Source: an uncultured Pelagibacteraceae bacterium (lineage in GTDB: Bacteria > Pseudomonadota > Alphaproteobacteria > Pelagibacterales > Pelagibacteraceae). From it: 64,000 bases of DNA. Positions 1 to 64,000 of the stretch are shown in pieces (positions within the stretch are counted from its first letter, which is position 1; every line of letters starts with the position of its first letter). The DNA lies in contig CACBKA010000001.1 of the NCBI GenBank assembly GCA_902539745.1, forward strand, positions 62,001 through 126,000, written 5' to 3'. The position numbers and the translations under genes were made by a program. The notes below the pieces were generated by a model that saw only the letters and a list, made by a program, of their open reading frames with translations, was not told where the DNA came from and ran no database searches.

Positions 1-611
1 AATTTTTTACTCGAAATATTTGACGCTGTTGCAAAGATTTCTTTTATTTCATCATTACCTAGATAAAAACGAACCATATCAAAATCATGTATTGTCATGT
101 CTCTAAAAATTCCACCTGAACTTTTTAAATACTTAAAAGATGGAGGAGCTGGATCTCTACTTGTAATAATAATTTTCTCTAATTTTCCAATTTTTCCCGA
201 TAATAATGATCTTTTTAAAGCATAATGACCTGGATCATATCGTCTATTAAAACCTAGCTGAATTTTTGGTTTATATTTTTTTATATATTTTTTGCATTTT
301 ATAACTTTATTAATATTTAAATCTAAAGGTTTTTCGCAAAAAACTATCTTCTTACTTTTCACTGACTTGGTTATTAACGGTATATGTGTAGAGGTTGTTG
401 AAGATATAAAAATTATATCTATTGATTTATCTGAAAAAGCTTTTGATGAATTTTTTAAATTAATACATTTAAGTTTTTTTGAATAAATTTTAGAGATTTT
501 TTGATTTATATCGTACACATACTTAAGCTTTAGTTTAGAATTTAATACAATATTTTTTGCATGCATCACCCCTATTCTACCTAAGCCAAATAATGCAACA
601 TTTTTTTTCAT
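1..611 (-). CDS. iolG: Inositol 2-dehydrogenase-like oxidoreductase (Gfo/Idh/MocA), 3' end beyond window
   Basis: This gene is absent from the ORF track because it runs off the left edge. Reading the minus strand from the ATG at 611 gives an N-terminal NAD-binding Rossmann start (MKKNVALFGLGRIGVMHAKN), then CEKPLDLN, the family lysine motif, GFNRRYDP, SRDPAPP and GGIFRDMTIHDFDM. These are hallmark stretches of inositol 2-dehydrogenase, which oxidises myo-inositol to scyllo-inosose with NAD in the cytoplasm. About 203 of an expected 330 or so residues are visible. It is divergent from iolE across 63 bases, which fits an inositol catabolic cluster continuing to the left. Other Gfo/Idh/MocA sugar dehydrogenases remain possible, but the iolE neighbour favours IolG. 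Confidence 0.85.
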   Translation of the reverse strand, partial: MKKNVALFGLGRIGVMHAKNIVLNSKLKLKYVYDINQKISKIYSKKLKCINLKNSSKAFSDKSIDIIFISSTTSTHIPLITKSVKSKKIVFCEKPLDLNINKVIKCKKYIKKYKPKIQLGFNRRYDPGHYALKRSLLSGKIGKLEKIIITSRDPAPPSFKYLKSSGGIFRDMTIHDFDMVRFYLGNDEIKEIFATASNISSKK

Positions 612-674
612 GAAGTAATCACTTTTTTGTTTAAACTGACGATCTAAACCTTTATTCTAACAAATTAAAAAAAT

Positions 675-1574
675 ATGTCAGTAAAATTAGGAATAGCACC
701 AATAGCGTGGAGTAATGATGATATGCCAGAATTAGGCGGCGATACATCTTTAGAAACTTGTTTGTCTGAAGCTAGAGAAGCTGGATTTACTGGAATTGAG
801 TCTGGAGGGAAATTTCCTAAAACCTCAAAAGAATTATTACCCATATTAAATAAATACAATATTAATTTATGTTCTGGTTGGTATGGCGCAAATCTATTAA
901 AAAGGACTGTTAAAGATGAAATGGAAAATATTAGAACTCAATTAGATTTATTTAAAGATTGCAATGCACCTTGCATAGTTTTTGCCGAGGTCACTAATTC
1001 AATACAAGCCGATGAGTCAAAACCTTTATCAAAAAGACCAAAATTAGATAAAGATGATTGGAAAAAATTCTGTGAAAAAATTAATGAAGTTGGAAAAAGA
1101 TTAGAAGGTGAAAATATGCCATTAGCCTATCATCATCACATGGGAACTGTAATACAGTCACATGAAGATACTGAAAGGCTGATGAATGAAACAAACGATA
1201 CAGTAAAATTAACTATAGATACTGGTCATATGTTATTTGCTGGTGGTAATTCTTTGAAGATTATAAGAGATTTTAAGGAGAAAATCGCACACGTTCATTG
1301 CAAAGATATGAGAGAGAAAGTTTTAAAAAAATCATTATCTGAGGATTTAAGTTTTAGACATGCTTTTTTAGAGGGTGCTTTTACTGTTCCTGGAGATGGA
1401 TGTATAAATTATAGACCTATTTTTAATGAACTTGTGAAGAACAACTATCAAGGTTGGCTTGTCGTTGAAGCAGAGCAGGATCCAAAAAAAGCAAATCCAT
1501 TTGAATATGCTAAAATTGGTTTTAATTACCTTAAAAAAACCTTAAGTGAATGTGGTTTGAAAATAATAACTTAA
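675..1574 (+). CDS. iolE: Inosose dehydratase
   Basis: This is a 299-residue TIM-barrel protein of the AP-endonuclease-2/xylose-isomerase-like superfamily. IolE removes water from scyllo-inosose (2-keto-myo-inositol), the second step of inositol breakdown. The opening KLGIAPIAWSNDDMPELGG is the family signature. Metal-binding segments are visible as AYHHHMGT (about 151-158), DTGHM (182-186) and HVHCKDM (206-212), with a late VVEAEQDP. Length is normal for the family. It is divergent from iolG, which makes the preceding enzyme. It ends 2 bases before the end of convergent tgt, leaving no room for a terminator. Confidence 0.92.
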   Translation: MSVKLGIAPIAWSNDDMPELGGDTSLETCLSEAREAGFTGIESGGKFPKTSKELLPILNKYNINLCSGWYGANLLKRTVKDEMENIRTQLDLFKDCNAPCIVFAEVTNSIQADESKPLSKRPKLDKDDWKKFCEKINEVGKRLEGENMPLAYHHHMGTVIQSHEDTERLMNETNDTVKLTIDTGHMLFAGGNSLKIIRDFKEKIAHVHCKDMREKVLKKSLSEDLSFRHAFLEGAFTVPGDGCINYRPIFNELVKNNYQGWLVVEAEQDPKKANPFEYAKIGFNYLKKTLSECGLKIIT

Positions 1575-1576
1575 AT

Positions 1577-2692
1577 CTAATTAAATTTAAAAATATATTC
1601 TTTATAAAAATCATCGAAAGTACCATCTTTTATTGAGGTTCTAATTTTATTCATAAATTCTTGGTAAAAGTTTATATTATGTAAAGAGATTAACATGGAC
1701 GCTAATATTTCATTGGTATTAATTAAATGATTTAGATAGCTTTTTGAATATTTATTTAAACTTCTCAAATTTGTATTCTCATCTAGTGGCTTCAAGTCTT
1801 TTTTATATTTTGAATTTCTTATGTTTACTTTTCCATCCCAAGTAAAAGCAAGACCAGTTCTCCCTGATCTGGTTGGTAAAACACAATCAAACATATCTAT
1901 ACCAGATTTAACAGCACCTAATAAATCTGATGGCGTTCCAACACCCATGAGGTATCTCGGTTTGTTTTTTGGCATTTTATTTGTAATATTATCTAGAACC
2001 TCAAACATTTCATTTTGCTTTTCTCCAACAGCCAATCCACCTACAGCATATCCGTCAAAATTAATTTCTAACAACTTTTCTAAACTTTCAATTCTTAGGT
2101 CGTTAAACAATCCGCCCTGCACAATTCCGAAAAGAGATTTGTTTTCAGCATTATCAAACTCAATTTTGGATCTTTTTGCCCAGTATGTTGAAACATCAAT
2201 GGCGTTAGAAATTATTTTTTTATCATTAGTGAGTTTTGGACATTCATCTAAAACCATCAAAATATCAGAATTAATTATTTTTTGTATTTGAATACTTTTT
2301 TCTGGACTAAGTTCAATTTTTTTACCATCAAGATGAGATTGAAAAATAGCTCCCTTTTCTTTATCAATTTTTCTAAACTTCGATAGTGACATTATTTGAA
2401 AACCTCCAGAGTCTGTCAGAATTGGTTTCTGCCAATTCATAAATTGATGAAGACCACCAACATTTTTTAAGATTTCTAATCCTGGTCTTAAAAAAAGATG
2501 GTAAGTATTTCCCAAGATTATTTGTGAATTTGTCTTGATAATATCATCAACAAAAATACTTTTTACAGTACCCTGTGTACCAACAGGCATAAATGCGGGT
2601 GTATCAATCAAACCTCGTGAAGTTCTAATCTGTCCAAGTCTTGCTTCTTTGTGGGTTTTTATTAATTCAAAAAAAACGTTTTTTGAATTCAT
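1577..2692 (-). CDS. tgt: Queuine/preQ1 tRNA-ribosyltransferase, zinc cysteines missing
   Basis: Tgt exchanges guanine-34 of GUN-anticodon tRNAs for preQ1. The barrel motifs are intact: TPAFMPVGTQGTVK near the N-terminus, LTDSGGFQIMSL (Asp near 94), GIVQGGL, GGLAVGE, and the nucleophile region DMFDCVLPTRSGRTG. Length (371) is normal. The C-terminal zinc site is not. Where bacterial Tgt reads CDCYTC before the YSRAYLHHL helix, this protein reads TNLRSL before YSKSYLNHL, so all three cysteine ligands are replaced while the downstream HN histidine remains. The start is ATG at 2692. It lies just downstream of the cyclophilin gene on the same strand. Confidence 0.93.
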   Translation of the reverse strand: MNSKNVFFELIKTHKEARLGQIRTSRGLIDTPAFMPVGTQGTVKSIFVDDIIKTNSQIILGNTYHLFLRPGLEILKNVGGLHQFMNWQKPILTDSGGFQIMSLSKFRKIDKEKGAIFQSHLDGKKIELSPEKSIQIQKIINSDILMVLDECPKLTNDKKIISNAIDVSTYWAKRSKIEFDNAENKSLFGIVQGGLFNDLRIESLEKLLEINFDGYAVGGLAVGEKQNEMFEVLDNITNKMPKNKPRYLMGVGTPSDLLGAVKSGIDMFDCVLPTRSGRTGLAFTWDGKVNIRNSKYKKDLKPLDENTNLRSLNKYSKSYLNHLINTNEILASMLISLHNINFYQEFMNKIRTSIKDGTFDDFYKEYIFKFN

Positions 2693-2696
2693 TTAC

Positions 2697-3248
2697 TTAT
2701 TTAATTACAGAAAAACTTATAATCTTATCTGGATTTTCAACAGACCCGTTTGGATCATTTCCTTTTTTTATTTTATCTATCAATTCCATGCCCTTGGTCA
2801 CTTTTCCAAAAACCGTGTACTGACCATCTAAATGAGGGGCTGCATCAAAACAAATAAAAAATTGACTATTAGCACTATTTGGATTCATTGATCTTGCCAT
2901 AGATAAAGTTCCTCTTTGATGTGGAACGTTACTAAATTCAGCTTTTAGGTCTGGTAAAGAAGAACCGCCAGTTCCAACTAAATCAGCATTAAAATTTTTT
3001 GAATTTCCAAACTTCACATCTCCTGTTTGAGCCATAAAACCATTAATAACTCTATGAAAAACTACTCCATCGTACTCTTTATTTTCTGCTAAAGTTTTAA
3101 TCCTTTTGACATGTCCTGGTGCGACGTCAGGAAATAGTTGAATTTCAACCTCACCTGTCTCAAGTTTCATTAACATTTTGTCATTTGCTGTAACAGTATT
3201 CATAAAAAATAATAATGTTATTATATATACTAAAAAATATCTTTTCAC
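2697..3248 (-). CDS. Periplasmic peptidyl-prolyl cis-trans isomerase (cyclophilin)
   Basis: A 183-residue cyclophilin with a cleavable signal peptide (MKRYFLVYIITLLFFMNTVTAND), so it probably assists folding of exported proteins. Family motifs follow in order: VVFHRVINGFMAQTGD (catalytic Arg in FHRV), ANSQFFICFDAAPHLDGQYTVFGKV and GMELIDKI. It resembles PpiA/PpiB; the signal peptide favours the PpiA type. The start is GTG at 3248, embedded in a GTGA overlap with the coaD stop, so translation is probably coupled. Confidence 0.9.
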   Translation of the reverse strand: MKRYFLVYIITLLFFMNTVTANDKMLMKLETGEVEIQLFPDVAPGHVKRIKTLAENKEYDGVVFHRVINGFMAQTGDVKFGNSKNFNADLVGTGGSSLPDLKAEFSNVPHQRGTLSMARSMNPNSANSQFFICFDAAPHLDGQYTVFGKVTKGMELIDKIKKGNDPNGSVENPDKIISFSVIK

Positions 3249-3739
3249 GAGAATTTAGATTTAATAGCTTTTATTACAGATTTTGTTGCAAATTTTTTTA
3301 AATCACCCTTCAATTTCCCAATTTCTTTTATAAACTTAGACGAAATTATTTCATTTTCTATATCCGACATTAAAAAAATAGTTTCAACACTTTTATCAAG
3401 TTTTTTATTCATTCCGGCTAATTGAAACTCATATTCAAAATCTGACACAGCTCTTAAACCCCTTATAATAATTGATGCTTTATACTTTTTGCAGATTTTA
3501 ACGGTCAGATCATCAAATGATATAATTTTAATTTTATTTTTACTTAGTCGTAAATCATTAAACAAAGATTTATTTAATATTTCAATTCTTTCGTCTAAAG
3601 AAAACAAATAATCTTTTTCTATATTATCAGTCGTTGCAACAATCAGTTTATCAACAATCTTCAAAGATTTCTTTATAACATCTATATGTCCAAAAGTTAT
3701 TGGATCGAATGTGCCTGGATAAATAGCAGTTTTTGGCAT
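3245..3739 (-). CDS. coaD: Phosphopantetheine adenylyltransferase
   Basis: CoaD transfers AMP to 4'-phosphopantetheine, the penultimate step of coenzyme A synthesis. The nucleotidyltransferase start AIYPGTFDPITFGHIDVI carries the T/HxGH motif, and IIRGLRAVSDFEYEFQLAGMN and EIISSKFIKEIGKLKGD complete the family pattern. At 164 residues the length is typical. It lies between gyrA (2-base gap) and the cyclophilin gene (GTGA overlap), suggesting one transcript. Confidence 0.96.
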   Translation of the reverse strand: MPKTAIYPGTFDPITFGHIDVIKKSLKIVDKLIVATTDNIEKDYLFSLDERIEILNKSLFNDLRLSKNKIKIISFDDLTVKICKKYKASIIIRGLRAVSDFEYEFQLAGMNKKLDKSVETIFLMSDIENEIISSKFIKEIGKLKGDLKKFATKSVIKAIKSKFS

Positions 3740-3741
3740 TT

Positions 3742-6315
3742 TTAATCTATATTATCCTCTATCTTAATGGCGGAAACAACTTTTTCCTCGCCAGATAATT
3801 TAATTATTCTTACTCCTTGAGTGTTTCTACCAGCTATTCTTATTTCTTTAACTTGGACTCTTATTACTCTTCCTTTATCGGTTGATAATATAATTTGATC
3901 TTTATCAGACACTATAAGGTTTGATGTAACATTGCCGTTTCTCTTAGAGTTTACTATTCCAATAATTCCTTTTCCGCCTCTATTTGTTACTCTAAAATCA
4001 GACAAAGAACTTCTCTTACCATAACCATTTTCTGTTATTGATAAAACATATTCGTTTAATGAAACCTTTTTTGATCCATTTTTTTTAGAAATATCACTTG
4101 AGCTTTTAGAACTATCAATTACAGATAAAGACATTATGCTGTCATTATCTTGCAAATTTATGCCTCTTATGCCTTTAGAAGATCTACCTTTAAATAATCT
4201 CATTTTTTTTGACATAAACCTAATGCACTTTCCAAACTTTGTACCCAAGAAGATGTCTTGATTTTCCTTACACTTTTCTACACCAATAATTTTATCATTT
4301 TCGTCAAGTTTCATTGCAATTTTTCCACTTGCATTAACATTTAAAAAGTCAATTAACGAATTTTTTCTAACTTTTCCTTTTGCGGTTACAAATACAACAT
4401 ATAATTTTTGCCACTCACTATCATTTTCAGGCAAAAGAAGTGTTGATGTGATAGATTGTGTATTTTTAAGTGGTAATAAATTAAATAATGATTTTCCTTT
4501 GGAAGAAAGACTTCCTTTTGGAATTTTCCATGCTTTAAGTTTGTATGCTAGACCTTGTGAAGAAAAAAATAAAACTTGACTATGAGAGTTTCCAGTTAAA
4601 ATTCTAACAACAAAATCCTCCTCCCTTGTAGTAATACCAGTTTTTCCCTTACCTCCTCTTTTCTGTGTTTTAACAGATGCCAATGATCCTCTTTTTATGT
4701 AACCCTGGTTTGTGATGTTAATTACAACAGCTTCTTTTTGAATTGTTTCCTCAATGTTATAATTCAAAACAGCATCGATTATTTTCGTTCTTCTTTTTAT
4801 TGCAAACTTTGACTTAATTTCTTCTAACTCTTTAATTATAAAATTAAATAATTCTTTTTTAGATTTTATAATTTTATTATAATAAATAATTAATTCTGAC
4901 AATTTTTTTATTTCAGTTTCAATTTCATTAATTCCAAATGCTGTAAGTTTTTGTAGTCTTAATTCTAAAATTGAATTTACTTGTGTTTCACTTAATTGAT
5001 ATTTAGATAAATTTTGTTTTTTTTCAATCATGGAGATCAATTTTGAGCTTTTTTTAATAGGCCATTTTTTATTTAGTAAGTTTTTCTTAGCAGTTTCGGT
5101 ATCTTTAGAACTTTTAATAATTTTAATTATTGCATCAATACTTTCAACTGCAGTGGCAATACCAATTAGTATATGAGCTCTGTCTTCGGTTTTTTTAAGA
5201 TCAAACTTAATTCTTCTAAGAACTGTTTTTTCTCTGAAGGAAACAAACTGTGAAATAAATTCTTTTAAGTTTAATATTTTAGGTTTCCCATCTACAATTG
5301 CTAAAGTATTAAAACCAAAAGAAGATTCTATACTCGTTAATTTATAAAGTTGCCTTCGTATTGTTTCTGCTTCAACTCCTCTTCTCAAATCTATGACCAC
5401 TCTTATGCCGTCTCTATTAGACTCATCTCTAATATCGCTTACACCCTCAATTTTTTTTTGTCGTGAAAGATCAGCAATCCTCTCATTTAAAACTGATTTG
5501 TTTATTTGATAAGGTATTGATTTTATTACAAGTCTTGTTTTCCCATTTTTTAAACTTTCTTCTTCAATTTCTCCTCTTATTTTAAATGAACCTCTACCTT
5601 TGTTATAACCTTGTTTAATTATATCTCTTCCAATTATTAAACCTCCTGTTGGAAAATCTGGACCAGGAATATGTTTCATTAGCTGACCAATTGTAATGTC
5701 GTTATTTTTTATATACCCGATAGTGCCATCAATAATTTCTCCCAGATTATGTGGCGGGATACTTGTTGCCATACCAACAGCGATACCGCCAGCACCATTA
5801 ACTAAAAGATTTGGATATTGTGACGGAAGTACGGTTGGCTCCCTTTCTGTTTCGTCATAATTATTTCTAAAATCTACAGTATTTTTTTCTAATCCTTCAG
5901 TGAGAAATTGAGAAACTTTTGAAAGTTTTGTTTCTGTATACCTCATAGCTGCAGGGGGATCTCCATCAATTGAACCAAAATTTCCTTGTCCCTCAATTAA
6001 CGGTAAACTCATTGAAAAATCTTGAACTAATCTAACTAAAGCGTCATAAACAGCCTGATCACCATGTGGGTGGTATTTACCAATCACATCACCAACTATT
6101 CTTGCAGATTTACGAAAAGGCTTACTCCAATCATAACCACCTTTATACATAGCGTAAATAATTCTTCTATGTACAGGTTTAAGACCATCTCTAACATCAG
6201 GAAGTGCTCTGCTTACTATTACGCTCATAGCATAAGAAAGATATGATGAGCTCATTTCTTGATGAACAAAAATTGGTTTATAATTTGAATTATTTTTTAC
6301 TTCAGTCTTTTGCAT
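3742..6315 (-). CDS. gyrA: DNA gyrase subunit A
   Basis: This is the breakage-reunion subunit of gyrase, which introduces negative supercoils. The N-terminus holds [13 protein letters not shown], the helix region [18 protein letters not shown], and the active tyrosine in [10 protein letters not shown] (Tyr126). The C-terminal beta-pinwheel carries QKRGGKG near residue 550, a close variant of the GyrA box QRRGGKG, which distinguishes it from ParC. In the quinolone-determining region the position matching E. coli Ser83 is Gln (Gln87 here), while the Asp87 equivalent is kept. Length is 857. It follows ssb by 4 bases on the same strand. Confidence 0.97.
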
Positions 6316-6319
6316 TTAT

Positions 6320-6772
6320 TTAGAAAGGAATTTCATCATCAAGATCAGAATTATCTTGTGACATTTGATCATTTGGAAGAGAACTTTCCTGGGACGGCTG
6401 ACTATTATTTGATGCATTCTTTCCTCCTAACATTGTTAAAGACGAATTGTATCCTTGAAGAACAATTTCAGTTGAATATTTATCTTGTCCAGATTTTTCA
6501 TCTCTCCATTTTCTTGTGCTTAATTGTCCTTCGAGATAAACGTTTGCGCCCTTTTTAAGATATTGTTGTACAATATTTACAAGTCCTTCATTAAATATAA
6601 CAACTCTATGCCACTCTGTTTTCTCTTTTCTCTCTCCACTAGATTTGTCTTTCCAACTTTGACTTGTAGCAACGCTTAACCTTGCGACGTTTTTTCCGTT
6701 AACCATTTGCTTGATTTCAGGATCAGCACCCAGTCTACCTATAATTTGAACCTTATTTAAACTTCCTGACAT
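6320..6772 (-). CDS. ssb: Single-stranded DNA-binding protein
   Basis: A 150-residue SSB with an N-terminal OB fold (SLNKVQIIGRLGADPEIK, WHRVVIFNEGLVNIVQQYLKKGANVYLEGQL) and an Asn/Gln/Ser-rich linker ending in the acidic tip DLDDEIPF, which docks repair and replication partners. The start is ATG at 6772. It is divergent from uvrA across 90 bases, the common arrangement in Proteobacteria. I looked in that spacer for an SOS box and did not find one. Confidence 0.97.
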   Translation of the reverse strand: MSGSLNKVQIIGRLGADPEIKQMVNGKNVARLSVATSQSWKDKSSGERKEKTEWHRVVIFNEGLVNIVQQYLKKGANVYLEGQLSTRKWRDEKSGQDKYSTEIVLQGYNSSLTMLGGKNASNNSQPSQESSLPNDQMSQDNSDLDDEIPF

Positions 6773-6862
6773 AATTCTTAGGTTTATTGTTAGTGAATAA
6801 AAGATAATATAACATAAATTAACTATAATTATAAGGACTAACTACTCAGGCTGTTAAAAAGT

Positions 6863-9739
6863 ATGCTTAAAAAGATATTGATAAAAGGGGCTAAAGAACA
6901 CAATTTAAAAAATGTTTCTTTAGAAATTCCTAAAGAGAAGATTGTAGTAATAACAGGTCTTTCTGGATCGGGAAAGTCATCATTAGCTTTTGACACAATA
7001 TACGCAGAAGGGCAAAGACGGTATGTTGAAAGTTTATCAGCTTATGCAAGACAATTCTTAGATAAAATGAAAAAACCAAATGTTGATCTAATCGAAGGTC
7101 TAAGCCCAGCAATTTCAATTGAACAAAAAAATGCTCCAAAAAATCCAAGATCTACCGTAGCCACAGTAACTGAAATTTATGATTACATGAGAGTTCTATT
7201 TGCAAGAGTTGGTGTGCCCTATTCACCTTTTACTGGAAAACCAATTGTATCGCAGTCTGTGAGTGAAATGGTTGATAAAGTTAAAGCTTTACCAAAAAAT
7301 TGTACAATATTTTTATTGGCACCAGTAGTTAGAGGTAGAAAAGGTGAATATAAAAAGGATATTTTAAATTATAAGAAAAGAGGATTTCAAAAAATTAAAG
7401 TTGATGGAAAGTATTTTGATATTAATGATTTTCCTGATTTAAATAAAAAAGTAAAACATGATATTTCTATTGTTGTTGATAGAATAGTTTTAAATTCAAA
7501 ATTAGGTAATAGATTAGCTGATAGTATAGAAACTGCATTAAATCTATCAAATGGTTTGCTTATAGCTGAGTATGAAAATGAGACTTTGCCAAAAAAATTC
7601 AGAAAAAAAGAAAGTATTTTGTTTTCATCCAAATTCTCATGTCCAGAAAGTGGTTTTACAATTGAAGAAATCGAACCAAGATTATTTTCATTTAATAGCC
7701 CTTTTGGAGCATGTGAAGAATGTGAAGGTATAGGACATAATTTAAACGTTGATCCGAATTTAGTTGTATCAGATAAGAATAAAACTATTGCGGATGGAGC
7801 AATTGAACCCTGGGCAAAATCTACTTCAATGTATTATGCTCAAACATTATCGTCTATCGCGAAACATTATAAATTTTCTTTAGATACAAAATGGAAAAAA
7901 TTACCAAAAAAATTTCAAGACATAATTCTTTATGGATCAGATGATGAAGAAATAAAGTTTTATTATGACGACGGATATGAAAAATATGACACTAAAAAGA
8001 CTTTTGAGGGTGTAATAAATAATCTTGAGAGAAGATATTTAGAGACAGATAGTGATTGGAAAAGAGATGAAATTGCCCAGTACCAAAGTGAAAGTAGTTG
8101 TGAAAAATGTAATGGTATGAGGCTTAAAGAGGAGGCTTTGTGTGTAAAAATTAATAAATTAAACATAAGCGAAATAACAAAATTTTCTATAGAAGACTCT
8201 CAGAAGTGGTTTGCAAATCTTGAAAATATACTATCTTCTAGAGAGAAAAAAATTGCACAACATATACTTAAGGAAATTAATGAGAGGCTAAACTTTTTGT
8301 TAAATGTTGGTTTAAACTATTTAACTCTATCAAGAGAGTCTGGAACACTCTCAGGAGGAGAGTCACAACGAATAAGATTAGCATCACAAATTGGGTCAGG
8401 ATTAACGGGGGTTCTTTATGTTTTAGACGAACCCTCTATAGGTCTTCATCAAAGAGATAATAAAAAATTAATTGCTGCATTAAAAAAACTTAGAGATTTA
8501 GGTAATACAGTAATTGTTGTTGAGCACGACACGGAGACTATGGAAAATGCTGATCATATAATTGATCTGGGTCCAGAGGCTGGTTTAAATGGTGGCCAAA
8601 TAACTGCCCAAGGTAATTTAAAAGATATTATAAATACGGATGATAGTATTACTGGAAATTATTTATCTGGAAAAAAATATATACATTTACCAAGAAAAAG
8701 AAGAACAGCAAAAAATGGAAGATATTTAGAAATTTTAGGTGCAACTGGAAATAATCTTCAAAATGCAAATCTTAAAATACCAACTGGAACATTTACATGT
8801 GTAACTGGAGTATCAGGTAGTGGTAAATCAACTTTAGTTTTACAAACTTTATATAACGCGCTTAATCTATCTCTTAATAAAAATAAATCTAGAAAACTAC
8901 CTAAACCATTTAAAGGTTATAAGGGAATAGAATTAATTGATAAAGTTATTGATATTGATCAGTCTCCTATCGGTAGAACACCAAGATCTAATCCGGCTAC
9001 ATATACGGGTGCGTTTGGTCCAATCAGAGATTGGTTTGCTAATTTACCTGACTCCAAAACTCGAGGGTATAAACCTGGAAGATATTCTTTTAATGTAAGA
9101 GGTGGGAGATGTGAAACCTGTGAAGGTGATGGTGTGATTACATACGAAATGCATTTTTTACCCGATGTTTATATACCTTGTGATGCTTGTAAAGGAAGTA
9201 GATACAATAGAGAAACACTAGAAATAAAATTCAAAAATAAAAATATAGCTGAAGTTTTAGATATGACTGTTGAAGAAGGTTGTAATTTTTTTGAGAATAT
9301 TCCAACAGTACACTCAAAACTATTAACATTAAAGCATGTTGGCTTGGGGTATATAAAAATTGGTCAGCAAGCCACTACATTATCAGGCGGTGAAGCTCAA
9401 AGAATTAAGTTGGCTAAAGAATTATCAAAAAGATCTACCGGAAGAACACTTTATATTCTAGACGAACCAACAACTGGTTTACATACTCATGACATCAAAA
9501 AATTACTTGAAATTTTACAAGCATTTGTGAATACTGGTAATACCGTAGTAGTTATTGAACATAATTTAGATGTAATAAAAACAGCTGATTGGATAATAGA
9601 TATGGGACCTGAGGGTGGTGCCGATGGAGGTAAGGTCATTGCTGAGGGATCGCCTGAAAAAGTAGCTACAGTTGATAGCAGTTATACGGGTAAATTTCTA
9701 AAAAATTTAATTAATGGGAAAATGAAAAAAACTGCATAA
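6863..9739 (+). CDS. uvrA: Excinuclease ABC subunit A
   Basis: UvrA is the damage-recognition ATPase of nucleotide excision repair, acting as a dimer with UvrB. Two ABC modules are visible: first Walker [14 protein letters not shown] (about 31-43) with signature [12 protein letters not shown], second Walker [11 protein letters not shown] with [15 protein letters not shown]. Zinc-finger cysteine pairs are intact ([25 protein letters not shown] to CDACKGSR), in contrast to the zinc site lost in Tgt nearby. Length is 958, close to the family norm of about 940. ATG at 6863 is the only sensible start. Confidence 0.97.
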
Positions 9740-9765
9740 AATTAAAATTTATGGTATAAATATTT

Positions 9766-10365
9766 ATGGTTAATATATTACAGTCTTTATCTAAAACTAT
9801 TCACCTTTCAGTTATATTGGCTATCTTGTTATTTGCTGGCCTTTTTTTCGCTGGTGGAGAATGGGCTTTTGATAGACTTTTTTGGAGCTGGTTATTTAGA
9901 TATATTCATGTTGTTGTTGGTATAATGTGGATTGGATTATTATGGTATTTAAACTTTGTTCAAATACCAAGTATGCCAAAATTTACAGATGAACAGAAAC
10001 CAGCGATTACAAAAATCATTGCACCAGCAGTTTTGTTTTATTTTAGATGGGCTGCACTGGCAACAATAGTAACTGGTTTGATCGTTGCTTATTTAAACGG
10101 CTATGTTCATGATGCAATGATCCTCGGAATTGGTAGTGGTGGAAAAAATACTGCTATTGGCATTGGGATGTGGCTAGGAATAATTATGGCTTTTAATGTA
10201 TGGTTTATAATTTGGCCTAATCAAAAAAAAGTTCTAGGTATTGTTGATTGCGCCCCGGAAGACAAACCAAAACACGCAAAAACTGCGGTAATCACGTCTA
10301 GAGTTAATACTTTATTGTCATTACCAATGCTTATGACGATGGTTATAGCTCAGAATCTTTATTAA
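9766..10365 (+). CDS. PuuD-like (DUF989) membrane protein without cytochrome domain
   Basis: A 199-residue integral membrane protein with about five hydrophobic segments and conserved polar positions such as FWSWLFRYIHVVVGIMWIGLLWYLNF. This pattern matches the membrane half of PuuD, the membrane urate hydroxylase that in other bacteria also has a C-terminal cytochrome c domain. No CxxCH motif is present, so only the membrane part exists. No purine-catabolism genes are nearby, so a urate role is unproven and a general redox or heme-linked role is equally possible. It follows uvrA by 26 bases and overlaps the convergent secF end by 4 bases. Confidence 0.7.
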   Translation: MVNILQSLSKTIHLSVILAILLFAGLFFAGGEWAFDRLFWSWLFRYIHVVVGIMWIGLLWYLNFVQIPSMPKFTDEQKPAITKIIAPAVLFYFRWAALATIVTGLIVAYLNGYVHDAMILGIGSGGKNTAIGIGMWLGIIMAFNVWFIIWPNQKKVLGIVDCAPEDKPKHAKTAVITSRVNTLLSLPMLMTMVIAQNLY

Positions 10366-11270
10366 TTTTTTTCTTCTTCTTTGGCTATAGATTTATAACT
10401 AACTCTTAGATATTTTAATATAGGCGAAGCAACAAATATTGATGAGTAAGTTCCAATAATTACACCTATAATCATTGCCAATGAGAAACCCTTTAAAATT
10501 TCTCCACCTAAGACGTAAATTGAGACTAAAGCTAATAAAGTTGTGACAGAAGTTATTATCGTTCGTGATAATGTCTCGTTGATAGATGTGTTGGAAACGT
10601 CATCTATAGTGCTAGAGGAATACTTTGATAAATTTTCTCTGATACGATCATAGATTACAACGGTATCATTCATAGAATAACCAACAATAGTCAGAACAGC
10701 TGCCACAATAGAAAGATTAACTTCTAATGATAAAATCGAAAAAATACCAATAGTGATTAACACATCGTGAAAAATTGCTACAATTGAACCTAAACTAAAT
10801 TGCCATTCAAATCTAATCCAAATATAAAATAACATAGCACCAAGTGCTAAAAATATAGCAATTAAACCTGAATTTAATAATTCTGCACTAACTTTGGGTC
10901 CTACGTTTTCTATACGTCTAAAATTTACATCTACACCTAACTTATTAACTACATTTTCCTTTATAGATTTGATATTTACTACTTTATTAAATTCTTTTTT
11001 TTCAAATTTTATAAGGTAGTCACCTTTTTTACCGAATTCTTTAACATTCAAATCTCCTAAATCCATGTTAGAAAAAGCAGATCGTATCTCATTTATTTTG
11101 ATATTATTTGACTCCACTCTTAACTCAATTAACGTTCCACCTTTAAAATCGATACCAAAATTTAAACCTTTAAAAATAATTAGGATTAAACTTGTTAGAA
11201 CAAAGAAAATAGAGATTAAATTTGCCATTTTAAATTTTTTTATAAAATTATAACTATATTCTTTTTTCAT
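10362..11270 (-). CDS. secF: Protein translocase subunit SecF
   Basis: SecF works with SecD in the inner membrane, using the proton gradient to pull exported proteins out of the Sec channel. An N-terminal membrane segment is followed by the signature GLNFGIDFKGGTLIELRV, a small periplasmic domain, then the five-helix RND core with SIVAAVLTIVGYSMNDTVVIYDRIREN. Length is 302. The secD stop and the secF ATG overlap as ATGA, so the pair is translationally coupled. Confidence 0.97.
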   Translation of the reverse strand: MKKEYSYNFIKKFKMANLISIFFVLTSLILIIFKGLNFGIDFKGGTLIELRVESNNIKINEIRSAFSNMDLGDLNVKEFGKKGDYLIKFEKKEFNKVVNIKSIKENVVNKLGVDVNFRRIENVGPKVSAELLNSGLIAIFLALGAMLFYIWIRFEWQFSLGSIVAIFHDVLITIGIFSILSLEVNLSIVAAVLTIVGYSMNDTVVIYDRIRENLSKYSSSTIDDVSNTSINETLSRTIITSVTTLLALVSIYVLGGEILKGFSLAMIIGVIIGTYSSIFVASPILKYLRVSYKSIAKEEEKN

Positions 11271-12820
11271 ATTAAAATTTTTTTCTCTCTATTTCTGAAA
11301 ACTATAATTGAGGTTAGGTGCCTTGAGATAAAATAAGCTGAAAACAATGTCGTAATTAACCCTATCGATAAAGTTACAGCAAAACCTTTAACTGGGCCAG
11401 ATCCAAAAATAAAAAGAATTATTGATGCAATGAGTGTTGTTATATTTGCATCCAAAATTGTTACTACTGACCTTTTAAAACCCAAATCAAAAGCCTGAAT
11501 ATTGTTCGAAATATTTTTTCTTAATTCCTCTTTTATTCTCTCAAATATTAAAACATTTGCATCAACCGCCATTCCAACAGTCAATATGATTCCAGCAATA
11601 CCTGGTAATGTTAAAGTGGCCTCAAGTAGTGTTAAAAAACCAATTAACATTAGTAAATTTGATATTAACGAGATATTAGCTATTAGACCAAACAGACGAT
11701 ATTTAATTATCATAAAAATTATTACTAAAAAAAAACCGATAATCAATGAGAATACACCAGCATCTATTGAGTCTTGTCCTAAATCAGGTCCAACAGTTCT
11801 TTCTTCTACTACAGATAAAGGTGCTGGAAGAGCACCAGAACGTAATAATAAAGAAAGATCTGTAGCACTTTGAAAACTAAAATTTCCGGAGATTGTTCCT
11901 TGTCCACCAGTAATTGCATCTCTTATAACAGGCGCACTTATAGCTTCATTATCTAGAATTATTGCCAATCTTTTACCAATATTTTTACTAGTTGCCTGCC
12001 CAAATCTTTGAGATCCCAATCTATTTAGTGTGAAAGCTACTATTGGTTCCTGATTTATATTATCATATTTTGGATTAGCATCTATTAAGTTATCCCCAGT
12101 TAAAATTATTCTTTTACTCACTGATATTTTTTCTTGGGTATCTTTGAGAATAAAAGTTTCAATTCCAAATTCAGTTTTGTCATCAGTTACCATTCTAAAA
12201 GACAATTGTGCAGTCTTTCCAAGTAACTCTTTAATCCTTTCAGGATCTTTTATACCTGGTAGCTCAACTAAAATTCTGTTGCTACCCCTTTTTATTATAG
12301 ATGGTTCTTTTGTACCCGTTTCATCAATTCTTTTACGAACTATTTCAATTGATTGATCAACCGCTGAAGTGTTGAGTTTTATTATTCCATTTTTTGATAA
12401 AAATATTTTTACCAAATTTTTTTCAAAAATGTAGTCTAATTCAAAAGATCTATATTGATTTAAATATATATTAATATCATTATTTTTATCTTTAAAAAAC
12501 TTTTCAAATTTTTCTTTATCGTTTTCATTTATTTCAAATAAAATTGTATTTTCTTTAATTTTAAAGTTTTTATAATTTATATTTTTTTCAATTAATTTTT
12601 TTTTTAATGGTATTACTTTTGATTGAATTTGTCTTTTTTGTAATGGAGTACTATCAACCTCTAAGAGTAGATATGATCCGCCCTGTAAATCTAAACCTAG
12701 ATTAATTTTTTTTTTTAAAAAGAAATTATTAGAATCGGAAATATTAGAAAAACAAAAGAAACTTACTGCTAAAAAAGAAAGGTAAATTAATAAAATTTTT
12801 ATCTTTGAAAAATTTAACAC
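11267..12820 (-). CDS. secD: Protein translocase subunit SecD
   Basis: A 517-residue partner of SecF. GLDLQGGSYLLLEVD follows the first membrane helix. The periplasmic P1 region includes EIVRKRIDETGTKEPSIIKRGSNRILVELPGI, and the C-terminal membrane core includes GMAVDANVLIFERIKEEL, with the conserved Asp implicated in proton movement. It sits between yajC (7-base gap) and secF, the standard yajC-secD-secF order. Confidence 0.97.
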   Translation of the reverse strand: MLNFSKIKILLIYLSFLAVSFFCFSNISDSNNFFLKKKINLGLDLQGGSYLLLEVDSTPLQKRQIQSKVIPLKKKLIEKNINYKNFKIKENTILFEINENDKEKFEKFFKDKNNDINIYLNQYRSFELDYIFEKNLVKIFLSKNGIIKLNTSAVDQSIEIVRKRIDETGTKEPSIIKRGSNRILVELPGIKDPERIKELLGKTAQLSFRMVTDDKTEFGIETFILKDTQEKISVSKRIILTGDNLIDANPKYDNINQEPIVAFTLNRLGSQRFGQATSKNIGKRLAIILDNEAISAPVIRDAITGGQGTISGNFSFQSATDLSLLLRSGALPAPLSVVEERTVGPDLGQDSIDAGVFSLIIGFFLVIIFMIIKYRLFGLIANISLISNLLMLIGFLTLLEATLTLPGIAGIILTVGMAVDANVLIFERIKEELRKNISNNIQAFDLGFKRSVVTILDANITTLIASIILFIFGSGPVKGFAVTLSIGLITTLFSAYFISRHLTSIIVFRNREKKILI

Positions 12821-12827
12821 AAAAAGA

Positions 12828-13109
12828 TTATTTCTTAGTCTCTTCTTTTTTTAAATGACCTTGTATTGTATTTTTGATAACTTGAACTTTTACACCATCA
12901 GAAATGTTTAATTCTATACGATCATCTTCGAATACTCTATCAACAGTTCCTATTATTCCACCTGAAGTAATCACTTCGTCACCTCTTTTAAGATTTTGAG
13001 TCATTGTTTTATGTTCACGAACCTTTTTCTGCTGGGGTCTTATTAAAAAGAAATAGAAAATAACAAAAATAAGTATAAGTGGAATAAATTGTGCAAAATT
13101 AGAACTCAT
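12828..13109 (-). CDS. yajC: Sec translocon accessory protein YajC
   Basis: A 93-residue single-span membrane protein. It has a hydrophobic N-terminus (FIPLILIFVIFYFFLIRPQQKK), the RPQQKK signature at the membrane edge, and then the cytoplasmic MTQNLKRGDEVITSGGIIGTV. YajC associates with SecDF. The next gene upstream is serS, 59 bases away; surE, pcm and a lipoprotein gene that often lie between serS and yajC in alphaproteobacteria are not here. Confidence 0.95.
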   Translation of the reverse strand: MSSNFAQFIPLILIFVIFYFFLIRPQQKKVREHKTMTQNLKRGDEVITSGGIIGTVDRVFEDDRIELNISDGVKVQVIKNTIQGHLKKEETKK

Positions 13110-13168
13110 AATGTAAGAATAAATATATTAATAATTTTACTTAGACAACTAAATTTTATCATTTATTA

Positions 13169-14416
13169 CTAAATTTTATCTATATTATTCATGTAAGGTC
13201 TGAGCACATCTGGAATAACCACTCTTCCTTCTGAATTTTGATAATTTTCCATAATTGCAATAAGTGTTCTACCAATTGCAAGACCAGAACCATTTAGCGT
13301 TCCAGGAAAATCAGTTTGGTTTTTATTTTTGTACTTTGCTTTCATTCTTCTCGATTGAAATTGACCACAAGTAGAACAACTGGAAATTTCTCTATATGTA
13401 TTTTCTGATGGTATCCAAACTTCTAGATCGATTGTTTTTTGTGCGCTGAAACCCATATCACCTGAGCAAAGCATTACTGATCTATAAGGTAGCTTTAATT
13501 CCTTAAGTATATGCTCAGCACAAGATATCATCCTGCTTAACTCTTTTTCACACATGTCAGGTTCAACAATACTAACAAGTTCAACTTTATAAAATTGATG
13601 TTGTCTCAACATTCCTTTGGTATCTTTACCATAACTTCCAGCTTCTTTTCTAAAACATGCAGTAGATGCCACAAGTCTTAAGGGAAGCTCTTCTTTTTTT
13701 AACTGCTTTTCTCTTATCATGTTTGTTAAAATTACTTCTGCGGTAGGAATTAGAAATTTTCTATTTGTTTCATCATTAAATTTAATTTCGAATTGATCAT
13801 TTTCAAATTTTGGAAGTTGACCAGTCCCAAACATAGCGTTTTCTGAAGCTATCAATGGGGGTGATATTTCCATATATCCAAATTTTTTTGTATGAGTATC
13901 AAGCATAAAATCTGAGATAGCTCTTTCAAGTTTAGCTAGATTACCCTTTAAAAAAACAAACCTTGACCCAGATGTTTTAGCAGCAATATCAAAATCCATT
14001 AAATTTAAATTTTTTCCAATTTCAAAATGAGATTTGGGCTTAAATTTAAAATTCGAAATATTGCCATATTTATTAATCTCTTTATTAGACTTTTCGTCTT
14101 CTCCGATTGGCACATCATCTAAAGCTAAGTTTGGAATAAAATATAATATTTTATTTATATTTTTTTTTAATTTTTCTAATTCACTTTCTAGTATCTTTAT
14201 TTCTTTTGAGATTTCTTTTGACTTTTTAAACTGATCCTCATTTTTGTTTTTAGAAATAATTTTTTTTTCTTGTTCAAGTTTTTCTTTTTTTTGGGTAATT
14301 TCTCTATTTTTTTTATCTAAAGTTAGTAAATCATCAATATTTAACTTTGTATTTCTTTCTTCTATCTTTTTTTTAAAAAAATCAGGATTTTCTCTTATTG
14401 CTTTAATACTATGCAT
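13169..14416 (-). CDS. serS: Seryl-tRNA synthetase
   Basis: A class II synthetase charging tRNA-Ser. The N-terminal arm is a lysine/glutamate-rich coiled coil (about residues 28-105) that grips the long variable arm of tRNA-Ser. The catalytic core shows motif 2 TACFRKEAGSYGKDTKGMLRQHQFYKVELV and motif 3 NGSGLAIGRTLIAIMEN. Length is 415. It overlaps the end of tatC by 8 bases. A tRNA-Ser(GCU) gene lies elsewhere in this window at 27265. Confidence 0.97.
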   Translation of the reverse strand: MHSIKAIRENPDFFKKKIEERNTKLNIDDLLTLDKKNREITQKKEKLEQEKKIISKNKNEDQFKKSKEISKEIKILESELEKLKKNINKILYFIPNLALDDVPIGEDEKSNKEINKYGNISNFKFKPKSHFEIGKNLNLMDFDIAAKTSGSRFVFLKGNLAKLERAISDFMLDTHTKKFGYMEISPPLIASENAMFGTGQLPKFENDQFEIKFNDETNRKFLIPTAEVILTNMIREKQLKKEELPLRLVASTACFRKEAGSYGKDTKGMLRQHQFYKVELVSIVEPDMCEKELSRMISCAEHILKELKLPYRSVMLCSGDMGFSAQKTIDLEVWIPSENTYREISSCSTCGQFQSRRMKAKYKNKNQTDFPGTLNGSGLAIGRTLIAIMENYQNSEGRVVIPDVLRPYMNNIDKI

Positions 14417-15167
14417 TATTTTTCTTTTCCGTTAATTTTACAGATAATATAGATAATTCATACAGTATCAATAACGGTATTGCTAATCCAATTTGTGTTA
14501 TTGGATCAGGCGGAGTAAGAACAGCTGCAGCAGCAAAAATAATTACAATAAAATATCTTCGCCTTTCTTTAAGATATTTTGAGTCGATTACACCTACTCT
14601 AGCTAACAAATTAAGTAATACTGGAAGTTGAAAGCTTAAACCGAATGCAAAAATCAATCTCATAATTAATGACAAATATTCATTAACTTTTGCCTCTAAT
14701 TGAATAGGCAGGTTGTTGATTTGTCCGCTTGTTTCAAACGTTAAAAAAAATTTTATAGCTAGTGGCATAACTAAATAATAAACAAGCATTCCTCCTAACA
14801 AAAATAATATAGGAGTAGCAATAAGGTAAGGTAACAAAGCTTTTTTTTCATTTTTGTAAAGTCCAGGTGCAATAAATTTCCACATTTGGGTTAAAAAAAT
14901 TGGACTTCCTAAAAAAAGAGCAAGAAAAAAAGCAAGTTTTAAATAGGTGATAAATGTTTCGTGAAGAGCTGTAAAAATTAATCTTCTCTCTATACCATCG
15001 TTTCTAACTGCTTTTGCGTATGGTTCTAATAAAAAGCTATAAATATATTCAGCAAAAATATATCCGAAAATAAATATTACAAAAATAAAAATTAAGGATT
15101 TAATTAATCTCGATCTAAGTTCGGTTAAATGTCCAGTGATAGTGTTTTGATCATCTATTTTATTCAT
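14409..15167 (-). CDS. tatC: Twin-arginine translocase subunit TatC
   Basis: A six-helix receptor for twin-arginine signal peptides. Visible family features are HLTELRSRLIKS at the N-terminus, LTQMWKFIAPGLYKNEK, FGLSFQLPVLLNLLARVGV and LTPPDPITQIGLAIPL. The ORF track starts at 15221, but the first 18 residues (MKKIQLKKNIQKMPMIKK) lie inside tatB. The ATG at 15167, which overlaps the tatB stop as ATGAATAA, gives the usual short N-terminus, so I chose it. The product is about 252 residues. Confidence 0.94.
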   Translation of the reverse strand: MNKIDDQNTITGHLTELRSRLIKSLIFIFVIFIFGYIFAEYIYSFLLEPYAKAVRNDGIERRLIFTALHETFITYLKLAFFLALFLGSPIFLTQMWKFIAPGLYKNEKKALLPYLIATPILFLLGGMLVYYLVMPLAIKFFLTFETSGQINNLPIQLEAKVNEYLSLIMRLIFAFGLSFQLPVLLNLLARVGVIDSKYLKERRRYFIVIIFAAAAVLTPPDPITQIGLAIPLLILYELSILSVKLTEKKNNA

Positions 15168-15384
15168 CTTTTTTATCATTGGCATTTTTTGAATATTTTT
15201 CTTCAACTGAATTTTCTTCATCTACAGTTTGATTAAGTTTATTTTGAATATCTGAAAAATATTTTTTCGTTGAACCTATCCAACTACCTAATTTTCTTAA
15301 CACTACTGGAAAATCTTTTGGGCCAATAATTAATATAGCTACTAAAACAACTATTAGTAATTCGAACCATCCAATTTGTGGCAT
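15160..15384 (-). CDS. tatB: Twin-arginine translocase subunit TatB
   Basis: A 74-residue protein with one short N-terminal membrane helix followed by an amphipathic helix: MPQIGWFELLIVVLVAILIIGPKDFPVVLRKLG. The GPKDFP hinge is characteristic of TatB (TatA has FGxGK/R). The charged tail is short compared with the 130-170 residues usual in Proteobacteria. It lies between tatA (6-base gap) and tatC (8-base overlap). Confidence 0.93.
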   Translation of the reverse strand: MPQIGWFELLIVVLVAILIIGPKDFPVVLRKLGSWIGSTKKYFSDIQNKLNQTVDEENSVEEKYSKNANDKKDE

Positions 15385-15390
15385 TAATAA

Positions 15391-15588
15391 TTATTTGTTT
15401 TGCGAATTAGAATCTTCGTCTTTTTTGTCCTCAAGATTTGCCTGATTATTTTCGTCAGAGGACATTCCTTTTTTGAAACTCTTAATCCCTTTAGCTACAT
15501 CACCCATCAAACTTGAAATTTTACCTCTTCCAAAAAGTAAAACTACAAGAACTACTACTATAGCTATTTGCCAAAAACTTATACCCAT
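15391..15588 (-). CDS. tatA: Twin-arginine translocase pore subunit TatA
   Basis: A 65-residue protein: short N-terminal helix ([20 protein letters not shown]), [24 protein letters not shown] amphipathic helix, then an acidic tail. The FGRGK hinge and FKKGM are the TatA signature. It is first in a compact tatA-tatB-tatC set, which follows scpB by 40 bases. tatABC downstream of scpAB is a typical alphaproteobacterial order. Confidence 0.95.
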
Positions 15589-15628
15589 AAGTTTATTCTA
15601 CACAATAAAAACAGTTAAATAAATATAT

Positions 15629-16315
15629 TTATTCCTCAATATTTGTAGTTTGTTTGAGCGCATCATCAACATCAGAATAAATATTATCCTTTTTGTCCTG
15701 TGATTGTTCTTTAAAAAATTTGCCAGTTCCAAATATCGAAGAATCTACTGATCCTGCATCAATTAATCCGGCAGAGGAGAGTTCATCTATAGTAGGTAAA
15801 TCTGATAGTTTTTTTATATTAAAATGATTTAAGAAGTTTTCAGTTGTAGCATACTGAATCGGTTTTCCAGGTACATTTTTACGACCAGCTGGTTTAACCC
15901 AATCTAACTCTAATAAAATTTCAAGTGTATTTGAAGCAAACGCAACACCACGTATCTCCTCAATTTCAGATCTGGTTACAGGTTGGTGATAAACAATTAT
16001 AGAAAGTGTTTCTATTGTAGCTTTTGACAATTTTCTTTGGCTAGATTTCTGCAAAGACATTAATTTCGAAACATCTAAAGCGGTTCTAAATATCCATTTA
16101 TTTGATATACAAACAAGATTTATACCTCTTCCAGTATATTCTTTTTGTAAATTTTCTAATATTTTTTTAATATTGGTTCTAGTACCTACTCTTTCCTCGA
16201 TAGTTTCTATATCAAGAGGCTCCTCAGCTGCAAAAATAATCGCTTCAATTTCCTTTTCAAGTTTAGATTTTTTATTTGGAAAATTAATTATATTATTTTT
16301 ATTATTTTTTTCCAT
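15629..16315 (-). CDS. scpB: Segregation and condensation protein B
   Basis: ScpB is the winged-helix kleisin-associated partner of ScpA and Smc in chromosome compaction. The pattern LEKEIEAIIFAAEEPLDIETIEERVG, then ATIETLSIIVYHQPVTRSEIEEIRGV and LLELDWVKPAGRKNVPGKPIQYATTENFLNHFNI, is diagnostic. Length is 228. An additional Ser/Asp-rich tail follows residue 175. It is 3 bases downstream of scpA. Confidence 0.95.
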   Translation of the reverse strand: MEKNNKNNIINFPNKKSKLEKEIEAIIFAAEEPLDIETIEERVGTRTNIKKILENLQKEYTGRGINLVCISNKWIFRTALDVSKLMSLQKSSQRKLSKATIETLSIIVYHQPVTRSEIEEIRGVAFASNTLEILLELDWVKPAGRKNVPGKPIQYATTENFLNHFNIKKLSDLPTIDELSSAGLIDAGSVDSSIFGTGKFFKEQSQDKKDNIYSDVDDALKQTTNIEE

Positions 16316-16318
16316 TTT

Positions 16319-17086
16319 TTACTTTCTTTTTAATCTCAATGGAGTATGTGCTGACTTTTTAATTAGCACATCTCCAAATAAATTTTCTTGCATTATATTT
16401 ATAATTCCGTCTTTTGTTAATTCAAGGCAAGCAGTAAAAATGGAAGCTAAACCACTTTTTTTAGATTTAAGTGTTTTATTAAAGGACTCGGGTATTAACT
16501 CATGTATTTTTTTCCAATCATCGATTAATTGCATATTATCCTTAATTTGTTTAATTCCTTCTTGAGTCGTCATTACGGGTAATTTAGGGATATCTATTTT
16601 TTGAAATATTGATTGTGTTTTCACTAAAGAATATGCTCTAAGAAGTTCGTATAAAGTAACTTTATAAACTGGATTTTTAATTGATCTAATACCACCTTTT
16701 GTACCTCTATAAAAAATATCTCTGCCAATTCTTTTTCTTTTCAATAATTCATCAGATAATAGTCTTATCAATTCAAGTTTTTTTAATTGCAACTTTAATT
16801 TATTTGCAACCTCGGATGCTTTAAAATCATCCTCTTGATCTTCCGGTAATAACAATCTTGATTTCAAATAAGTTAACCAAGTTGCCATTAAAAGATATTC
16901 AAAAGCTAAATCTAAATTTTTATCTTTAAAATTCTTTATAAAGTCCACAAATTGATCTGCTAGTATTGTTATTGATATTTTTGTTAAATCAACCTTTTGT
17001 GATTTTGCTAAATCAAGTAAAGTTTCTAAAGGCCCTGAATAATTTGGTATATCGATAGATATAGAATTATTAGTTTTTGATTCCAT
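16319..17086 (-). CDS. scpA: Segregation and condensation protein A
   Basis: This is the kleisin subunit of the Smc-ScpA-ScpB condensin. The N-terminal DIPNYSGPLETLLDLAKSQKVDLTKISI and YLLMATWLTYLKSRLLLPED are family signatures. The C-terminal winged helix ends the 255-residue protein (SIFTACLELTKDGIINIMQENLFGDVLIK). It lies 9 bases downstream of nagZ and immediately upstream of scpB. Confidence 0.95.
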   Translation of the reverse strand: MESKTNNSISIDIPNYSGPLETLLDLAKSQKVDLTKISITILADQFVDFIKNFKDKNLDLAFEYLLMATWLTYLKSRLLLPEDQEDDFKASEVANKLKLQLKKLELIRLLSDELLKRKRIGRDIFYRGTKGGIRSIKNPVYKVTLYELLRAYSLVKTQSIFQKIDIPKLPVMTTQEGIKQIKDNMQLIDDWKKIHELIPESFNKTLKSKKSGLASIFTACLELTKDGIINIMQENLFGDVLIKKSAHTPLRLKRK

Positions 17087-17095
17087 TTATAAATA

Positions 17096-18043
17096 TTATC
17101 TTAAAAAATTGTAGAATTGATAAGTTTTTTTTCGTGTAAACTCATCAATAGTTCTTAAATTCTTAAGCAAATTGGATGACTCTTTAATATTTCCTCCACA
17201 ATATAGGACTAAATTGCAACCTGCATTAAGTGCTTTGTCAGCATTTATAGATAAATTTTTGCTTAAAGCTTTCATTGAAATATCGTCTGATATTAAAATT
17301 CCCTTAAAATTTAATTTTTTTCTAATAATTTGATTAATAATATTGTTGGAAAAGGTAGCTAAGTTTTTAGAATCAATATTTTTATATAAAATATGTGCAG
17401 TCATCATAAAATTTGAAGATAGGTTTTTAAACAATGAAAAGTCTTCTTTATATAATTTTGACTTTTTTTTGTAAACTATTGGAAGATTTAAATGACTATC
17501 GCTATTAGAGCAGCCATGTCCTGGGGCATGTTTGCTTACAGAAGCTATTTTTTTCTTTTTTAAAAAGGATATACAAAATTTACCTAAAGTCTTAATAGTT
17601 TTAGTTTGATAAGAATACGCGCGACTTTTGATCACTTGATGAGTAGAATTTTGTAATAAATCCATAACTGGAATAGTATTAATGTTAATGCCAAGATCAT
17701 TTAAAATATTACAAATAGTTTCTAAATAATATTTATAAATTAACTTTCCATTTTTATTATTTTTTTCGTATAAAAGACCAAAAAAATACTGAGAAAATTC
17801 TTTTGTGCTAAAGAGCCCAGATAATCGAGAAACTTTTCCACCCTCCTCATCAATTAATATTGGATAAAAAGGGTCTTTCATGCAACTACGTATCTTTTGT
17901 GTCAAGTTTTTAGTTTGTTTAAAAGTGATTATGTTTCTTTTAAATAAAATTATTCCCCATGGTTTCTCTTTTTTTAGAAGTTTAATCTCAGATGCGGTTA
18001 GTTTAGAACCCTGTATGCTTATGATTGCTGCTTTTCTATTCAT
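17096..18043 (-). CDS. nagZ: Beta-N-acetylhexosaminidase (GH3, peptidoglycan recycling)
   Basis: NagZ removes N-acetylglucosamine from muropeptides during cell-wall recycling. GH3 features are PWGIILFKRNI near the N-terminus, substrate-binding LIDEEGGKVSRL, the flexible loop KHAPGHGCSNSDSHLNLP carrying the His/Asp acid-base dyad, and nucleophile Asp in LISDDISMKAL. At 315 residues it is slightly shorter than the usual 330-340. It overlaps the upstream small membrane protein gene by 8 bases. Confidence 0.92.
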   Translation of the reverse strand: MNRKAAIISIQGSKLTASEIKLLKKEKPWGIILFKRNIITFKQTKNLTQKIRSCMKDPFYPILIDEEGGKVSRLSGLFSTKEFSQYFFGLLYEKNNKNGKLIYKYYLETICNILNDLGININTIPVMDLLQNSTHQVIKSRAYSYQTKTIKTLGKFCISFLKKKKIASVSKHAPGHGCSNSDSHLNLPIVYKKKSKLYKEDFSLFKNLSSNFMMTAHILYKNIDSKNLATFSNNIINQIIRKKLNFKGILISDDISMKALSKNLSINADKALNAGCNLVLYCGGNIKESSNLLKNLRTIDEFTRKKTYQFYNFLR

Positions 18044-18299
18044 CTTTTAGCAAATTCCAGAAGTACCTTTTTTTAATTTTGTTTTCTTCAGAGTTTTTAA
18101 TATTATATTTAATTACATTATCTGTATCACTCTTTAGTAAAGACAAACCAGATATAACACTATTAAATTTCTTTGAATATACAGCTCTATTTTGATTTAT
18201 TTTTATTTGAATTTCATTAGAAAAATAAGTCACAATTGCATAACTGATAAATAAAATAATAAATATTAAATGTGTTGTAGTTTTAATCTTTTTAAACAT
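18036..18299 (-). CDS. Small membrane-anchored protein of unknown function
   Basis: An 87-residue protein with one N-terminal transmembrane helix (TTHLIFIILFISYAIVTYFS) followed by a lysine/asparagine-rich tail of about 60 residues. I recognise no domain. It sits between argS and nagZ, where alphaproteobacteria usually encode a much longer membrane-anchored SPOR-domain protein. The helix-plus-periplasmic-tail layout would suit a reduced remnant of that protein, but no SPOR fold can be seen. It overlaps argS by one base and nagZ by eight, supporting that it is a real, co-translated gene. Confidence 0.7.
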   Translation of the reverse strand: MFKKIKTTTHLIFIILFISYAIVTYFSNEIQIKINQNRAVYSKKFNSVISGLSLLKSDTDNVIKYNIKNSEENKIKKRYFWNLLKDE

Positions 18300-20023
18300 T
18301 ACATTTTTTTTGGCAATGAAACTCCTAAAATAAACATTCCATTTTCTAAAATGATATAAATAAGTTGAAAAAGTTTTAAAGTGAATAGATTGTTTATTTT
18401 TCCATTATTTATAAATTTTAAATTTTTATCTTCATTTCCTTTGCTCCAGTATGAATGAAAAATTGTTGAGAGTTGATAGAGGTAAAATGTGATTCTATGT
18501 GGTTCTAATTTCTCGGAAGAAATATCAACAATTTTTGGCCACTCAATAATTTTTCTTAATAATTTTTCTTCAAATGTATTTAATTTAAATTCATTAAAAT
18601 TATGATTTATTTTTTTATTTGGATTTATATTTAACGTATTAAAAATAGAATTAATTCTTGCGTAACAATACTGAACATAAAAAACAGGATTATCTTTATT
18701 TTTTTCTAAAATTTTATTAAAATCAAATTCTATTTCTACATCGTTACTCCTATACAACATCATAAATCTAATAGCGTCTTTATTAACTTCAGATAGTAGC
18801 TTGCTTAATGGAAAAAAATCACCTGATCTTTTTGACATTTTAAAAGGTTTCCCATTTTTGATAAATTTAACTAGCTGACAAACTTTGCAGGTCAAACTGA
18901 TTTTATTGTTTGAAATAGCTGTTACTGCTGCTGAAATTCTTTTTATATAACCAATATGATCTGCTCCCAAAACATTTATTAATTTATCATATTTTTTAGA
19001 AACCTTTGTAAAGTGATATCCAATATCGTTTGCAAAATAAGTCCACGATCCGTCATTTTTTTGGAGAGCTCTATCAGAGTCATCACCAAAGTTCGATGAT
19101 TTAAATATTAATCTTTTAGTCTTTTTCCAATTTTTTGTTTCCTCCCCTTTGGGTGGACTTAAATATCCATCGGTAACATGATTATTTTTTTTTAATACAT
19201 TTATAATTTTATCTACATATTTTTTTTTGATCATGTTAGACTCGGAAGTGAATACGTCGTGTTTTATACCCAATAACTTTAAATCTGATTTAATTAATTT
19301 TAATGATTGATCAAGGGATTTATTTTTTATTGTGCCAAAACTATCTTCATATCTGTTTAAATTTATTTTTTTTGAGTTTTTAAATAACGTTTTTGCTAAA
19401 TCGATTATATAATTGCCGTGATAAAGATCTTTATCGTTGGGAAACTTTTCTTTAAACTTAATCTCTCTCATTCTTAAAAAAACTGATTTAGTAAAATTTT
19501 CTATCTGCTTACCATAGTCATTTATATAAAATTCTTTTGTTACTTTGGCTCCATTAAATTTTAGAAGATTGCTTATAACATCTCCAAATACAGCGCCTCT
19601 ACAATGACCAACGTGCATTGGACCCGTTGGATTTGCAGATACAAATTCGACATTATATTTTTTTTTAATTTTATTTGATCCATATTTACTTTTTGACTTT
19701 AGGATTGAATTAATTATTAAAACCCATGCTTTTTTATTAAATTTAAAATTTAAGAAACCGGGTCCAGCAATATCAATTTTTGCAAAATCATTAATATTAT
19801 TAATTAAAATAGTTCTTAATTTTTCAGCTAAATTCCTTGGATTTTCATTATTTATTTTACTCAAAACCATAGCGACGTTTGAAGATAAATCATAATCAAA
19901 TTGTTCAGGTGGACTTTCAACAATGATATTATCAATATTTGAAATATTCTTTATATTTAAAGAATTTTTATTTTTGAGTATAATATGCTTAATATCTATG
20001 GCGTATTTTTTAAATAGATTCAT
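18299..20023 (-). CDS. argS: Arginyl-tRNA synthetase
   Basis: A class I synthetase. The HIGH motif appears as NPTGPMHVGHCRGAVFGD and the KMSKS motif as FKMSKRSGDFFPL. An ArgRS-specific N-terminal domain and a C-terminal anticodon-binding domain (VLEN-type start YARINSIFNTL, then EWPKIVDISSEKLEPHRITFYLYQLS) are present. Length is 574. The pdxJ stop and this ATG share one base (TAATG). Confidence 0.96.
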   Translation of the reverse strand: MNLFKKYAIDIKHIILKNKNSLNIKNISNIDNIIVESPPEQFDYDLSSNVAMVLSKINNENPRNLAEKLRTILINNINDFAKIDIAGPGFLNFKFNKKAWVLIINSILKSKSKYGSNKIKKKYNVEFVSANPTGPMHVGHCRGAVFGDVISNLLKFNGAKVTKEFYINDYGKQIENFTKSVFLRMREIKFKEKFPNDKDLYHGNYIIDLAKTLFKNSKKINLNRYEDSFGTIKNKSLDQSLKLIKSDLKLLGIKHDVFTSESNMIKKKYVDKIINVLKKNNHVTDGYLSPPKGEETKNWKKTKRLIFKSSNFGDDSDRALQKNDGSWTYFANDIGYHFTKVSKKYDKLINVLGADHIGYIKRISAAVTAISNNKISLTCKVCQLVKFIKNGKPFKMSKRSGDFFPLSKLLSEVNKDAIRFMMLYRSNDVEIEFDFNKILEKNKDNPVFYVQYCYARINSIFNTLNINPNKKINHNFNEFKLNTFEEKLLRKIIEWPKIVDISSEKLEPHRITFYLYQLSTIFHSYWSKGNEDKNLKFINNGKINNLFTLKLFQLIYIILENGMFILGVSLPKKM

Positions 20024-20745
20024 TAATTAATAATATTTTTAAACTTTTTAATTGTCTTTTTCAGTCCTAAAAAAATTGCCTCTCCGATTAAGAAATGGCC
20101 AATGTTATATTCTTTAATACCTTTAATTTTTGATAATATTTTTGCTGACTCAAATGTTATACCATGGCCAGCATGAACATCTAACCCAATTACATTTGCG
20201 TAATTAACAGCTCTTTTGAGTCTATTAAATTCGTTAGAGGTGCTTTTTTTCTTATTCAATAAATTACAGAATTTACCTGTATGAATTTCAACACAATTTG
20301 CATTAATTTCTTTAGCAACTTTAATATCTGAAATATTTGGCTCAATAAATAAACTAGTTCTAATTTTTTTTGCCCTAAATTTCTTTAAAAAGTCTCTTAT
20401 TAATTTTTTATTTTTTTTTAAATTTAACCCCCCTTCTGTAGTGATTTCTGATCTTTTTTCGGGAACTATGCAAATATAATTAGGTTTATGTTTTAATGAA
20501 ATTTTTAACATTTCTTTTGTTGGCGCTAATTCTAAATTCAAAGGTATTTTTAACTTTTTATTAATTTCTAAAAAATCTTTATCATTTATGTGTCTTCTGT
20601 CCTCTCTTAAATGTATCGTTATAGAATCTGCCCCATATTTTTGAGCTATTAGTGCTGCTCTTAACGGACTAGGGTAAATTTCACCTCTAGCGTTTCTTAC
20701 AGTAGCAACGTGATCTATATTCACGCCTAGTTTTACTTTTGACAT
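20023..20745 (-). CDS. pdxJ: Pyridoxine 5'-phosphate synthase
   Basis: PdxJ condenses 1-deoxyxylulose 5-phosphate with 3-amino-2-oxopropyl phosphate to form pyridoxine phosphate. Diagnostic segments are LGVNIDHVATVRNARGE, DSITIHLREDRRHINDKD, VPEKRSEITTEGGL, VEIHTGKFCN, LDVHAGHGITF and YNIGHFLIGEAIFLGL. It has 240 residues and is joined by TAATG junctions to pyrE upstream and argS downstream. Confidence 0.97.
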   Translation of the reverse strand: MSKVKLGVNIDHVATVRNARGEIYPSPLRAALIAQKYGADSITIHLREDRRHINDKDFLEINKKLKIPLNLELAPTKEMLKISLKHKPNYICIVPEKRSEITTEGGLNLKKNKKLIRDFLKKFRAKKIRTSLFIEPNISDIKVAKEINANCVEIHTGKFCNLLNKKKSTSNEFNRLKRAVNYANVIGLDVHAGHGITFESAKILSKIKGIKEYNIGHFLIGEAIFLGLKKTIKKFKNIIN

Positions 20746-21326
20746 TAAAGATTTCTACTTCCAGGCTTAATGGCCTTTAATTTTTTTAAATTCTCAGGAA
20801 TATTATCTGCTGTAAAAGTTGATATATCTAGTTTTATTTGAGAAACCATTTTTTTATTAATTTCACTCTTTCCACCTGTTCTATCTATTAAACTTGCAAA
20901 ACCAATAACTTCGGCTCCATATTTTTCAGCTAAGGATGAGCACTCTAAACTTGATTTGCCGGTAGTAATAACATCCTCTACAACTAATATTTTATGATTT
21001 CTATTTATTTCGAAACCTCTTCTTATTTGAAAATTGTTATTAACTCTTTCAACAAAGATTGTTTCAATATTTAAAATTCTTCCAATTTCGTAACCAATAA
21101 TAATTCCTCCTATTGCGGGCGAAAGAATTAAATTAAAATTTTGAAAATTTTCTTTTATCTTTTCCGATAAAGAAATACAAAATTCTTTAGATTTGTCTGG
21201 TTTGCTTAATAATTTTGCGCATTGCACATATTTATCACTATGAAGTCCTGATGAAAGAATAAAATGCCCTTCAATTAGAGCTTTAGTTTCTTTTAAAATT
21301 TTCAAGGACTCTTTGAATGAAAGCAT
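20745..21326 (-). CDS. pyrE: Orotate phosphoribosyltransferase
   Basis: PyrE attaches orotate to PRPP in pyrimidine synthesis. LIEGHFILSSGLHSDKYVQCAKLL is the N-terminal signature, and ILVVEDVITTGKSSLECSSL is the PRPP-binding loop. Length is 193. The start at 21326 lies 44 bases inside the end of rel; there is no later methionine before the conserved EGHF region, so the long overlap appears real. Confidence 0.94.
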   Translation of the reverse strand: MLSFKESLKILKETKALIEGHFILSSGLHSDKYVQCAKLLSKPDKSKEFCISLSEKIKENFQNFNLILSPAIGGIIIGYEIGRILNIETIFVERVNNNFQIRRGFEINRNHKILVVEDVITTGKSSLECSSLAEKYGAEVIGFASLIDRTGGKSEINKKMVSQIKLDISTFTADNIPENLKKLKAIKPGSRNL

Positions 21327-23028
21327 ACTTTTTCTTTTTATGACGTATTACTTTAAATTTAAGTTTTTCTTGTTTAAGTTGACTTATTAAGTTTGTAAAG
21401 TCTTTTAAATCTTTTATTTGAATATCAAATAGAAATGTTAGGTATTCTTCACCTCTATTTGTTAATTCAATATTTATAATATTTGCATTATTTACACCAA
21501 TTAAAGTACTCACCTTACCCAAGATACCCGGCTTGTGTGGTAGGTCGATAGATAAAGTTGAACTATACTCCTTCGATTTGGCTTCTTTATCAAGAAATCT
21601 ACCTTGCCAATGTTTTCTAATAGATGCTCTAGCCTTCCCAGTTTTGCTTGAAGATAACCAGTGCAAAGATGGAGAAACTTTTTTTGAAGTAATAATTTTT
21701 ATCATATCACCATTTTTAAGTGATGACTGTAATGGAGATTCTTTTCCATTAATTTCGCAGCTTACGGCTGTATCTCCTATATTAGTATGAACCGCGTATG
21801 CAAAATCTATTGGGGTAGCATCTTTAGGTAATTTAATAACAGCGCCTTTCGGTGTAAAACAAAAAACGTTATCTTGAAACATTTGTAACTTGGTAAATTC
21901 AAAGTAATGTTCTGGACTACCACCTGTTTCTATTATTTCAACTAAGTCTCTCAACCAATCATATTCCTTCCATGATATTTCAGAAAATTTTTCAGATGAC
22001 TTGTATCTCCAATGAGAAGCTATACCTCTTTCTGCAAATTCATGCATTGGTTTTGTTCTAATTTGTATTTCTATTCTTTTTTTCATTGGACCAATTACCG
22101 AGGTATGTATCGACTTGTATTGATTTATTTTAGGCGTTGATATGTAATCTTTGAATTTACCAGGTATCGCTGAATATTCATTGTGAAAAACACCTAAAGT
22201 TATGTAGCAGTCATTTATATTTTTTACTATTACTCTAAAACCAACGATATCTGTTAATTGTTCTAAAGAAACTCTTTTAGAATGCATTTTTCTCCAAATT
22301 GAAAAAGGAGTTTTTTCTCTACCAGTTATTTCAGCTTTAATATTATTTTGTATAAGAAGTTTATTTAACTCATCATAAACGTTTTTAATAATATCCTCTC
22401 TTTTATCTTTTATAAATGTTAACCTATCTAATATTAGGTTCCGCGCATCAGGATTTAAGATAGAAAAGGATAAGTCTTCAAGTTCATCTCTTATTATATT
22501 CATGCCCATACGATCTGCTAACGGAGCATAAATTTCCATTGTTTCTTTTGCTTTTCTAATTTTTTTATCATCATCTCGAACATAATTGATTGTTCTCATA
22601 TTGTGTAATCTGTCTGCTAATTTTACTAATAAAACTCTTATATCTTTTGATGTAGCTAAAATTAGTTTTCTTAAATTTTCAGCTTTAGAATTTTCCACAG
22701 CCTTTTCTTCAAGAGCAGAAATTTTTGTAACGCCATCTACTAAATCAGCTACTTCTTTACCAAACTCTTTTTTTACAGTTTCATAAGTAGCTTTTGTATC
22801 CTCAACAGTGTCGTGGAGTAAGCCGGTTGCAATTGTTGCGCTATCTAATTTTAACTCCGTTAATATACTGGCAACAGCAACAGGATGGCTGATATACGGA
22901 ATACCCTCGTCTCTTTTCTGATTTTTATGTGCCTCAAGTGCAAAAGTATAAGCTTTATTTAAGGCTTCAGGGTTTAAAAATCTATTATATGATTTTACTT
23001 TTTTAATAAGCTCTTCGTTATTCAACAT
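21283..23028 (-). CDS. Bifunctional (p)ppGpp synthetase/hydrolase, shortened Rel/SpoT
   Basis: This Rel/SpoT enzyme makes and degrades the stringent-response alarmone (p)ppGpp. The N-terminal HD hydrolase is intact (YISHPVAVASIL, GLLHDTVEDT, LLVKLADRLHNMRT). The synthetase is intact (KTPFSIWRKMHSKRVSLEQLTDIVGFRVIV, INQYKSIHTSVIGP, EIQIRTKPMHEFAERGIASHWRYK). TGS follows (TPIDFAYAVHTNIGDTAVSCEING). After TGKARASIRKHWQGRF the sequence passes in about 20 residues to an ACT domain (STLSIDLPHKPGILGKVSTLIG). The helical and zinc-finger/conserved-cysteine region of long Rel proteins is missing, giving 581 instead of about 720 residues. Confidence 0.93.
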   Translation of the reverse strand: MLNNEELIKKVKSYNRFLNPEALNKAYTFALEAHKNQKRDEGIPYISHPVAVASILTELKLDSATIATGLLHDTVEDTKATYETVKKEFGKEVADLVDGVTKISALEEKAVENSKAENLRKLILATSKDIRVLLVKLADRLHNMRTINYVRDDDKKIRKAKETMEIYAPLADRMGMNIIRDELEDLSFSILNPDARNLILDRLTFIKDKREDIIKNVYDELNKLLIQNNIKAEITGREKTPFSIWRKMHSKRVSLEQLTDIVGFRVIVKNINDCYITLGVFHNEYSAIPGKFKDYISTPKINQYKSIHTSVIGPMKKRIEIQIRTKPMHEFAERGIASHWRYKSSEKFSEISWKEYDWLRDLVEIIETGGSPEHYFEFTKLQMFQDNVFCFTPKGAVIKLPKDATPIDFAYAVHTNIGDTAVSCEINGKESPLQSSLKNGDMIKIITSKKVSPSLHWLSSSKTGKARASIRKHWQGRFLDKEAKSKEYSSTLSIDLPHKPGILGKVSTLIGVNNANIINIELTNRGEEYLTFLFDIQIKDLKDFTNLISQLKQEKLKFKVIRHKKKKYAFIQRVLENFKRN

Positions 23029-23548
23029 AATTAATTATATCACTTTGAGATAACTTTGTAATGTTATTATTTTTACCTTTTAAATTATTTATTAAATGAT
23101 CAATTGGTTCTTTAGTTAAAGGATGTGACCAATAAGGGCAGATTTCCTTTAATGGCAATAAAACAAAATCTCTTTCTTTCATAGATACATGAGGTATTTT
23201 TAATTGTAATTCTTCAAGTTTTAAATTCATCGACTCATTTTTGTAATCAATAATATCGATGTCACAGGTTCGTGGATCATTTTTATTTTTTCTCTCTCTT
23301 TCTAGATCCTGCTCAATTTTTAGTAAAATTTTCATTAAATCAATTGGTTTTAATAATGTACTAACTTCGATAACAATATTTATAAATTTTGGATATTTTG
23401 GATTTGGAAATGAAGTTGATTCATAAAAACTAGACTTTTTAATAAGTTTGATATTATTTTTTTCAATTAGTGAAATTGCTAAATTAATATTCTTAAATCT
23501 ATTACCAAAACTTGATTGTAAATTTGAACCAATACCTAAAAAAATCAT
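23018..23548 (-). CDS. folK: 2-amino-4-hydroxy-6-hydroxymethyldihydropteridine pyrophosphokinase
   Basis: HPPK transfers pyrophosphate to the pterin precursor of folate. [11 protein letters not shown] opens the protein, FINIVIEVSTLLKPIDLMKILLKIEQDLER follows, then the signature NDPRTCDIDIIDY and PHVSMKERDFVLLPLKEI. Length is 176. It shares one base with smpB (TAATG) and overlaps rel by 11 bases. Confidence 0.94.
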   Translation of the reverse strand: MIFLGIGSNLQSSFGNRFKNINLAISLIEKNNIKLIKKSSFYESTSFPNPKYPKFINIVIEVSTLLKPIDLMKILLKIEQDLERERKNKNDPRTCDIDIIDYKNESMNLKLEELQLKIPHVSMKERDFVLLPLKEICPYWSHPLTKEPIDHLINNLKGKNNNITKLSQSDIINYVE

Positions 23549-24018
23549 TACTTATTCTTACTTAATATTCTCGCTTGTTCTCTTTCCCAACTTTTTTTCT
23601 TTTTAACATTTCGCTTATCATAAAGTTTTTTTCCTTTTGCAACTGCTAACTCGACTTTGGCTTTACCTTTTTTGAAATATAATTTTGTTGGGACTATAGT
23701 TAAACCGTCCCTATTAATTTTACCAATAACTTTATTTATTTCTTTTTTATTGAGTAAAAGTTTTCTCATGTCTCTTGGATTATGGTTGTTATAACTTGAC
23801 TGTTTATACAAAGGAATATGTGAATTAATTAAATAAATCTCGCCGTTGTTATCATTTGCATAAGCATCTGTAATATTTGCTTTTCCGTCTCTTAATGCTT
23901 TTACCTCTGAACCTTTAAGTACTATACCTGCTTCAAAAAATTCTTCAAAAAAATAGTTAAAACTTGCTTTTCTATTATTGCAAACAATTTTAATTCCAGT
24001 ATTTTTCTTAACTTTCAT
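23548..24018 (-). CDS. smpB: SsrA-binding protein
   Basis: SmpB binds tmRNA and is needed for trans-translation at stalled ribosomes. [40 protein letters not shown] and the lysine-rich C-terminal tail ([21 protein letters not shown]) match the family closely. Length is 156. It shares one base with dapA. No tmRNA gene was seen in this window. Confidence 0.97.
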
Positions 24019-24902
24019 TAAAGAAGTTCTGCGATTTTGAGTGCCTTTTGTACTTCCTTCTTAGTTTTTTCTGTTACTTTTACTAAAGGTAATCTAACTT
24101 CCTCTGAAGATAGATTTAATAAGCTCGCTGCGTACTTTACAGGACTAGGGTTGCTTTCAATAAATAAAGATTTGTGTAGTGGCATTAGTTTTTCATTTAT
24201 TTCTTTTGCCTTTGCAATCAAATTACTATTATTTTTACTCAAAGAAGCATTTTGAAAATCTGAACAAAGTTTAGGCGCAACATTTGCTGTCACACTAATA
24301 CATCCAACACCTCCTCTTAAATTAAATTCTAAAGCTGTTCCATCTTCTCCAGAAAGCTGAATAAATTCAGGTCCCATTTTTTTTAATTGTTTATCAACCC
24401 TATTTAAATCAGCTGTTGCATCTTTAACACCAGCTATATTTTTTAGTTCAAAGAGTCTTGCCATTGTATCAACTGACATATCTACAACTGATCTTGGAGG
24501 AATATTATAAATAATGATTGGAATTCCAACTTTATCATTAATAGCCTTATAGTGTTGATATAAACCTTCTTGTGTTGGTTTGTTATAATATGGTGTTACA
24601 ATTAAAAGAGCGTTTGCTCCTGTTTTCTCAGCGTGTATAGAAAGTTCTATTGCTTCAGTTGTTGAGTTGGATCCAGTTCCTGCAATAACAGGAATTTTAC
24701 CATTGGTTTCTTTAACTGCTATTTCGATAACTTTTTTATGCTCATTATGATCTAGTGTGGGCGACTCGCCAGTTGTACCGGCTGGAACAACTCCATTTGT
24801 TCCATTTTTAATATGATGATGTATTAAAGACGCATATTTATCTTGGTCTAAAACATTGTTTTTGAATGGTGTAATTAAAGCTACGATTGAACCTTTAAAC
24901 AT
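24018..24902 (-). CDS. dapA: 4-hydroxy-tetrahydrodipicolinate synthase
   Basis: DapA condenses pyruvate with aspartate semialdehyde, the first step committed to lysine and diaminopimelate. It contains [14 protein letters not shown], the tyrosine motif [15 protein letters not shown] and the Schiff-base lysine in [14 protein letters not shown]. Length is 294. It heads the minus-strand block and is divergent from slt across 39 bases. DapA supplies cell-wall precursor while Slt remodels the wall. Confidence 0.96.
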
Positions 24903-24941
24903 ATTTATTTATATAGTATTAAACTAAATTCTCGTAACTTT

Positions 24942-27263
24942 ATGCTTAAACATTTAATTAGTCTAGTTTTTTTATTCTTCAGTTTATCGTATTTACCTGC
25001 TCTATCTGATATTAATTTAAAACTTCTTCCTAAACCTAAACCCACAATATTGGCAGTTAAAAATGAAAAAAAGATAACTGTAATATTACCTAAAAAGAAA
25101 CCGGATATTAAAATAAATAAAACTTCAGTTAAGAAACAATTATTACCAAAAGAAAAGCCTCAGGTAAGTAATAACAAAAAAAAATTAGCTGAAAAAGAAA
25201 TTAAAAATATTGAAATACCAATAAAAAGCAAAGAAAACGAAAAAATTAATTTATCAAAAAAAGAAAAAATAATTTCTAAAACAATAAATAATGAATTTAT
25301 TTTACCAGCAAAAAAACCTGTAACATATCAAAAGAAAATTACAAAAGTTGCTGAAAGATCAAATATTTTATCAAAAAAAGATTATGATTATGCAAAACAA
25401 ATATTTGATAATATAGCTCAAAAAAAATGGAGTACAGCATTTACGCTTAATAAAAGAGTTAAAAACAAAGATTTCAGAAATTTAGTAACCTGGATTTACC
25501 TAAAAGAAAAAACTAATAAGTCAAGTTTTGATGAATATATAAACTTTATTGATAAGAACCCAGACTATCCTAGAATCAACAGGTTAAAATATCTCGCTGA
25601 ACATAAAATAAATTTAAAAACCACCAGCCCCAATACAGTAATTGGTTGGTTTGTCTCAAATCCTCCACTTAGTGGTTTTGGTAAAATTAAATTAGGAGAG
25701 TCATACTTATTGAAAGGAAACATTTCTGAAGGGTCTGCATTGATAAAAGAGGGATGGATTACAGCATCTTTGAGCTCTAAAGATCTAAGATATCTTAACA
25801 AAAAATACAAAAAAATTTTAAATTCATCTGATCATATTAAAAGAGCTGAGTATATGGCATGGGAGTACAAAAGATGGGATTTAAAAAGAATTCTGAGATA
25901 TTTGCCTCAGGATCACAGAGCACTTTATAATGCTAGACAAATTGTAATGAGCAGTTCTTTCGGTGTCGATAAAGCTATAGCTGATGTTCCAGCCAGGTTT
26001 AAAAATGATATGGGGTTAAATTACGACAGATTAAAATGGAGGAGAAGAAGAGGAAGGTTAGATTCATCTTTGGAAATCATAAATAAAATTCCTAATAATG
26101 AAACAGCTTTAATAAAACCTGAGTTGTGGTGGAAAGAGAGATCTATAATATCAAGATCTTTAATTTATAAAAAAAGATATCAAGAGGCATACGAAGTTGC
26201 AAAAAACCATTCTATGAGGGAAGGACCTGAGTATGCTGAAGCAGAGTGGATGTCTGGATGGATATCTTTAAGTTTTTTAAATGATCCTTATATAGCTCTT
26301 CAACATTTTAAAAAGTTTTATGAGAACGTAGGATACCCAATTAGTTTAGCTAGAGGAGCATACTGGATTGGTAAAACATATGAAAAAATTGGAAACGAAA
26401 AATTAGCTACAAAATTTTATGAAGAAGGCTCAAAATTTTTAACAACTTATTATGGTCAATTATCTTTTCAAAAAATCAAACCTTTTGAAGATTTTGAATT
26501 AGTAGATGATTCTAAGTATTCTAAGGAATTCGAAAAAGAGTTTAATGAAAATCCACTTACTAAACACGTAATTCTTTTATATGAGCTTAATAAAACTAAA
26601 TACAGTAAAGATATAATAAAACATCTTGCTGAATTAAATATAGAAAAAGGAAGTGAGGTTCTTGCTGCAAAACTTGCAACAAATGTTGGTAGATATGACT
26701 ATTCCATTCAAGTATCTAAAAAAGCATCATATGAAAAAAGATTCTATAATAAATTTAACTATCCAATCATAAATACTCCAAGAGTGCTTAAAGGTAAATC
26801 AATGCCATCACAAGAAATAATTTTGGCAATTACAAGACAGGAAAGTGAGTTTGATCCAAAAGCAAATAGTTATGCAGGTGCGAAAGGTATGATGCAATTA
26901 ATGACTTATACGGCAAAGCTAGTAGCAAAGCAGATGGATGTGACTTATAGTAAAAGAAAATTAACTTCTGATCCTGAATATAACATTAATCTTGGAACTT
27001 ATTATTTTAATTCACTATTAAATGATTATGCAGAGGTATATCCATTTGCTATAGCCGCTTATAACGCAGGACCCAAAAGAGTAAGACAATGGCGAAGATT
27101 AAATGGTGATCCAAGCAAAAATAAAATCGATTATGTTAATTGGATTGAACTAATAAAATTTGAAGAAACAAGAAATTATGTTCAAAGAGTATTGGAAAAT
27201 ATGAATGTATACAAATATATGCTTAGTCAAAAACCTGTAAAGCTAGAAAAGTTCTTTAATTAA
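24942..27263 (+). CDS. slt: Soluble lytic murein transglycosylase
   Basis: A periplasmic peptidoglycan-cleaving enzyme. A signal peptide (LISLVFLFFSLSYLPALSDI) is followed by a Lys/Pro-rich low-complexity stretch (residues about 25-125). A helical, TPR-like superhelix spans about 150-600. The C-terminal SLT domain has the catalytic Glu in AITRQESEFDPKANSYAGAKGMMQLM and later YNAGPKRVRQW. The proline region repeats a motif, LLPKPKPTI, ILPKKKPDI, LLPKEKPQV and ILPAKKPVT. Length is 773. The stop codon lies one base from the encoded CCA end of the convergent tRNA-Ser gene. Confidence 0.93.
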   Translation: MLKHLISLVFLFFSLSYLPALSDINLKLLPKPKPTILAVKNEKKITVILPKKKPDIKINKTSVKKQLLPKEKPQVSNNKKKLAEKEIKNIEIPIKSKENEKINLSKKEKIISKTINNEFILPAKKPVTYQKKITKVAERSNILSKKDYDYAKQIFDNIAQKKWSTAFTLNKRVKNKDFRNLVTWIYLKEKTNKSSFDEYINFIDKNPDYPRINRLKYLAEHKINLKTTSPNTVIGWFVSNPPLSGFGKIKLGESYLLKGNISEGSALIKEGWITASLSSKDLRYLNKKYKKILNSSDHIKRAEYMAWEYKRWDLKRILRYLPQDHRALYNARQIVMSSSFGVDKAIADVPARFKNDMGLNYDRLKWRRRRGRLDSSLEIINKIPNNETALIKPELWWKERSIISRSLIYKKRYQEAYEVAKNHSMREGPEYAEAEWMSGWISLSFLNDPYIALQHFKKFYENVGYPISLARGAYWIGKTYEKIGNEKLATKFYEEGSKFLTTYYGQLSFQKIKPFEDFELVDDSKYSKEFEKEFNENPLTKHVILLYELNKTKYSKDIIKHLAELNIEKGSEVLAAKLATNVGRYDYSIQVSKKASYEKRFYNKFNYPIINTPRVLKGKSMPSQEIILAITRQESEFDPKANSYAGAKGMMQLMTYTAKLVAKQMDVTYSKRKLTSDPEYNINLGTYYFNSLLNDYAEVYPFAIAAYNAGPKRVRQWRRLNGDPSKNKIDYVNWIELIKFEETRNYVQRVLENMNVYKYMLSQKPVKLEKFFN

Positions 27264-27264
27264 A

Positions 27265-27357
27265 TGGCGGTGAGGGCGAGATTCGAACTCGCGGTAGGTT
27301 GTTACACCTACGGAAGTTTAGCAAACTCCTGGTTTAAACCAGCTCACCCACCTCACC
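27265..27357 (-). tRNA. tRNA-Ser (anticodon GCU)
   Basis: The minus strand reads GGTGAGG at the 5' end, pairing with CCTCACC at the 3' end, followed by discriminator G and an encoded CCA. The anticodon arm GGAGT-TTGCTAA-ACTTC gives GCT. A long variable arm (CGTAGGTGTAACAACCTACC) identifies the serine class, and the T arm contains GTTCGAATC. The short ORF at 27264-27455 on the opposite strand is its antisense shadow. Confidence 0.97.
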
Positions 27358-27404
27358 AAACATTGGTTTTATATATTATTATACAAGAGAAAAAAACTAT
27401 TAAT

Positions 27405-28778
27405 TTAAAAAACAAAAAAGACTTTTTTTTGCTCTTTGAAAGTTTTAATCATTAAAGCTCTTGAAAGAAATAGAATAAAAAACCCAAAAACCCAATTCAT
27501 TAAAAGTATTCCATAAAATATTTCATTAAAATAACCATTGTAAATATTAATAATTCCCCAAACAATAGCAAAAGGTAATATAATCATTCTAAATAAATTA
27601 GAATAAAATATAAAATGGGTTTTTTTAAGTGCTGTAAACAATGCGTGGGAAATAAAAAAAACTGGGTATATTGGTCCAATAAAAGCGGCAATCTTTAAAT
27701 AATTAGATCCAAATTTAATTACCTCTAAGTCGTTTGTAAACAAACTCACTATAAATTCTGAAAATATAAATATTATGATGCCTGAAATACACATAATTGT
27801 AAATCCTATTATTATAGCTTTGTTGTAAACATCTCTTACTCTATCATATCTCCTTGCTCCAAAATTTTGTCCTGCTATTGTAATTACTGCTGTATTTAAA
27901 CCTATAACAGGAAGAGTAAATATGTGTTCAAATCTTACGGCAGCACCGTAGCCTGCAACCGCATTGTCTCCAAAGATACTAATAAAAGAGAGCAAAATAT
28001 AACTACCTACGGCAACTAAAAAAAGTGCAAAAGTTATTGGCATACACTGATTAAAAATATTGATAAAAAAATTTTTTCTAATTAAAAAATTTTCAGTTTT
28101 TAAAACGATTTTTAAAACAGTTTTATTAACTTTATAAAATAAATAAATACAAGCACAAAACTGAATTAATATTGTTGAAATTGCAAGTCCAGCAATACCA
28201 AAACCAGGTATAAATAAAAATCCAAAAATAAAAATTGGATTAAGTATTATATTTGCAAATAAACCCACGATTAGTACATTTCTATATGTTTTGGTATCAC
28301 CTTGTGCATATAAAACTGCGTTTAATGATGTAAGTATGAGAAAAAATAAAGTTCCGTAAAATATTATATCAGTATATTCTTTAGCCAAGGCAATACTATC
28401 CGTTGAACTTCCCATTAATTTCAAAATTTCATATGAAAAGAATACACCTAAAAAAGTTAAAATTACTGACAACAGAACTGAGTATATAAGCGTGTGGTAA
28501 GTATAAATTAATGCAGCAAATCTATTTCTTTGTCCTAATGAATTTGAAATTAAAGAATTGCAACCAGCAACTATTCCGATTCCAGCAGAAATAATTAAAA
28601 AATAGAGTGGAAAAGATTTTGCAAGTGCAGCTAAAGCATTTGAGGAAATTTGCCCAGCAAAAAATGTATCTACTATGTTAAAAAGAGTTTGAAATAAACT
28701 ACCAGTACTAGCAGGTATTGCTATTTTTTTAAGAAGTTGAATTATAGGCCTTGAGGTTATGTTTAAACTATTTTCCAA
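27405..28778 (-). CDS. MATE-family multidrug/Na+ exporter
   Basis: A 457-residue membrane protein with about 12 helices. The N-terminal family signature reads LKKIAIPASTGSLFQTLFNIVDTFFAGQISSNALAALAKSFPLYFLI, and its repeat in the second half reads VAVGSYILLSFISIFGDNAVAGYGAAVRFEHIFTLPVIGLNTAVITIAGQNFGARRYDR. MATE proteins export cationic compounds against Na+ or H+; the substrate cannot be read from sequence. The start is a TTG at 28778 preceded by GAGG at 5 bases, better than any internal ATG. It follows trhO by 7 bases. Confidence 0.93.
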   Translation of the reverse strand: MENSLNITSRPIIQLLKKIAIPASTGSLFQTLFNIVDTFFAGQISSNALAALAKSFPLYFLIISAGIGIVAGCNSLISNSLGQRNRFAALIYTYHTLIYSVLLSVILTFLGVFFSYEILKLMGSSTDSIALAKEYTDIIFYGTLFFLILTSLNAVLYAQGDTKTYRNVLIVGLFANIILNPIFIFGFLFIPGFGIAGLAISTILIQFCACIYLFYKVNKTVLKIVLKTENFLIRKNFFINIFNQCMPITFALFLVAVGSYILLSFISIFGDNAVAGYGAAVRFEHIFTLPVIGLNTAVITIAGQNFGARRYDRVRDVYNKAIIIGFTIMCISGIIIFIFSEFIVSLFTNDLEVIKFGSNYLKIAAFIGPIYPVFFISHALFTALKKTHFIFYSNLFRMIILPFAIVWGIINIYNGYFNEIFYGILLMNWVFGFFILFLSRALMIKTFKEQKKVFFVF

Positions 28779-28785
28779 TTGAACC

Positions 28786-29691
28786 TCAATAATATTCTTT
28801 TTTGAATAAATAATTTTTTCCCATTTTTTTTGCTAATAAGATTTGTTTTTGTCTCATTGCAAATCTTTCTTTTTGAGAACTGGACAATTTATCATAACAT
28901 TTTGGACATGATATACCTATTTGGTATTTTTTTGATTTTTTCTCATCTTTAGATACTGGTTTTCTACATCCACTACAAATAATATATGTACCAAGTTTTA
29001 GTTTATGTTTTAAAGAAACTCTATTGTCAAAAACGTAACACTCACCACTCCATAAACTCGATTTAATGTTAATATTTTTTAAGTAGTTAATTATCCCACC
29101 TTTTAGCTGATAAACTTTTTTATAACCTTTTTTCACCAAATAATTAGTGGCTTTCTCACATCTAATACCTCCGGTACAAAACATGGCTATTGTTTTTTTT
29201 TTATTAATTTTTTTTAGATAATTAGGAAAATCTTTAAAATTATCAATATTAGGGTTTTCTGCACCTTTAAAGGTTCCCATATTGAATTCAAAAGGTTTTC
29301 TAGCATCTATTATTTTAATATCCCTTTTCTTTAAAAATGAATTCCATTTATTGGGTTCAATATAAGTTTTTTTCTTATTAATTTTGGACAATTTTATTCC
29401 AATAGGAACAACCTCCTTTTTAATTTTGATTTTTGGTTTATGAAAAGGTTGGAACGGGCACATAGATGAATTTTGGGAATCAAAGTTTTCAAAATTATAA
29501 AATGTCTTTATTCTATGTATAATTTTGAAAATATCTTTTTTTTCTCCTGAAATTATTCCATTTAAACCTTCGGTTGAGATGATGATTGAACCTCTTACTG
29601 AATTATTTTTTAAAATACTATTAAACTCTTTTTTAAAAGATAAAAGACGCGTTAATTTTTTAAACTTATAAAAACCAAAAATATAGAACAT
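28786..29691 (-). CDS. trhO: tRNA uridine(34) hydroxylase (rhodanese-like)
   Basis: TrhO (YceA family) adds oxygen to uridine-34 of several tRNAs, a step toward cmo5U/mo5U. An N-terminal domain with GSIIISTEGLNGIISG is followed by a rhodanese domain (IKIIDARKPFEFNMGTFKGAENP) with catalytic Cys in AMFCTGGIRCEKATNYLVKKGYKKVYQLKGGI. The C-terminal part has Cys-x-x-Cys pairs, CSGCRKPVS and CPKCYD. It is 301 residues. It is next to a methyltransferase gene on the same strand (no gap). Confidence 0.92.
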   Translation of the reverse strand: MFYIFGFYKFKKLTRLLSFKKEFNSILKNNSVRGSIIISTEGLNGIISGEKKDIFKIIHRIKTFYNFENFDSQNSSMCPFQPFHKPKIKIKKEVVPIGIKLSKINKKKTYIEPNKWNSFLKKRDIKIIDARKPFEFNMGTFKGAENPNIDNFKDFPNYLKKINKKKTIAMFCTGGIRCEKATNYLVKKGYKKVYQLKGGIINYLKNINIKSSLWSGECYVFDNRVSLKHKLKLGTYIICSGCRKPVSKDEKKSKKYQIGISCPKCYDKLSSSQKERFAMRQKQILLAKKMGKNYLFKKEYY

Positions 29692-30348
29692 TTAAACTTT
29701 CTTACAAATTGTAATACCATCACCTAAGGGCAAAATAATTTTTTCTACTCTATTATCATTTTTTACAAATGAGTTAAACTCTCTTATTATATTGGTAAAT
29801 TTATCATTTTTACTTCTATCAATAACATCTCCATGCCACAAAACATTGTCTATCAATATAAAACTTTTTTTATTTATTAATTTCAAAGAAAGATCGAAAT
29901 ACTTTTTATAGTTATCCTTATCTGCATCTATGAAAACCATATCAAATTTTTTTTTATCATTTACGAGTTTGATTAAATTATCTAAAGCTGGTCCTAAAAA
30001 AATATCTATTTTTTTTTGAATACCAGCTTTGGTAAAAAAGTTTTTTGCAATTTCAGAAGTTGTTTTATTTTTATCTAAGCAAGTAATATGCCCATTTTTC
30101 GGTAAAGCTAAGGCCATTGTTAATGAACTGTACCCAGTAAAAGTTCCGATTTCTAAAACTTTTTTTATATTAAAAGATTTAATGAAGAATTGAAAAAAAT
30201 ATCCTTGTGTTACGGATATTTGCATTTTTTTTTGGCTGCCCATTTTTTCATTATGATTAATAATTTCTTTTTGTACCGGGTTTAGTTCGTAACTATGTTC
30301 AGCTATATAATTTTCTAACTTTTTACTAATTTTAAGACTTTTGATCAT
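29692..30348 (-). CDS. Class I SAM-dependent O-methyltransferase
   Basis: A 218-residue protein of the caffeoyl-CoA/catechol O-methyltransferase-like family. The SAM-binding motif is KVLEIGTFTGYSSLTMALALP, and the metal-associated Asp motif is FDMVFIDADKDNYKKYFDLSLKLI, followed by FILIDNVLWHGDV and a C-terminal LPLGDGITICKK. Substrate unknown. The neighbouring trhO makes ho5U34, and TrmR of this same family methylates ho5U34 to mo5U in Bacillus, so a TrmR-like role is an attractive inference from adjacency. It overlaps dgt by 4 bases. Confidence 0.85.
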   Translation of the reverse strand: MIKSLKISKKLENYIAEHSYELNPVQKEIINHNEKMGSQKKMQISVTQGYFFQFFIKSFNIKKVLEIGTFTGYSSLTMALALPKNGHITCLDKNKTTSEIAKNFFTKAGIQKKIDIFLGPALDNLIKLVNDKKKFDMVFIDADKDNYKKYFDLSLKLINKKSFILIDNVLWHGDVIDRSKNDKFTNIIREFNSFVKNDNRVEKIILPLGDGITICKKV

Positions 30349-31478
30349 TTTAATGAATTAAATAAATTTATAGCATATCTATCTGTCATTCCTGCTATAA
30401 AATCACAAACGGCCCTTTCCTTATTTGGTGAAATTTTCATAAGATTTTTTTTAATATATTTTTTTGGATTTTTTTTAATTTTAGTAAATAAAAAATTAAT
30501 AATTTTTTTTCCTTTTATATTTTTTTTTAATACCTCTTTATTATTATACATTTTATACTTCAAAAAATCTCTTATATGATAATCAAAATTTAATAACTCC
30601 TCAGAAAAGTTTACATAATTTGTATTGGATTTATAAATATCATTGACATTTTTAGGACTAAATTTTTTTAAATTTATTTTAATATTTTTAACTACATCAC
30701 TTACCATTACATTAATCACATCTCTTATTATTTGTCTTAATATCAGCTCAATATCTTTTGATTTGATTTTTTTCTTATGTTTTTTAACTATTTCTGAAAT
30801 TACTGGAATATTAACTAATTCATTAATGTTAAAAAGTTTTGCTTTTAAACCATCCTCTAGATCGTGACTGTTATAAGCAATGTCGTCAGATATATTTGAA
30901 ATTTGAGCCTCTAAAGATGGATTGTTTTTATAAATTATTTTGTTCTTAAAAATGTTTTTTCCTAAGATTTCATCAAATTTTGATTTATCATCTACCGGTC
31001 CATTGTGTTTAATTAAACCATCTAAAGTTTCTATCGTTAGATTTAATCCTACAAAACTATAATATTTATTTTCTATTAAAGTGAGAATTCTTAATGTTTG
31101 AATGTTGTGGTCAAACCCCCCAAAATTATTCATACACTCATCGAGAGCCTCTTCACCCGCATGACCAAAAGGAGGATGACCAATATCATGGGAGAGGCTC
31201 AGTGTTTCACAAAGGTCTTCGTTTAGATTAAATATTTTTCCTAAAGTTCTTGCTATTTGTGAAACTTCTAACGAATGAGTTAGTCTTGTTCTATAATGAT
31301 CATCTATGGTATTAACAAAAACTTGAGTTTTATGTTTCAGTCTTCTAAAAGCAGTTGAGTGAATAATGCGATCTCTATCTCTTTGATAGGGTGATCTAAA
31401 TGAACTTGATTTTTCCTCAAAAATTCTCCCTTTTGACTTAATTGGTGTGGCAAATTTAGAATATTCACTTTTTTGCAT
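30345..31478 (-). CDS. dgt: dGTPase-like HD-domain triphosphohydrolase
   Basis: This family hydrolyses dNTPs, classically dGTP, to deoxynucleoside and triphosphate. The N-terminal FRSPYQRDRDRIIHSTAFRRLKHKTQVF and the HD residues in RTRLTHSLEVSQIARTLG and SLSHDIGHPPFGHAGEEAL are diagnostic, as is ISDDIAYNSHDLEDGL. Length is 377, typical of the shorter type-2 subgroup. It is divergent from the A-type Fe-S carrier gene across 40 bases. Confidence 0.93.
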   Translation of the reverse strand: MQKSEYSKFATPIKSKGRIFEEKSSSFRSPYQRDRDRIIHSTAFRRLKHKTQVFVNTIDDHYRTRLTHSLEVSQIARTLGKIFNLNEDLCETLSLSHDIGHPPFGHAGEEALDECMNNFGGFDHNIQTLRILTLIENKYYSFVGLNLTIETLDGLIKHNGPVDDKSKFDEILGKNIFKNKIIYKNNPSLEAQISNISDDIAYNSHDLEDGLKAKLFNINELVNIPVISEIVKKHKKKIKSKDIELILRQIIRDVINVMVSDVVKNIKINLKKFSPKNVNDIYKSNTNYVNFSEELLNFDYHIRDFLKYKMYNNKEVLKKNIKGKKIINFLFTKIKKNPKKYIKKNLMKISPNKERAVCDFIAGMTDRYAINLFNSLK

Positions 31479-31518
31479 AAGATATGATAAAAATGTATAA
31501 TACAGTATTTACAAAAAT

Positions 31519-31836
31519 ATGAATAAAAAAATTCAATTTACAGATTCGGCAAAAAAAGAGATTAATCGGATTCTTTTAAATAAAAGTCCTAAAACTTATT
31601 TTAGAATCTCTGTACAAGGTGGTGGGTGCTCTGGATTTAAGTATAATTTCAATTTTGATGAGAAAGTTGATAAAAATGATAATATTTTTGACAAAGCAAT
31701 AATTGATAATAATTCGTTAAAAATTATTGATGGCTCAGTAGTCGATTTTAAAAAAGAACTTATTGGTAACTCGTTTGTTATTAATAATCCTCAGGCGAGC
31801 TCTTCTTGTGGTTGCGGCCTGTCTTTTTCAGTTTAA
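31519..31836 (+). CDS. A-type iron-sulfur carrier protein (ErpA/IscA-like)
   Basis: A 105-residue HesB/IscA/ErpA family protein that delivers Fe-S clusters to client enzymes. The three conserved cysteines are visible: Cys37 in VQGGGCSGFKYNF, and Cys97 and Cys99 in SSCGCGLSFSV. Which subtype (ErpA, IscA or SufA) cannot be settled by eye. Its stop directly abuts the xth start (TAAATG). Confidence 0.93.
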   Translation: MNKKIQFTDSAKKEINRILLNKSPKTYFRISVQGGGCSGFKYNFNFDEKVDKNDNIFDKAIIDNNSLKIIDGSVVDFKKELIGNSFVINNPQASSSCGCGLSFSV

Positions 31837-32613
31837 ATGAAAATTATTTCCTGGAATGTAAATTCTGTAAGAGCAAGAATAAACAATATTCTTGATTACA
31901 TTAAACACTCTAAACCTGACATATTAATGTTACAAGAAATAAAAACAGAAAATAAAAATTTTCCAACTGTTGATTTTAAAAATGAGGGTTATACTTCATA
32001 TATATTTGGACAAAAAAGTTATAACGGTGTTGCTTTTTTATCAAAAATCAAAATTAATAATGTCAGCACAAATTTTATAAAAGATAAACTTAAACAATCT
32101 AGAATTATTGAAGGAAATATTAAAAATAAAAAAGATTCGATTAAACTCATCAATATATATGTGCCTAACGGTAATCCTGTAGAAACAGAAAAATATGATT
32201 ATAAAAAGAATTGGCTTAATTCTTTTATTAAAGAGGTAGATAAGACTCTAAAAAAAAATAAAAATATTATAATATCGGGTGACTTTAATGTAATACCTGA
32301 GGAGATAGATTGCCATGATCATAAAAAATATGAAAATGATGCACTGTTTAAAATAGAAATTAGAAAAAAATTTAGAGAACTTTTAAATTTAGGATTTACG
32401 GACGTTTACCGATATATTAACAGAAATAAACAAGAATTTACGTTTTGGGATTATACTTCAGGTTCGTGGCAAAAAAATAATGGTTTGAGAATAGATCATT
32501 TTCTTGTTTCAAATAATATTCTCAAAAATGTGCAAAATATCTTTATTAATAAAAAACCAAGATCTAAAATTAAACCTTCAGATCACACGCCTATTGAGCT
32601 GGATATTAATTAA
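31837..32613 (+). CDS. xth: Exodeoxyribonuclease III
   Basis: A Mg-dependent AP endonuclease/3'-5' exonuclease for base-excision repair. MKIISWNVNSVRARI, the catalytic Glu in ILMLQEIKTE, IYVPNGNPV, the ISGDFNVIP motif, and the C-terminal LRIDHFLVS and PSDHTPIELDIN are all present. Length is 258. It overlaps the convergent manC end by 8 bases. Confidence 0.96.
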   Translation: MKIISWNVNSVRARINNILDYIKHSKPDILMLQEIKTENKNFPTVDFKNEGYTSYIFGQKSYNGVAFLSKIKINNVSTNFIKDKLKQSRIIEGNIKNKKDSIKLINIYVPNGNPVETEKYDYKKNWLNSFIKEVDKTLKKNKNIIISGDFNVIPEEIDCHDHKKYENDALFKIEIRKKFRELLNLGFTDVYRYINRNKQEFTFWDYTSGSWQKNNGLRIDHFLVSNNILKNVQNIFINKKPRSKIKPSDHTPIELDIN

Positions 32614-33811
32614 TTCTTCCGTAAATATCTTTATATCTAACAATATCGCTCTCTTTTAAAACTGAACCTATTTGTGCTTCCATAATTTTAACTGGTTTTT
32701 TATAAAAATTTTCAATTCTATGAATAGTTCTTACTGGTATGAAAACAGATTCTTTTTCATTAACAAAAAACTTTTTATTATTAAGTGTTATTCTTGGTTT
32801 ACCTTGTACAACTGACCAATGCTCTGATCTATGGTTGTGCTTTTGTAAACTTATAGATGATTTTGAATTTATGACCAACTCTTTAATCAAAAAATTATTT
32901 CCTCGAAATAAATTCGTATATTTTCCCCAGGGTCTTTTAAAAACATTCTTCTTTTTCAAATATTTTAATTTATTATTTTTAAATACTTTTAAAATTTCCT
33001 TCCAGTTTCCCAAATCTGTCCATGGAAGGTTAAGCACAATACAATTTATATCGGAACATTTCTCTAAAATAGCGTAGTCAAATGAATTTGTTGGAGACTT
33101 TAAAAAATACGTTTTATTTAAATTAATTATTTTTCCTTTTGTTCTGGCTTTAGACATAGATATGTAGCAATTTTTTAAGATTTTCTTTTCAAATTTTTTA
33201 AAATTATTTATAATTGAATCTTTTCTTGCAAAAAACATTCCTGAGTTCCACAGTCCTTTAGTTTTTATTAATGCTTTTGCTTTTTTAACAGAAGGTTTTT
33301 CAATAAACTTTACTATTTTAATTAAATGATCACCTGATTTTTTAACATTTAAATATCCATATTCTTTTGAGGGATGGTCAGGTTTAATTCCAAATAGAAA
33401 AATATTTTTGTTATTTAAGTATTTAGAATTTTTAATTAAATTTTTGTTAAAAACATTATTTTTTTCTAAAAGATGATCCGAGGGCAAAAAAAGCAGAGGT
33501 TGTTTGTTAGGAATATTAGGTACTAGGGCAGCAGATAATACAGCGGGACCCGTGTTTCTTTTAGCTGGTTCAAGTACAATACGATACTTGTTAAATTTAT
33601 TTTTTTTTAAATAAAATTTGATTTTTTTTAAATATTTTACGTTTGTGCTTATAATAGGGTAATCAAATAGAGGGTCTTTAATTCTTTTTAACGTTTTTTC
33701 AAATAAATTCCAGCCACCAAAGTTGATAAATTGTTTTGGTTCATTGTTTGTTGATTTATGCCAAAGTCTTGTTCCCTCTCCTCCACAAAGAATGATGGGT
33801 CTAATTTTCAT
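32606..33811 (-). CDS. manC: Mannose-1-phosphate guanylyltransferase with cupin isomerase-like domain
   Basis: It makes GDP-mannose from mannose-1-phosphate and GTP. The nucleotidyltransferase half begins RPIILCGGEGTRLWHKSTNNEPKQFINFGG and contains FIEKPS and the NSGMFF motif (GLWNSGMFFARKDSI). The C-terminal cupin (about 290-400: RPWGKYTNLFRG, LQKHNHRSEHWSVVQGKPRITL, IPVRTIHRIEN) matches the phosphomannose isomerase part of two-domain ManC. The total of 401 is short compared with about 470. It is the last gene of valS-ilvD-manC (1-base gap to ilvD). GDP-mannose would serve surface glycans and possibly mannosyl osmolytes. Confidence 0.88.
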   Translation of the reverse strand: MKIRPIILCGGEGTRLWHKSTNNEPKQFINFGGWNLFEKTLKRIKDPLFDYPIISTNVKYLKKIKFYLKKNKFNKYRIVLEPAKRNTGPAVLSAALVPNIPNKQPLLFLPSDHLLEKNNVFNKNLIKNSKYLNNKNIFLFGIKPDHPSKEYGYLNVKKSGDHLIKIVKFIEKPSVKKAKALIKTKGLWNSGMFFARKDSIINNFKKFEKKILKNCYISMSKARTKGKIINLNKTYFLKSPTNSFDYAILEKCSDINCIVLNLPWTDLGNWKEILKVFKNNKLKYLKKKNVFKRPWGKYTNLFRGNNFLIKELVINSKSSISLQKHNHRSEHWSVVQGKPRITLNNKKFFVNEKESVFIPVRTIHRIENFYKKPVKIMEAQIGSVLKESDIVRYKDIYGRIN

Positions 33812-35530
33812 TTAAATATCTGCGTAACACTTGACTTCTTCTTTTCCACCTGGATGTGTTGATGCACCAAGATATGCTGGTCCGACTGTTTGGGCGTATT
33901 TCCAAAGTGTTCCATTTCCAAAATTAATTCTTTTAGGTTTCCACTTTTTCTTTCTTTTTAATAATTCTTTTCTTGAGAGATCAACATTAATAGTTCCTTT
34001 TTTTGCGTCTATATGAATTAAGTCTCCATTTTTCAATAATCCAATTGGACCACCTACTGATGCTTCTGGACCTACGTGTCCAATACAAAAACCTCTAGTT
34101 GCTCCAGAAAATCTTCCATCCGTTATGAGTGCAACTTTTTCTCCCATTCCTTGTCCATATATTGCAGCAGTTGTCTGTAACATTTCTCTCATGCCTGGTC
34201 CTCCTTTTGGACCCTCGTATCTAATCACAATTACATCACCTTTTTTATATTTTTTTTTTAAAACTGCTTTCAAGGCTGCTTCCTCAGTGTCAAAACATCT
34301 TGCTCTCCCAGTAAAATTTAAATTTTTAAGTCCAGCAATTTTTACTATTGCACCATCGGGTGAAAGGTTTCCTTTAAGTCCTACAACACCACCATCTTTT
34401 GATAAAGGATTGTTATAGCTTCTCATGACTTTTTGTTTTTTATTAAATTTAACATTTTTTAAATTCTCTCTCATGGTTTTTCCTGTTACAGTCAAACAAT
34501 CACCGTGGATATATCCTCCGTCCAACATTGTTTTAAGTAGCATTGGTATGCCGCCAGCCTTCCACATGTCTTTTGCTACATATAATCCACCTGGTTTTAA
34601 GTTTGCAAGATAAGGTGTCTTTCTAAATATTCTTGCAACATCCATCAGATCAAATTTTATTCCTATTTCATTTGCGATAGCTGGAAGATGTAGTGCTGCA
34701 TTTGTTGAACCTCCAGTCGCTGCAACAATTGCTGCAGCATTTTCTAGTGATTTCTTAGTTACTATATCTCTTGGTCTAATTTTTTTTCTCAACAAATTCA
34801 TAACCATCTTCCCGCTATCAAATGCATATTTATCTCTTTTTTGATATGGAGCAGGTGTTCCAGCAGAATAAGGTAGAGCCAATCCAATTGCCTCTGAGAC
34901 GCACGCCATAGTATTTGCTGTAAATTGACCGCCACAAGCACCAGCACTAGGACAAGCTTTTAATTCTAATTTTCTCAAAGCGTGTTCAGTAATTCTTCCA
35001 GATGAATATTCGCCAACACCTTCAATTACATCTTGAACGGTTATATCTTTTCCATTTAATCTACCTGGTAAAATTGATCCTCCATAGATAAAAACACTAG
35101 GCACATTTAATCTTACCATTGCCATCATTAATCCCGGTAATGATTTATCGCAACCTGCCAACCCAACTAAAGCATCATAACAATGTCCCCTAACTGTCAG
35201 CTCTGTTGAATCTGCAATTACATCTCTTGAAACTAAAGATGATTTCATACCCTCATGGCCCATAGCTATTCCATCAGTAACAGTAATAGTACAGAATTCC
35301 CTTGGAGTACCGCCAGCAAGTTTAACTCCTTTTTTTACTGACTGCGCCTGCCTCATTAAAGCTATGTTGCATGGAGCAGCTTCATTCCAGGTTGATACAA
35401 CACCAACGAAAGGTTTAGAAACATCTTTTTCTGTTAAATTCATACCATAATAAAAAGATCTTTGAAAAGCTTTCTCTGGGCCTAAAGTTGTGTGACGACT
35501 GGGTAATTTTTTTTTATTAAATTTTTTCAT
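33812..35530 (-). CDS. ilvD: Dihydroxy-acid dehydratase
   Basis: IlvD performs the third common step of valine and isoleucine synthesis using an Fe-S cluster. Cluster cysteines lie in [11 protein letters not shown] and [62 protein letters not shown] and [15 protein letters not shown] are all typical. Length is 572. The ilvD ATG overlaps the valS stop as ATGA, linking valine synthesis to valine charging. Confidence 0.96.
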
Positions 35531-38160
35531 TTTAAACTATTTATTGTAAAAGTAATCTTTTCAATATTAATTTTTAAATTATTATAGATATTTTTTTCTT
35601 GTTCTACAATATGCTTTGGTGCGCGTTTTGCAAAGCTGGGGTTATTTAATTTTTTATTCACTACATCTAAGTCTTGTTGAATTTTGCTTTGTTTTTTTAA
35701 TAAATTTTGTCTAATCAATTCAAAATCAATACTTTTATCAAAATATAATTTTAATATTTGACCGCCCAATACTAAATTTGCCGATTGTTTTGGCATATCT
35801 TTTTTGAAGATTGAATTAATTCTCCCTAGTTTTTTAATTATTATTTCATTTTGTAAATATAGTATTTGTTTGTTTTTATCTAATTTCTCTATCGAGATAT
35901 CAACAAATGAACCTGGGCCTACATTAAGTTCATTCTTAAATGATCTCACACTTGATATTAGCTCTATAATCTCATTAACGCTTTGAATACTTTTGTCAGT
36001 TTTCAATTTCTTTAGATTTATCCAATTTGTATACATTAGATATTTAGTATTTTTTGTTTTCAATTTATTTCTTAACCACAGTTCCTCTGTTATAAATGGT
36101 ATAAATGGATGTAATAATATTAAAATTTCCTTAAAAACTTGACCAGATGTCATTTTTATCTCATTTATCTCTGACTTATTTTTAGAAAGTAAGATAGTTT
36201 TGGAGAGTTCTAGGTACCAATCACAATAAGTATTCCAAACAAATTTATAAATAGTTTTTGCGGCTTCATCAAAACGATAATTTTTAATAAAGTTTTCTGT
36301 TAAAATTTTTGTCTGAATAAGTTCGTTATAAATCCATTTGTTAATATTAAGTTTAAGATTTTTAGGTTTTATTACCCCGTTAAATGTACATTTATTTACT
36401 TTAAGAAAATTATTAACGTTCCATATTTTCGTTAAAAAATTTCTATATCCTTTTACTCGTTGTTCTGAAAGTTTTACATCTCTACCTGGTGATGCCATAG
36501 ATAACAAAGTAAACCTTAAAGCATCTGCGCTGTAACTGTCTATAAGTACTAAAGGATCAATTACATTTCCTTTTGATTTTGACATTTTTTGTCCTTTTTC
36601 ATCTCTCACAAGTGCATGGACATAAACTTCTTTGAATGGTTCTTTGTTTAAAAATTGCATACCCAACATCATCATTCTAGCCACCCAGAAGAAAATTATA
36701 TCAAAACCAGTAACTAGAACTGATGTTGGATAAAATTTTTTTAAATAATAGTTTTTATTAGGCCACCCTAGTGTAGCGAAAGGCCATAGACCTGAAGAAA
36801 ACCATGTATCAAGTACATCCGGATCTCTTTTTAAATTAATTTTTTTTTTATAAAATTTTTTTGCTAATAATTCTGCTTTATTTTGATTTTCTGCAACAAA
36901 TATTTTTTTATCCGGTCCGTACCATGCAGGAATTTGATGGCCCCACCAAAGTTGTCTAGATATACACCATGGCTCAATATTATTCATCCACTGAAAGTAT
37001 GTTTTAGACCAATTTGGTGGAAAGAAATTTGTATCTTTTTTTTTAACAATTTTTTTAGCATTGATAGATAATTTTTTTGCATCGCAAAACCATTGTTCAG
37101 TTAAAAAAGGTTCGATTATAGAATTAGATCTATCACCGTAAGGTACTTTATTCTTTATAGTTTCTTCTTTTTCAAAGATTTGTAATTCTTTCAATTTATC
37201 AATTATTTTTTTTCTAGCTTCAAATCTGTCTAGACCTATGTATTCATTCGGAGCATTATTATTAATTTTTCCATCTTCGGTAAAAATATTTATAGATTTA
37301 AGCTTTTGTCGTCTACCAACTTCAAAATCATTAAAATCATGAGCTGGTGTAATTTTCACAGCACCACTGCCCTGCTCCGGATCAGCGTAATCATCCTGAA
37401 CTATTTTTAGTTTTCTTCCAACAATAGGTAGTATTGCAAATTTATTTACTAAATCGAAATATCTTTTATCTTTAGGATTAACTGCAATAGCTGTGTCACC
37501 AAGCATGGTCTCTGGTCTAGTAGTAGCAATAGTAATTGTTTCAGATGAATTTTCTATCTTATACCTTATATAATAAAGTTTTGAGCTTACTTCTCTTTGA
37601 TCAACTTCAAGATCAGATATTGCTGTTTTTAATACTGTATCCCAATTAACTAGTTTTTTAGCTTTGTAAATTAATTTTTTTTTATAAAGATCAACAAATA
37701 CTTTTATTACAGAGTTTGATAAATTTTTATCCATTGTAAATGCATTTCTTGACCAGTCACATGAACAGCCTAGTTTTTTAAGTTGATTGATTATTTTTCC
37801 ACCATATTCATCTTTCCATTCCCAAACTTTTTTTACAAATTTTTCTCTTCCAATTACATTTTTATCTATCCCTTGATTTTTTAAATTTTTTTCAACTAAA
37901 GCTTGGGTTGCTATTCCTGCATGATCAGTGCCTGGTTGCCATAAAGTCTCATAATTGTTCATTCTATGAAATCTAACCAAAACATCTTGTAATGAATTAT
38001 TTAATGCATGACCCATATGTAAACTGCCAGTTACGTTTGGAGGGGGGATTACAATTGAAAAAGTATGTTTGTTTTTCTTTGGTTTGAATAAGTTATTTTT
38101 TTCCCAATATGAATATATCTTTTTTTCTACTTTTTTATGATTATATTTATCAAAGCTCAT
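35527..38160 (-). CDS. valS: Valyl-tRNA synthetase
   Basis: A class I synthetase. The HIGH motif is [19 protein letters not shown] and the KMSKS motif is [38 protein letters not shown] begins the editing domain, and [15 protein letters not shown] follows. A C-terminal coiled coil (about 810-875) is ValRS-specific. The ORF track start at 38187 is a TTG encoding MQILLIFIS; the ATG at 38160 ([20 protein letters not shown]) matches the family N-terminus better, so I chose it. Confidence 0.95.
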
Positions 38161-38232
38161 ACTTATAAATATTAATAATATTTGCAAACTTCTAGCTTTA
38201 TTTTTATATATAAACCTATATTAATCTAATAT

Positions 38233-38306
38233 GGCCACGTGGCGGAATGGTTACGCAGAGGATTGCAAATCCTTCTATCCCAGTTCGATTCTGGGCGTGG
38301 CCTCCA
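38233..38306 (+). tRNA. tRNA-Cys (anticodon GCA)
   Basis: Acceptor GGCCACG pairs with CGTGGCC, followed by U and an encoded CCA. The anticodon arm AGGAT-TGCAAAT-CCT gives GCA. The T loop is GTTCGATTC. It lies 72 bases upstream of valS (divergent) and 16 bases before the SufU-like gene. Confidence 0.97.
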
Positions 38307-38322
38307 GATTGAATAGTATTTT

Positions 38323-38724
38323 ATGATTGATAAAGAAATTTTTAAAACTGCTTCAAATAATAAAGATTATGGATATCTTGATAATTACTCTCATTATTCA
38401 AACTCGAAAAGTTCTACGTGTGGCGATAATATAAAAATATATATTCAAGTAAAAAATGAGAAAGTAATTAATCTTAAATATCAAGGTAACTTTTGCATCT
38501 ATTGCAATGCGTCAGCAAGTCTATTAGCTGAAAAATCTAAAAATAAATCAGTTAAAGAAATAGTAAATTTTTTAAAAAATTCAAACACTTTATTTAAAAG
38601 CCAGAAAAATTTGAAAATCGATAAATGGTTATCTTTTAAAAAAATAATGAATAAGACCAATTTATCGAGAAAAGAATGTTTGCTTTTACCTTTAAAAACT
38701 TTATTAAAAGCTTTAAATAATTAG
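38323..38724 (+). CDS. SufU/NifU-N-like iron-sulfur scaffold protein
   Basis: A 133-residue protein of the IscU/SufU/NifU N-terminal fold, which receives sulfur and assembles or relays it for Fe-S clusters. Conserved ligands are visible: Cys33 and Asp35 in SSTCGDNI, Cys58 in YQGNFCIYCNASASLLAEKS (family GxGCxISxASAS), and Cys119 in RKECLLLPLKTL. An extra Cys61 replaces the usual Ser, and the family GC is FC. It is shorter than SufU (about 145). It is flanked by two tRNA genes and has no other suf genes next to it. Confidence 0.82.
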   Translation: MIDKEIFKTASNNKDYGYLDNYSHYSNSKSSTCGDNIKIYIQVKNEKVINLKYQGNFCIYCNASASLLAEKSKNKSVKEIVNFLKNSNTLFKSQKNLKIDKWLSFKKIMNKTNLSRKECLLLPLKTLLKALNN

Positions 38725-38762
38725 TTGTTTTAATTTTTTAAAAATGTATGTTCTTTTTTTAT

Positions 38763-38838
38763 TCCTCGGTAGCTCAGTTGGTAGAGCAGTTGACTGTTAA
38801 TCAATTGGTCGCAGGTTCGAGTCCTGCCCGAGGAGCCA
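38763..38838 (+). tRNA. tRNA-Asn (anticodon GUU)
   Basis: Acceptor TCCTCGG pairs with CCGAGGA, followed by G and an encoded CCA. The D arm is GCTCAGTTGGTAGAGC, the anticodon arm TTGAC-TGTTAAT-CAATT gives GTT, and the T arm is GCAGGTTCGAGTCCTGC. It is 76 nucleotides long. Confidence 0.97.
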
Positions 38839-38855
38839 AATTCTCAACTAATTTT

Positions 38856-39221
38856 TTAGCCTGTTTCTTTGAGACTTGAAGAATTTCTTAATAACTGAAT
38901 TAACTTATTTTTATCTGTATCGGATAATTTAGAAAAGGTTTTGACTAAAAAAGAATAATTTAGATCAGTATTATTAAAATCATTTGAACCATCAGCTTTA
39001 TATGAGGGAAAATCTTCATAAAAGTAAGTTATTGGAACTTTTAGAAAATTTGCAAGTTGCATAAGTCTGCTAGAACTTACGCCGTTAGTCCCTTTTTCAT
39101 ATTTTTGAATTTGTTGGAATGTAACATTTATTGCGTTTGCAACTTTTGTTTGAGTTAGACCAAGAGATAATCTTCGCATTCTCAATCTTTTACCCATATG
39201 CGTGTTAAAAGTTTCTTCCAT
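38856..39221 (-). CDS. XRE-family helix-turn-helix transcriptional regulator
   Basis: A 121-residue DNA-binding protein. The HTH is at about residues 11-65: GKRLRMRRLSLGLTQTKVANAINVTFQQIQKYEKGTNGVSSSRLMQLANFLKVPITYFYED. A short C-terminal tail ends with KLSDTDKNKLIQLLRNSSSL. Alphaproteobacteria carry related SinR/CI-like regulators of this size. No target is evident. The 157-base spacer upstream holds an imperfect dyad that could be its own operator. Confidence 0.88.
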   Translation of the reverse strand: MEETFNTHMGKRLRMRRLSLGLTQTKVANAINVTFQQIQKYEKGTNGVSSSRLMQLANFLKVPITYFYEDFPSYKADGSNDFNNTDLNYSFLVKTFSKLSDTDKNKLIQLLRNSSSLKETG

Positions 39222-39338
39222 TATCCCCTTAATTAACTCTTGAAAAGATTAAATTGAACATGAAAAAATCATTTTAAGCAACAGTAAAAATAATTTTTTT
39301 TTGGGTCTGCCTGACCTTAAAATAACAACGAAAAGGGG

Positions 39339-39365
39339 TTGACTTATATGATAAATATAGGACAA
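39339..39365. promoter_or_regulatory. Imperfect 11-5-11 dyad upstream of the XRE regulator
   Basis: TTGACTTATAT-gataa-ATATAGGACAA pairs at 10 of 11 positions if one G-T is allowed. It lies in the spacer between the unknown secreted protein and the XRE gene, 118 bases ahead of the XRE start. It could be an operator for that regulator. The rest of this 157-base spacer holds only a short GGTC/GACC hairpin with no T tract. Confidence 0.25.
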
Positions 39366-39378
39366 GATTTATTCCCAA

Positions 39379-40074
39379 TTAAAAAAAAGCATGATTTTTT
39401 AGCCTGTATTCCCATTTACCTAACTTTTCATAAGACATTTTTAACCATAAAAGACTTTCTTCTTCATACCAAAGGTTAAAATTTATTTTCTTTTTTTTTA
39501 AAGGCTCATTATCGTTAGATAAAAAATGGAATTTTAAAGCATCATGTGTTTTATCAAATAAAGTTATTTTCTTTTTTCCTAAAAATTTGACTTTTTGAGG
39601 CAAAATTCTAGCAGAAACTGCGCTAATTTGAACATTTTTATTAATAATTTCATGATTCCACCAGCTTCCAATAATATTATTACTATCTGTCTGTCCTTTG
39701 AAGGAGGAACCATCAATATCAAACAGTTTTTTATTTTTATTTAGTTTCAAATTAACATATTTTCTTTTATCATTTTGAAATGTTTCAGAAATAAAACTAT
39801 TTAATTGTCCATTTAAATAGATTTCTTGTGTTGTTGTCCTATAGTTCATTAAATCTATACCAAGTTTTTTAACTTTAAAATAACCCTTGCTTGTTACAGT
39901 TAATTTATCTTTATCTGTTTTAAAATTAAAAACATGAATGCCGATTAGTTCATTATTTAGATAAATTTCATATTCTAGAGATTTTAAATTGCCATAATGA
40001 TTAACATGACTTGATAAAAAATTAGGAAATAGAATTGAAGTAAATATTGTTAAAAATACGATAATTTTTCTCAT
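39379..40074 (-). CDS. Secreted protein of unknown function, DUF3108/DUF6134-like
   Basis: A 231-residue protein with a signal peptide (MRKIIVFLTIFTSILFPNFLSSH). The rest is predicted beta-rich: LEYEIYLNNELIGIHVFNFKT, YFKVKKLGIDLMNYRTTTQEIYLNGQLNSF and a terminal LWYEEESLLWLKMSYEKLGKWEYRL. This layout resembles small periplasmic DUF3108/DUF6134 proteins. Function unknown. It lies downstream of the aap operon on the same strand with a 26-base gap and no clear terminator between. Confidence 0.7.
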   Translation of the reverse strand: MRKIIVFLTIFTSILFPNFLSSHVNHYGNLKSLEYEIYLNNELIGIHVFNFKTDKDKLTVTSKGYFKVKKLGIDLMNYRTTTQEIYLNGQLNSFISETFQNDKRKYVNLKLNKNKKLFDIDGSSFKGQTDSNNIIGSWWNHEIINKNVQISAVSARILPQKVKFLGKKKITLFDKTHDALKFHFLSNDNEPLKKKKINFNLWYEEESLLWLKMSYEKLGKWEYRLKNHAFF

Positions 40075-40100
40075 AATTTTCTTTATGAAAACAGATAGTT

Positions 40101-40835
40101 TTAGAGTATTTGGCTTAAGAAAAGTTTTGTTCTTTCATTTTTAGGATTTGCGAAGAAATCTTTTGTTTTGGCTCTTTCAACTATCATTCCTTCATCCATA
40201 AAAACTACTTCATCAGCTACTTCTTTGGCAAAACCCATTTCGTGAGTAACAACAATCATTGTCATACCGGCTTTTGCAAGATTTACCATTGCATCTAAAA
40301 CTTCTTTGATCATTTCAGGGTCTAAAGCTGAGGTTGGTTCATCAAAAAGCATAATTTTTGGTTCCATACATAACGCTCTTGCGAGAGCTGCTCTTTGTTG
40401 TTGTCCTCCAGATAGTTGTCCCGGAAATTTTGATGCTTGGTCAGCTATTTGAACTTGTTCTAATTGTCTCATCGCAAATTCCTCTGCTTTTTTTTTCGGA
40501 GTTTTCTTTACCCAGATAGGTGCGAGCGTACAATTGTCTAAAATTGATAAATGTGGAAATAAATTAAATTGCTGAAAAACCATTCCGACTTCTGCTCTAA
40601 TCTTTTCTATATCTTTTGTTTTTTCAGATAATTCATTGCCATCAACTATTATTTGTCCTTTTTGATGTTCTTCAAGTCTATTAATACATCTTATTAATGT
40701 TGATTTTCCAGAACCAGATGGACCACACACTACTATTTTCTGTTTTTCTTTAACTTCAAGATTAATGTCTTTTAAAACCTGAAAATCTCCAAACCACTTG
40801 TTAACTTCTTTCATTTGTATAATTGACTCTGACAT
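40101..40835 (-). CDS. aapP: General L-amino acid ABC transporter ATP-binding protein
   Basis: This is the ATPase of the polar/general amino-acid importer. Walker A is [26 protein letters not shown], the Q-loop region is [19 protein letters not shown], the signature is [15 protein letters not shown], and Walker B is [15 protein letters not shown], followed by [18 protein letters not shown]. Length is 244. It is last in the aapJ-Q-M-P order, one base from aapM. Confidence 0.95.
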
Positions 40836-40836
40836 T

Positions 40837-42111
40837 CTATCTTTCCGTTTTATATTTTAATTCTAAATACTGACTATATTTACTCATAGCATAACAAATT
40901 GCCCAAAATAATATAGAGGCAAATATATAGCCTTCCATGGCATATCCGAGCCATTTAGGATTTGTTTTAGCCATTTGCAACATTCCGACCACTTCAGAAA
41001 GGCCAACAACAAAAATTAATGGTGTATCTTTCACCAGTGCTAGGAATGTATTTGCAATTCCAGGTATTACTAATTTTAATGCCTGTGGCAGAATTACAAA
41101 AATTTGCATTTTCCAATATCCCATTCCTAAAGATTTAGCGGCATCATATTGTCCTCTTGGTAAGGCTTGCAAACCGCCCCTTATAACCTCTGCAACATAA
41201 GCGGCCTCGAAAAGTATAATCGCTGCAATCACTCTAATGAGTTTATCTACAAAAGCGTCAGACGGTAGGAACATTGGAAACATAACAGATGACATAAATA
41301 AAACTGTAATCAATGGAACGCCTCTCCAAAACTCAATATAACCAATTGAAATATATTTAATAATTGGTAATTCAGATCTTCTTCCCAAAGCTAAAATCAT
41401 TCCTAGAGGAAAACAAAAAATTAAGCCAAAAAACGAGACAATAAATGTTAAAGATAATCCGCCCCATGCATTAGTTTCAACCCACTCAAGACCGAAAGAA
41501 CCTCCTGAAATTAAAAAATTAATAATAATAAATGCGATTATTGGATAAAGAATTGCATAATAAAAAGTTATATAATTTTTTAATTTACCTTTCATAAAAT
41601 AACCTACAAATGCAAATGCAATTAAAACAATGAATGCAGTGTTTATTCTCCAGTGAAAATCATTAGGATACATGCCGTACATAAATCTTCTGAACCATAC
41701 TTTTATATATGTCCAACAAGCTCCTTCGGTTGCCACACATGCTTCTTTTGTGTCACCAGAAATCGTTGCTTCAAGTATCATCCAATCTAAAGCTGGTGGA
41801 ATTACTAAAAGAGTAAGAAATATAATTATTAGGGTTAAACCTGCATTAAATGTATTATTATTTATATTTTGGTTAATTTTATCAACTATTCTATTACCTG
41901 AATATTCAAGCCTTATCATTTGCAAACCAACTAAACCTATTATCAAAGGAAAAAGGAAATTTAATGAGCCAGGTAAAAAAGTTAAATAATTAATATTAAA
42001 AAAACTTCTCAAAAAAACATCAAAAATACCCATGAAAATAAGAGCTGAACCTATATACAAATAGGTTTGAAAATTAGAACTAGTTGGTTTTAAAATATTA
42101 ATATTAATCAT
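40837..42111 (-). CDS. aapM: General L-amino acid ABC transporter permease AapM
   Basis: A 424-residue membrane subunit. The extended N-terminus includes four helices and a conserved periplasmic stretch ([38 protein letters not shown]), as in the AapM/YhdY subgroup. The C-terminal half is the His/Glu/Gln/Arg-type permease core with [12 protein letters not shown] and [29 protein letters not shown] (coupling EAA loop). It pairs with AapQ. Confidence 0.95.
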
Positions 42112-42112
42112 T

Positions 42113-43264
42113 TTATTTTTCTTTAATTGCTATTTTTTTGTTGTACCAATTCATTAAAATTGAAATTGATAAGCTTAAGGTTAAATAAGTTAACATTGTT
42201 ATTGAAACTATCTCAATTGCTCTACCTGTCTGCATTAATGCTGTACCAGCAAAAACCAAGACAAGATCAGGATATGCTATAGCTGCTGCTAACGATGAAT
42301 TTTTAGTTAAATTCAAATATTGATTAGTAGTTGGTGGAATAATTATTCTTAGGGCTTGGGGCATTATAACAAGTTTGAGAATTTGATTAGGTGTTAACCC
42401 AACTGAAGCTGCAGCTTCTTTTTGACCTTTGCTTATTCCTTGAATACCTGCCCTTACACATTCTGCAACAAAAGTAGCGGTGTATAGAGATAAAGCCAAT
42501 ACTAACGCTATTAATTCGGGTGGAACACTTATGCCTTCAGCGTATATAAAAGACGTTTTAGACAATTGTTTTAAAACTGGAAATGTAACATCTAATTGAA
42601 CCATTCCAGTTATAAATGTTATCGCTGGAAATATTAATAGTAATCCAACTGAAATCAAAAGAACTGGAAGCTGTTGACCTTTTTCCTCTTGTAATTTTCT
42701 CGCATAATTTCTTATAAAAACAATAGAAATTATTGAGGCTAAAATTGAATAAATAAAGATATCAAAATTTTCCCATAATAAACGTGGAATATAATAACCT
42801 TTAACGGTTAAATAAGTGACGCCAAATAGAGGTTCTGTATTTTCAGGTAAAGGTAATGCTCTTAAAGCAGCATAGTACCAGAAAAATATTTGTAATAGCA
42901 ACGGAACATTTCTAAAAAATTCAACATACCAAGCAGCAGTATTTCTTATCAAATAATTTGGAGACAATCTTGCTATACCAACAATTACACCAATTATAGT
43001 GCAAAAAATTATACCTAAAACTGAAACTAAAATAGTGTTTAATAATCCAACTAAATATGCTTTTGCATAGGAATGAGAACCATCATATTCTATTAATGAA
43101 AATTGAACATCGAATGACGACTCTTGATTTAAAAATCCATAACCGAAATCAATACCTCTCTCTTCCATGTTCAGTTGTGCATTAATAGTGAAAAAGCCTA
43201 TCACTGCTAACACAAATAACAGTGTTAATAATTGAGGAATAATGCTCTTAATTCTATAATTCAT
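42113..43264 (-). CDS. aapQ: General L-amino acid ABC transporter permease AapQ
   Basis: A 383-residue membrane subunit of the AapQ/YhdX type. NMEERGIDFGYGFLNQESSFDVQFSLIEYD is a subgroup hallmark after the first helix. The core includes YVEFFRNVPLLLQIFFWYY and TATFVAECVRAGIQGISKGQKEAAASVGL (EAA loop). It is separated from aapJ by a terminator-like hairpin and starts 20 bases beyond it. Confidence 0.95.
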   Translation of the reverse strand: MNYRIKSIIPQLLTLLFVLAVIGFFTINAQLNMEERGIDFGYGFLNQESSFDVQFSLIEYDGSHSYAKAYLVGLLNTILVSVLGIIFCTIIGVIVGIARLSPNYLIRNTAAWYVEFFRNVPLLLQIFFWYYAALRALPLPENTEPLFGVTYLTVKGYYIPRLLWENFDIFIYSILASIISIVFIRNYARKLQEEKGQQLPVLLISVGLLLIFPAITFITGMVQLDVTFPVLKQLSKTSFIYAEGISVPPELIALVLALSLYTATFVAECVRAGIQGISKGQKEAAASVGLTPNQILKLVIMPQALRIIIPPTTNQYLNLTKNSSLAAAIAYPDLVLVFAGTALMQTGRAIEIVSITMLTYLTLSLSISILMNWYNKKIAIKEK

Positions 43265-43277
43265 CTTTTCTTATGTA

Positions 43278-43309
43278 TAAAAAAAAGGGCCAGATAAATC
43301 TAGCCCTTT
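43278..43309 (-). terminator. Intrinsic terminator/attenuator between aapJ and aapQ
   Basis: On the minus strand AAAGGGCTAGAT-TT-ATCTGGCCCTTT forms a 12-bp stem (one G-U) followed by a run of eight T. It lies after the aapJ stop and before aapQ in the same operon. It would let most transcripts end after the binding-protein gene, with some readthrough into the membrane genes. Confidence 0.85.
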
Positions 43310-43333
43310 CTTTTTAGTAATAATTATTAGCAA

Positions 43334-44371
43334 TTATCTTGCTGGTGGAACGTAAAGTATACCACCTTTAGTCCAAAGTTGATTTGGACCTCTGTCTGGT
43401 AAAATTCCAGTATCAGCTATATTTCGTTTGTAGCTTTCACCGTAGTTACCAACTTGCTTGATAATTCTTAAGCTCCAGTCGTTATCTAGACCAAATGCTG
43501 CTCCTAGTTCACCTTCAGCTCCAACTAGTCTTTTTACTGCTGGATTTTCTGAAGATTTCATGCTGTCAGCATTAGCAGATGTTATACCATACTCTTCTGC
43601 TTCGATCATAACGTTTAGTGACCATCTAACAATGTCTTCCCAAACAGGATCACCCTGTCTAACAACAGGTCCTAATGGTTCTTTAGAAATTGTTTCTGGT
43701 AATACTATATGATCATTTGGTTTGCTCAATTTAATTCTTTGAGCTGCTAAACCAGATTTATCAGTAGTGTATGTATCACATCTTCCTGCATCATATGCAG
43801 CTACGACTTCGTCAGCTTTTTCAAAAGTTACTGGCTCATATTTAATTCCTTTAGAATTAAAAAAGTCCCTCATGTTAAGCTCTGTTGTTGTACCTAAGTT
43901 TGTACAAGCTGATACACCTGCTTTAAATTGATTTACAGATGTAATACCAGAACTTTTTCTAACCATGAAACCTTGTCCATCATAAAAGTTTACACCAACA
44001 AAAGTTAAACCGATGTCAGCATCTCTTGATAATGTCCAAGTAGTATTTCTTGATAAGACGTCTATTTCACCAGATGTAAGTGCTGTAAATCTTTCTTTTG
44101 CGCTTAATGGAAAAAATTTAACTTTTCCAGAATCGCCAAGAGTAGCAGCTGCAACAGCTCTACATAGATCTACGTCAACGCCTGTCCAGTTTCCTGATGC
44201 ATCAGCATTAGAAAATCCCGGTAGACCTTGAGAGACACCACATCTTACAAAACCCATCTTTTGAGTTTTCTTAAGAGTTTTTGATTTTTTTGCAAACGCA
44301 CTAGTTTCGAAACTAACTAATAGTGCAATTGAAGTAAGCAAATAAACCAACGCTTTTAATGTTCTTAGCAT
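43334..44371 (-). CDS. aapJ: General L-amino acid ABC transporter substrate-binding protein
   Basis: A periplasmic binding protein of the AapJ/YhdW family. A signal peptide (LKALVYLLTSIALLVSFETSAFA) is followed by GFVRCGVSQGLPGFSNADASGNWTGVDVDLCRAVAAATLGD, LSRNTTWTLSRDADIGLTFVGVNFYDGQGFMV, ACTNLGTTTELNMRDFF and a C-terminal RGPNQLWTKGGILYVPPAR, all diagnostic. Length is 345. The start ATG is preceded by GGGG. Its promoter region holds a perfect 22-bp dyad. Confidence 0.95.
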   Translation of the reverse strand: MLRTLKALVYLLTSIALLVSFETSAFAKKSKTLKKTQKMGFVRCGVSQGLPGFSNADASGNWTGVDVDLCRAVAAATLGDSGKVKFFPLSAKERFTALTSGEIDVLSRNTTWTLSRDADIGLTFVGVNFYDGQGFMVRKSSGITSVNQFKAGVSACTNLGTTTELNMRDFFNSKGIKYEPVTFEKADEVVAAYDAGRCDTYTTDKSGLAAQRIKLSKPNDHIVLPETISKEPLGPVVRQGDPVWEDIVRWSLNVMIEAEEYGITSANADSMKSSENPAVKRLVGAEGELGAAFGLDNDWSLRIIKQVGNYGESYKRNIADTGILPDRGPNQLWTKGGILYVPPAR

Positions 44372-44400
44372 TATTTATCCCCTTTTTTATTGTTAACAAT

Positions 44401-44422
44401 AAATTACACTTGAGTGTAATTT
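44401..44422. promoter_or_regulatory. Perfect palindrome in the aapJ leader
   Basis: AAATTACACT-TG-AGTGTAATTT is a perfect 10-2-10 inverted repeat 30 bases upstream of the aapJ start and directly downstream of the candidate -10 box. It could be an operator for an unidentified regulator or a 5' mRNA hairpin. It has no following T tract toward aapJ. Confidence 0.5.
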
Positions 44423-44427
44423 TGCTT

Positions 44428-44456
44428 ATTATGTTTTATAAAATTAAGTACTTCAA
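44428..44456 (-). promoter_or_regulatory. Candidate sigma-70 promoter of aapJ
   Basis: On the minus strand TTGAAG (44456-44451) and CATAAT (44433-44428) are separated by exactly 17 bases, matching -35 and -10 consensus at 4 of 6 and 5 of 6 positions. The expected start would fall at the edge of the palindrome. In AT-rich DNA such matches arise by chance, so this is tentative. Confidence 0.35.
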
Positions 44457-44576
44457 GCTGTTAAAGTGGCGTCGTATAATGACACGATCAAATTAGGGTT
44501 ATAAATATATACTTTATATAGTTGCCCGAATTAAATTTAAGCCTAAATGGTGATTTCAACAATTTTTAGGTGTTAG

Positions 44577-44653
44577 TGGCGCGCCCTGAAGGATTCGAAC
44601 CTACGACCCTCGGTTTAGAAAACCGATGCTCTATCCAGCTGAGCTAAGGGCGC
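44577..44653 (-). tRNA. tRNA-Arg (anticodon UCU)
   Basis: Minus strand: GCGCCCT acceptor pairs with AGGGCGC, followed by G and an encoded CCA. The D arm is GCTCAGCTGGATAGAGC, the anticodon arm CGGTT-TTCTAAA-CCGAG gives TCT, and the T arm is GTTCGAATC. It sits between the aap and iron operons. Confidence 0.97.
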
Positions 44654-44677
44654 TCTAATTTAATTATATATACTTAC

Positions 44678-45748
44678 TTAAAAACATACCAGGTGGTCAA
44701 TAAAAATTGGAGTTTTAATTCCAAATTTTTCAGATTTCTCATGTTGATGAATATGATGGGAATGAACAAATACAGGTATTTTTTCATCAGTTACTGTTTT
44801 TAATGTGTAAATAAAATTAGTACCTCTAAATTTTCTATCAACAACCTCTAATTTCAATTTGCTTTGATCATCATGTCTTAAATCTTCTGGTTGTAATAAA
44901 AGTTTAACTTTTGACCCAACTGGAAAATTATTAACTAACTTTCCACGGATTTCTCCTAGTATTGGATGACTTAAACTATGTACTGCACAGTCTGTTTCGA
45001 CAACTTTAACATCAACAAAAACTCCTCTATTTAAAAATTTAGCCACCTCTAAAGAGTTAGGTTCGTGATGAATATTATAGGGAATATCGTACTGTTTAAG
45101 GGTTTGGTTTAATAATATTCCACATTTGTCACCCATAAAAAAAGCTTCATGTGAGTCATGCGTTACAATAATAGTTGTTATGTTAAATTCTTTTAAAATA
45201 TCTTTGATTTTTTTTTGAAGCTCTTCCTTTAAACTTGTATCGATATTTGCAAATGGCTCATCTAATAAAAGCAAATCTGGTCTAGAAAGCAATGATCTTG
45301 CTAACGAAACTCTTTGTGCTTCACCCGAACTAATTTGGTGAGGATATTTTTCTTGAACACCTTCTAAATGAAGTATTTTAATTAAGTCTTTATCTGAATA
45401 ATTGAATTTAGAACCGTTTTTTCTTTTTGCTCCAATATTAATATTTTCCAAGACATTGAAATGTGGAAATAAAGAATTATCTTGAAAACACATAGCGATA
45501 TTTCTTTTTTCGGGTTCGAGATTAAAACTTTCAGAAGATATTGTTTTTCCTTTAAGATTAATCTCTCCAGATTTTAAATCTTGTAAACCGGCAATAGTTC
45601 TTAAAATCGTAGTCTTTCCAACACCTGAGGGTCCTAACAAACATACAATTTCACCTTTTTCTTTTATTGATAAAGAAACATTGTCGATTTTGTTTTTCTC
45701 ACTTGCAACAAAAGTAGCGTTTTTAATTTCAAGAAAATTTGAGTTCAT
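44678..45748 (-). CDS. fbpC: Ferric iron ABC transporter ATP-binding protein
   Basis: A 356-residue ATPase of the iron(III)/spermidine-type CUT-like family with a C-terminal TOBE-like regulatory domain (about 240-350). Walker A is LGPSGVGKTTILRTIAGLQDL, and the FQDNSLFPHFNVLENI region and Walker B RPDLLLLDEPFANID are normal. The ABC signature is degenerate: ISSGEAQRVSLARSL in place of LSGGQQQR. It is the last gene of fbpA-fbpB-fbpC, 17 bases after fbpB. FbpC energises iron import. Confidence 0.9.
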   Translation of the reverse strand: MNSNFLEIKNATFVASEKNKIDNVSLSIKEKGEIVCLLGPSGVGKTTILRTIAGLQDLKSGEINLKGKTISSESFNLEPEKRNIAMCFQDNSLFPHFNVLENINIGAKRKNGSKFNYSDKDLIKILHLEGVQEKYPHQISSGEAQRVSLARSLLSRPDLLLLDEPFANIDTSLKEELQKKIKDILKEFNITTIIVTHDSHEAFFMGDKCGILLNQTLKQYDIPYNIHHEPNSLEVAKFLNRGVFVDVKVVETDCAVHSLSHPILGEIRGKLVNNFPVGSKVKLLLQPEDLRHDDQSKLKLEVVDRKFRGTNFIYTLKTVTDEKIPVFVHSHHIHQHEKSEKFGIKTPIFIDHLVCF

Positions 45749-45765
45749 TTGGATGTAATATAACT

Positions 45766-47382
45766 TTATTTTTCAGAAAGTATATATTTAGAAATAAATA
45801 ATATAAATATACTAGCCCATATAATTAGACATAAAGATGGAAAGGCAGCTGCTTCGAGTAAATCTTGCGCAGCATATGAGTAGGCTTTTGTTGCGAACGT
45901 CTCAAAATTAAAAGGTCTTAATATTAAAGTGATTGGAAGCTCTTTAATAATTTCCAAAGCTATTAAAACACCAACAAGTAAGATATTGGTTCTTAAATAA
46001 GGTAAATGAATTGTTGAGAATGTTTTAAGTTTTGAATATCCAAGAAGGTATGCATTTTCATCAATTGAATTATTTATTTTAGAGTAGCCAGACTTAATAC
46101 CATTGTAAGAAAGTGAAAAAAATCTTACGAAGTATGCAATCACAAGTCCAACTACAGATCCAATAAATACATTCTTAAAACTATTAAATCCAAAAATTGA
46201 ACTTAAAAAATCACTAAACCAAGAAATAAATGTTATAAATGCAACTGCTAAAATTATTCCTGGTAACGCGTAACCTGACACTGAGAAAGTTGATAAATAA
46301 CTAATTAGTTTATTTTTAGATACTCTATTTCCATAATTAGTCATAAAAGAAAATATGATCAAGAATAAACTAGATAAAAATACTAATAGCAATGTATTCA
46401 TATTTAGTGACCAAAAATTAATGTCCTGAAAATATTTTGGAAATTTTATAGTCCAATAAGTCATTTGAGAAACTGGAAAAACAAAACTACAGAAAAATAA
46501 AATTGAGCAAAAACAGGTCGCAAAAATAGATTTACCTCCCACTAACTGAATTTTAGGAATAGGCTTGTTGCCTTTTGAATTTTGATGATATTTTGCTCCT
46601 TTTCTTGATAGATTTTCAAGAACAAATAATAGAAGGATAAAAAATAATAAAACAAAAGATAATTGATTTGCAGTTGTTAAATCATCAAAAGAAATCCAAG
46701 CATTGTAAATAGCTGTGGTTAATGTTGAAATACTAAAAAAATCTACTGTTCCAAAATCTGACAGGGTTTCCATTGCAACAAGCGATAACCCCACTACTAT
46801 TGCGGGTCTTGCTGATGGTAAAATAATTTTAAAAAAACTTTCATATGATGATAAACCTAAATTTTTTCCCACTTCTATAAGATTATGAGATTGAAATATA
46901 AAAGATGCTCTTGTTAAAACATAAACATAACCAAACAAAGAGAAAGAAATTGAAAACATTGACCCAATTAATCCATCAAATTTAGGTATATTTTTATTAT
47001 AATCTCCTTCTCCAAATAAAAATGTTAATATACTAAATGCTGTCCCGTAATTTTCAAAAAAAGCAACTAAAGAGTAAGCGTAAATGTAAGCTGGAACGGC
47101 AAAAGACAATATCAACGCCCATTTAAAAAAGTTCACTCCAGGAAATTTATAAAAAGAAACAAAATAAGCTGAGGTTACACCAAATATAAAAGTTAGTGAT
47201 AAAACGCCTAATAAAATTAAGAATGAATTAGTTAAATACTTTAAAAGAAAAGTATCTGTTAAAAGATCTAAATAATTTCCTGTTGTATCAAAAAAACTTA
47301 AAAAAACTGTAAATATAGGTATGGCTACCAGTAAAGGCACTAAAAACGCAAAAATAACCCAAAAATTTATCCTCTTTATCAA
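45766..47382 (-). CDS. fbpB: Ferric iron ABC transporter permease
   Basis: A 538-residue fused permease with two six-helix halves, as in FbpB/SfuB. Each half has a coupling motif: ASFIFQSHNLIEVGKNLGLSSYESFFKIILPSARPAIVVGLSL in the first, and SIDENAYLLGYSKLKTFSTIHLPYLRTNILLVG in the second. It starts at a TTG (47382) with a full AGGAGG Shine-Dalgarno 4-5 bases ahead, directly next to a strong intercistronic hairpin. Confidence 0.92.
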   Translation of the reverse strand: MIKRINFWVIFAFLVPLLVAIPIFTVFLSFFDTTGNYLDLLTDTFLLKYLTNSFLILLGVLSLTFIFGVTSAYFVSFYKFPGVNFFKWALILSFAVPAYIYAYSLVAFFENYGTAFSILTFLFGEGDYNKNIPKFDGLIGSMFSISFSLFGYVYVLTRASFIFQSHNLIEVGKNLGLSSYESFFKIILPSARPAIVVGLSLVAMETLSDFGTVDFFSISTLTTAIYNAWISFDDLTTANQLSFVLLFFILLLFVLENLSRKGAKYHQNSKGNKPIPKIQLVGGKSIFATCFCSILFFCSFVFPVSQMTYWTIKFPKYFQDINFWSLNMNTLLLVFLSSLFLIIFSFMTNYGNRVSKNKLISYLSTFSVSGYALPGIILAVAFITFISWFSDFLSSIFGFNSFKNVFIGSVVGLVIAYFVRFFSLSYNGIKSGYSKINNSIDENAYLLGYSKLKTFSTIHLPYLRTNILLVGVLIALEIIKELPITLILRPFNFETFATKAYSYAAQDLLEAAAFPSLCLIIWASIFILFISKYILSEK

Positions 47383-47386
47383 TTCT

Positions 47387-47426
47387 CCTCCTAAATTTAG
47401 TCCCCGGAGGAGTCCAGGGACTAAAT
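47387..47426 (-). other. Intercistronic RNA hairpin overlapping the fbpB ribosome-binding region
   Basis: Minus-strand RNA AAUUUAGUCCCUGGA-CUCC-UCCGGGGACUAAAUU can form a 15-bp stem with one or two G-U pairs. No T run follows, so it is not a classic terminator. The apical segment CUCCUCC is the exact complement of GGAGGAG, the Shine-Dalgarno of fbpB that begins immediately after the stem. It may protect the fbpA message and limit fbpB translation. Confidence 0.7.
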
Positions 47427-47441
47427 TATTCTATTATAAAA

Positions 47442-48476
47442 TTACCAGCCGGCTTCGTTCATTACTTTCAAAGCTTTTGCTTGGAGTTTTCCATAATTAG
47501 AAACTTTTGTTTTTAGATCTTGTTTAAAATCTAAACCAAATTGTGCAATTAATTTATTTGCCTTAACATCAGGTATCATTGGATACTCAAAAGTATTGTT
47601 AACAATATGCTGTTGAGCTTCGGGGGTTAGAAGAAACTCTAACAATTTAACTGCATTAGCTTTATTAGGTGCGTGTTTTAATATACCGCCACCACTAATG
47701 TTCATATGTGTTCCTCTTCCATCCTGATTAGGGAAGAAAGGCATTACTTTTTTAGCTGCCGCTTGTTGTTCGGCACCTTTTTTTCCAGACAACATTAAAG
47801 CTAAGTAATAAGTATTTGCTACAGCCCAATCTGCTTCTCCAGCAGCTACAGCTAATATCTGTGCTCTGTCGTTACCAGTAGGTTTTCTAGCAAAATTATT
47901 TACCATCCCTTTGGCCCAAGCTGCAGTATTTTTCTCACCATTATTTTTAATAAGTGATGCAACTAAAGACTGATTGTAAATGTTGCTTGATTTTCTTATT
48001 ACTACTCTACCTTTGTATTTAGGATCAGCTAAATCTTCATAACTCATATTCCATGAAGGATTAACTGTTTTTGGATTGTAATAAATTATTCTTGCTCTCT
48101 TAGCTATTCCAACCCAATAAGGTGATCTAAAGTTAGCAGGTACAACTTTTTTTATAGCTGCCGAACTTGCTCCCTTTTGAAACATTCCTTCTGCTTGAAA
48201 AGCTCCTAATCTGCCAGCATCAGCAGTTATATAAATATCTGCTTTGCTGTCCTTCCCTTCTTCTTTTATTCTCTTTTGTAATGCTTTATCTTTTCCAGAT
48301 ACTACATTTACTTTTATTCCAGTTTTTGATGTAAATTTTTTATAGAGCTGAACATCAGAATCGTAATGTCTTGCACTAAAAACATTCACTTCATTTGCAA
48401 AAACTGAATTTGCAACTAGTAAAGCAGAAAACAAACCAACAATAGCTAGCCCAATTATTCTAATTAACTTATTCAT
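47442..48476 (-). CDS. fbpA: Ferric iron-binding periplasmic protein
   Basis: The substrate-binding protein of the iron(III) importer (FbpA/FutA/IdiA family). A signal peptide (KLIRIIGLAIVGLFSALLVANSVFA) is followed by NEVNVFSARHYDSDVQLYKKFTSKTGIKVNVVSGK, YWVGIAKRARIIYYNP and the tandem tyrosines of the iron site in VANTYYLALMLSG. The ORF track begins at 48488, but ATG at 48476 has GGAG 6 bases upstream and gives the cleaner signal peptide. A Fur-type box is 35 bases upstream. Confidence 0.93.
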   Translation of the reverse strand: MNKLIRIIGLAIVGLFSALLVANSVFANEVNVFSARHYDSDVQLYKKFTSKTGIKVNVVSGKDKALQKRIKEEGKDSKADIYITADAGRLGAFQAEGMFQKGASSAAIKKVVPANFRSPYWVGIAKRARIIYYNPKTVNPSWNMSYEDLADPKYKGRVVIRKSSNIYNQSLVASLIKNNGEKNTAAWAKGMVNNFARKPTGNDRAQILAVAAGEADWAVANTYYLALMLSGKKGAEQQAAAKKVMPFFPNQDGRGTHMNISGGGILKHAPNKANAVKLLEFLLTPEAQQHIVNNTFEYPMIPDVKANKLIAQFGLDFKQDLKTKVSNYGKLQAKALKVMNEAGW

Positions 48477-48510
48477 AGTTTTCTCCATTTGAGAACGATT
48501 ATCACATAAG

Positions 48511-48525
48511 TGATAATGATTATCA
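48511..48525. promoter_or_regulatory. Fur-type 7-1-7 operator upstream of fbpA
   Basis: TGATAAT-G-ATTATCA is a perfect 7-1-7 inverted repeat, the core form of a ferric-uptake-regulator site, 35 bases upstream of the fbpA start. An adjoining second dyad, ATTATCAC-ATAA-GTGATAAT (48498-48517), overlaps it, suggesting two bound dimers. The site lies in the 73-base gap between egtD and fbpA and fits iron repression of the importer. Confidence 0.85.
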
Positions 48526-48549
48526 ATGGCAAAAACGTCGCATACCTGA

Positions 48550-49452
48550 CTATTTTAGTAGGAATAGAGAATAATATTTTTGATTGTCTAACCAAACTCG
48601 TTCAGTGGTCCAACCTGTATTTGAAGCTAGTCTTGTAAAGGATTTCACAGTAAATTTATTTGAAATCTCGACTAAAATTCTCTCTCTCTTTTTTAAAAAA
48701 AATCTTTTATTACCAATTTTAAAGTTTTGATTAACCTTACTAACTAAATAACCTTGAATACATTTTAATTTAGTATTGTAAAAACCATGATAATAAAAAT
48801 CTTTAATATTTAGATTTGTTTTTTGTGTTCTATTTATAATATTGATTAAATTTAAACTAAATTTAGCTGTATACCCTTTTTTGTCGTTATAGGCTTTATC
48901 AAGAGTTGTTTTATTTTTAATAAGATCAACACCAATAAATAAATAGTTATTTTTACTTATGCTTTTTCTTAACTTTTTCAAAAATTTAATTTCCTCTTTA
49001 TTGTAAAAATTACCAATAGATGAACCTAGAAAAAAATACACTTTAGTTGTTTCTTTAAGATTAGGTATTTTAAATTGCTTAGAATAATCAATTTTTTTAG
49101 GTTTTATTTTAATTTTTGGATATTGTTTTTTGAGTTTTTTTACTGAATTCCTTACATAATCTAATGATATATCGAGTGGAACATAATATTTTACATCCTT
49201 ATTAATTAATAACTTTATCTTATCTATAGCTCCGCTTCCCAGTTCTACATACGATAGCTTACCATTAAATAGTTTGGGTATTTCTTTAGAAATTTTTTTA
49301 AGTATCTCTTTTTCTTTTCTTGTAGGATAATATTCTTTTTGTTTTGTGATTTTCTCAAAATATTTACTTCCCTGTAGATCATAATGATACTTTGATGGAA
49401 TTCTTTTGTTTTTTTTAGATAAACCGATAATAAGGTCTTTTTTGAATGTCAT
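48550..49452 (-). CDS. egtD: L-histidine N-alpha-methyltransferase-like protein
   Basis: EgtD trimethylates histidine to hercynine, the betaine precursor of ergothioneine. Family segments are KYHYDLQGSKYFEKITKQKEYYPTRKE, the SAM motif YVELGSGAIDKIKLLI, YVPLDISLDYV, FFLGSSIGNF, DLIKNKTTLDKAYNDKKGYTAKFSLNLI and the C-terminal VEISNKFT, whose E-x-S matches the histidine-binding Glu and Ser of characterised EgtD. Length is 300 against about 320. No egtB, egtC or egtE is in the window. It is 37 bases downstream of proW. Confidence 0.88.
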   Translation of the reverse strand: MTFKKDLIIGLSKKNKRIPSKYHYDLQGSKYFEKITKQKEYYPTRKEKEILKKISKEIPKLFNGKLSYVELGSGAIDKIKLLINKDVKYYVPLDISLDYVRNSVKKLKKQYPKIKIKPKKIDYSKQFKIPNLKETTKVYFFLGSSIGNFYNKEEIKFLKKLRKSISKNNYLFIGVDLIKNKTTLDKAYNDKKGYTAKFSLNLINIINRTQKTNLNIKDFYYHGFYNTKLKCIQGYLVSKVNQNFKIGNKRFFLKKRERILVEISNKFTVKSFTRLASNTGWTTERVWLDNQKYYSLFLLK

Positions 49453-49489
49453 TTTGTGAAATTAATGATTTAAAATTTGATCGATAATA

Positions 49490-50356
49490 TTACCTAGTTT
49501 TAATATTATCTTGTGGAACGATTTTTTGAGTTATTCTGTCTAAAACTATTGCTAATATTACGATACCTGTACCGCCAATTACAGCTGCACCGATATCTAA
49601 TCTACCAAGGGCAACATAAACGGTTAAACCTAGACCGCCAGCTCCAATTAGAGCTGCAATTACTACCATTGATAAAGCTAGCATTAATGTTTGGTTTACT
49701 CCTGCCATAATAGTTTTTAGTGCAAGAGGTAATTCAATTCTGTGTAAAATTTTAAATTTTGATAATCCTAAACTAGCACCTGCTTCTTTAAATCCTTTAC
49801 CAACCTGTCTAATTCCTAGATTTGTTAGCCTGATTACTGGTGGTAAAGCAAATATAATAGTTGCTACTACACCAGGTGTTAAACCAACTCCAAATAGCAT
49901 CACAACTGGTATAAGGTAAACAAAACTAGGTATGGTTTGCATTATATCGAGTATAGGTCTTAATATTATTTCGAATATTCTACTTCTGGACGCAGCAATA
50001 CCTAATGGTATTCCAATAATCATACAAAAGATAACAGCAGTAAAAATCATAGCAAGAGTTGTCATGGTTTCTTTCCATAGATCAACTAAATCAATAGCGA
50101 TTAAGCTTACAGCTGCAAAAAAAGCAAATTTTACCCCGTTTGTTTTCCATGCAAAAAAAATAAATATTAAAACGACAATTGGAAATGGTATCCAATTAAA
50201 TAGAGTATCTAATCCTTCGAGAGTAGCATCAATGGGTGCGGCTAACTTCTTAAAGAGCGGCCGTTGTGTAAACAGCCACTCTTTAATATTTCTTTCAATC
50301 CATTCTGCTATTGGAATGTAGATTTCGTAGTCAGAAGGTGCAAGTTTTAAGTTCAC
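49490..50356 (-). CDS. proW: Glycine betaine/proline-type ABC transporter permease
   Basis: A 288-residue ProW/OpuAB-like membrane subunit. An N-terminal soluble part (WIERNIKEWLFTQRPLFKKLAAPIDATLEGLDTLF) precedes about six helices. The core contains LGIAASRSRIFEIILRPILDIMQTIPSFVYLIPVVMLFGVG and a coupling loop GFKEAGASLGLSKFKILHRIELPLALKTIMAGVNQTLMLALSMVVIAALIGAGGLG. The start is a GTG that lies inside a 17-base palindrome. No ProV ATPase gene adjoins; the next gene is egtD. Confidence 0.93.
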   Translation of the reverse strand: MNLKLAPSDYEIYIPIAEWIERNIKEWLFTQRPLFKKLAAPIDATLEGLDTLFNWIPFPIVVLIFIFFAWKTNGVKFAFFAAVSLIAIDLVDLWKETMTTLAMIFTAVIFCMIIGIPLGIAASRSRIFEIILRPILDIMQTIPSFVYLIPVVMLFGVGLTPGVVATIIFALPPVIRLTNLGIRQVGKGFKEAGASLGLSKFKILHRIELPLALKTIMAGVNQTLMLALSMVVIAALIGAGGLGLTVYVALGRLDIGAAVIGGTGIVILAIVLDRITQKIVPQDNIKTR

Positions 50357-50364
50357 TGAACTTA
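50348..50364. promoter_or_regulatory. Palindrome covering the proW start codon
   Basis: TAAGTTCA-C-TGAACTTA is a perfect 8-1-8 inverted repeat. The complement of its centre contains the proW GTG start, and no Shine-Dalgarno sequence is visible nearby. The proX stop is 18 bases upstream. A local RNA hairpin here would make proW translation depend on ribosomes finishing proX. Confidence 0.45.
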
Positions 50365-50374
50365 TGATTGCAAC

Positions 50375-51316
50375 CTATTTAATCCAACTATTGAAAGTAC
50401 TTTGGTTAGCTTTAATCCATTCAGCAGCATGCTTTTTAATTGCTCTTTCGCTTTTCTCGCCCGCATTCATTTTCATGTTTTGAGCAGCAATATCAGCTAG
50501 AGGAATTGATGCTTTTTTAAGCATCTTCTCTATATCTTTATTTGCTTTTAAGAAATCTGCGTTAGCAGCTGGTCTGATGTCATCAGCACCAAAACCCATA
50601 TTAATTTTAGATTTTGTTGCATTATCTACGCTAACTTTTTTAGTAGCGCTGTAAGGAACTTCTATCCAAACAACGTCCTGTCCAAGTTTTAAAGCACCAA
50701 CAGTCCAATTCGGAGTCCATGTATAAAATAATACTGGTTTTCCGTTTTTGTATTTAGCAACTACATCAGCCATTGAAGCAGAGTAGTCAGCCTTAACTGG
50801 ATTAATAAAATCACCTAAGCCTAGTTCAGCAAAATGTTTTGTAATTTGCTTTTCGCAACCCCAACCTGGAGGGCAAGCAACCATGTCTGCTTTACCATCG
50901 CCATTAGAGTCCCATGCTTTAGCGTTTGCTTTAATATCCATTACGCTTTTGATTCCATACTTGTCAGCTGATTTTTTATCAACTAGATAGCCTTGCAATC
51001 CGCCTTTTTTCATCACGTAACCAACGGTTTTAACTTTTCCTTTGGCTTCTTTGATGTAACCATCGTGAGTTCCAAACCATCCATTAACCCATAGGTCTAG
51101 ATCTCCCGCAGCTGCAGCTACGTAAAATACTGAAGGTTTGATAGCTTTAGGTTCAGTTACTGTGTGTCCCATTGCTTCCAAAGCTTGTTTGTATATTTCA
51201 GCTTGGAAATAACCAGTATCCCAATTTGCTTTTGCCATTTTAACTTCCACAGCATTAGCAGCGTTTGTGATAGTGATCGAAGTAAACAGAGCAACTATTA
51301 ACTTAAATAGTCTCAT
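50375..51316 (-). CDS. proX: Glycine betaine-type ABC transporter substrate-binding protein
   Basis: A 313-residue periplasmic protein with a signal peptide (LFKLIVALFTSITITNAANA). Tryptophans of the E. coli ProX-type aromatic cage appear in order: DLDLWVNGWFGTHDG, CPPGWGCEKQI and FYTWTPNWTVGALKLGQDVVWIEVPY. This supports binding of a quaternary ammonium or sulfonium solute (glycine betaine, proline betaine, DMSP or similar); which one cannot be read. The leader has a strong GGGGG Shine-Dalgarno and an adjoining palindrome. Confidence 0.92.
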   Translation of the reverse strand: MRLFKLIVALFTSITITNAANAVEVKMAKANWDTGYFQAEIYKQALEAMGHTVTEPKAIKPSVFYVAAAAGDLDLWVNGWFGTHDGYIKEAKGKVKTVGYVMKKGGLQGYLVDKKSADKYGIKSVMDIKANAKAWDSNGDGKADMVACPPGWGCEKQITKHFAELGLGDFINPVKADYSASMADVVAKYKNGKPVLFYTWTPNWTVGALKLGQDVVWIEVPYSATKKVSVDNATKSKINMGFGADDIRPAANADFLKANKDIEKMLKKASIPLADIAAQNMKMNAGEKSERAIKKHAAEWIKANQSTFNSWIK

Positions 51317-51327
51317 TTTTCCCCCTT

Positions 51328-51345
51328 AATTATTAATTAATAATT
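51328..51345. promoter_or_regulatory. Perfect palindrome next to the proX ribosome-binding site
   Basis: AATTATTAA-TTAATAATT is a perfect 9-9 inverted repeat directly upstream of AAGGGGG, the proX Shine-Dalgarno. It may be an operator or a leader hairpin. Its composition is pure A+T, so chance occurrence is possible. Elsewhere in the 123-base leader I see no recognisable riboswitch. Confidence 0.35.
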
Positions 51346-51439
51346 GCAAAAAACTAGCATGTATAAAAAGTTAATGTAACCGGAACACAACTAAAAAGTG
51401 AATCTTATATGTAAGTAAAATAAGGGTTTTTGAGGGAAA

Positions 51440-51844
51440 TTATTGTTTTAATTTACAATCTCTACATAAACCAAAAAATTCCAAATTATATTTCTTATAT
51501 TTCATTCCAGAATTATCTTCGAAATTACTCAAATATTTTGAAAGTTTAGTATTTTTAATTTCTTTAACATGCTCACAATTATTGCAAATTGAAAATGCTG
51601 TTGCTTTTGAAATTTCACAATCAGAATTTTTACAAGCAATAAAAGCATTTTTGCTTTCGATTTTATGTATTTTTCCTATTTCAATAAGCTTTTCTAAAGC
51701 TCTGTAAACCTGGAGGGGTGCTTTAATTCCCCTTTTTTGAACGTTATAAAGTATTGAATAAGCTTTAAGTGGTCCTTTTGCCTTTTCAATTATATTAAGA
51801 ACAATTTGTTGGTTTTTCGATAGCTGTTCTTGTTTCTGAGTCAT
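51440..51844 (-). CDS. zur: Fur-family zinc uptake regulator
   Basis: A 134-residue Fur-superfamily repressor. An N-terminal winged helix (LSKNQQIVLNIIEKAKGPLKAYSILYNVQKRGIKAPLQVYRALEKLIEIGKIHKIES) is followed by the metal-binding dimer domain. The structural Cys pairs are Cys87/Cys90 in FSICNNCEHVKEI and Cys127/Cys130 in GLCRDCK, with extra Cys71/Cys76. The CNNCxHV form and position beside znuB and znuC identify it as Zur rather than Fur. It would bind the two boxes at znuC/znuA. Confidence 0.9.
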   Translation of the reverse strand: MTQKQEQLSKNQQIVLNIIEKAKGPLKAYSILYNVQKRGIKAPLQVYRALEKLIEIGKIHKIESKNAFIACKNSDCEISKATAFSICNNCEHVKEIKNTKLSKYLSNFEDNSGMKYKKYNLEFFGLCRDCKLKQ

Positions 51845-51866
51845 AAATTATTTTAACACTTTCATT

Positions 51867-52670
51867 TTACTTTTTCAAATCTGAAACTTTTTTAAATTTT
51901 ATTAGTGATAATATAAATAATAATAATGTAGCAGTTATAATTGATGGTCCTGAAGCTGAATTAATTTTCAATGATGTGAACAAACCGACTAAAACAGATA
52001 TCAATCCAAATACTACTGAAAAAATAACCATCTGTTTAGGATTATTAGAAACATTTCTTGCAGTTGCAGCAGGAATAATAAGCATACCGGTTATCAAAAG
52101 GAGTCCTACAATTTTAATTGAGATGGCAATAAGAGCTGCAGTTAAAATTGTAAAAATTGCATTAAATTTATCTGGTTTCATACCTTCAGCTTCTGATAGT
52201 TCATAATTCACCGTTGATGCAAATAATGGCTTCCAGATTAATTTAAGAACAATTAGTATTAAACCTCCACCAAGCCAAATAACCAATAAATCATTTTGAT
52301 TTACAGCTAAAATGTCTCCAAATAACAAGGCCATTACATCAAATCTAATTGAAGTTAAAAAACCTATAACTACAAGTCCAACAGCTAATGAGGCATGAGC
52401 TAATAGACCTAATAAAGCATCATTTGGTAATTTTGTTTTCTTTTGTAATTGTAATAACAAAATTGCTAAGACTGCAGAGATTATAAAAACTGAAAACGCA
52501 ATATTAATTTCAAAAAATAAAGCCATGGTAACACCTAATAGTGCTGAATGAGCCAATGTACCCGCAAAAAAAGACAATCTCCTCCAAACTACAAAGCATC
52601 CAAGCGGTCCTGTTACAAGTGAGATTCCTATCCCCGCTATCAGTGCTCTAGTAAAAAAATCATCAAACAT
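51867..52670 (-). CDS. znuB: Zinc ABC transporter permease
   Basis: A 267-residue membrane subunit of the ABC-3 family with about eight helices. GISLVTGPLGCFVVWRRLSFFAGTLAHSALLGVTMAL is the N-terminal signature. The coupling region ELSEAEGMKPDKFNAIFTILTAALIAISIKIVGLLLITGMLIIPAATARNVS follows. It lies 2 bases from znuC and 22 bases ahead of zur. Confidence 0.94.
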   Translation of the reverse strand: MFDDFFTRALIAGIGISLVTGPLGCFVVWRRLSFFAGTLAHSALLGVTMALFFEINIAFSVFIISAVLAILLLQLQKKTKLPNDALLGLLAHASLAVGLVVIGFLTSIRFDVMALLFGDILAVNQNDLLVIWLGGGLILIVLKLIWKPLFASTVNYELSEAEGMKPDKFNAIFTILTAALIAISIKIVGLLLITGMLIIPAATARNVSNNPKQMVIFSVVFGLISVLVGLFTSLKINSASGPSIITATLLLFILSLIKFKKVSDLKK

Positions 52671-52672
52671 AA

Positions 52673-53425
52673 TTATTTTTTTGGATCTATTGATCCATCT
52701 GCAGAGTGTGAATGATCGTGTTCGTGTTCATATAAAGATAATATATTTGAAGCTCTGTCCCCAAATAACTCTTTATATTTTTCATCTTTAACTACTGTGT
52801 GAGGTTTCCCTGAACAACATACATGTCCATTTAAACATATAACAAAGTCTGTTGCTGACATTACAACATGAAGATCATGTGAAATTAAAAGAATCCCACA
52901 ATTTAATTTTTCTGATATTTTTTTAATTAATTCATACAATGCAATTTCACCTTTAAAATCAACGCCTTGTACTGGTTCATCTAATACTAAAAGTTCAGGT
53001 TTTTTTGCAATAGCTCTTGCTATTAAAACTCTTTGAAATTCACCGCCAGATAAATTACTCAAGCTTTTATTTTTTAAATGATCAACCCCTGTTAAATTTA
53101 AAGCAACGTTAATTTGATCATTTTTTAAATCTTCAGTTAACGACATAAAATCAATTACTCTAATAGGAAGCGTCCAATCTACTGAAACTTTTTGTGGTAC
53201 ATAACCTATTCTTTCAGTAAATCTTCTTACTCTACCTTCTATTTTTTTATAAATACCTAGAGCAATTTTCGCTGTGGTCGACTTGCCTGATCCATTGGGG
53301 CCAATTAAAGTAACTATTTCACCTTGTTTTATTTCTAATGAAACTTCTTTTATTAATGCTTTGTCATTTAAATAAAAGCTAGCGTTTTCCACTTTTAAGA
53401 GAATTTTTTTATTTTTATTTTCCAT
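52673..53425 (-). CDS. znuC: Zinc ABC transporter ATP-binding protein
   Basis: The ATPase of the zinc importer, about 250 residues. Walker A is IGPNGSGKSTTAKIALGIYKKIEG, the signature LSGGEFQRVLIARAIAKKPELLVLDEPVQGVD, and the switch segment LLISHDLHVVMSATD. ZnuC-like GYVPQKVSVDWTLPIRVIDFM is also present. The C-terminus is histidine-rich (YEHEHDHSHSADG), plausibly zinc-binding. The ORF track uses a TTG at 53446; ATG at 53425 gives the usual start and keeps the Zur box outside the coding region. Confidence 0.93.
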   Translation of the reverse strand: MENKNKKILLKVENASFYLNDKALIKEVSLEIKQGEIVTLIGPNGSGKSTTAKIALGIYKKIEGRVRRFTERIGYVPQKVSVDWTLPIRVIDFMSLTEDLKNDQINVALNLTGVDHLKNKSLSNLSGGEFQRVLIARAIAKKPELLVLDEPVQGVDFKGEIALYELIKKISEKLNCGILLISHDLHVVMSATDFVICLNGHVCCSGKPHTVVKDEKYKELFGDRASNILSLYEHEHDHSHSADGSIDPKK

Positions 53426-53448
53426 AATAAAACTCTTGATTAACAAAA

Positions 53449-53463
53449 TGTAATATTATAACA
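53449..53463. promoter_or_regulatory. Zur-type box 1 between znuC and znuA
   Basis: TGTAATATTATAACA differs at one position from the perfect palindrome TGTTATATTATAACA, the core of known proteobacterial Zur sites. It is 24 bases upstream of the znuC ATG and centred 17 bases from box 2. Confidence 0.75.
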
Positions 53464-53466
53464 AAC

Positions 53467-53479
53467 GTTATATTATAAC
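53467..53479. promoter_or_regulatory. Zur-type box 2 between znuC and znuA
   Basis: GTTATA-T-TATAAC is a perfect 6-1-6 palindrome 15 bases upstream of the znuA start, just before its AAGGAG ribosome-binding site. With box 1 it would let Zur shut both divergent znu units when zinc is sufficient. Confidence 0.8.
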
Positions 53480-53494
53480 AAATTAAGGAGCAAC

Positions 53495-54556
53495 ATGAAA
53501 CGAACCCTATTTATTACATTATTTTTATCTATATTTTCTTTTAACAGCACAGTGTCTGCAGACGTTAAAGTAGTTACTTCGATTAAGCCAATACATTCTT
53601 TGGCTGCATACGTAATGGATGGTGTTGGAAAACCTAATGTAATAGTAGATGGTTATAATTCACCACACGGTTTTAGCTTAAAACCATCACATGCAAAAAT
53701 GATTGAAAACGCTGATCTAATTATTTGGGTTGGTGAAGATTTAGAAGCATTTTTAGAAAAACCATTAGATTCAATTGCAAAAAAAGCAACAAAAGTAGAA
53801 TTAATGGATTTAAAAGGAATTAAAAAATTAAAATTTAGAGAAAAAAATATTTTTGAAGGTCATGATGATCATGGACATAAAAAAGATAAACATGACGATC
53901 ATGGACATAAAAAAGATAAACATGACGATCATGGACATAAAAAAGATAAACATGACGATCATGGTCACAAAGAGCACAAAGAGCATGGACACAAAGAGGA
54001 TAAACACAAAGAGGATAAACATGATGATCACGGTCACGAGGGACATGCTCACGGAGAACACGATCCGCACATTTGGTTAGACCCAATGAACGCCAAAGTG
54101 ATTATTAAAGAAATTACAAATCAATTAGTTAAGCTTGATTCAGCAAACAGCGCAAAATACAAAGCTAATTCTAGAGAAGCTATTTCTGATATAGACGCGT
54201 TAACAAAATCCATCAAAAAAGACTTAAATAAAAATTCAAGAGTTGTAGTTTTCCATGATGCTTATCAATATTTTGAAAATAGATTTGGAATTAAAATTCT
54301 TGGGGCGTTAACTGTTAATACAGATGTATTACCTGGTGCTGAACAATTAGCTGAAATTAGAGAAGTTATTGAACATGAAAAAGTTAATTGTATTTTTTCA
54401 GAACCCCAGTTTAATCCATCAATTATAAAAACAATTGCAAAGGATACAAATATTAAAACTGGTGTGTTAGATCCTCTGGGAGCAACCCTAGACAAAGGTA
54501 AAGGCATGTATTCTGAACTACTTAAGAATATGTCTTCGTCCTTTAAAGGCTGCTAA
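53495..54556 (+). CDS. znuA: Zinc ABC transporter substrate-binding protein with long His-rich loop
   Basis: A periplasmic zinc-binding protein of 353 residues. The signal peptide is [22 protein letters not shown]. Zinc ligands are expected in [25 protein letters not shown] and [16 protein letters not shown], with a late Asp in [11 protein letters not shown]. Between GHDDHG and DPHIW lies a charged loop of about 65 residues (roughly 121-188) with nearly 30 histidines, built from a 30-base tandem repeat. AAGGAG precedes the ATG. The gene overlaps the convergent ABC ATPase gene by 4 bases. Confidence 0.95.
53861..53960 (+). repeat. 30-bp tandem repeat encoding the ZnuA histidine loop
   Basis: Three consecutive 30-base units (53861, 53891, 53921) of catgacgatcatggacataa plus aaaagataaa follow with almost no differences (first copy gatgat for gacgat). 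A fourth unit at 53951 is partial and decays into related motifs to about 54050. Each unit encodes [10 protein letters not shown]. Because 30 is a multiple of three, copy-number change would alter loop length without a frameshift. Confidence 0.95.
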
Positions 54557-55608
54557 TTTTTGATCCTATTTTTATTTGAATCAAAGAAATAAACATTTTC
54601 TTTAGAGAATGATATTTGGGAATGATTTTTATCTATATTGCTTGAAGTTTTTATTCTAAACTCTTCACCATCTACAGACGAGTATATAATCTTATCAAAT
54701 CCAAGATTTTCTATAAGATCAATCTTAATCTTGGCTTTTATATCTTGAGAATTATCAGCCTTAATATGTTCAGGTCTAATTCCAAGATAAATATCATCAT
54801 TAAATTTATAACCATTAAACTGGATATCGCTGTTAAAAATATTAATTGTATTTCCGTTTTTAATTTTTCCTTTATCAATTTTTAAAATATTCATTCTCGG
54901 TGACCCTATAAATTCTGCTACAAAAATATTATTTGGATCGTTGTATATTTCATCTGGTGATCCATATTGCTCCATTACTCCTTGGTTTAAAATAACAATC
55001 TTATCAGCTAGAGTCATGGCCTCTACTTGATCGTGTGTAACATAAATCATATTCGTACTAAGTTTTTTATGAAGTTTTGAAATTTCTACACGCATTTCTG
55101 ATCTTAAAGCAGCATCAAGATTTGAAAGCGGTTCATCGAACAAAAACAATTTAGGGTTTCTCGTTATTGCGCGTCCTATTGCTACTCTTTGTCGTTGTCC
55201 GCCGGATAGTTGTCTTGGTTTTCTCTCAAGAAGATCTTCAATCTGAAGAGTTTTTGCTGCATCTTTTACCTTTTTATCTATTTCGTTTTTATCAAGCTTT
55301 TCATTTTTCAATCCGAATGACATATTTTCGTAAACATTCATGTGCGGGTATAAAGCATATGATTGAAAAACCATTGCAATTCCTCTTTTTGATGGAATTA
55401 AATTATTAATTATTTTTTTATCTAAATGTATTTCACCTTCATCAACTGACTCTAAACCAGAAATCATTCTTAGTAGTGTCGACTTTCCACATCCTGATGG
55501 ACCTACTAAAACAATAAATTCGCCGTGATTAATTTTAATGTTAAATTTGTCTATGACCTTGTTTGCACCAAATGATTTTTCAATATTTTTTAATTCGATA
55601 GTAGCCAT
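54553..55608 (-). CDS. CUT1-type sugar ABC transporter ATP-binding protein (UgpC/MsmX-like)
   Basis: A 351-residue ATPase. Walker A is [26 protein letters not shown], then [23 protein letters not shown], signature [43 protein letters not shown], and a TOBE/OB C-terminal domain ([24 protein letters not shown]). This is the MalK/UgpC type that serves glycoside and polyol-phosphate importers. It is divergent from the binding-protein gene that begins a plus-strand permease operon, and most likely powers it. Confidence 0.93.
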
Positions 55609-55703
55609 ACAACTTCTGGTTTAACTTTAGATTTTAATTTTTATTTATACTTAAAAATTAAAGTAATAGAAAAATTCGATAGCATCTATAATTTTTTTAA
55701 AGG

Positions 55704-55733
55704 GTTTTCATTCTCGACAGATTTGGTAGGTTT
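55704..55733 (+). promoter_or_regulatory. Divergent promoter spacer of the CUT1 importer
   Basis: The 158-base spacer (55609-55766) must hold promoters for both the ATPase gene (minus) and the binding-protein gene (plus). For the plus direction a weak TTGGTA-like -35 near 55725 and TATATA/TATAAA about 15 bases later can be proposed. I found no convincing operator dyad in the spacer. Confidence 0.2.
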
Positions 55734-55766
55734 TCTCGTTTATATATAAAATTATTAGGGGGATAA

Positions 55767-57089
55767 ATGAAAAAAGTAATAATTTATCTTTTTGCTTTAG
55801 TATTTTTGGCAAACTCGAGTTATGCCGGAATTACATTTTGGACGACTGAAGTACAGCCGGCTAGAATGGAAAAGCAGAAAGAAATGGCTAAAGCTTTTGA
55901 AGCCAAGTCAGGTATTAGCGTAGAAGTAATTCCTGTTGAAGAAAAAGATCTTGGAAAAAGAGCTACAGCTGCAGCAGCTGCAGGTGATCTACCTGATGTG
56001 ATCTATCATACACTTCAGTACGTATTACCATGGGCAGAAGCTGGGATATTAGATGTTAATGCTAACAACGCAGTTGTTAAATCTTTGGGTAAAAATACTT
56101 TTGCTCCAGGTGCACTTAACATGGCAAAAAAAGGTGGAAAAATAGCTGCTGTACCAGTTGATGGCTGGACACAGATGGTTGTTTACAGAAAAGATTTGTT
56201 CAAAGAATTTAATCTTCAACCACCAACAAATTATGAAAACATTTCTAAAGCTGTAAAAGCTTTATCAAATGCAGACAGATTTGGATTTGTTGCTGCCACG
56301 AAAACAGATGAAAACTTTATGAGCCAAGTACTCGAACATGTACTTTTAGCGAATGGAGTTAATTTTGTTAAAAAGGGTGGAACAAAGAAACAAGGTAAAG
56401 AACTTAAAAATGCTCTAGTGTTTTACAAGGAACTTGCTAAGGCAAGCCCTCCAGGAGAATTATTCTGGAAACAATCTAGAGAGCTTTACTTCGCTGGCAA
56501 AACACCAATGATTATTTGGTCACCATTTATTATGGACGAATTAGCAGGATTAAGAGACTCTGCTCCTCCAACAATAAACAGTGATCCAACATCGCCGGAA
56601 CTTGCATCAAAAACTGGTTTCATCACAAACTTTAGTGGTCCAGATAATAAAAAAGGTGCTGCTTGGGCTGATGTTAGATACTTTGGTATTACTGCTGATG
56701 CTGATACTGATGAGGCTAAAAAATTCATCGAATACTCAATGGATGAAGGTTACACAGCTACATTATCTATCGCGCCAGAAGGTAAATTTCCTGTAAGAAG
56801 AGGAAATGCTAGTGATCCAGCTGCGTTTACAAAAGCTTGGAGTAAGCTTCCAGTTGGTGTTGATAGAAAGAAACCTTTAACAGAACTTTATTCTGGTGAT
56901 GTTATTAATAACATTGTAGCAGGTTTAGATACTGCTAACAGATGGGGTGTTAAAGAAGGTGAACTTTCTAGAGCATCTAAAATCATCAATGCACAATTCT
57001 TAAATAGAATCACAAGAGAATTTATTGATGATCAAATTACAGCAGATGAAGCAGTTGATAAAATCAACGCTGAATTAGCTAAATTTTAG
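55767..57089 (+). CDS. CUT1-type ABC transporter substrate-binding protein
   Basis: A 440-residue periplasmic binding protein with a signal peptide (KKVIIYLFALVFLANSSYAG). The fold signature ITFWTTEVQPARMEKQKEMAKAFEAKSGISVEVIPVEEKDLGKRATAAAAAGDLPDV is followed by DGWTQMVVYRKDLFKEFNLQPPTNYENISKAVKAL, typical of family 1 carbohydrate-binding proteins. Ligand unknown; the downstream GH63-like hydrolase suggests a glycosyl-glycerate or related glycoside. A GGGGG Shine-Dalgarno lies 4 bases ahead of the ATG. A terminator-like hairpin follows the stop. Confidence 0.92.
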   Translation: MKKVIIYLFALVFLANSSYAGITFWTTEVQPARMEKQKEMAKAFEAKSGISVEVIPVEEKDLGKRATAAAAAGDLPDVIYHTLQYVLPWAEAGILDVNANNAVVKSLGKNTFAPGALNMAKKGGKIAAVPVDGWTQMVVYRKDLFKEFNLQPPTNYENISKAVKALSNADRFGFVAATKTDENFMSQVLEHVLLANGVNFVKKGGTKKQGKELKNALVFYKELAKASPPGELFWKQSRELYFAGKTPMIIWSPFIMDELAGLRDSAPPTINSDPTSPELASKTGFITNFSGPDNKKGAAWADVRYFGITADADTDEAKKFIEYSMDEGYTATLSIAPEGKFPVRRGNASDPAAFTKAWSKLPVGVDRKKPLTELYSGDVINNIVAGLDTANRWGVKEGELSRASKIINAQFLNRITREFIDDQITADEAVDKINAELAKF

Positions 57090-57102
57090 TAAAAATATTC
57101 AT

Positions 57103-57135
57103 AAAAAGCGGGTAATATAATATTATCCGCTTTTT
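57103..57135 (+). terminator. Terminator/attenuator between binding protein and first permease
   Basis: AAAAAGCGGGTAATAT-A-ATATTATCCGCTTTTT forms a stem of up to 16 bp with one G-U, with a GCGG/CCGC core and flanking A and T runs. It ends only 2 bases before the ATG of the first permease gene, so it should reduce both transcription and initiation of the membrane genes relative to the binding protein. Confidence 0.85.
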
Positions 57136-57137
57136 AT

Positions 57138-58397
57138 ATGACAGACACTTTATCAAAAATAGAAAAAAGAACTGCTTACACCCTCCTATTACCAGCGGTG
57201 TTTTTAGTCTTCGCCATAGTTTTATTTCCAATATTTGCAAATATCTGGATAAGTTTTAAGGAAGTACAATTAAAAGATATTAGAATTCCTGAACCAAGAG
57301 CAAAAAAAATTGTAAAAATTATACCTGAAGACAAATCAAAATTAAAAATAGTTTATAGACTAAGAAATAGTTCGTTAATTCAAGATATCAATAATATTAA
57401 ATTTTCAGAAAGACTTCCAAACAATATAGAACCTGCAGATCTTGACTCAAGATGTGAATTTAAATCAAAAAAAATTATATGTAATTTTGGGAATTGGGAA
57501 GCTGGATATAAAGAAAATTTTGAAATTTTAATTCAAAATACTAATAATAAGGAAATAGATAAAACAGCTGTTAAAGATCAAGAACCAAAACTATCTGGTG
57601 ATGCTGATAATATTTTATTAACAACAAAGTTTACATTAAAAAACTTCAAAAATATTTTTAATGAAAATGAGTTTTTAGATTTATTGTTAACTACTTTTTA
57701 CTTCACATTTTTTGGAACTGTTGGTGCTATTATTTTTGGAATGTTTGCTGCGCAATTAGTAAATCAAAAGTTTTATGGTAGGACTTTTATGAGGAGTATT
57801 TTACTTTTTCCATACGTAGGTCCAGTAGTTGCATTAGCATACACTTGGACATTAATGCTTGATCCAAATAGTGGAACTTTAAATGCTCTACTGGTTAATT
57901 TCGGTATAATTGATAAACCAATTAATCTATTAGGTCAGAAATATTTAATATTAAGTCTTTTTGGTTTTGAAATTAAATTAAGATTAGCATTAACAACTGT
58001 AATTATGTTTGAAATTTGGAGATACTTTCCCCTAGCCTTCTTGTTTATTTTAGCAAGGCTGCAGGCTGTTCCTAAAGATTTGTATGAAGCTGCGGAAGTT
58101 GATGGTGCTGGACCATTTAGAAAATTTATAAATATTACTCTTCCACAGATAACAGCAATTTTATCTATTCTGTTTATGATAAGGTTTATTTGGAATTTTA
58201 ATAAATTTGAAGATATTTTTCTTTTAACTGGTGGAGCATCGGGAACAAGAACATTACCAATTAATGTATATCAACAAGGTTTTGCTGTTTCAAACATAGG
58301 AATGGGATCCGCTGTTTCTATTGTCATAGTCATGTTGCTAATAATTTTCATGATTATTTACTTTAAATTAATTGGAAAGAGAGCAAATGAAGTATAA
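57138..58397 (+). CDS. CUT1-type ABC permease with DUF11-like periplasmic insertion
   Basis: A 419-residue MalF/UgpA-like permease. TM1 (about 14-37) is followed by roughly 125 periplasmic residues, then five helices and the coupling loop DLYEAAEVDGAGPFRKFINITLPQI. Usual UgpA proteins have about 290-310 residues and a short TM1-TM2 loop. The insertion contains KIVYRLRNSSLIQDINNIKFSERLPNNIEP, then CEFKSKKIICNFGNWEAGYKENFEILIQN, which resembles the Ig-like DUF11 repeat (N-D-LP then C...C-G-x-L-x-x-G) with two cysteines. It may contact the binding protein, as the MalF P2 loop does. It overlaps the next ORF by 11 bases. Confidence 0.93.
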   Translation: MTDTLSKIEKRTAYTLLLPAVFLVFAIVLFPIFANIWISFKEVQLKDIRIPEPRAKKIVKIIPEDKSKLKIVYRLRNSSLIQDINNIKFSERLPNNIEPADLDSRCEFKSKKIICNFGNWEAGYKENFEILIQNTNNKEIDKTAVKDQEPKLSGDADNILLTTKFTLKNFKNIFNENEFLDLLLTTFYFTFFGTVGAIIFGMFAAQLVNQKFYGRTFMRSILLFPYVGPVVALAYTWTLMLDPNSGTLNALLVNFGIIDKPINLLGQKYLILSLFGFEIKLRLALTTVIMFEIWRYFPLAFLFILARLQAVPKDLYEAAEVDGAGPFRKFINITLPQITAILSILFMIRFIWNFNKFEDIFLLTGGASGTRTLPINVYQQGFAVSNIGMGSAVSIVIVMLLIIFMIIYFKLIGKRANEV

Positions 58398-58863
58398 ACC
58401 GTTATTCATTTATTTATTTATTTCATCAGTTTTTTTAACTTTGGTGAGTTCGATCTGGAAAATTATGGCAACCCTACAAGGACTGAAGCTTACAGAGATA
58501 AATCTTAATATTAATTTTCTTCTAGCTCTATTTTTAAGTCTGGCGTTTATTTTAATAGGTAAAAAGTTTAATCATTTAATTAAAATTGTAATTCTTTCTT
58601 TAATATTCACTTTTTTTTATATTTTGATAAATGAAGGTGCTCCAATTTGGTATAATGTTGGCATTCTTTTAATATGCTTATTTTTTACAAATAGACTTAA
58701 AAATTATGATTTAAATTTTCTAAGAGAGGATTTTATCTCTGAAAAGATTGTTTTTGATTTTTTATCACTTTTTTGCAATTGTATTTTTTGCTTTTGTAAT
58801 TTTATTTCCCTTTTATTTAATGTTCGTAACGAGCTTCAAAACTCAAGCCGCTCTTTTGTTTAA
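58387..58863 (+). CDS. Small membrane protein overlapping the second permease
   Basis: An ORF of about 158 residues from ATG 58387 (the track's 58372 is a TTG). It has four hydrophobic segments: PLFIYLFISSVFLTLVSSIW, FLLALFLSLAFILIG, IKIVILSLIFTFFYILI and YNVGILLICLFF. The last 40 or so residues (IVFDFLSLFCNCIFCFCNF onward) are the out-of-frame reading of the permease that follows, a 125-base overlap. Either a real accessory subunit with a long overlapping tail, or the N-terminal part of a longer permease separated by a +1 frameshift near GAAAAGATTG. No family recognised. Confidence 0.5.
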   Translation: MKYKPLFIYLFISSVFLTLVSSIWKIMATLQGLKLTEINLNINFLLALFLSLAFILIGKKFNHLIKIVILSLIFTFFYILINEGAPIWYNVGILLICLFFTNRLKNYDLNFLREDFISEKIVFDFLSLFCNCIFCFCNFISLLFNVRNELQNSSRSFV

Positions 58864-59581
58864 TCCTTTAGATTTAAGTATTAGTTTAACAAATAATCTA
58901 ACAGAAACATTTAAATCTTATTTTGTTATTTTTAATACTTATGACTTTGGAAGATATATTTATACAAGCTCTATTGTTTCAATAGGAACTGTAATTATTA
59001 CTCTGATCTTTGCGATACCAGCGGCGTATGCTGTTGCTAGGTTGAACTTTTTTGGCAAAACTTTTTTATCTACTTCAATATTAATTATATATATGTTCCC
59101 AGCTATAGTTTTGGTTATACCTCTTTATACTGTTTTTAGTCAGTTAGGTTTAAGAAACTCAATTGAAGGTCTTCTAATTGTTTACACAGCAACAACTCTA
59201 CCTGTCGCAATTTATATGTTACAAGGTTACTTTAAAAGTATTCCTAAAGAAATTGAAGATGCTGGCCTAATGGATGGACAAAATTGGTTTGGAATAATAA
59301 TTAAAATTATCATACCTTTAAGTTTGCCAGCAATAGCATCTGTTGCCTTGTATGTTTTTATGATTGCATGGAATGAATTTTTATTTTCTTTAATGTTTTT
59401 GGACAATCCTAAAACATTTACATTATCCAGGGCTATCAATCATTTAACTGGTGATGCTGAAACACCTAGACAATACCTGATGGCCGGCTCAGTAGTGGTA
59501 ACTTTGCCTATTCTTTTAATTTTTGTTTACTTTGAAAAATATCTTGTCAGTGGATTAACTGCGGGAAGTGTAAAGGGTTAA
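58739..59581 (+). CDS. CUT1-type ABC permease (MalG/UgpE-like), probable CTG start
   Basis: About 280 residues with six helices: FAFVILFPFYLMFVTSFKTQAALL near the start, IYMFPAIVLVIPLYTVFSQLGLRNS, and coupling loop IPKEIEDAGLMDGQNWFGIIIKIIIPLSLPAIASVALYVFMIAWNEFLFSLMF. The ORF track begins at TTG 58748. In-frame TAA at 58721 limits the start. AGAGAGGA (58723-58730) is 8 bases ahead of CTG 58739, which gives the family-like MKRLFLIF; TTG 58748 would be 17 bases away. I therefore prefer CTG. The stop shares one base with the hydrolase ATG (TAATG). Confidence 0.88.
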   Translation: MKRLFLIFYHFFAIVFFAFVILFPFYLMFVTSFKTQAALLFNPLDLSISLTNNLTETFKSYFVIFNTYDFGRYIYTSSIVSIGTVIITLIFAIPAAYAVARLNFFGKTFLSTSILIIYMFPAIVLVIPLYTVFSQLGLRNSIEGLLIVYTATTLPVAIYMLQGYFKSIPKEIEDAGLMDGQNWFGIIIKIIIPLSLPAIASVALYVFMIAWNEFLFSLMFLDNPKTFTLSRAINHLTGDAETPRQYLMAGSVVVTLPILLIFVYFEKYLVSGLTAGSVKG

Positions 59582-60837
59582 TGAAAATTTCGATAAATAA
59601 AGCAAAAAAAACTTTACTTGGTAACAGAAGAAAAGGATACACCTTACCAACCAATAATAAACTTTACCCTGCTCAGTGGAATTGGGACTCAGGCTTTATT
59701 GCTCTAGGATATTCTTACTTTAATTTAAACTTTGCATTAAAAGAAATAAATACATTGTTAGATGGGCAATGGAAGGATGGAATGGTTCCACACATTTTGT
59801 TTCATAATACAAGAACAAACTATTATCCAAATTATACTGCATGGAATTGTGGTAATAAAATCCACTCATCTGGAATAACTCAACCACCAATATTAGCAAC
59901 AATTTTAAAAGAAATTTTAAATAAAAATAGTATTAGCAAAACCCAAATTATAAATATAAAAAAAATAATTTTAAAAATTAAAAAATTTCATGAATGGTTA
60001 ATTCAATTTAGAGATCCAAAAAAAAGTGGTTTGGTATCAATTTTGCATCCTTGGGAAAGTGGATATGATAATTCCCCTTTATGGGATGAGCCTATGAATA
60101 AAGTAAAAATTGAAAAAAATATAAAATATAAAAGAGCTGATAATAAAGTTGTAAACCCAGATTATAGACCACATGATATTGATTACGATAGATATGTCAC
60201 AATAAAAAATCATTTAAGAAAAATTAAATATAATCCAAAAAAAGTTTATAAATCCTCCTTTTTTAATGTGGTAGATGTTGGTTTTAATTCAATATTTTTA
60301 AAAGCAAACAAAGACCTAGTTACATTATTAGATGCCTTTGGTTTAAATAAAAATAAAATAGATGGATACATCAAAATGACAGAAAAAAATTTCCTTAAAT
60401 TATATGATAAAAAAAAAGGAACTTTTTTTTCAAAAGATGTAAAAAATAATAAAAAGATCTACATGCCATCAATAACCAATTATTTTGTATTATTTGCTGA
60501 TTTGAACAATAGTAAAATTAATAACAAACTAATTGAAAATCTTAAAAAACATAACCCTAAAGAAAAATATTTTTTTTCATCAATTAAACCAAATCATAAA
60601 AGTTTTGAGGAGAAAAGATACTGGAGAGGCCCTGTCTGGATTAATTGTAACTGGTTTATTTACAAAGGATTAAAAAATAAAGATAAGTTTTTTTCTGATA
60701 AAATTAAAAATAAAACTATTGAAATGTTAGAGAAAAAAGGTTTTTTTGAATATTACAGTTGTAAGAATGGTAAACCAATGGGTGCAAAGAATTTTTCTTG
60801 GTCTGCCGCTTTGTATTTAGATTTAAAGTCTAATTAA
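59581..60837 (+). CDS. GH63-like glycoside hydrolase (glucosyl/mannosylglycerate hydrolase type)
   Basis: A 418-residue (alpha/alpha)6-type hydrolase without signal peptide, so cytoplasmic. Conserved stretches are YPAQWNWDSGFIALG (30-43), DGMVPHILF, SSGITQPPILA, HPWESGYDNSPLWDEP (156-171; Asp163 is the likely general acid), RPHDIDYDRYV, RYWRGPVWINCNWFIYKGL (346-364) and GFFEYYSCKNGKPMGAKNFSWSAALYL (387-412; Glu390 is the likely base). This layout matches bacterial GH63 glucosylglycerate/mannosylglycerate hydrolases; other GH63/GH37-like specificities remain possible. It is translationally coupled to the permease gene, implying cleavage of the imported solute. Confidence 0.8.
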   Translation: MKISINKAKKTLLGNRRKGYTLPTNNKLYPAQWNWDSGFIALGYSYFNLNFALKEINTLLDGQWKDGMVPHILFHNTRTNYYPNYTAWNCGNKIHSSGITQPPILATILKEILNKNSISKTQIINIKKIILKIKKFHEWLIQFRDPKKSGLVSILHPWESGYDNSPLWDEPMNKVKIEKNIKYKRADNKVVNPDYRPHDIDYDRYVTIKNHLRKIKYNPKKVYKSSFFNVVDVGFNSIFLKANKDLVTLLDAFGLNKNKIDGYIKMTEKNFLKLYDKKKGTFFSKDVKNNKKIYMPSITNYFVLFADLNNSKINNKLIENLKKHNPKEKYFFSSIKPNHKSFEEKRYWRGPVWINCNWFIYKGLKNKDKFFSDKIKNKTIEMLEKKGFFEYYSCKNGKPMGAKNFSWSAALYLDLKSN

Positions 60838-61678
60838 TTTTTCTAACGATAAAAACGAAAATTATTGAAGTTAAGAACATTACTATCGCATAAGTAGCCG
60901 TAGGTATGAGATAGGTTATTTCAGTAAAGAGTTGACTTGCTACAAATACAGCTAAAGTTCCGTTTTGAAGTCCACACTCAAGAGAAATAGATTTTCTTTG
61001 TGAAACTCCACTGGCAAGAAATTTTGCAACATAGTAACCGATAAACATCATGATAATATTTAAAACTAAAGTAATTAATCCAGCTTGTTTAATATAACCC
61101 ATTATATTCTCCCACTCTTCAACCCATATAGCAGCAAAAACAATTACAAATAAAAAAACTGAAATTCTTTCAATCAATTGAGATTTAGACATAACAAAGT
61201 TTGTTGCGAATTTTCTTATTAACATTCCAATAATTACTGGAAGAGTTACAACCAAAAACATTTTCATTGATATTCCTATCATTGAAATTTCTTTTGAAAT
61301 TTCCGCAACTTCTAATAATTCTGCAGATTTAAATACAATAAATGGAACCGAAATAATGCTGATTAAACTTATAATTGCTGTTAATGAAATTGAAAGAGCC
61401 ACATCTCCATTAGCAAATTTTGTAAGTACATTAGATGTTACACCACCAGGTGCAGCGGCAATAATCATTACACCAAGAGCAATCTCTAAAGGTAAATTAA
61501 AAATTTTAAGTAGTAGAAAAGCAATAATTGGAAGCAGTATTAACTGACAAATTAATCCAACTAAAAAATCTTTTGGCTGTTTTACTACTCTTAAAAAATC
61601 TTGACCGGTTAAACCTAATCCAAGTGCTAACATTATTAGTGCGAGAGCTATAGGCGCAATTTTTGTTACTACTTCCAT
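60830..61678 (-). CDS. Bile acid:Na+ symporter family (BASS) transporter
   Basis: A 282-residue membrane protein with about nine helices. Family motifs are LALIMLALGLGLTGQDFLRV, IAAAPGGVTSNVLTKFANGDVALSISLTAIISL and SLECGLQNGTLAVFVASQLF. Members move organic acids with sodium, such as bile acids and pyruvate; bacterial substrates are often unknown. The 8-base overlap with the convergent GH63-like gene excludes a terminator. Its proximity to a possible glycerate-releasing enzyme is suggestive only. Confidence 0.88.
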   Translation of the reverse strand: MEVVTKIAPIALALIMLALGLGLTGQDFLRVVKQPKDFLVGLICQLILLPIIAFLLLKIFNLPLEIALGVMIIAAAPGGVTSNVLTKFANGDVALSISLTAIISLISIISVPFIVFKSAELLEVAEISKEISMIGISMKMFLVVTLPVIIGMLIRKFATNFVMSKSQLIERISVFLFVIVFAAIWVEEWENIMGYIKQAGLITLVLNIIMMFIGYYVAKFLASGVSQRKSISLECGLQNGTLAVFVASQLFTEITYLIPTATYAIVMFLTSIIFVFIVRKIN

Positions 61679-61681
61679 TTA

Positions 61682-62686
61682 TTAAATAAGTTTTGATATT
61701 TGTATTGATGTATCACACATACGATTTGAAAAACCCCATTCATTATCATACCAAGATAGTACTCTACTAAATTTATTTTTTATAACTTGAGTTTGGGTAA
61801 CGTCAAATATTGAACTGTGTGAATCATGATTAAAATCTTTTGAAACTAGTGGCTGTTTATTAATTCCAAGAATACCTTTTAGCTCAGCACTAGCAGCTTT
61901 TGTCATAGCATCATTTATACTATCGGCGGTAACATCTTTTTTTGTAACTAATGTAAAATCGATTAAAGAGACATTTGGTGTTGGAACTCTTATGGCCGTA
62001 CCATCAAGTTTTCCTTTTAGACTTGGTAAAACTAAACTCATTGCTTTAGCAGCTCCTGTTGAGGTAGGTATCATTGCTCCCTCAGTAGATCTTGCTCTTC
62101 TTAAATCTTTATGAAGTGTATCTAATAATTTTTGGTCTCCTGTGTAACTATGAATAGTAGTCATATATCCATACTCAATACCAAAACTATTCTCTAAAAC
62201 CATTGCGACTGGTGCTAGGCAATTTGTTGTGCAAGATCCGTTGGAAATAACATTGTGCTCTTTTTTTAAATCTTTACTATTTACTCCTTGCACAATTGTA
62301 AAATCTACATCTTTTCCTGGGGCTGATATAATAACTTTTTTTGCTCCGGCTTTTAAATGTTTGCCCGCAGTTTCTTTATTCAAGAATAAGCCTGTGCATT
62401 CTAAAACAATATCAGCACCAACTTTACCCCAAGGTAAATTTACTGGATCCCTTTCAGCAAAGACTTTTATATTTTGATTTAAAATTTTAAAACCGTCTTT
62501 TGATGTACTTACATCATGTGGTAGAGTTCCGTGCGTACTATCGTATTTTATTAAATGGGCATTGGTATCTATGGAACCAAGATCATTAATACCAACAACT
62601 TGAATTTTGTCTTTATAATTCTCTAATAAAGCCCTGAGAATTAGCCTGCCTATTCTTCCAAAACCGTTAATTCCAATTTTTACCAT
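61682..62686 (-). CDS. gap: Glyceraldehyde-3-phosphate dehydrogenase, type I
   Basis: A 334-residue GAPDH for glycolysis/gluconeogenesis. VKIGINGFGRIGRLILRAL opens the Rossmann fold, NDLGSI holds the NAD-selecting Asp near 35, and the active cysteine is Cys152 in ISNGSCTTNCLAPV, partnered by His179 in TTIHSYTGDQ. STGAAKAMSLVLPSLKGKLDGTAIRVPTPNVSLIDF and SWYDNEWGFSNRM complete the family. The usual SNASCTTNC is NGS here. It is 3 bases upstream of the BASS gene on the same strand. Confidence 0.95.
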   Translation of the reverse strand: MVKIGINGFGRIGRLILRALLENYKDKIQVVGINDLGSIDTNAHLIKYDSTHGTLPHDVSTSKDGFKILNQNIKVFAERDPVNLPWGKVGADIVLECTGLFLNKETAGKHLKAGAKKVIISAPGKDVDFTIVQGVNSKDLKKEHNVISNGSCTTNCLAPVAMVLENSFGIEYGYMTTIHSYTGDQKLLDTLHKDLRRARSTEGAMIPTSTGAAKAMSLVLPSLKGKLDGTAIRVPTPNVSLIDFTLVTKKDVTADSINDAMTKAASAELKGILGINKQPLVSKDFNHDSHSSIFDVTQTQVIKNKFSRVLSWYDNEWGFSNRMCDTSIQISKLI

Positions 62687-62769
62687 TTATAGTTTCACTT
62701 TGTATTCTTTAATCCGCTTTAATGATTTCATCAACAATTATTTTAATAATTAGAATGTAAATAAGCTTG

Positions 62770-63723
62770 TTATAAAAAGTTAATAACAAATTTTTTATCC
62801 TTACAAATAGACTCTACAAGTGAATACATAATAGGAAAATCTTTTTTAGATAGGTCTTTTAAAATCTTTGGTCCTATTTGAAATGCTAATTCAGCACCTT
62901 CAACTGTATCGTTTGGCATAAACTTTTTCTTTGCCTCAGAATATGAATGGCCCTCACCTAAGTGTTGTCCCATTTTACGGTTTCTTCCGCCCGCAATACT
63001 AACGTATAAATCCCCTAAGCCAGCTAATCCATAAACCGTTTGTTCTGAACCACCAAATAGCTTAATAAATTTTCCCATCTCAATCACAGATTTTTGCATC
63101 AATATAGCTGCTGTGTTTAGATCTTTTGCTGAACCAATAACCATTGAATAAAAATTTTTTATTGCAGCACACATTTCAACTCCAACAACATCTTTAGAAT
63201 AATCCATAAAATAATAACTGGTTTTCACTAGCTTGCCTACAGCCTCAGCTGAGGAAATATTCTTATTAGTAAAAACTACTCCAGTTTTGTTTCTTTTAGA
63301 TAAATCTTTAGCTAAACAAGGTCCTGCTACAGCAGAGACATTCGGGTTTTTAAATAAATTTGTTAATATTTCTAATCTGTCGTTTTTAATTGATAAACCC
63401 TTAGTAAGTAAAAGTAACGGGGTTTTTGAATTTGAGGAATTAAGTTCACTTGAAATCCAATTTATTCCCTTTGAATTAACACCTAAAACAATGACATCGT
63501 ATTTTTTTTTAATTTCTTCATTAAGACTTTTAGAATTTAAAAACACTATTTTATCTGAAAGTTTACAATTAAGAGGTTTATGAAAACTGTCCTTATTTAA
63601 TTTATTAATTTGATCATTTTCTAATGGAGATCCAATAAGTGTGACGTCATGTTTATTATCAATACATGGAAAAGTAAAAGCTGATCCCATTGCACCTGCT
63701 CCAATTATTAATATTTTACTCAT
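62770..63723 (-). CDS. Glycerol-3-phosphate dehydrogenase-like protein, divergent GpsA
   Basis: A 317-residue NAD(P)-dependent dehydrogenase of the GpsA fold. Family positions are KILIIGAGAMGSAFTFPCID, LLLLTKGLSIKNDRLEIL, AVAGPCLAKDLSKRNKTGVVF, VGVEMCAAIKNFYSMVIGSA (catalytic Lys in IKN) and GLAGLGDLYVSIAGGRNRKMGQHLGEG. Standard GpsA reads GPSFA and ELxGALKN, so two core motifs are altered. Phospholipid precursor synthesis is the default role; a different hydroxyacid or sugar-phosphate substrate is possible. It starts 2 bases after the upstream gene's stop. Confidence 0.8.
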   Translation of the reverse strand: MSKILIIGAGAMGSAFTFPCIDNKHDVTLIGSPLENDQINKLNKDSFHKPLNCKLSDKIVFLNSKSLNEEIKKKYDVIVLGVNSKGINWISSELNSSNSKTPLLLLTKGLSIKNDRLEILTNLFKNPNVSAVAGPCLAKDLSKRNKTGVVFTNKNISSAEAVGKLVKTSYYFMDYSKDVVGVEMCAAIKNFYSMVIGSAKDLNTAAILMQKSVIEMGKFIKLFGGSEQTVYGLAGLGDLYVSIAGGRNRKMGQHLGEGHSYSEAKKKFMPNDTVEGAELAFQIGPKILKDLSKKDFPIMYSLVESICKDKKFVINFL

Positions 63724-63725
63724 AA

Positions 63726-64000
63726 TTAATTTTTAATAAAAACTTTTTGTATTAATATAAAAATAGAAATTAATTCTACCTTGGCAACCACCATGAACAA
63801 AATAATCGATATTTTTGAAAATGATGACAAATTCACAAATTCGATCTTTTCTATACTATAAATATCTGACGAAACTGTGTTTGTTAAGGTTAAAATTGAT
63901 AATTTGAAAGAATTTTCAAAATCTAAAAAGTCAACTAATAAAATACCGCTTAAAAGAAATATGCTTATAAAAAACAGTATAAATATTAGAAAGGATATTT
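63726..64000 (-). CDS. C-terminus of a TrkH-like potassium transporter, 5' end beyond window
   Basis: Absent from the ORF track because it runs off the right edge. The minus strand reads 91 residues ending at TAA 63726-63728: ISFLIFILFFISIFLLSGILLVDFLDF, then LSILTLTNTVSSDIYSIEKIEF, then SSFSKISIILFMVVAKVELISIFILIQKVFIKN. The last part matches the end of TrkH/KtrB proteins (FSK-x-L-x-x-x-x-M-x-x-x-R/K-x-E), a K+ uptake channel subunit. Identification rests on this short tail. The stop is 2 bases before the gpsA-like start. Confidence 0.55.
   Translation of the reverse strand, partial: ISFLIFILFFISIFLLSGILLVDFLDFENSFKLSILTLTNTVSSDIYSIEKIEFVNLSSFSKISIILFMVVAKVELISIFILIQKVFIKN

Follow-up and report, generated by a model that had tools for sequence, protein, structure and literature searches.

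A SAR11 CUT1 importer with a coupled MgH/GgH-family hydrolase most likely forms a cassette for glucosylglycerate breakdown

In the oligotrophic surface waters of the ocean, SAR11 bacteria and picocyanobacteria are the dominant microbes. The locus analyzed here raises the question of which solute a SAR11 cell imports through an ABC transporter encoded together with a glycoside hydrolase. The window, that is the whole stretch of 64,000 nucleotides under analysis, belongs to SAR11 (Pelagibacteraceae) and comes from a genome that is 80% complete. The ATPase, the binding protein, the two permeases and the 418-aa hydrolase of the original prediction were all recovered where it had placed them, and they most likely form a SAR11 cassette for the breakdown of 2-O-alpha-D-glucosyl-D-glycerate (GGA). 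The features are as follows.

54553-55608, minus strand: CUT1-type importer ATPase (UgpC/MalK-like), divergently transcribed (NCBIfam NF008653 UgpC).
55767-57089, plus strand: periplasmic substrate-binding protein (SBP) with signal sequence MKKVIIYLFALVFLANSSYA (PF13416/PF01547).
57138-58397, plus strand: permease A (PF00528 at residues 197-415).
58372-59581, plus strand: permease B (~402 aa in relatives), split in the window (PF00528, DNA alignment).
58372-58863, plus strand: N-terminal fragment of permease B, previously taken for a small membrane ORF.
58748-59581, plus strand: C-terminal fragment of permease B, a 277-aa ORF called from a TTG at 58748.
58769-58774, plus strand: T-run with one extra T that frameshifts permease B (DNA alignment, eight relatives).
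59581-60837, plus strand: predicted cytoplasmic GH63-type (MGH1-like) mannosyl-/glucosylglycerate hydrolase, 418 aa (PF22422).

The transporter possesses the components of a CUT1 importer, namely an SBP_bac_1/8 protein, two BPD_transp_1 permeases (permease B once its frameshift is allowed for) and a MalK/UgpC-type ATPase. The latter scored 474 bits against the UgpC model (cut-off 432), with 45% identity to UgpC and 49% to MalK. It had been described as facing the operon; its location on the minus strand was correct, but it is transcribed away from the operon, the arrangement of MalK/MalEFG. Among the E. coli SBPs compared, YcjN is the nearest (98 bits vs 41 for MalE). Permease A, which carries an insert of ~120 residues ahead of the transport domain, scored 128 bits with YcjO, 113 with UgpA and 81 with MalF, and permease B 169 bits with YcjP vs 96 with MalG. 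The SBP is 58-66% identical to SBPs in operons of marine Alphaproteobacteria. Its AlphaFold model (pLDDT 41) was too poor for the binding pocket to be read; the residues invariant across the family include R344, W134 and D132, which are candidates for a carboxylate/sugar pocket. A search of the window with Rfam returned four tRNAs as the only matches, and no riboswitch.

The small membrane ORF of the original prediction is not a gene. In an alignment with eight relatives, the T-run at 58769-58774 contains six T in the window vs five in the relatives, and permease B is a single ORF of 390+ aa in 117 of 127 related loci. Among the 10 others, most run off a contig end or are devoid of the transporter, and two (L092, L113) look short. 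We rejected the ORF as a true accessory gene: it is the frameshift product (+1 T) of one broken permease, and this frameshift holds for this assembly.

At the permease B/hydrolase junction GGTTAATGAAA, the hydrolase ATG and the permease TAA overlap at A59581, the shared base already proposed, and the same one-base overlap is retained in own-genus relatives with a complete junction. The hydrolase is translationally coupled to permease B, and is under strong purifying selection (dN/dS about 0.1). Reading by eye revealed no hydrophobic signal sequence at its N-terminus, as expected, and the motifs WNWDSGF, HPWESGYDNSP, WRGPVWINCNW and FEYY...FSWSAAL were all found. As for the GH63-like family proposed earlier, membership of the MgH/GgH family stands, but the domain itself is MGH1-like (PF22422; 277 bits, 4e-82, cut-off 27, profile 1-356/356), with a weak GH63 C-terminal match of 34 bits. 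The Thermus thermophilus mannosylglycerate hydrolase (MgH; 2z07/4wva) matched at E 1.9e-94 and 320 bits, vs 31 bits for YgjK. Foldseek ranked 4wva/4wvc as the best matches and trehalases far lower, using an AlphaFold model of moderate quality (pLDDT 59, pTM 0.69) that served for fold rank only. In the phylogenetic tree, the hydrolase grouped with Thermus MgH with moderate support, SAR11 forming its own clade (100/100), and not with trehalases or N-glycan glucosidases; its closest similarity is neither to trehalases (GH37) nor to the N-glycan processing enzymes of GH63.

The two active-site residues named in the original prediction, D163 and E390, align with the catalytic D182/E419 of the Mycolicibacterium hassiacum glucosylglycerate hydrolase (MhGgH), whose active site was assigned previously (PMC6608630). 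Both are identical in MhGgH and MgH, as are W33, W35, D36, H71, Q101, W158, G161, Y202, W348, W353, W407 and all four glycerate-contact residues (R196, Y29, Y81 and Y347). The protein is a member of the MgH/GgH family, in which D163 would be the acid and E390 the base.

The genomic context was surveyed in 197 Pelagibacterales genomes. The hydrolase was present in 53 of them, the SBP in 68 and both in 48; whenever the two shared a contig, the hydrolase followed the SBP in the same orientation at a distance of ≤4.5 kb (47/47). A total of 66 of the 68 SBP genomes encoded either the hydrolase or GgaP, the YcjM-like glucosylglycerate phosphorylase of SAR11 (36% identity and 377 bits to E. coli YcjM). 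The hydrolase and GgaP (39 genomes) were never found together, vs about 10.5 genomes expected, the Fisher tests on co-occurrence leaving shared ancestry uncorrected. As a genomic argument that both enzymes act on the same substrate, this strict either/or is unusually clear. GgaP is located ≤200 bp from GpgS in 29 of 30 same-contig genomes, three loci (L147, L149, L150) possess GpgP-GpgS-hydrolase operons with the hydrolase last, and in L129/L132 GgaP occupies the position of the hydrolase beside permease B. This GpgS/GgaP linkage was seen in SAR11 genera other than that of the window. Pathway gaps were checked through family searches: within the own genus, neither GpgS nor a glycerate kinase (PF13660 or PF02595) was detected in 31 genomes, and GgaP was absent from the three genomes examined. 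The hydrolase gene was swapped in from another SAR11 genus, a result that is new here, as are the hydrolase/phosphorylase exclusivity and the proposed SAR11 pathway. The hydrolase of the window is of type 1, and most of its genus carries type 2. Separately, kinase/ABC genes in an alternative genomic context were considered as a fructose system that would feed the GGA pathway and rejected, the ABC binding protein being closer to a rhizopine/inositol-type family; IolD-like genes surround them, and they were not counted in the GGA pathway.

The layout was initially thought to be without a described counterpart. It is widespread in Alphaproteobacteria, and a SAR11-specific layout was therefore rejected. 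Marine Alphaproteobacteria exhibit the order LacI-SBP-PermA-PermB-hydrolase-ATPase, which in Maritalea and Limimaricola is flanked by a glycerate kinase gene. Paroceanicella combines the same transporter with a 43% identical YcjM homologue replacing the hydrolase, and Deinococcus peraridilitoris has the order ABC-hydrolase-glycerate 2-kinase-ROK. Our literature search found no published description of the alphaproteobacterial importer-hydrolase layout and no paper on GGA import or hydrolysis in SAR11.

Gene content, family, intact active site, purifying selection, linkage and exchange with the GGA phosphorylase were all computed here. Because of the GpgS/GpgP operons, the exchange with GgaP and the glycerate kinase neighbours outside SAR11, we consider it likely that the cassette breaks down GGA after import; mannosylglycerate (MG) may also be accepted. 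The proposed import and cytoplasmic cleavage of a glucosyl- or mannosylglycerate has good support from homology and from the conserved residues, and most of all from the genomic context. The SBP would capture GGA in the periplasm, and the two permeases with the divergent ATPase would bring it in intact. The hydrolase, presumably active, would then cleave it by an inverting mechanism into glucose and D-glycerate, and a ROK kinase encoded in the genome probably phosphorylates the glucose. Since GpgS is missing from its own genus, the solute would be supplied by neighbouring cells, and the genus probably scavenges it from outside.

It is rather unlikely that the true substrate is MG, alone or with GGA, giving mannose and glycerate as main products. 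The closest solved and characterized relative is indeed Thermus MgH, and the score against the NCBIfam glucosylglycerate hydrolase equivalog NF047898 (300.7 bits) is below its cut-off of 550, so that the hydrolase, nearer Thermus MgH, is not filed there. MhGgH itself cleaves both compounds (PMC6608630), and similar operons have AGE/mannose-isomerase genes nearby in L182, L186 and Limimaricola. However, the GpgS and GgaP of SAR11 relatives belong to the glucosyl compound, and no AGE isomerase was detected in the 197 Pelagibacterales genomes. For the own-genus ROK kinase, the closest model is that of a fructokinase, and this carries no weight either way. We judge it improbable that the importer recovers the leaked osmolyte of the cell itself, for osmoprotection or recycling: the transporter adjoins GpgS/GpgP/GgaP in other SAR11 genera, but the own genus, with no GpgS in 31 genomes, has no GGA of its own to recover, and a hydrolase coupled to the importer breaks the solute down instead of storing it. 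It is very improbable that the cassette takes up alpha-glucosides in general, such as sucrose, trehalose, maltose and glucosylglycerol, and cleaves them with a glucosidase that is trehalase-like or broad. CUT1 transporters are often broad, NCBI names relatives "trehalase family glycosidase" and one SAR11 homologue weakly matches PF01204, but all glycerate contacts are retained, MgH/GgH outrank trehalases and YgjK by far, and the neighbours come from the glycerate pathway.

SAR11 has a known glycine/serine requirement. GGA is a sugar compound free of nitrogen that marine cyanobacteria make as a compatible solute against salt. Marine picocyanobacteria use it as a compatible solute (PMC11631117; PMC3686209). 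More tentatively, much of the SAR11 population of tropical surface waters might consume GGA released by Prochlorococcus and Synechococcus. A dedicated importer would then work with one of two interchangeable enzymes, either a GH63 hydrolase or a GH13_18 phosphorylase but never the two together, and recombination at this locus would pass the hydrolase allele from one SAR11 genus to another; the glycerate may also ease the need for glycine/serine. If the GGA reading is true, the importer and its coupled hydrolase constitute a specific, gene-marked and measurable carbon route from cyanobacteria to SAR11, a testable link between two of the most abundant microbial groups of the ocean. A function is also proposed for the SBP family, named just "extracellular solute-binding protein" at NCBI, and for the hydrolase, whose entries in Ruegeria, Maritalea, Limimaricola and Thalassospira read "hypothetical protein".

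Among known systems, T. thermophilus MgH (TTHA0978; PDB 2z07, 4wva-c; GH63) is 39% identical to the window hydrolase over the full length and shares all catalytic and substrate residues, length and cytoplasmic location, but the window enzyme is encoded in an ABC import operon of an oligotrophic marine bacterium. MhGgH (PDB 5ohc and others), of the same family and active site, is 29% identical, its Q433 corresponding to N404; the mycobacterial enzyme mobilizes internal GGA after nitrogen starvation. Alphaproteobacterial agl-type operons for alpha-glucosides (aglR-aglEFGAK) are ordered regulator-SBP-permease-permease-glycosidase-ATPase, with a GH13 glycosidase. This is the order of the Ruegeria, Maritalea and Limimaricola relatives, whereas the SAR11 cassette has no adjacent LacI gene and its ATPase is on the other strand. 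Among the E. coli systems compared, YcjNOP of ycjMNOP is nearest to the transporter, and in SAR11 relatives a YcjM homologue substitutes for the hydrolase; in contrast, hydrolysis rather than phosphorolysis is predicted in the window, without kojibiose-pathway genes. The mngA-mngB system of E. coli for mannosylglycerate takes up a hexosylglycerate by PTS import with phosphorylation and then cleaves it inside the cell with a GH38 enzyme. Its proteins are unrelated to those of the window, but the scheme of uptake followed by cleavage is common to both.

The cassette lies on contig C1, of which the window spans positions 62001-126000, within a 923-kb draft genome that is 80% complete. Of the named relatives, single-cell Pelagibacteraceae genomes (AG-/AH- series) match best at the DNA level, which identifies the genome as SAR11. 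All the genes named in the original prediction were found at this locus:

54553-55608, minus strand: ATPase
55767-57089, plus strand: substrate-binding protein (SBP)
57138-58397, plus strand: permease A
ending at 59581: permease B
59581-60837, plus strand: hydrolase

As had been proposed, the ATG of the hydrolase shares one base with the permease TAA (GGTTAATGAAA at the junction), and this coupling was retained in the own-genus relatives having the complete junction. The "small membrane ORF" is not a separate gene and forms one gene together with the short permease B. The T-run at 58769-58774 counts six T in the window versus five in eight aligned relatives (DNA alignment), and without this frameshift permease B is a single reading frame of 397-402 aa. 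An intact permease B ORF of at least 390 aa was present in 117 of the 127 related loci; most of the other 10 lack the transporter or are truncated by contig ends, and two (L092 and L113) look short. The extra T is either an assembly error or a mutation. Since the protein 3' of the frameshift retains about 98% identity to its relatives, any real mutation would need to be recent. Permease A carries an insert of about 120 residues ahead of the transport domain, at a position comparable to that of the P2 loop in MalF, and its alphaproteobacterial relatives are of similar length. Next to the cassette lies a gene for a ZnuA-like zinc-binding protein (53495-54556; His/Asp-rich tandem repeat, length variable in relatives, 330-354 aa); its end and that of the ATPase gene overlap by 4 bases. 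A BASS-family sodium symporter gene (60830-61678, minus strand; SBF family, with a weaker match to the pantoate transporter PanS) converges on the hydrolase end with an 8-base overlap.

Membership of the hydrolase in the mannosyl-/glucosylglycerate hydrolase (MgH/GgH) family is established. It matched Pfam MGH1-like_GH (PF22422) at 277 bits and the GH63 C-terminal family at 34 bits and, of the proteins with a solved structure, Thermus thermophilus MgH (320 bits, 38.7% identity), M. hassiacum GgH (MhGgH; 188 bits, 29.4%) and E. coli YgjK (31 bits). The predicted catalytic residues, D163 and E390, are both identical in the alignment to MgH/GgH. Using the active-site contacts given in PMC6608630, we observed identical glucose and glycerate contacts at Y29, W33, W35, D36, H71, Y81, Q101, W158, G161, R196, Y202, Y347, W348, W353 and W407. 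The GgH Q433 position is N404 in the window; the Gln434 contact of PMC6608630 may be this same variable position in our numbering. A model of moderate confidence ranked 4wva/4wvc first and MhGgH next, with trehalases and YgjK far below. In the tree, the SAR11 enzymes form one clade (100/100) neighboured by Thermus MgH and a Catenovulum enzyme (86/87), with MhGgH apart; dN/dS was about 0.1. The NCBIfam GgH equivalog cut-off was not reached, so the sequence does not settle the sugar preference, and a mannosyl compound is a possible substrate.

Among 197 Pelagibacterales genomes, the hydrolase was detected in 53, the SBP in 68, the glucosylglycerate (GGA) synthesis gene GpgS in 52 and the YcjM-like glucosylglycerate phosphorylase GgaP in 39. 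SBP and hydrolase occurred together in 48, and in 47/47 same-contig cases the hydrolase was encoded on the SBP strand, at most 4.5 kb downstream. GgaP was present in 18 of the 20 SBP genomes devoid of hydrolase, at most 6 kb from the SBP in 16/16 same-contig cases, and in loci L129/L132 it directly follows permease B, the hydrolase's place in the window. Hydrolase and GgaP were never found together (0 versus about 10.5 expected; Fisher p 1e-6, ignoring phylogeny). GgaP was at most 200 bp from GpgS in 29/30 same-contig genomes. SAR11 GgaP is 36% identical to YcjM across 535 residues and much weaker to sucrose and glucosylglycerol phosphorylases (160 and 155 bits). SAR11 GpgS scored 364 bits to GpgS model NF040724, under its cut-off; the sole other family it matched is also a model of GpgS. 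The adjacent HAD gene scored 160-164 bits against the MPGP phosphatase family. At L147, L149 and L150, the hydrolase directly follows GpgP-GpgS without a transporter. Taken together, the co-occurrence, exclusivity, GgaP/GpgS linkage, GpgP-GpgS-hydrolase order and GgaP at the hydrolase site point to one substrate, GGA. The cassette probably takes up and hydrolyses a hexosylglycerate, GGA being the leading candidate; that part of the original prediction is supported and was sharpened to GGA, and the small ORF and the uniqueness of the layout did not stand. Two SAR11 genomes (G208, G212; loci L142, L146) have the transporter and neither hydrolase nor GgaP was found: either the gene is missing from these incomplete drafts (the L146 stretch runs up to the edge of its contig), or a different enzyme takes over.

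GpgS was absent from 31 genomes of the window's genus (the same query was positive in 52/197 of the order), so in this lineage GGA is most likely acquired from other cells. Prochlorococcus and further marine cyanobacteria use GGA as a compatible solute (PMC11631117, PMC3686209), and its synthesis genes are reported in some SAR11 genera (PMC12636525). A ROK kinase, nearest to a fructokinase model, is encoded at G000:C1:57776-58645. No glycerate kinase (PF13660 or PF02595) was found in the 31 own-genus genomes; hypothetically, glycerate could yield hydroxypyruvate and serine by oxidation.

Within the genus, SBP identity is 88-99%, and hydrolases at one position are of type 1 (the window's, 92-98%) or type 2 (55-59%). 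DNA identity of the window to L045, from another genus, is 65-82% in the transporter versus 88-92% in the hydrolase; to own-genus type-2 loci it is 90-100% in ATPase and SBP, 66-74% in the hydrolase and 95-97% just after. A single clade of own-genus hydrolases was rejected (p-AU 1e-8), and the window SBP clusters with own-genus type-2 carriers. From these identity jumps and groupings, the window hydrolase was most likely replaced via recombination from another SAR11 genus; the active site is retained in both types. The two types alternate at one site (loci L045, L029, L024), and the window's cassette is otherwise own-genus. At L040 9750-10625 (G023, own genus), a type-2 hydrolase is broken by stops/frameshift beside an intact transporter. 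The cassette has two genomic settings: in the window it neighbours Zn-uptake and BASS/GAPDH genes, and in the other setting ROK/inositol-type genes.

Outside SAR11, full-length hydrolase matches among 385 genomes drawn from the class lay mostly in LacI-SBP-PermA-PermB-hydrolase-ATPase operons. Named examples are Thalassospira, Ruegeria, Maritalea and Limimaricola plasmids, with SBPs 64-66% identical to the window's (tblastn); a glycerate kinase adjoins the operon in the latter two. In Paroceanicella, a 43% YcjM homologue replaces the hydrolase beside an equivalent transporter, so hydrolase and phosphorylase are exchanged there too. Mannose-isomerase/AGE epimerase genes lie near similar operons (L182, L186, L195, L198), so mannosylglycerate may be the substrate of some versions outside SAR11. 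In Deinococcus peraridilitoris, a different set of ABC genes heads an uninterrupted series that continues with hydrolase, glycerate 2-kinase and ROK kinase. We found no published description of the layout; these cases make it an established theme, and the claimed uniqueness is withdrawn. The SBP, permeases and ATPase are CUT1-type, and among the E. coli systems compared the SBP and permeases matched best YcjN/O/P (98/128/169 bits), above MalE/F/G (41/81/96 bits) and UgpB/A/E (27/113/71 bits); in E. coli, ycjNOP lies downstream of ycjM, the glucosylglycerate phosphorylase gene.
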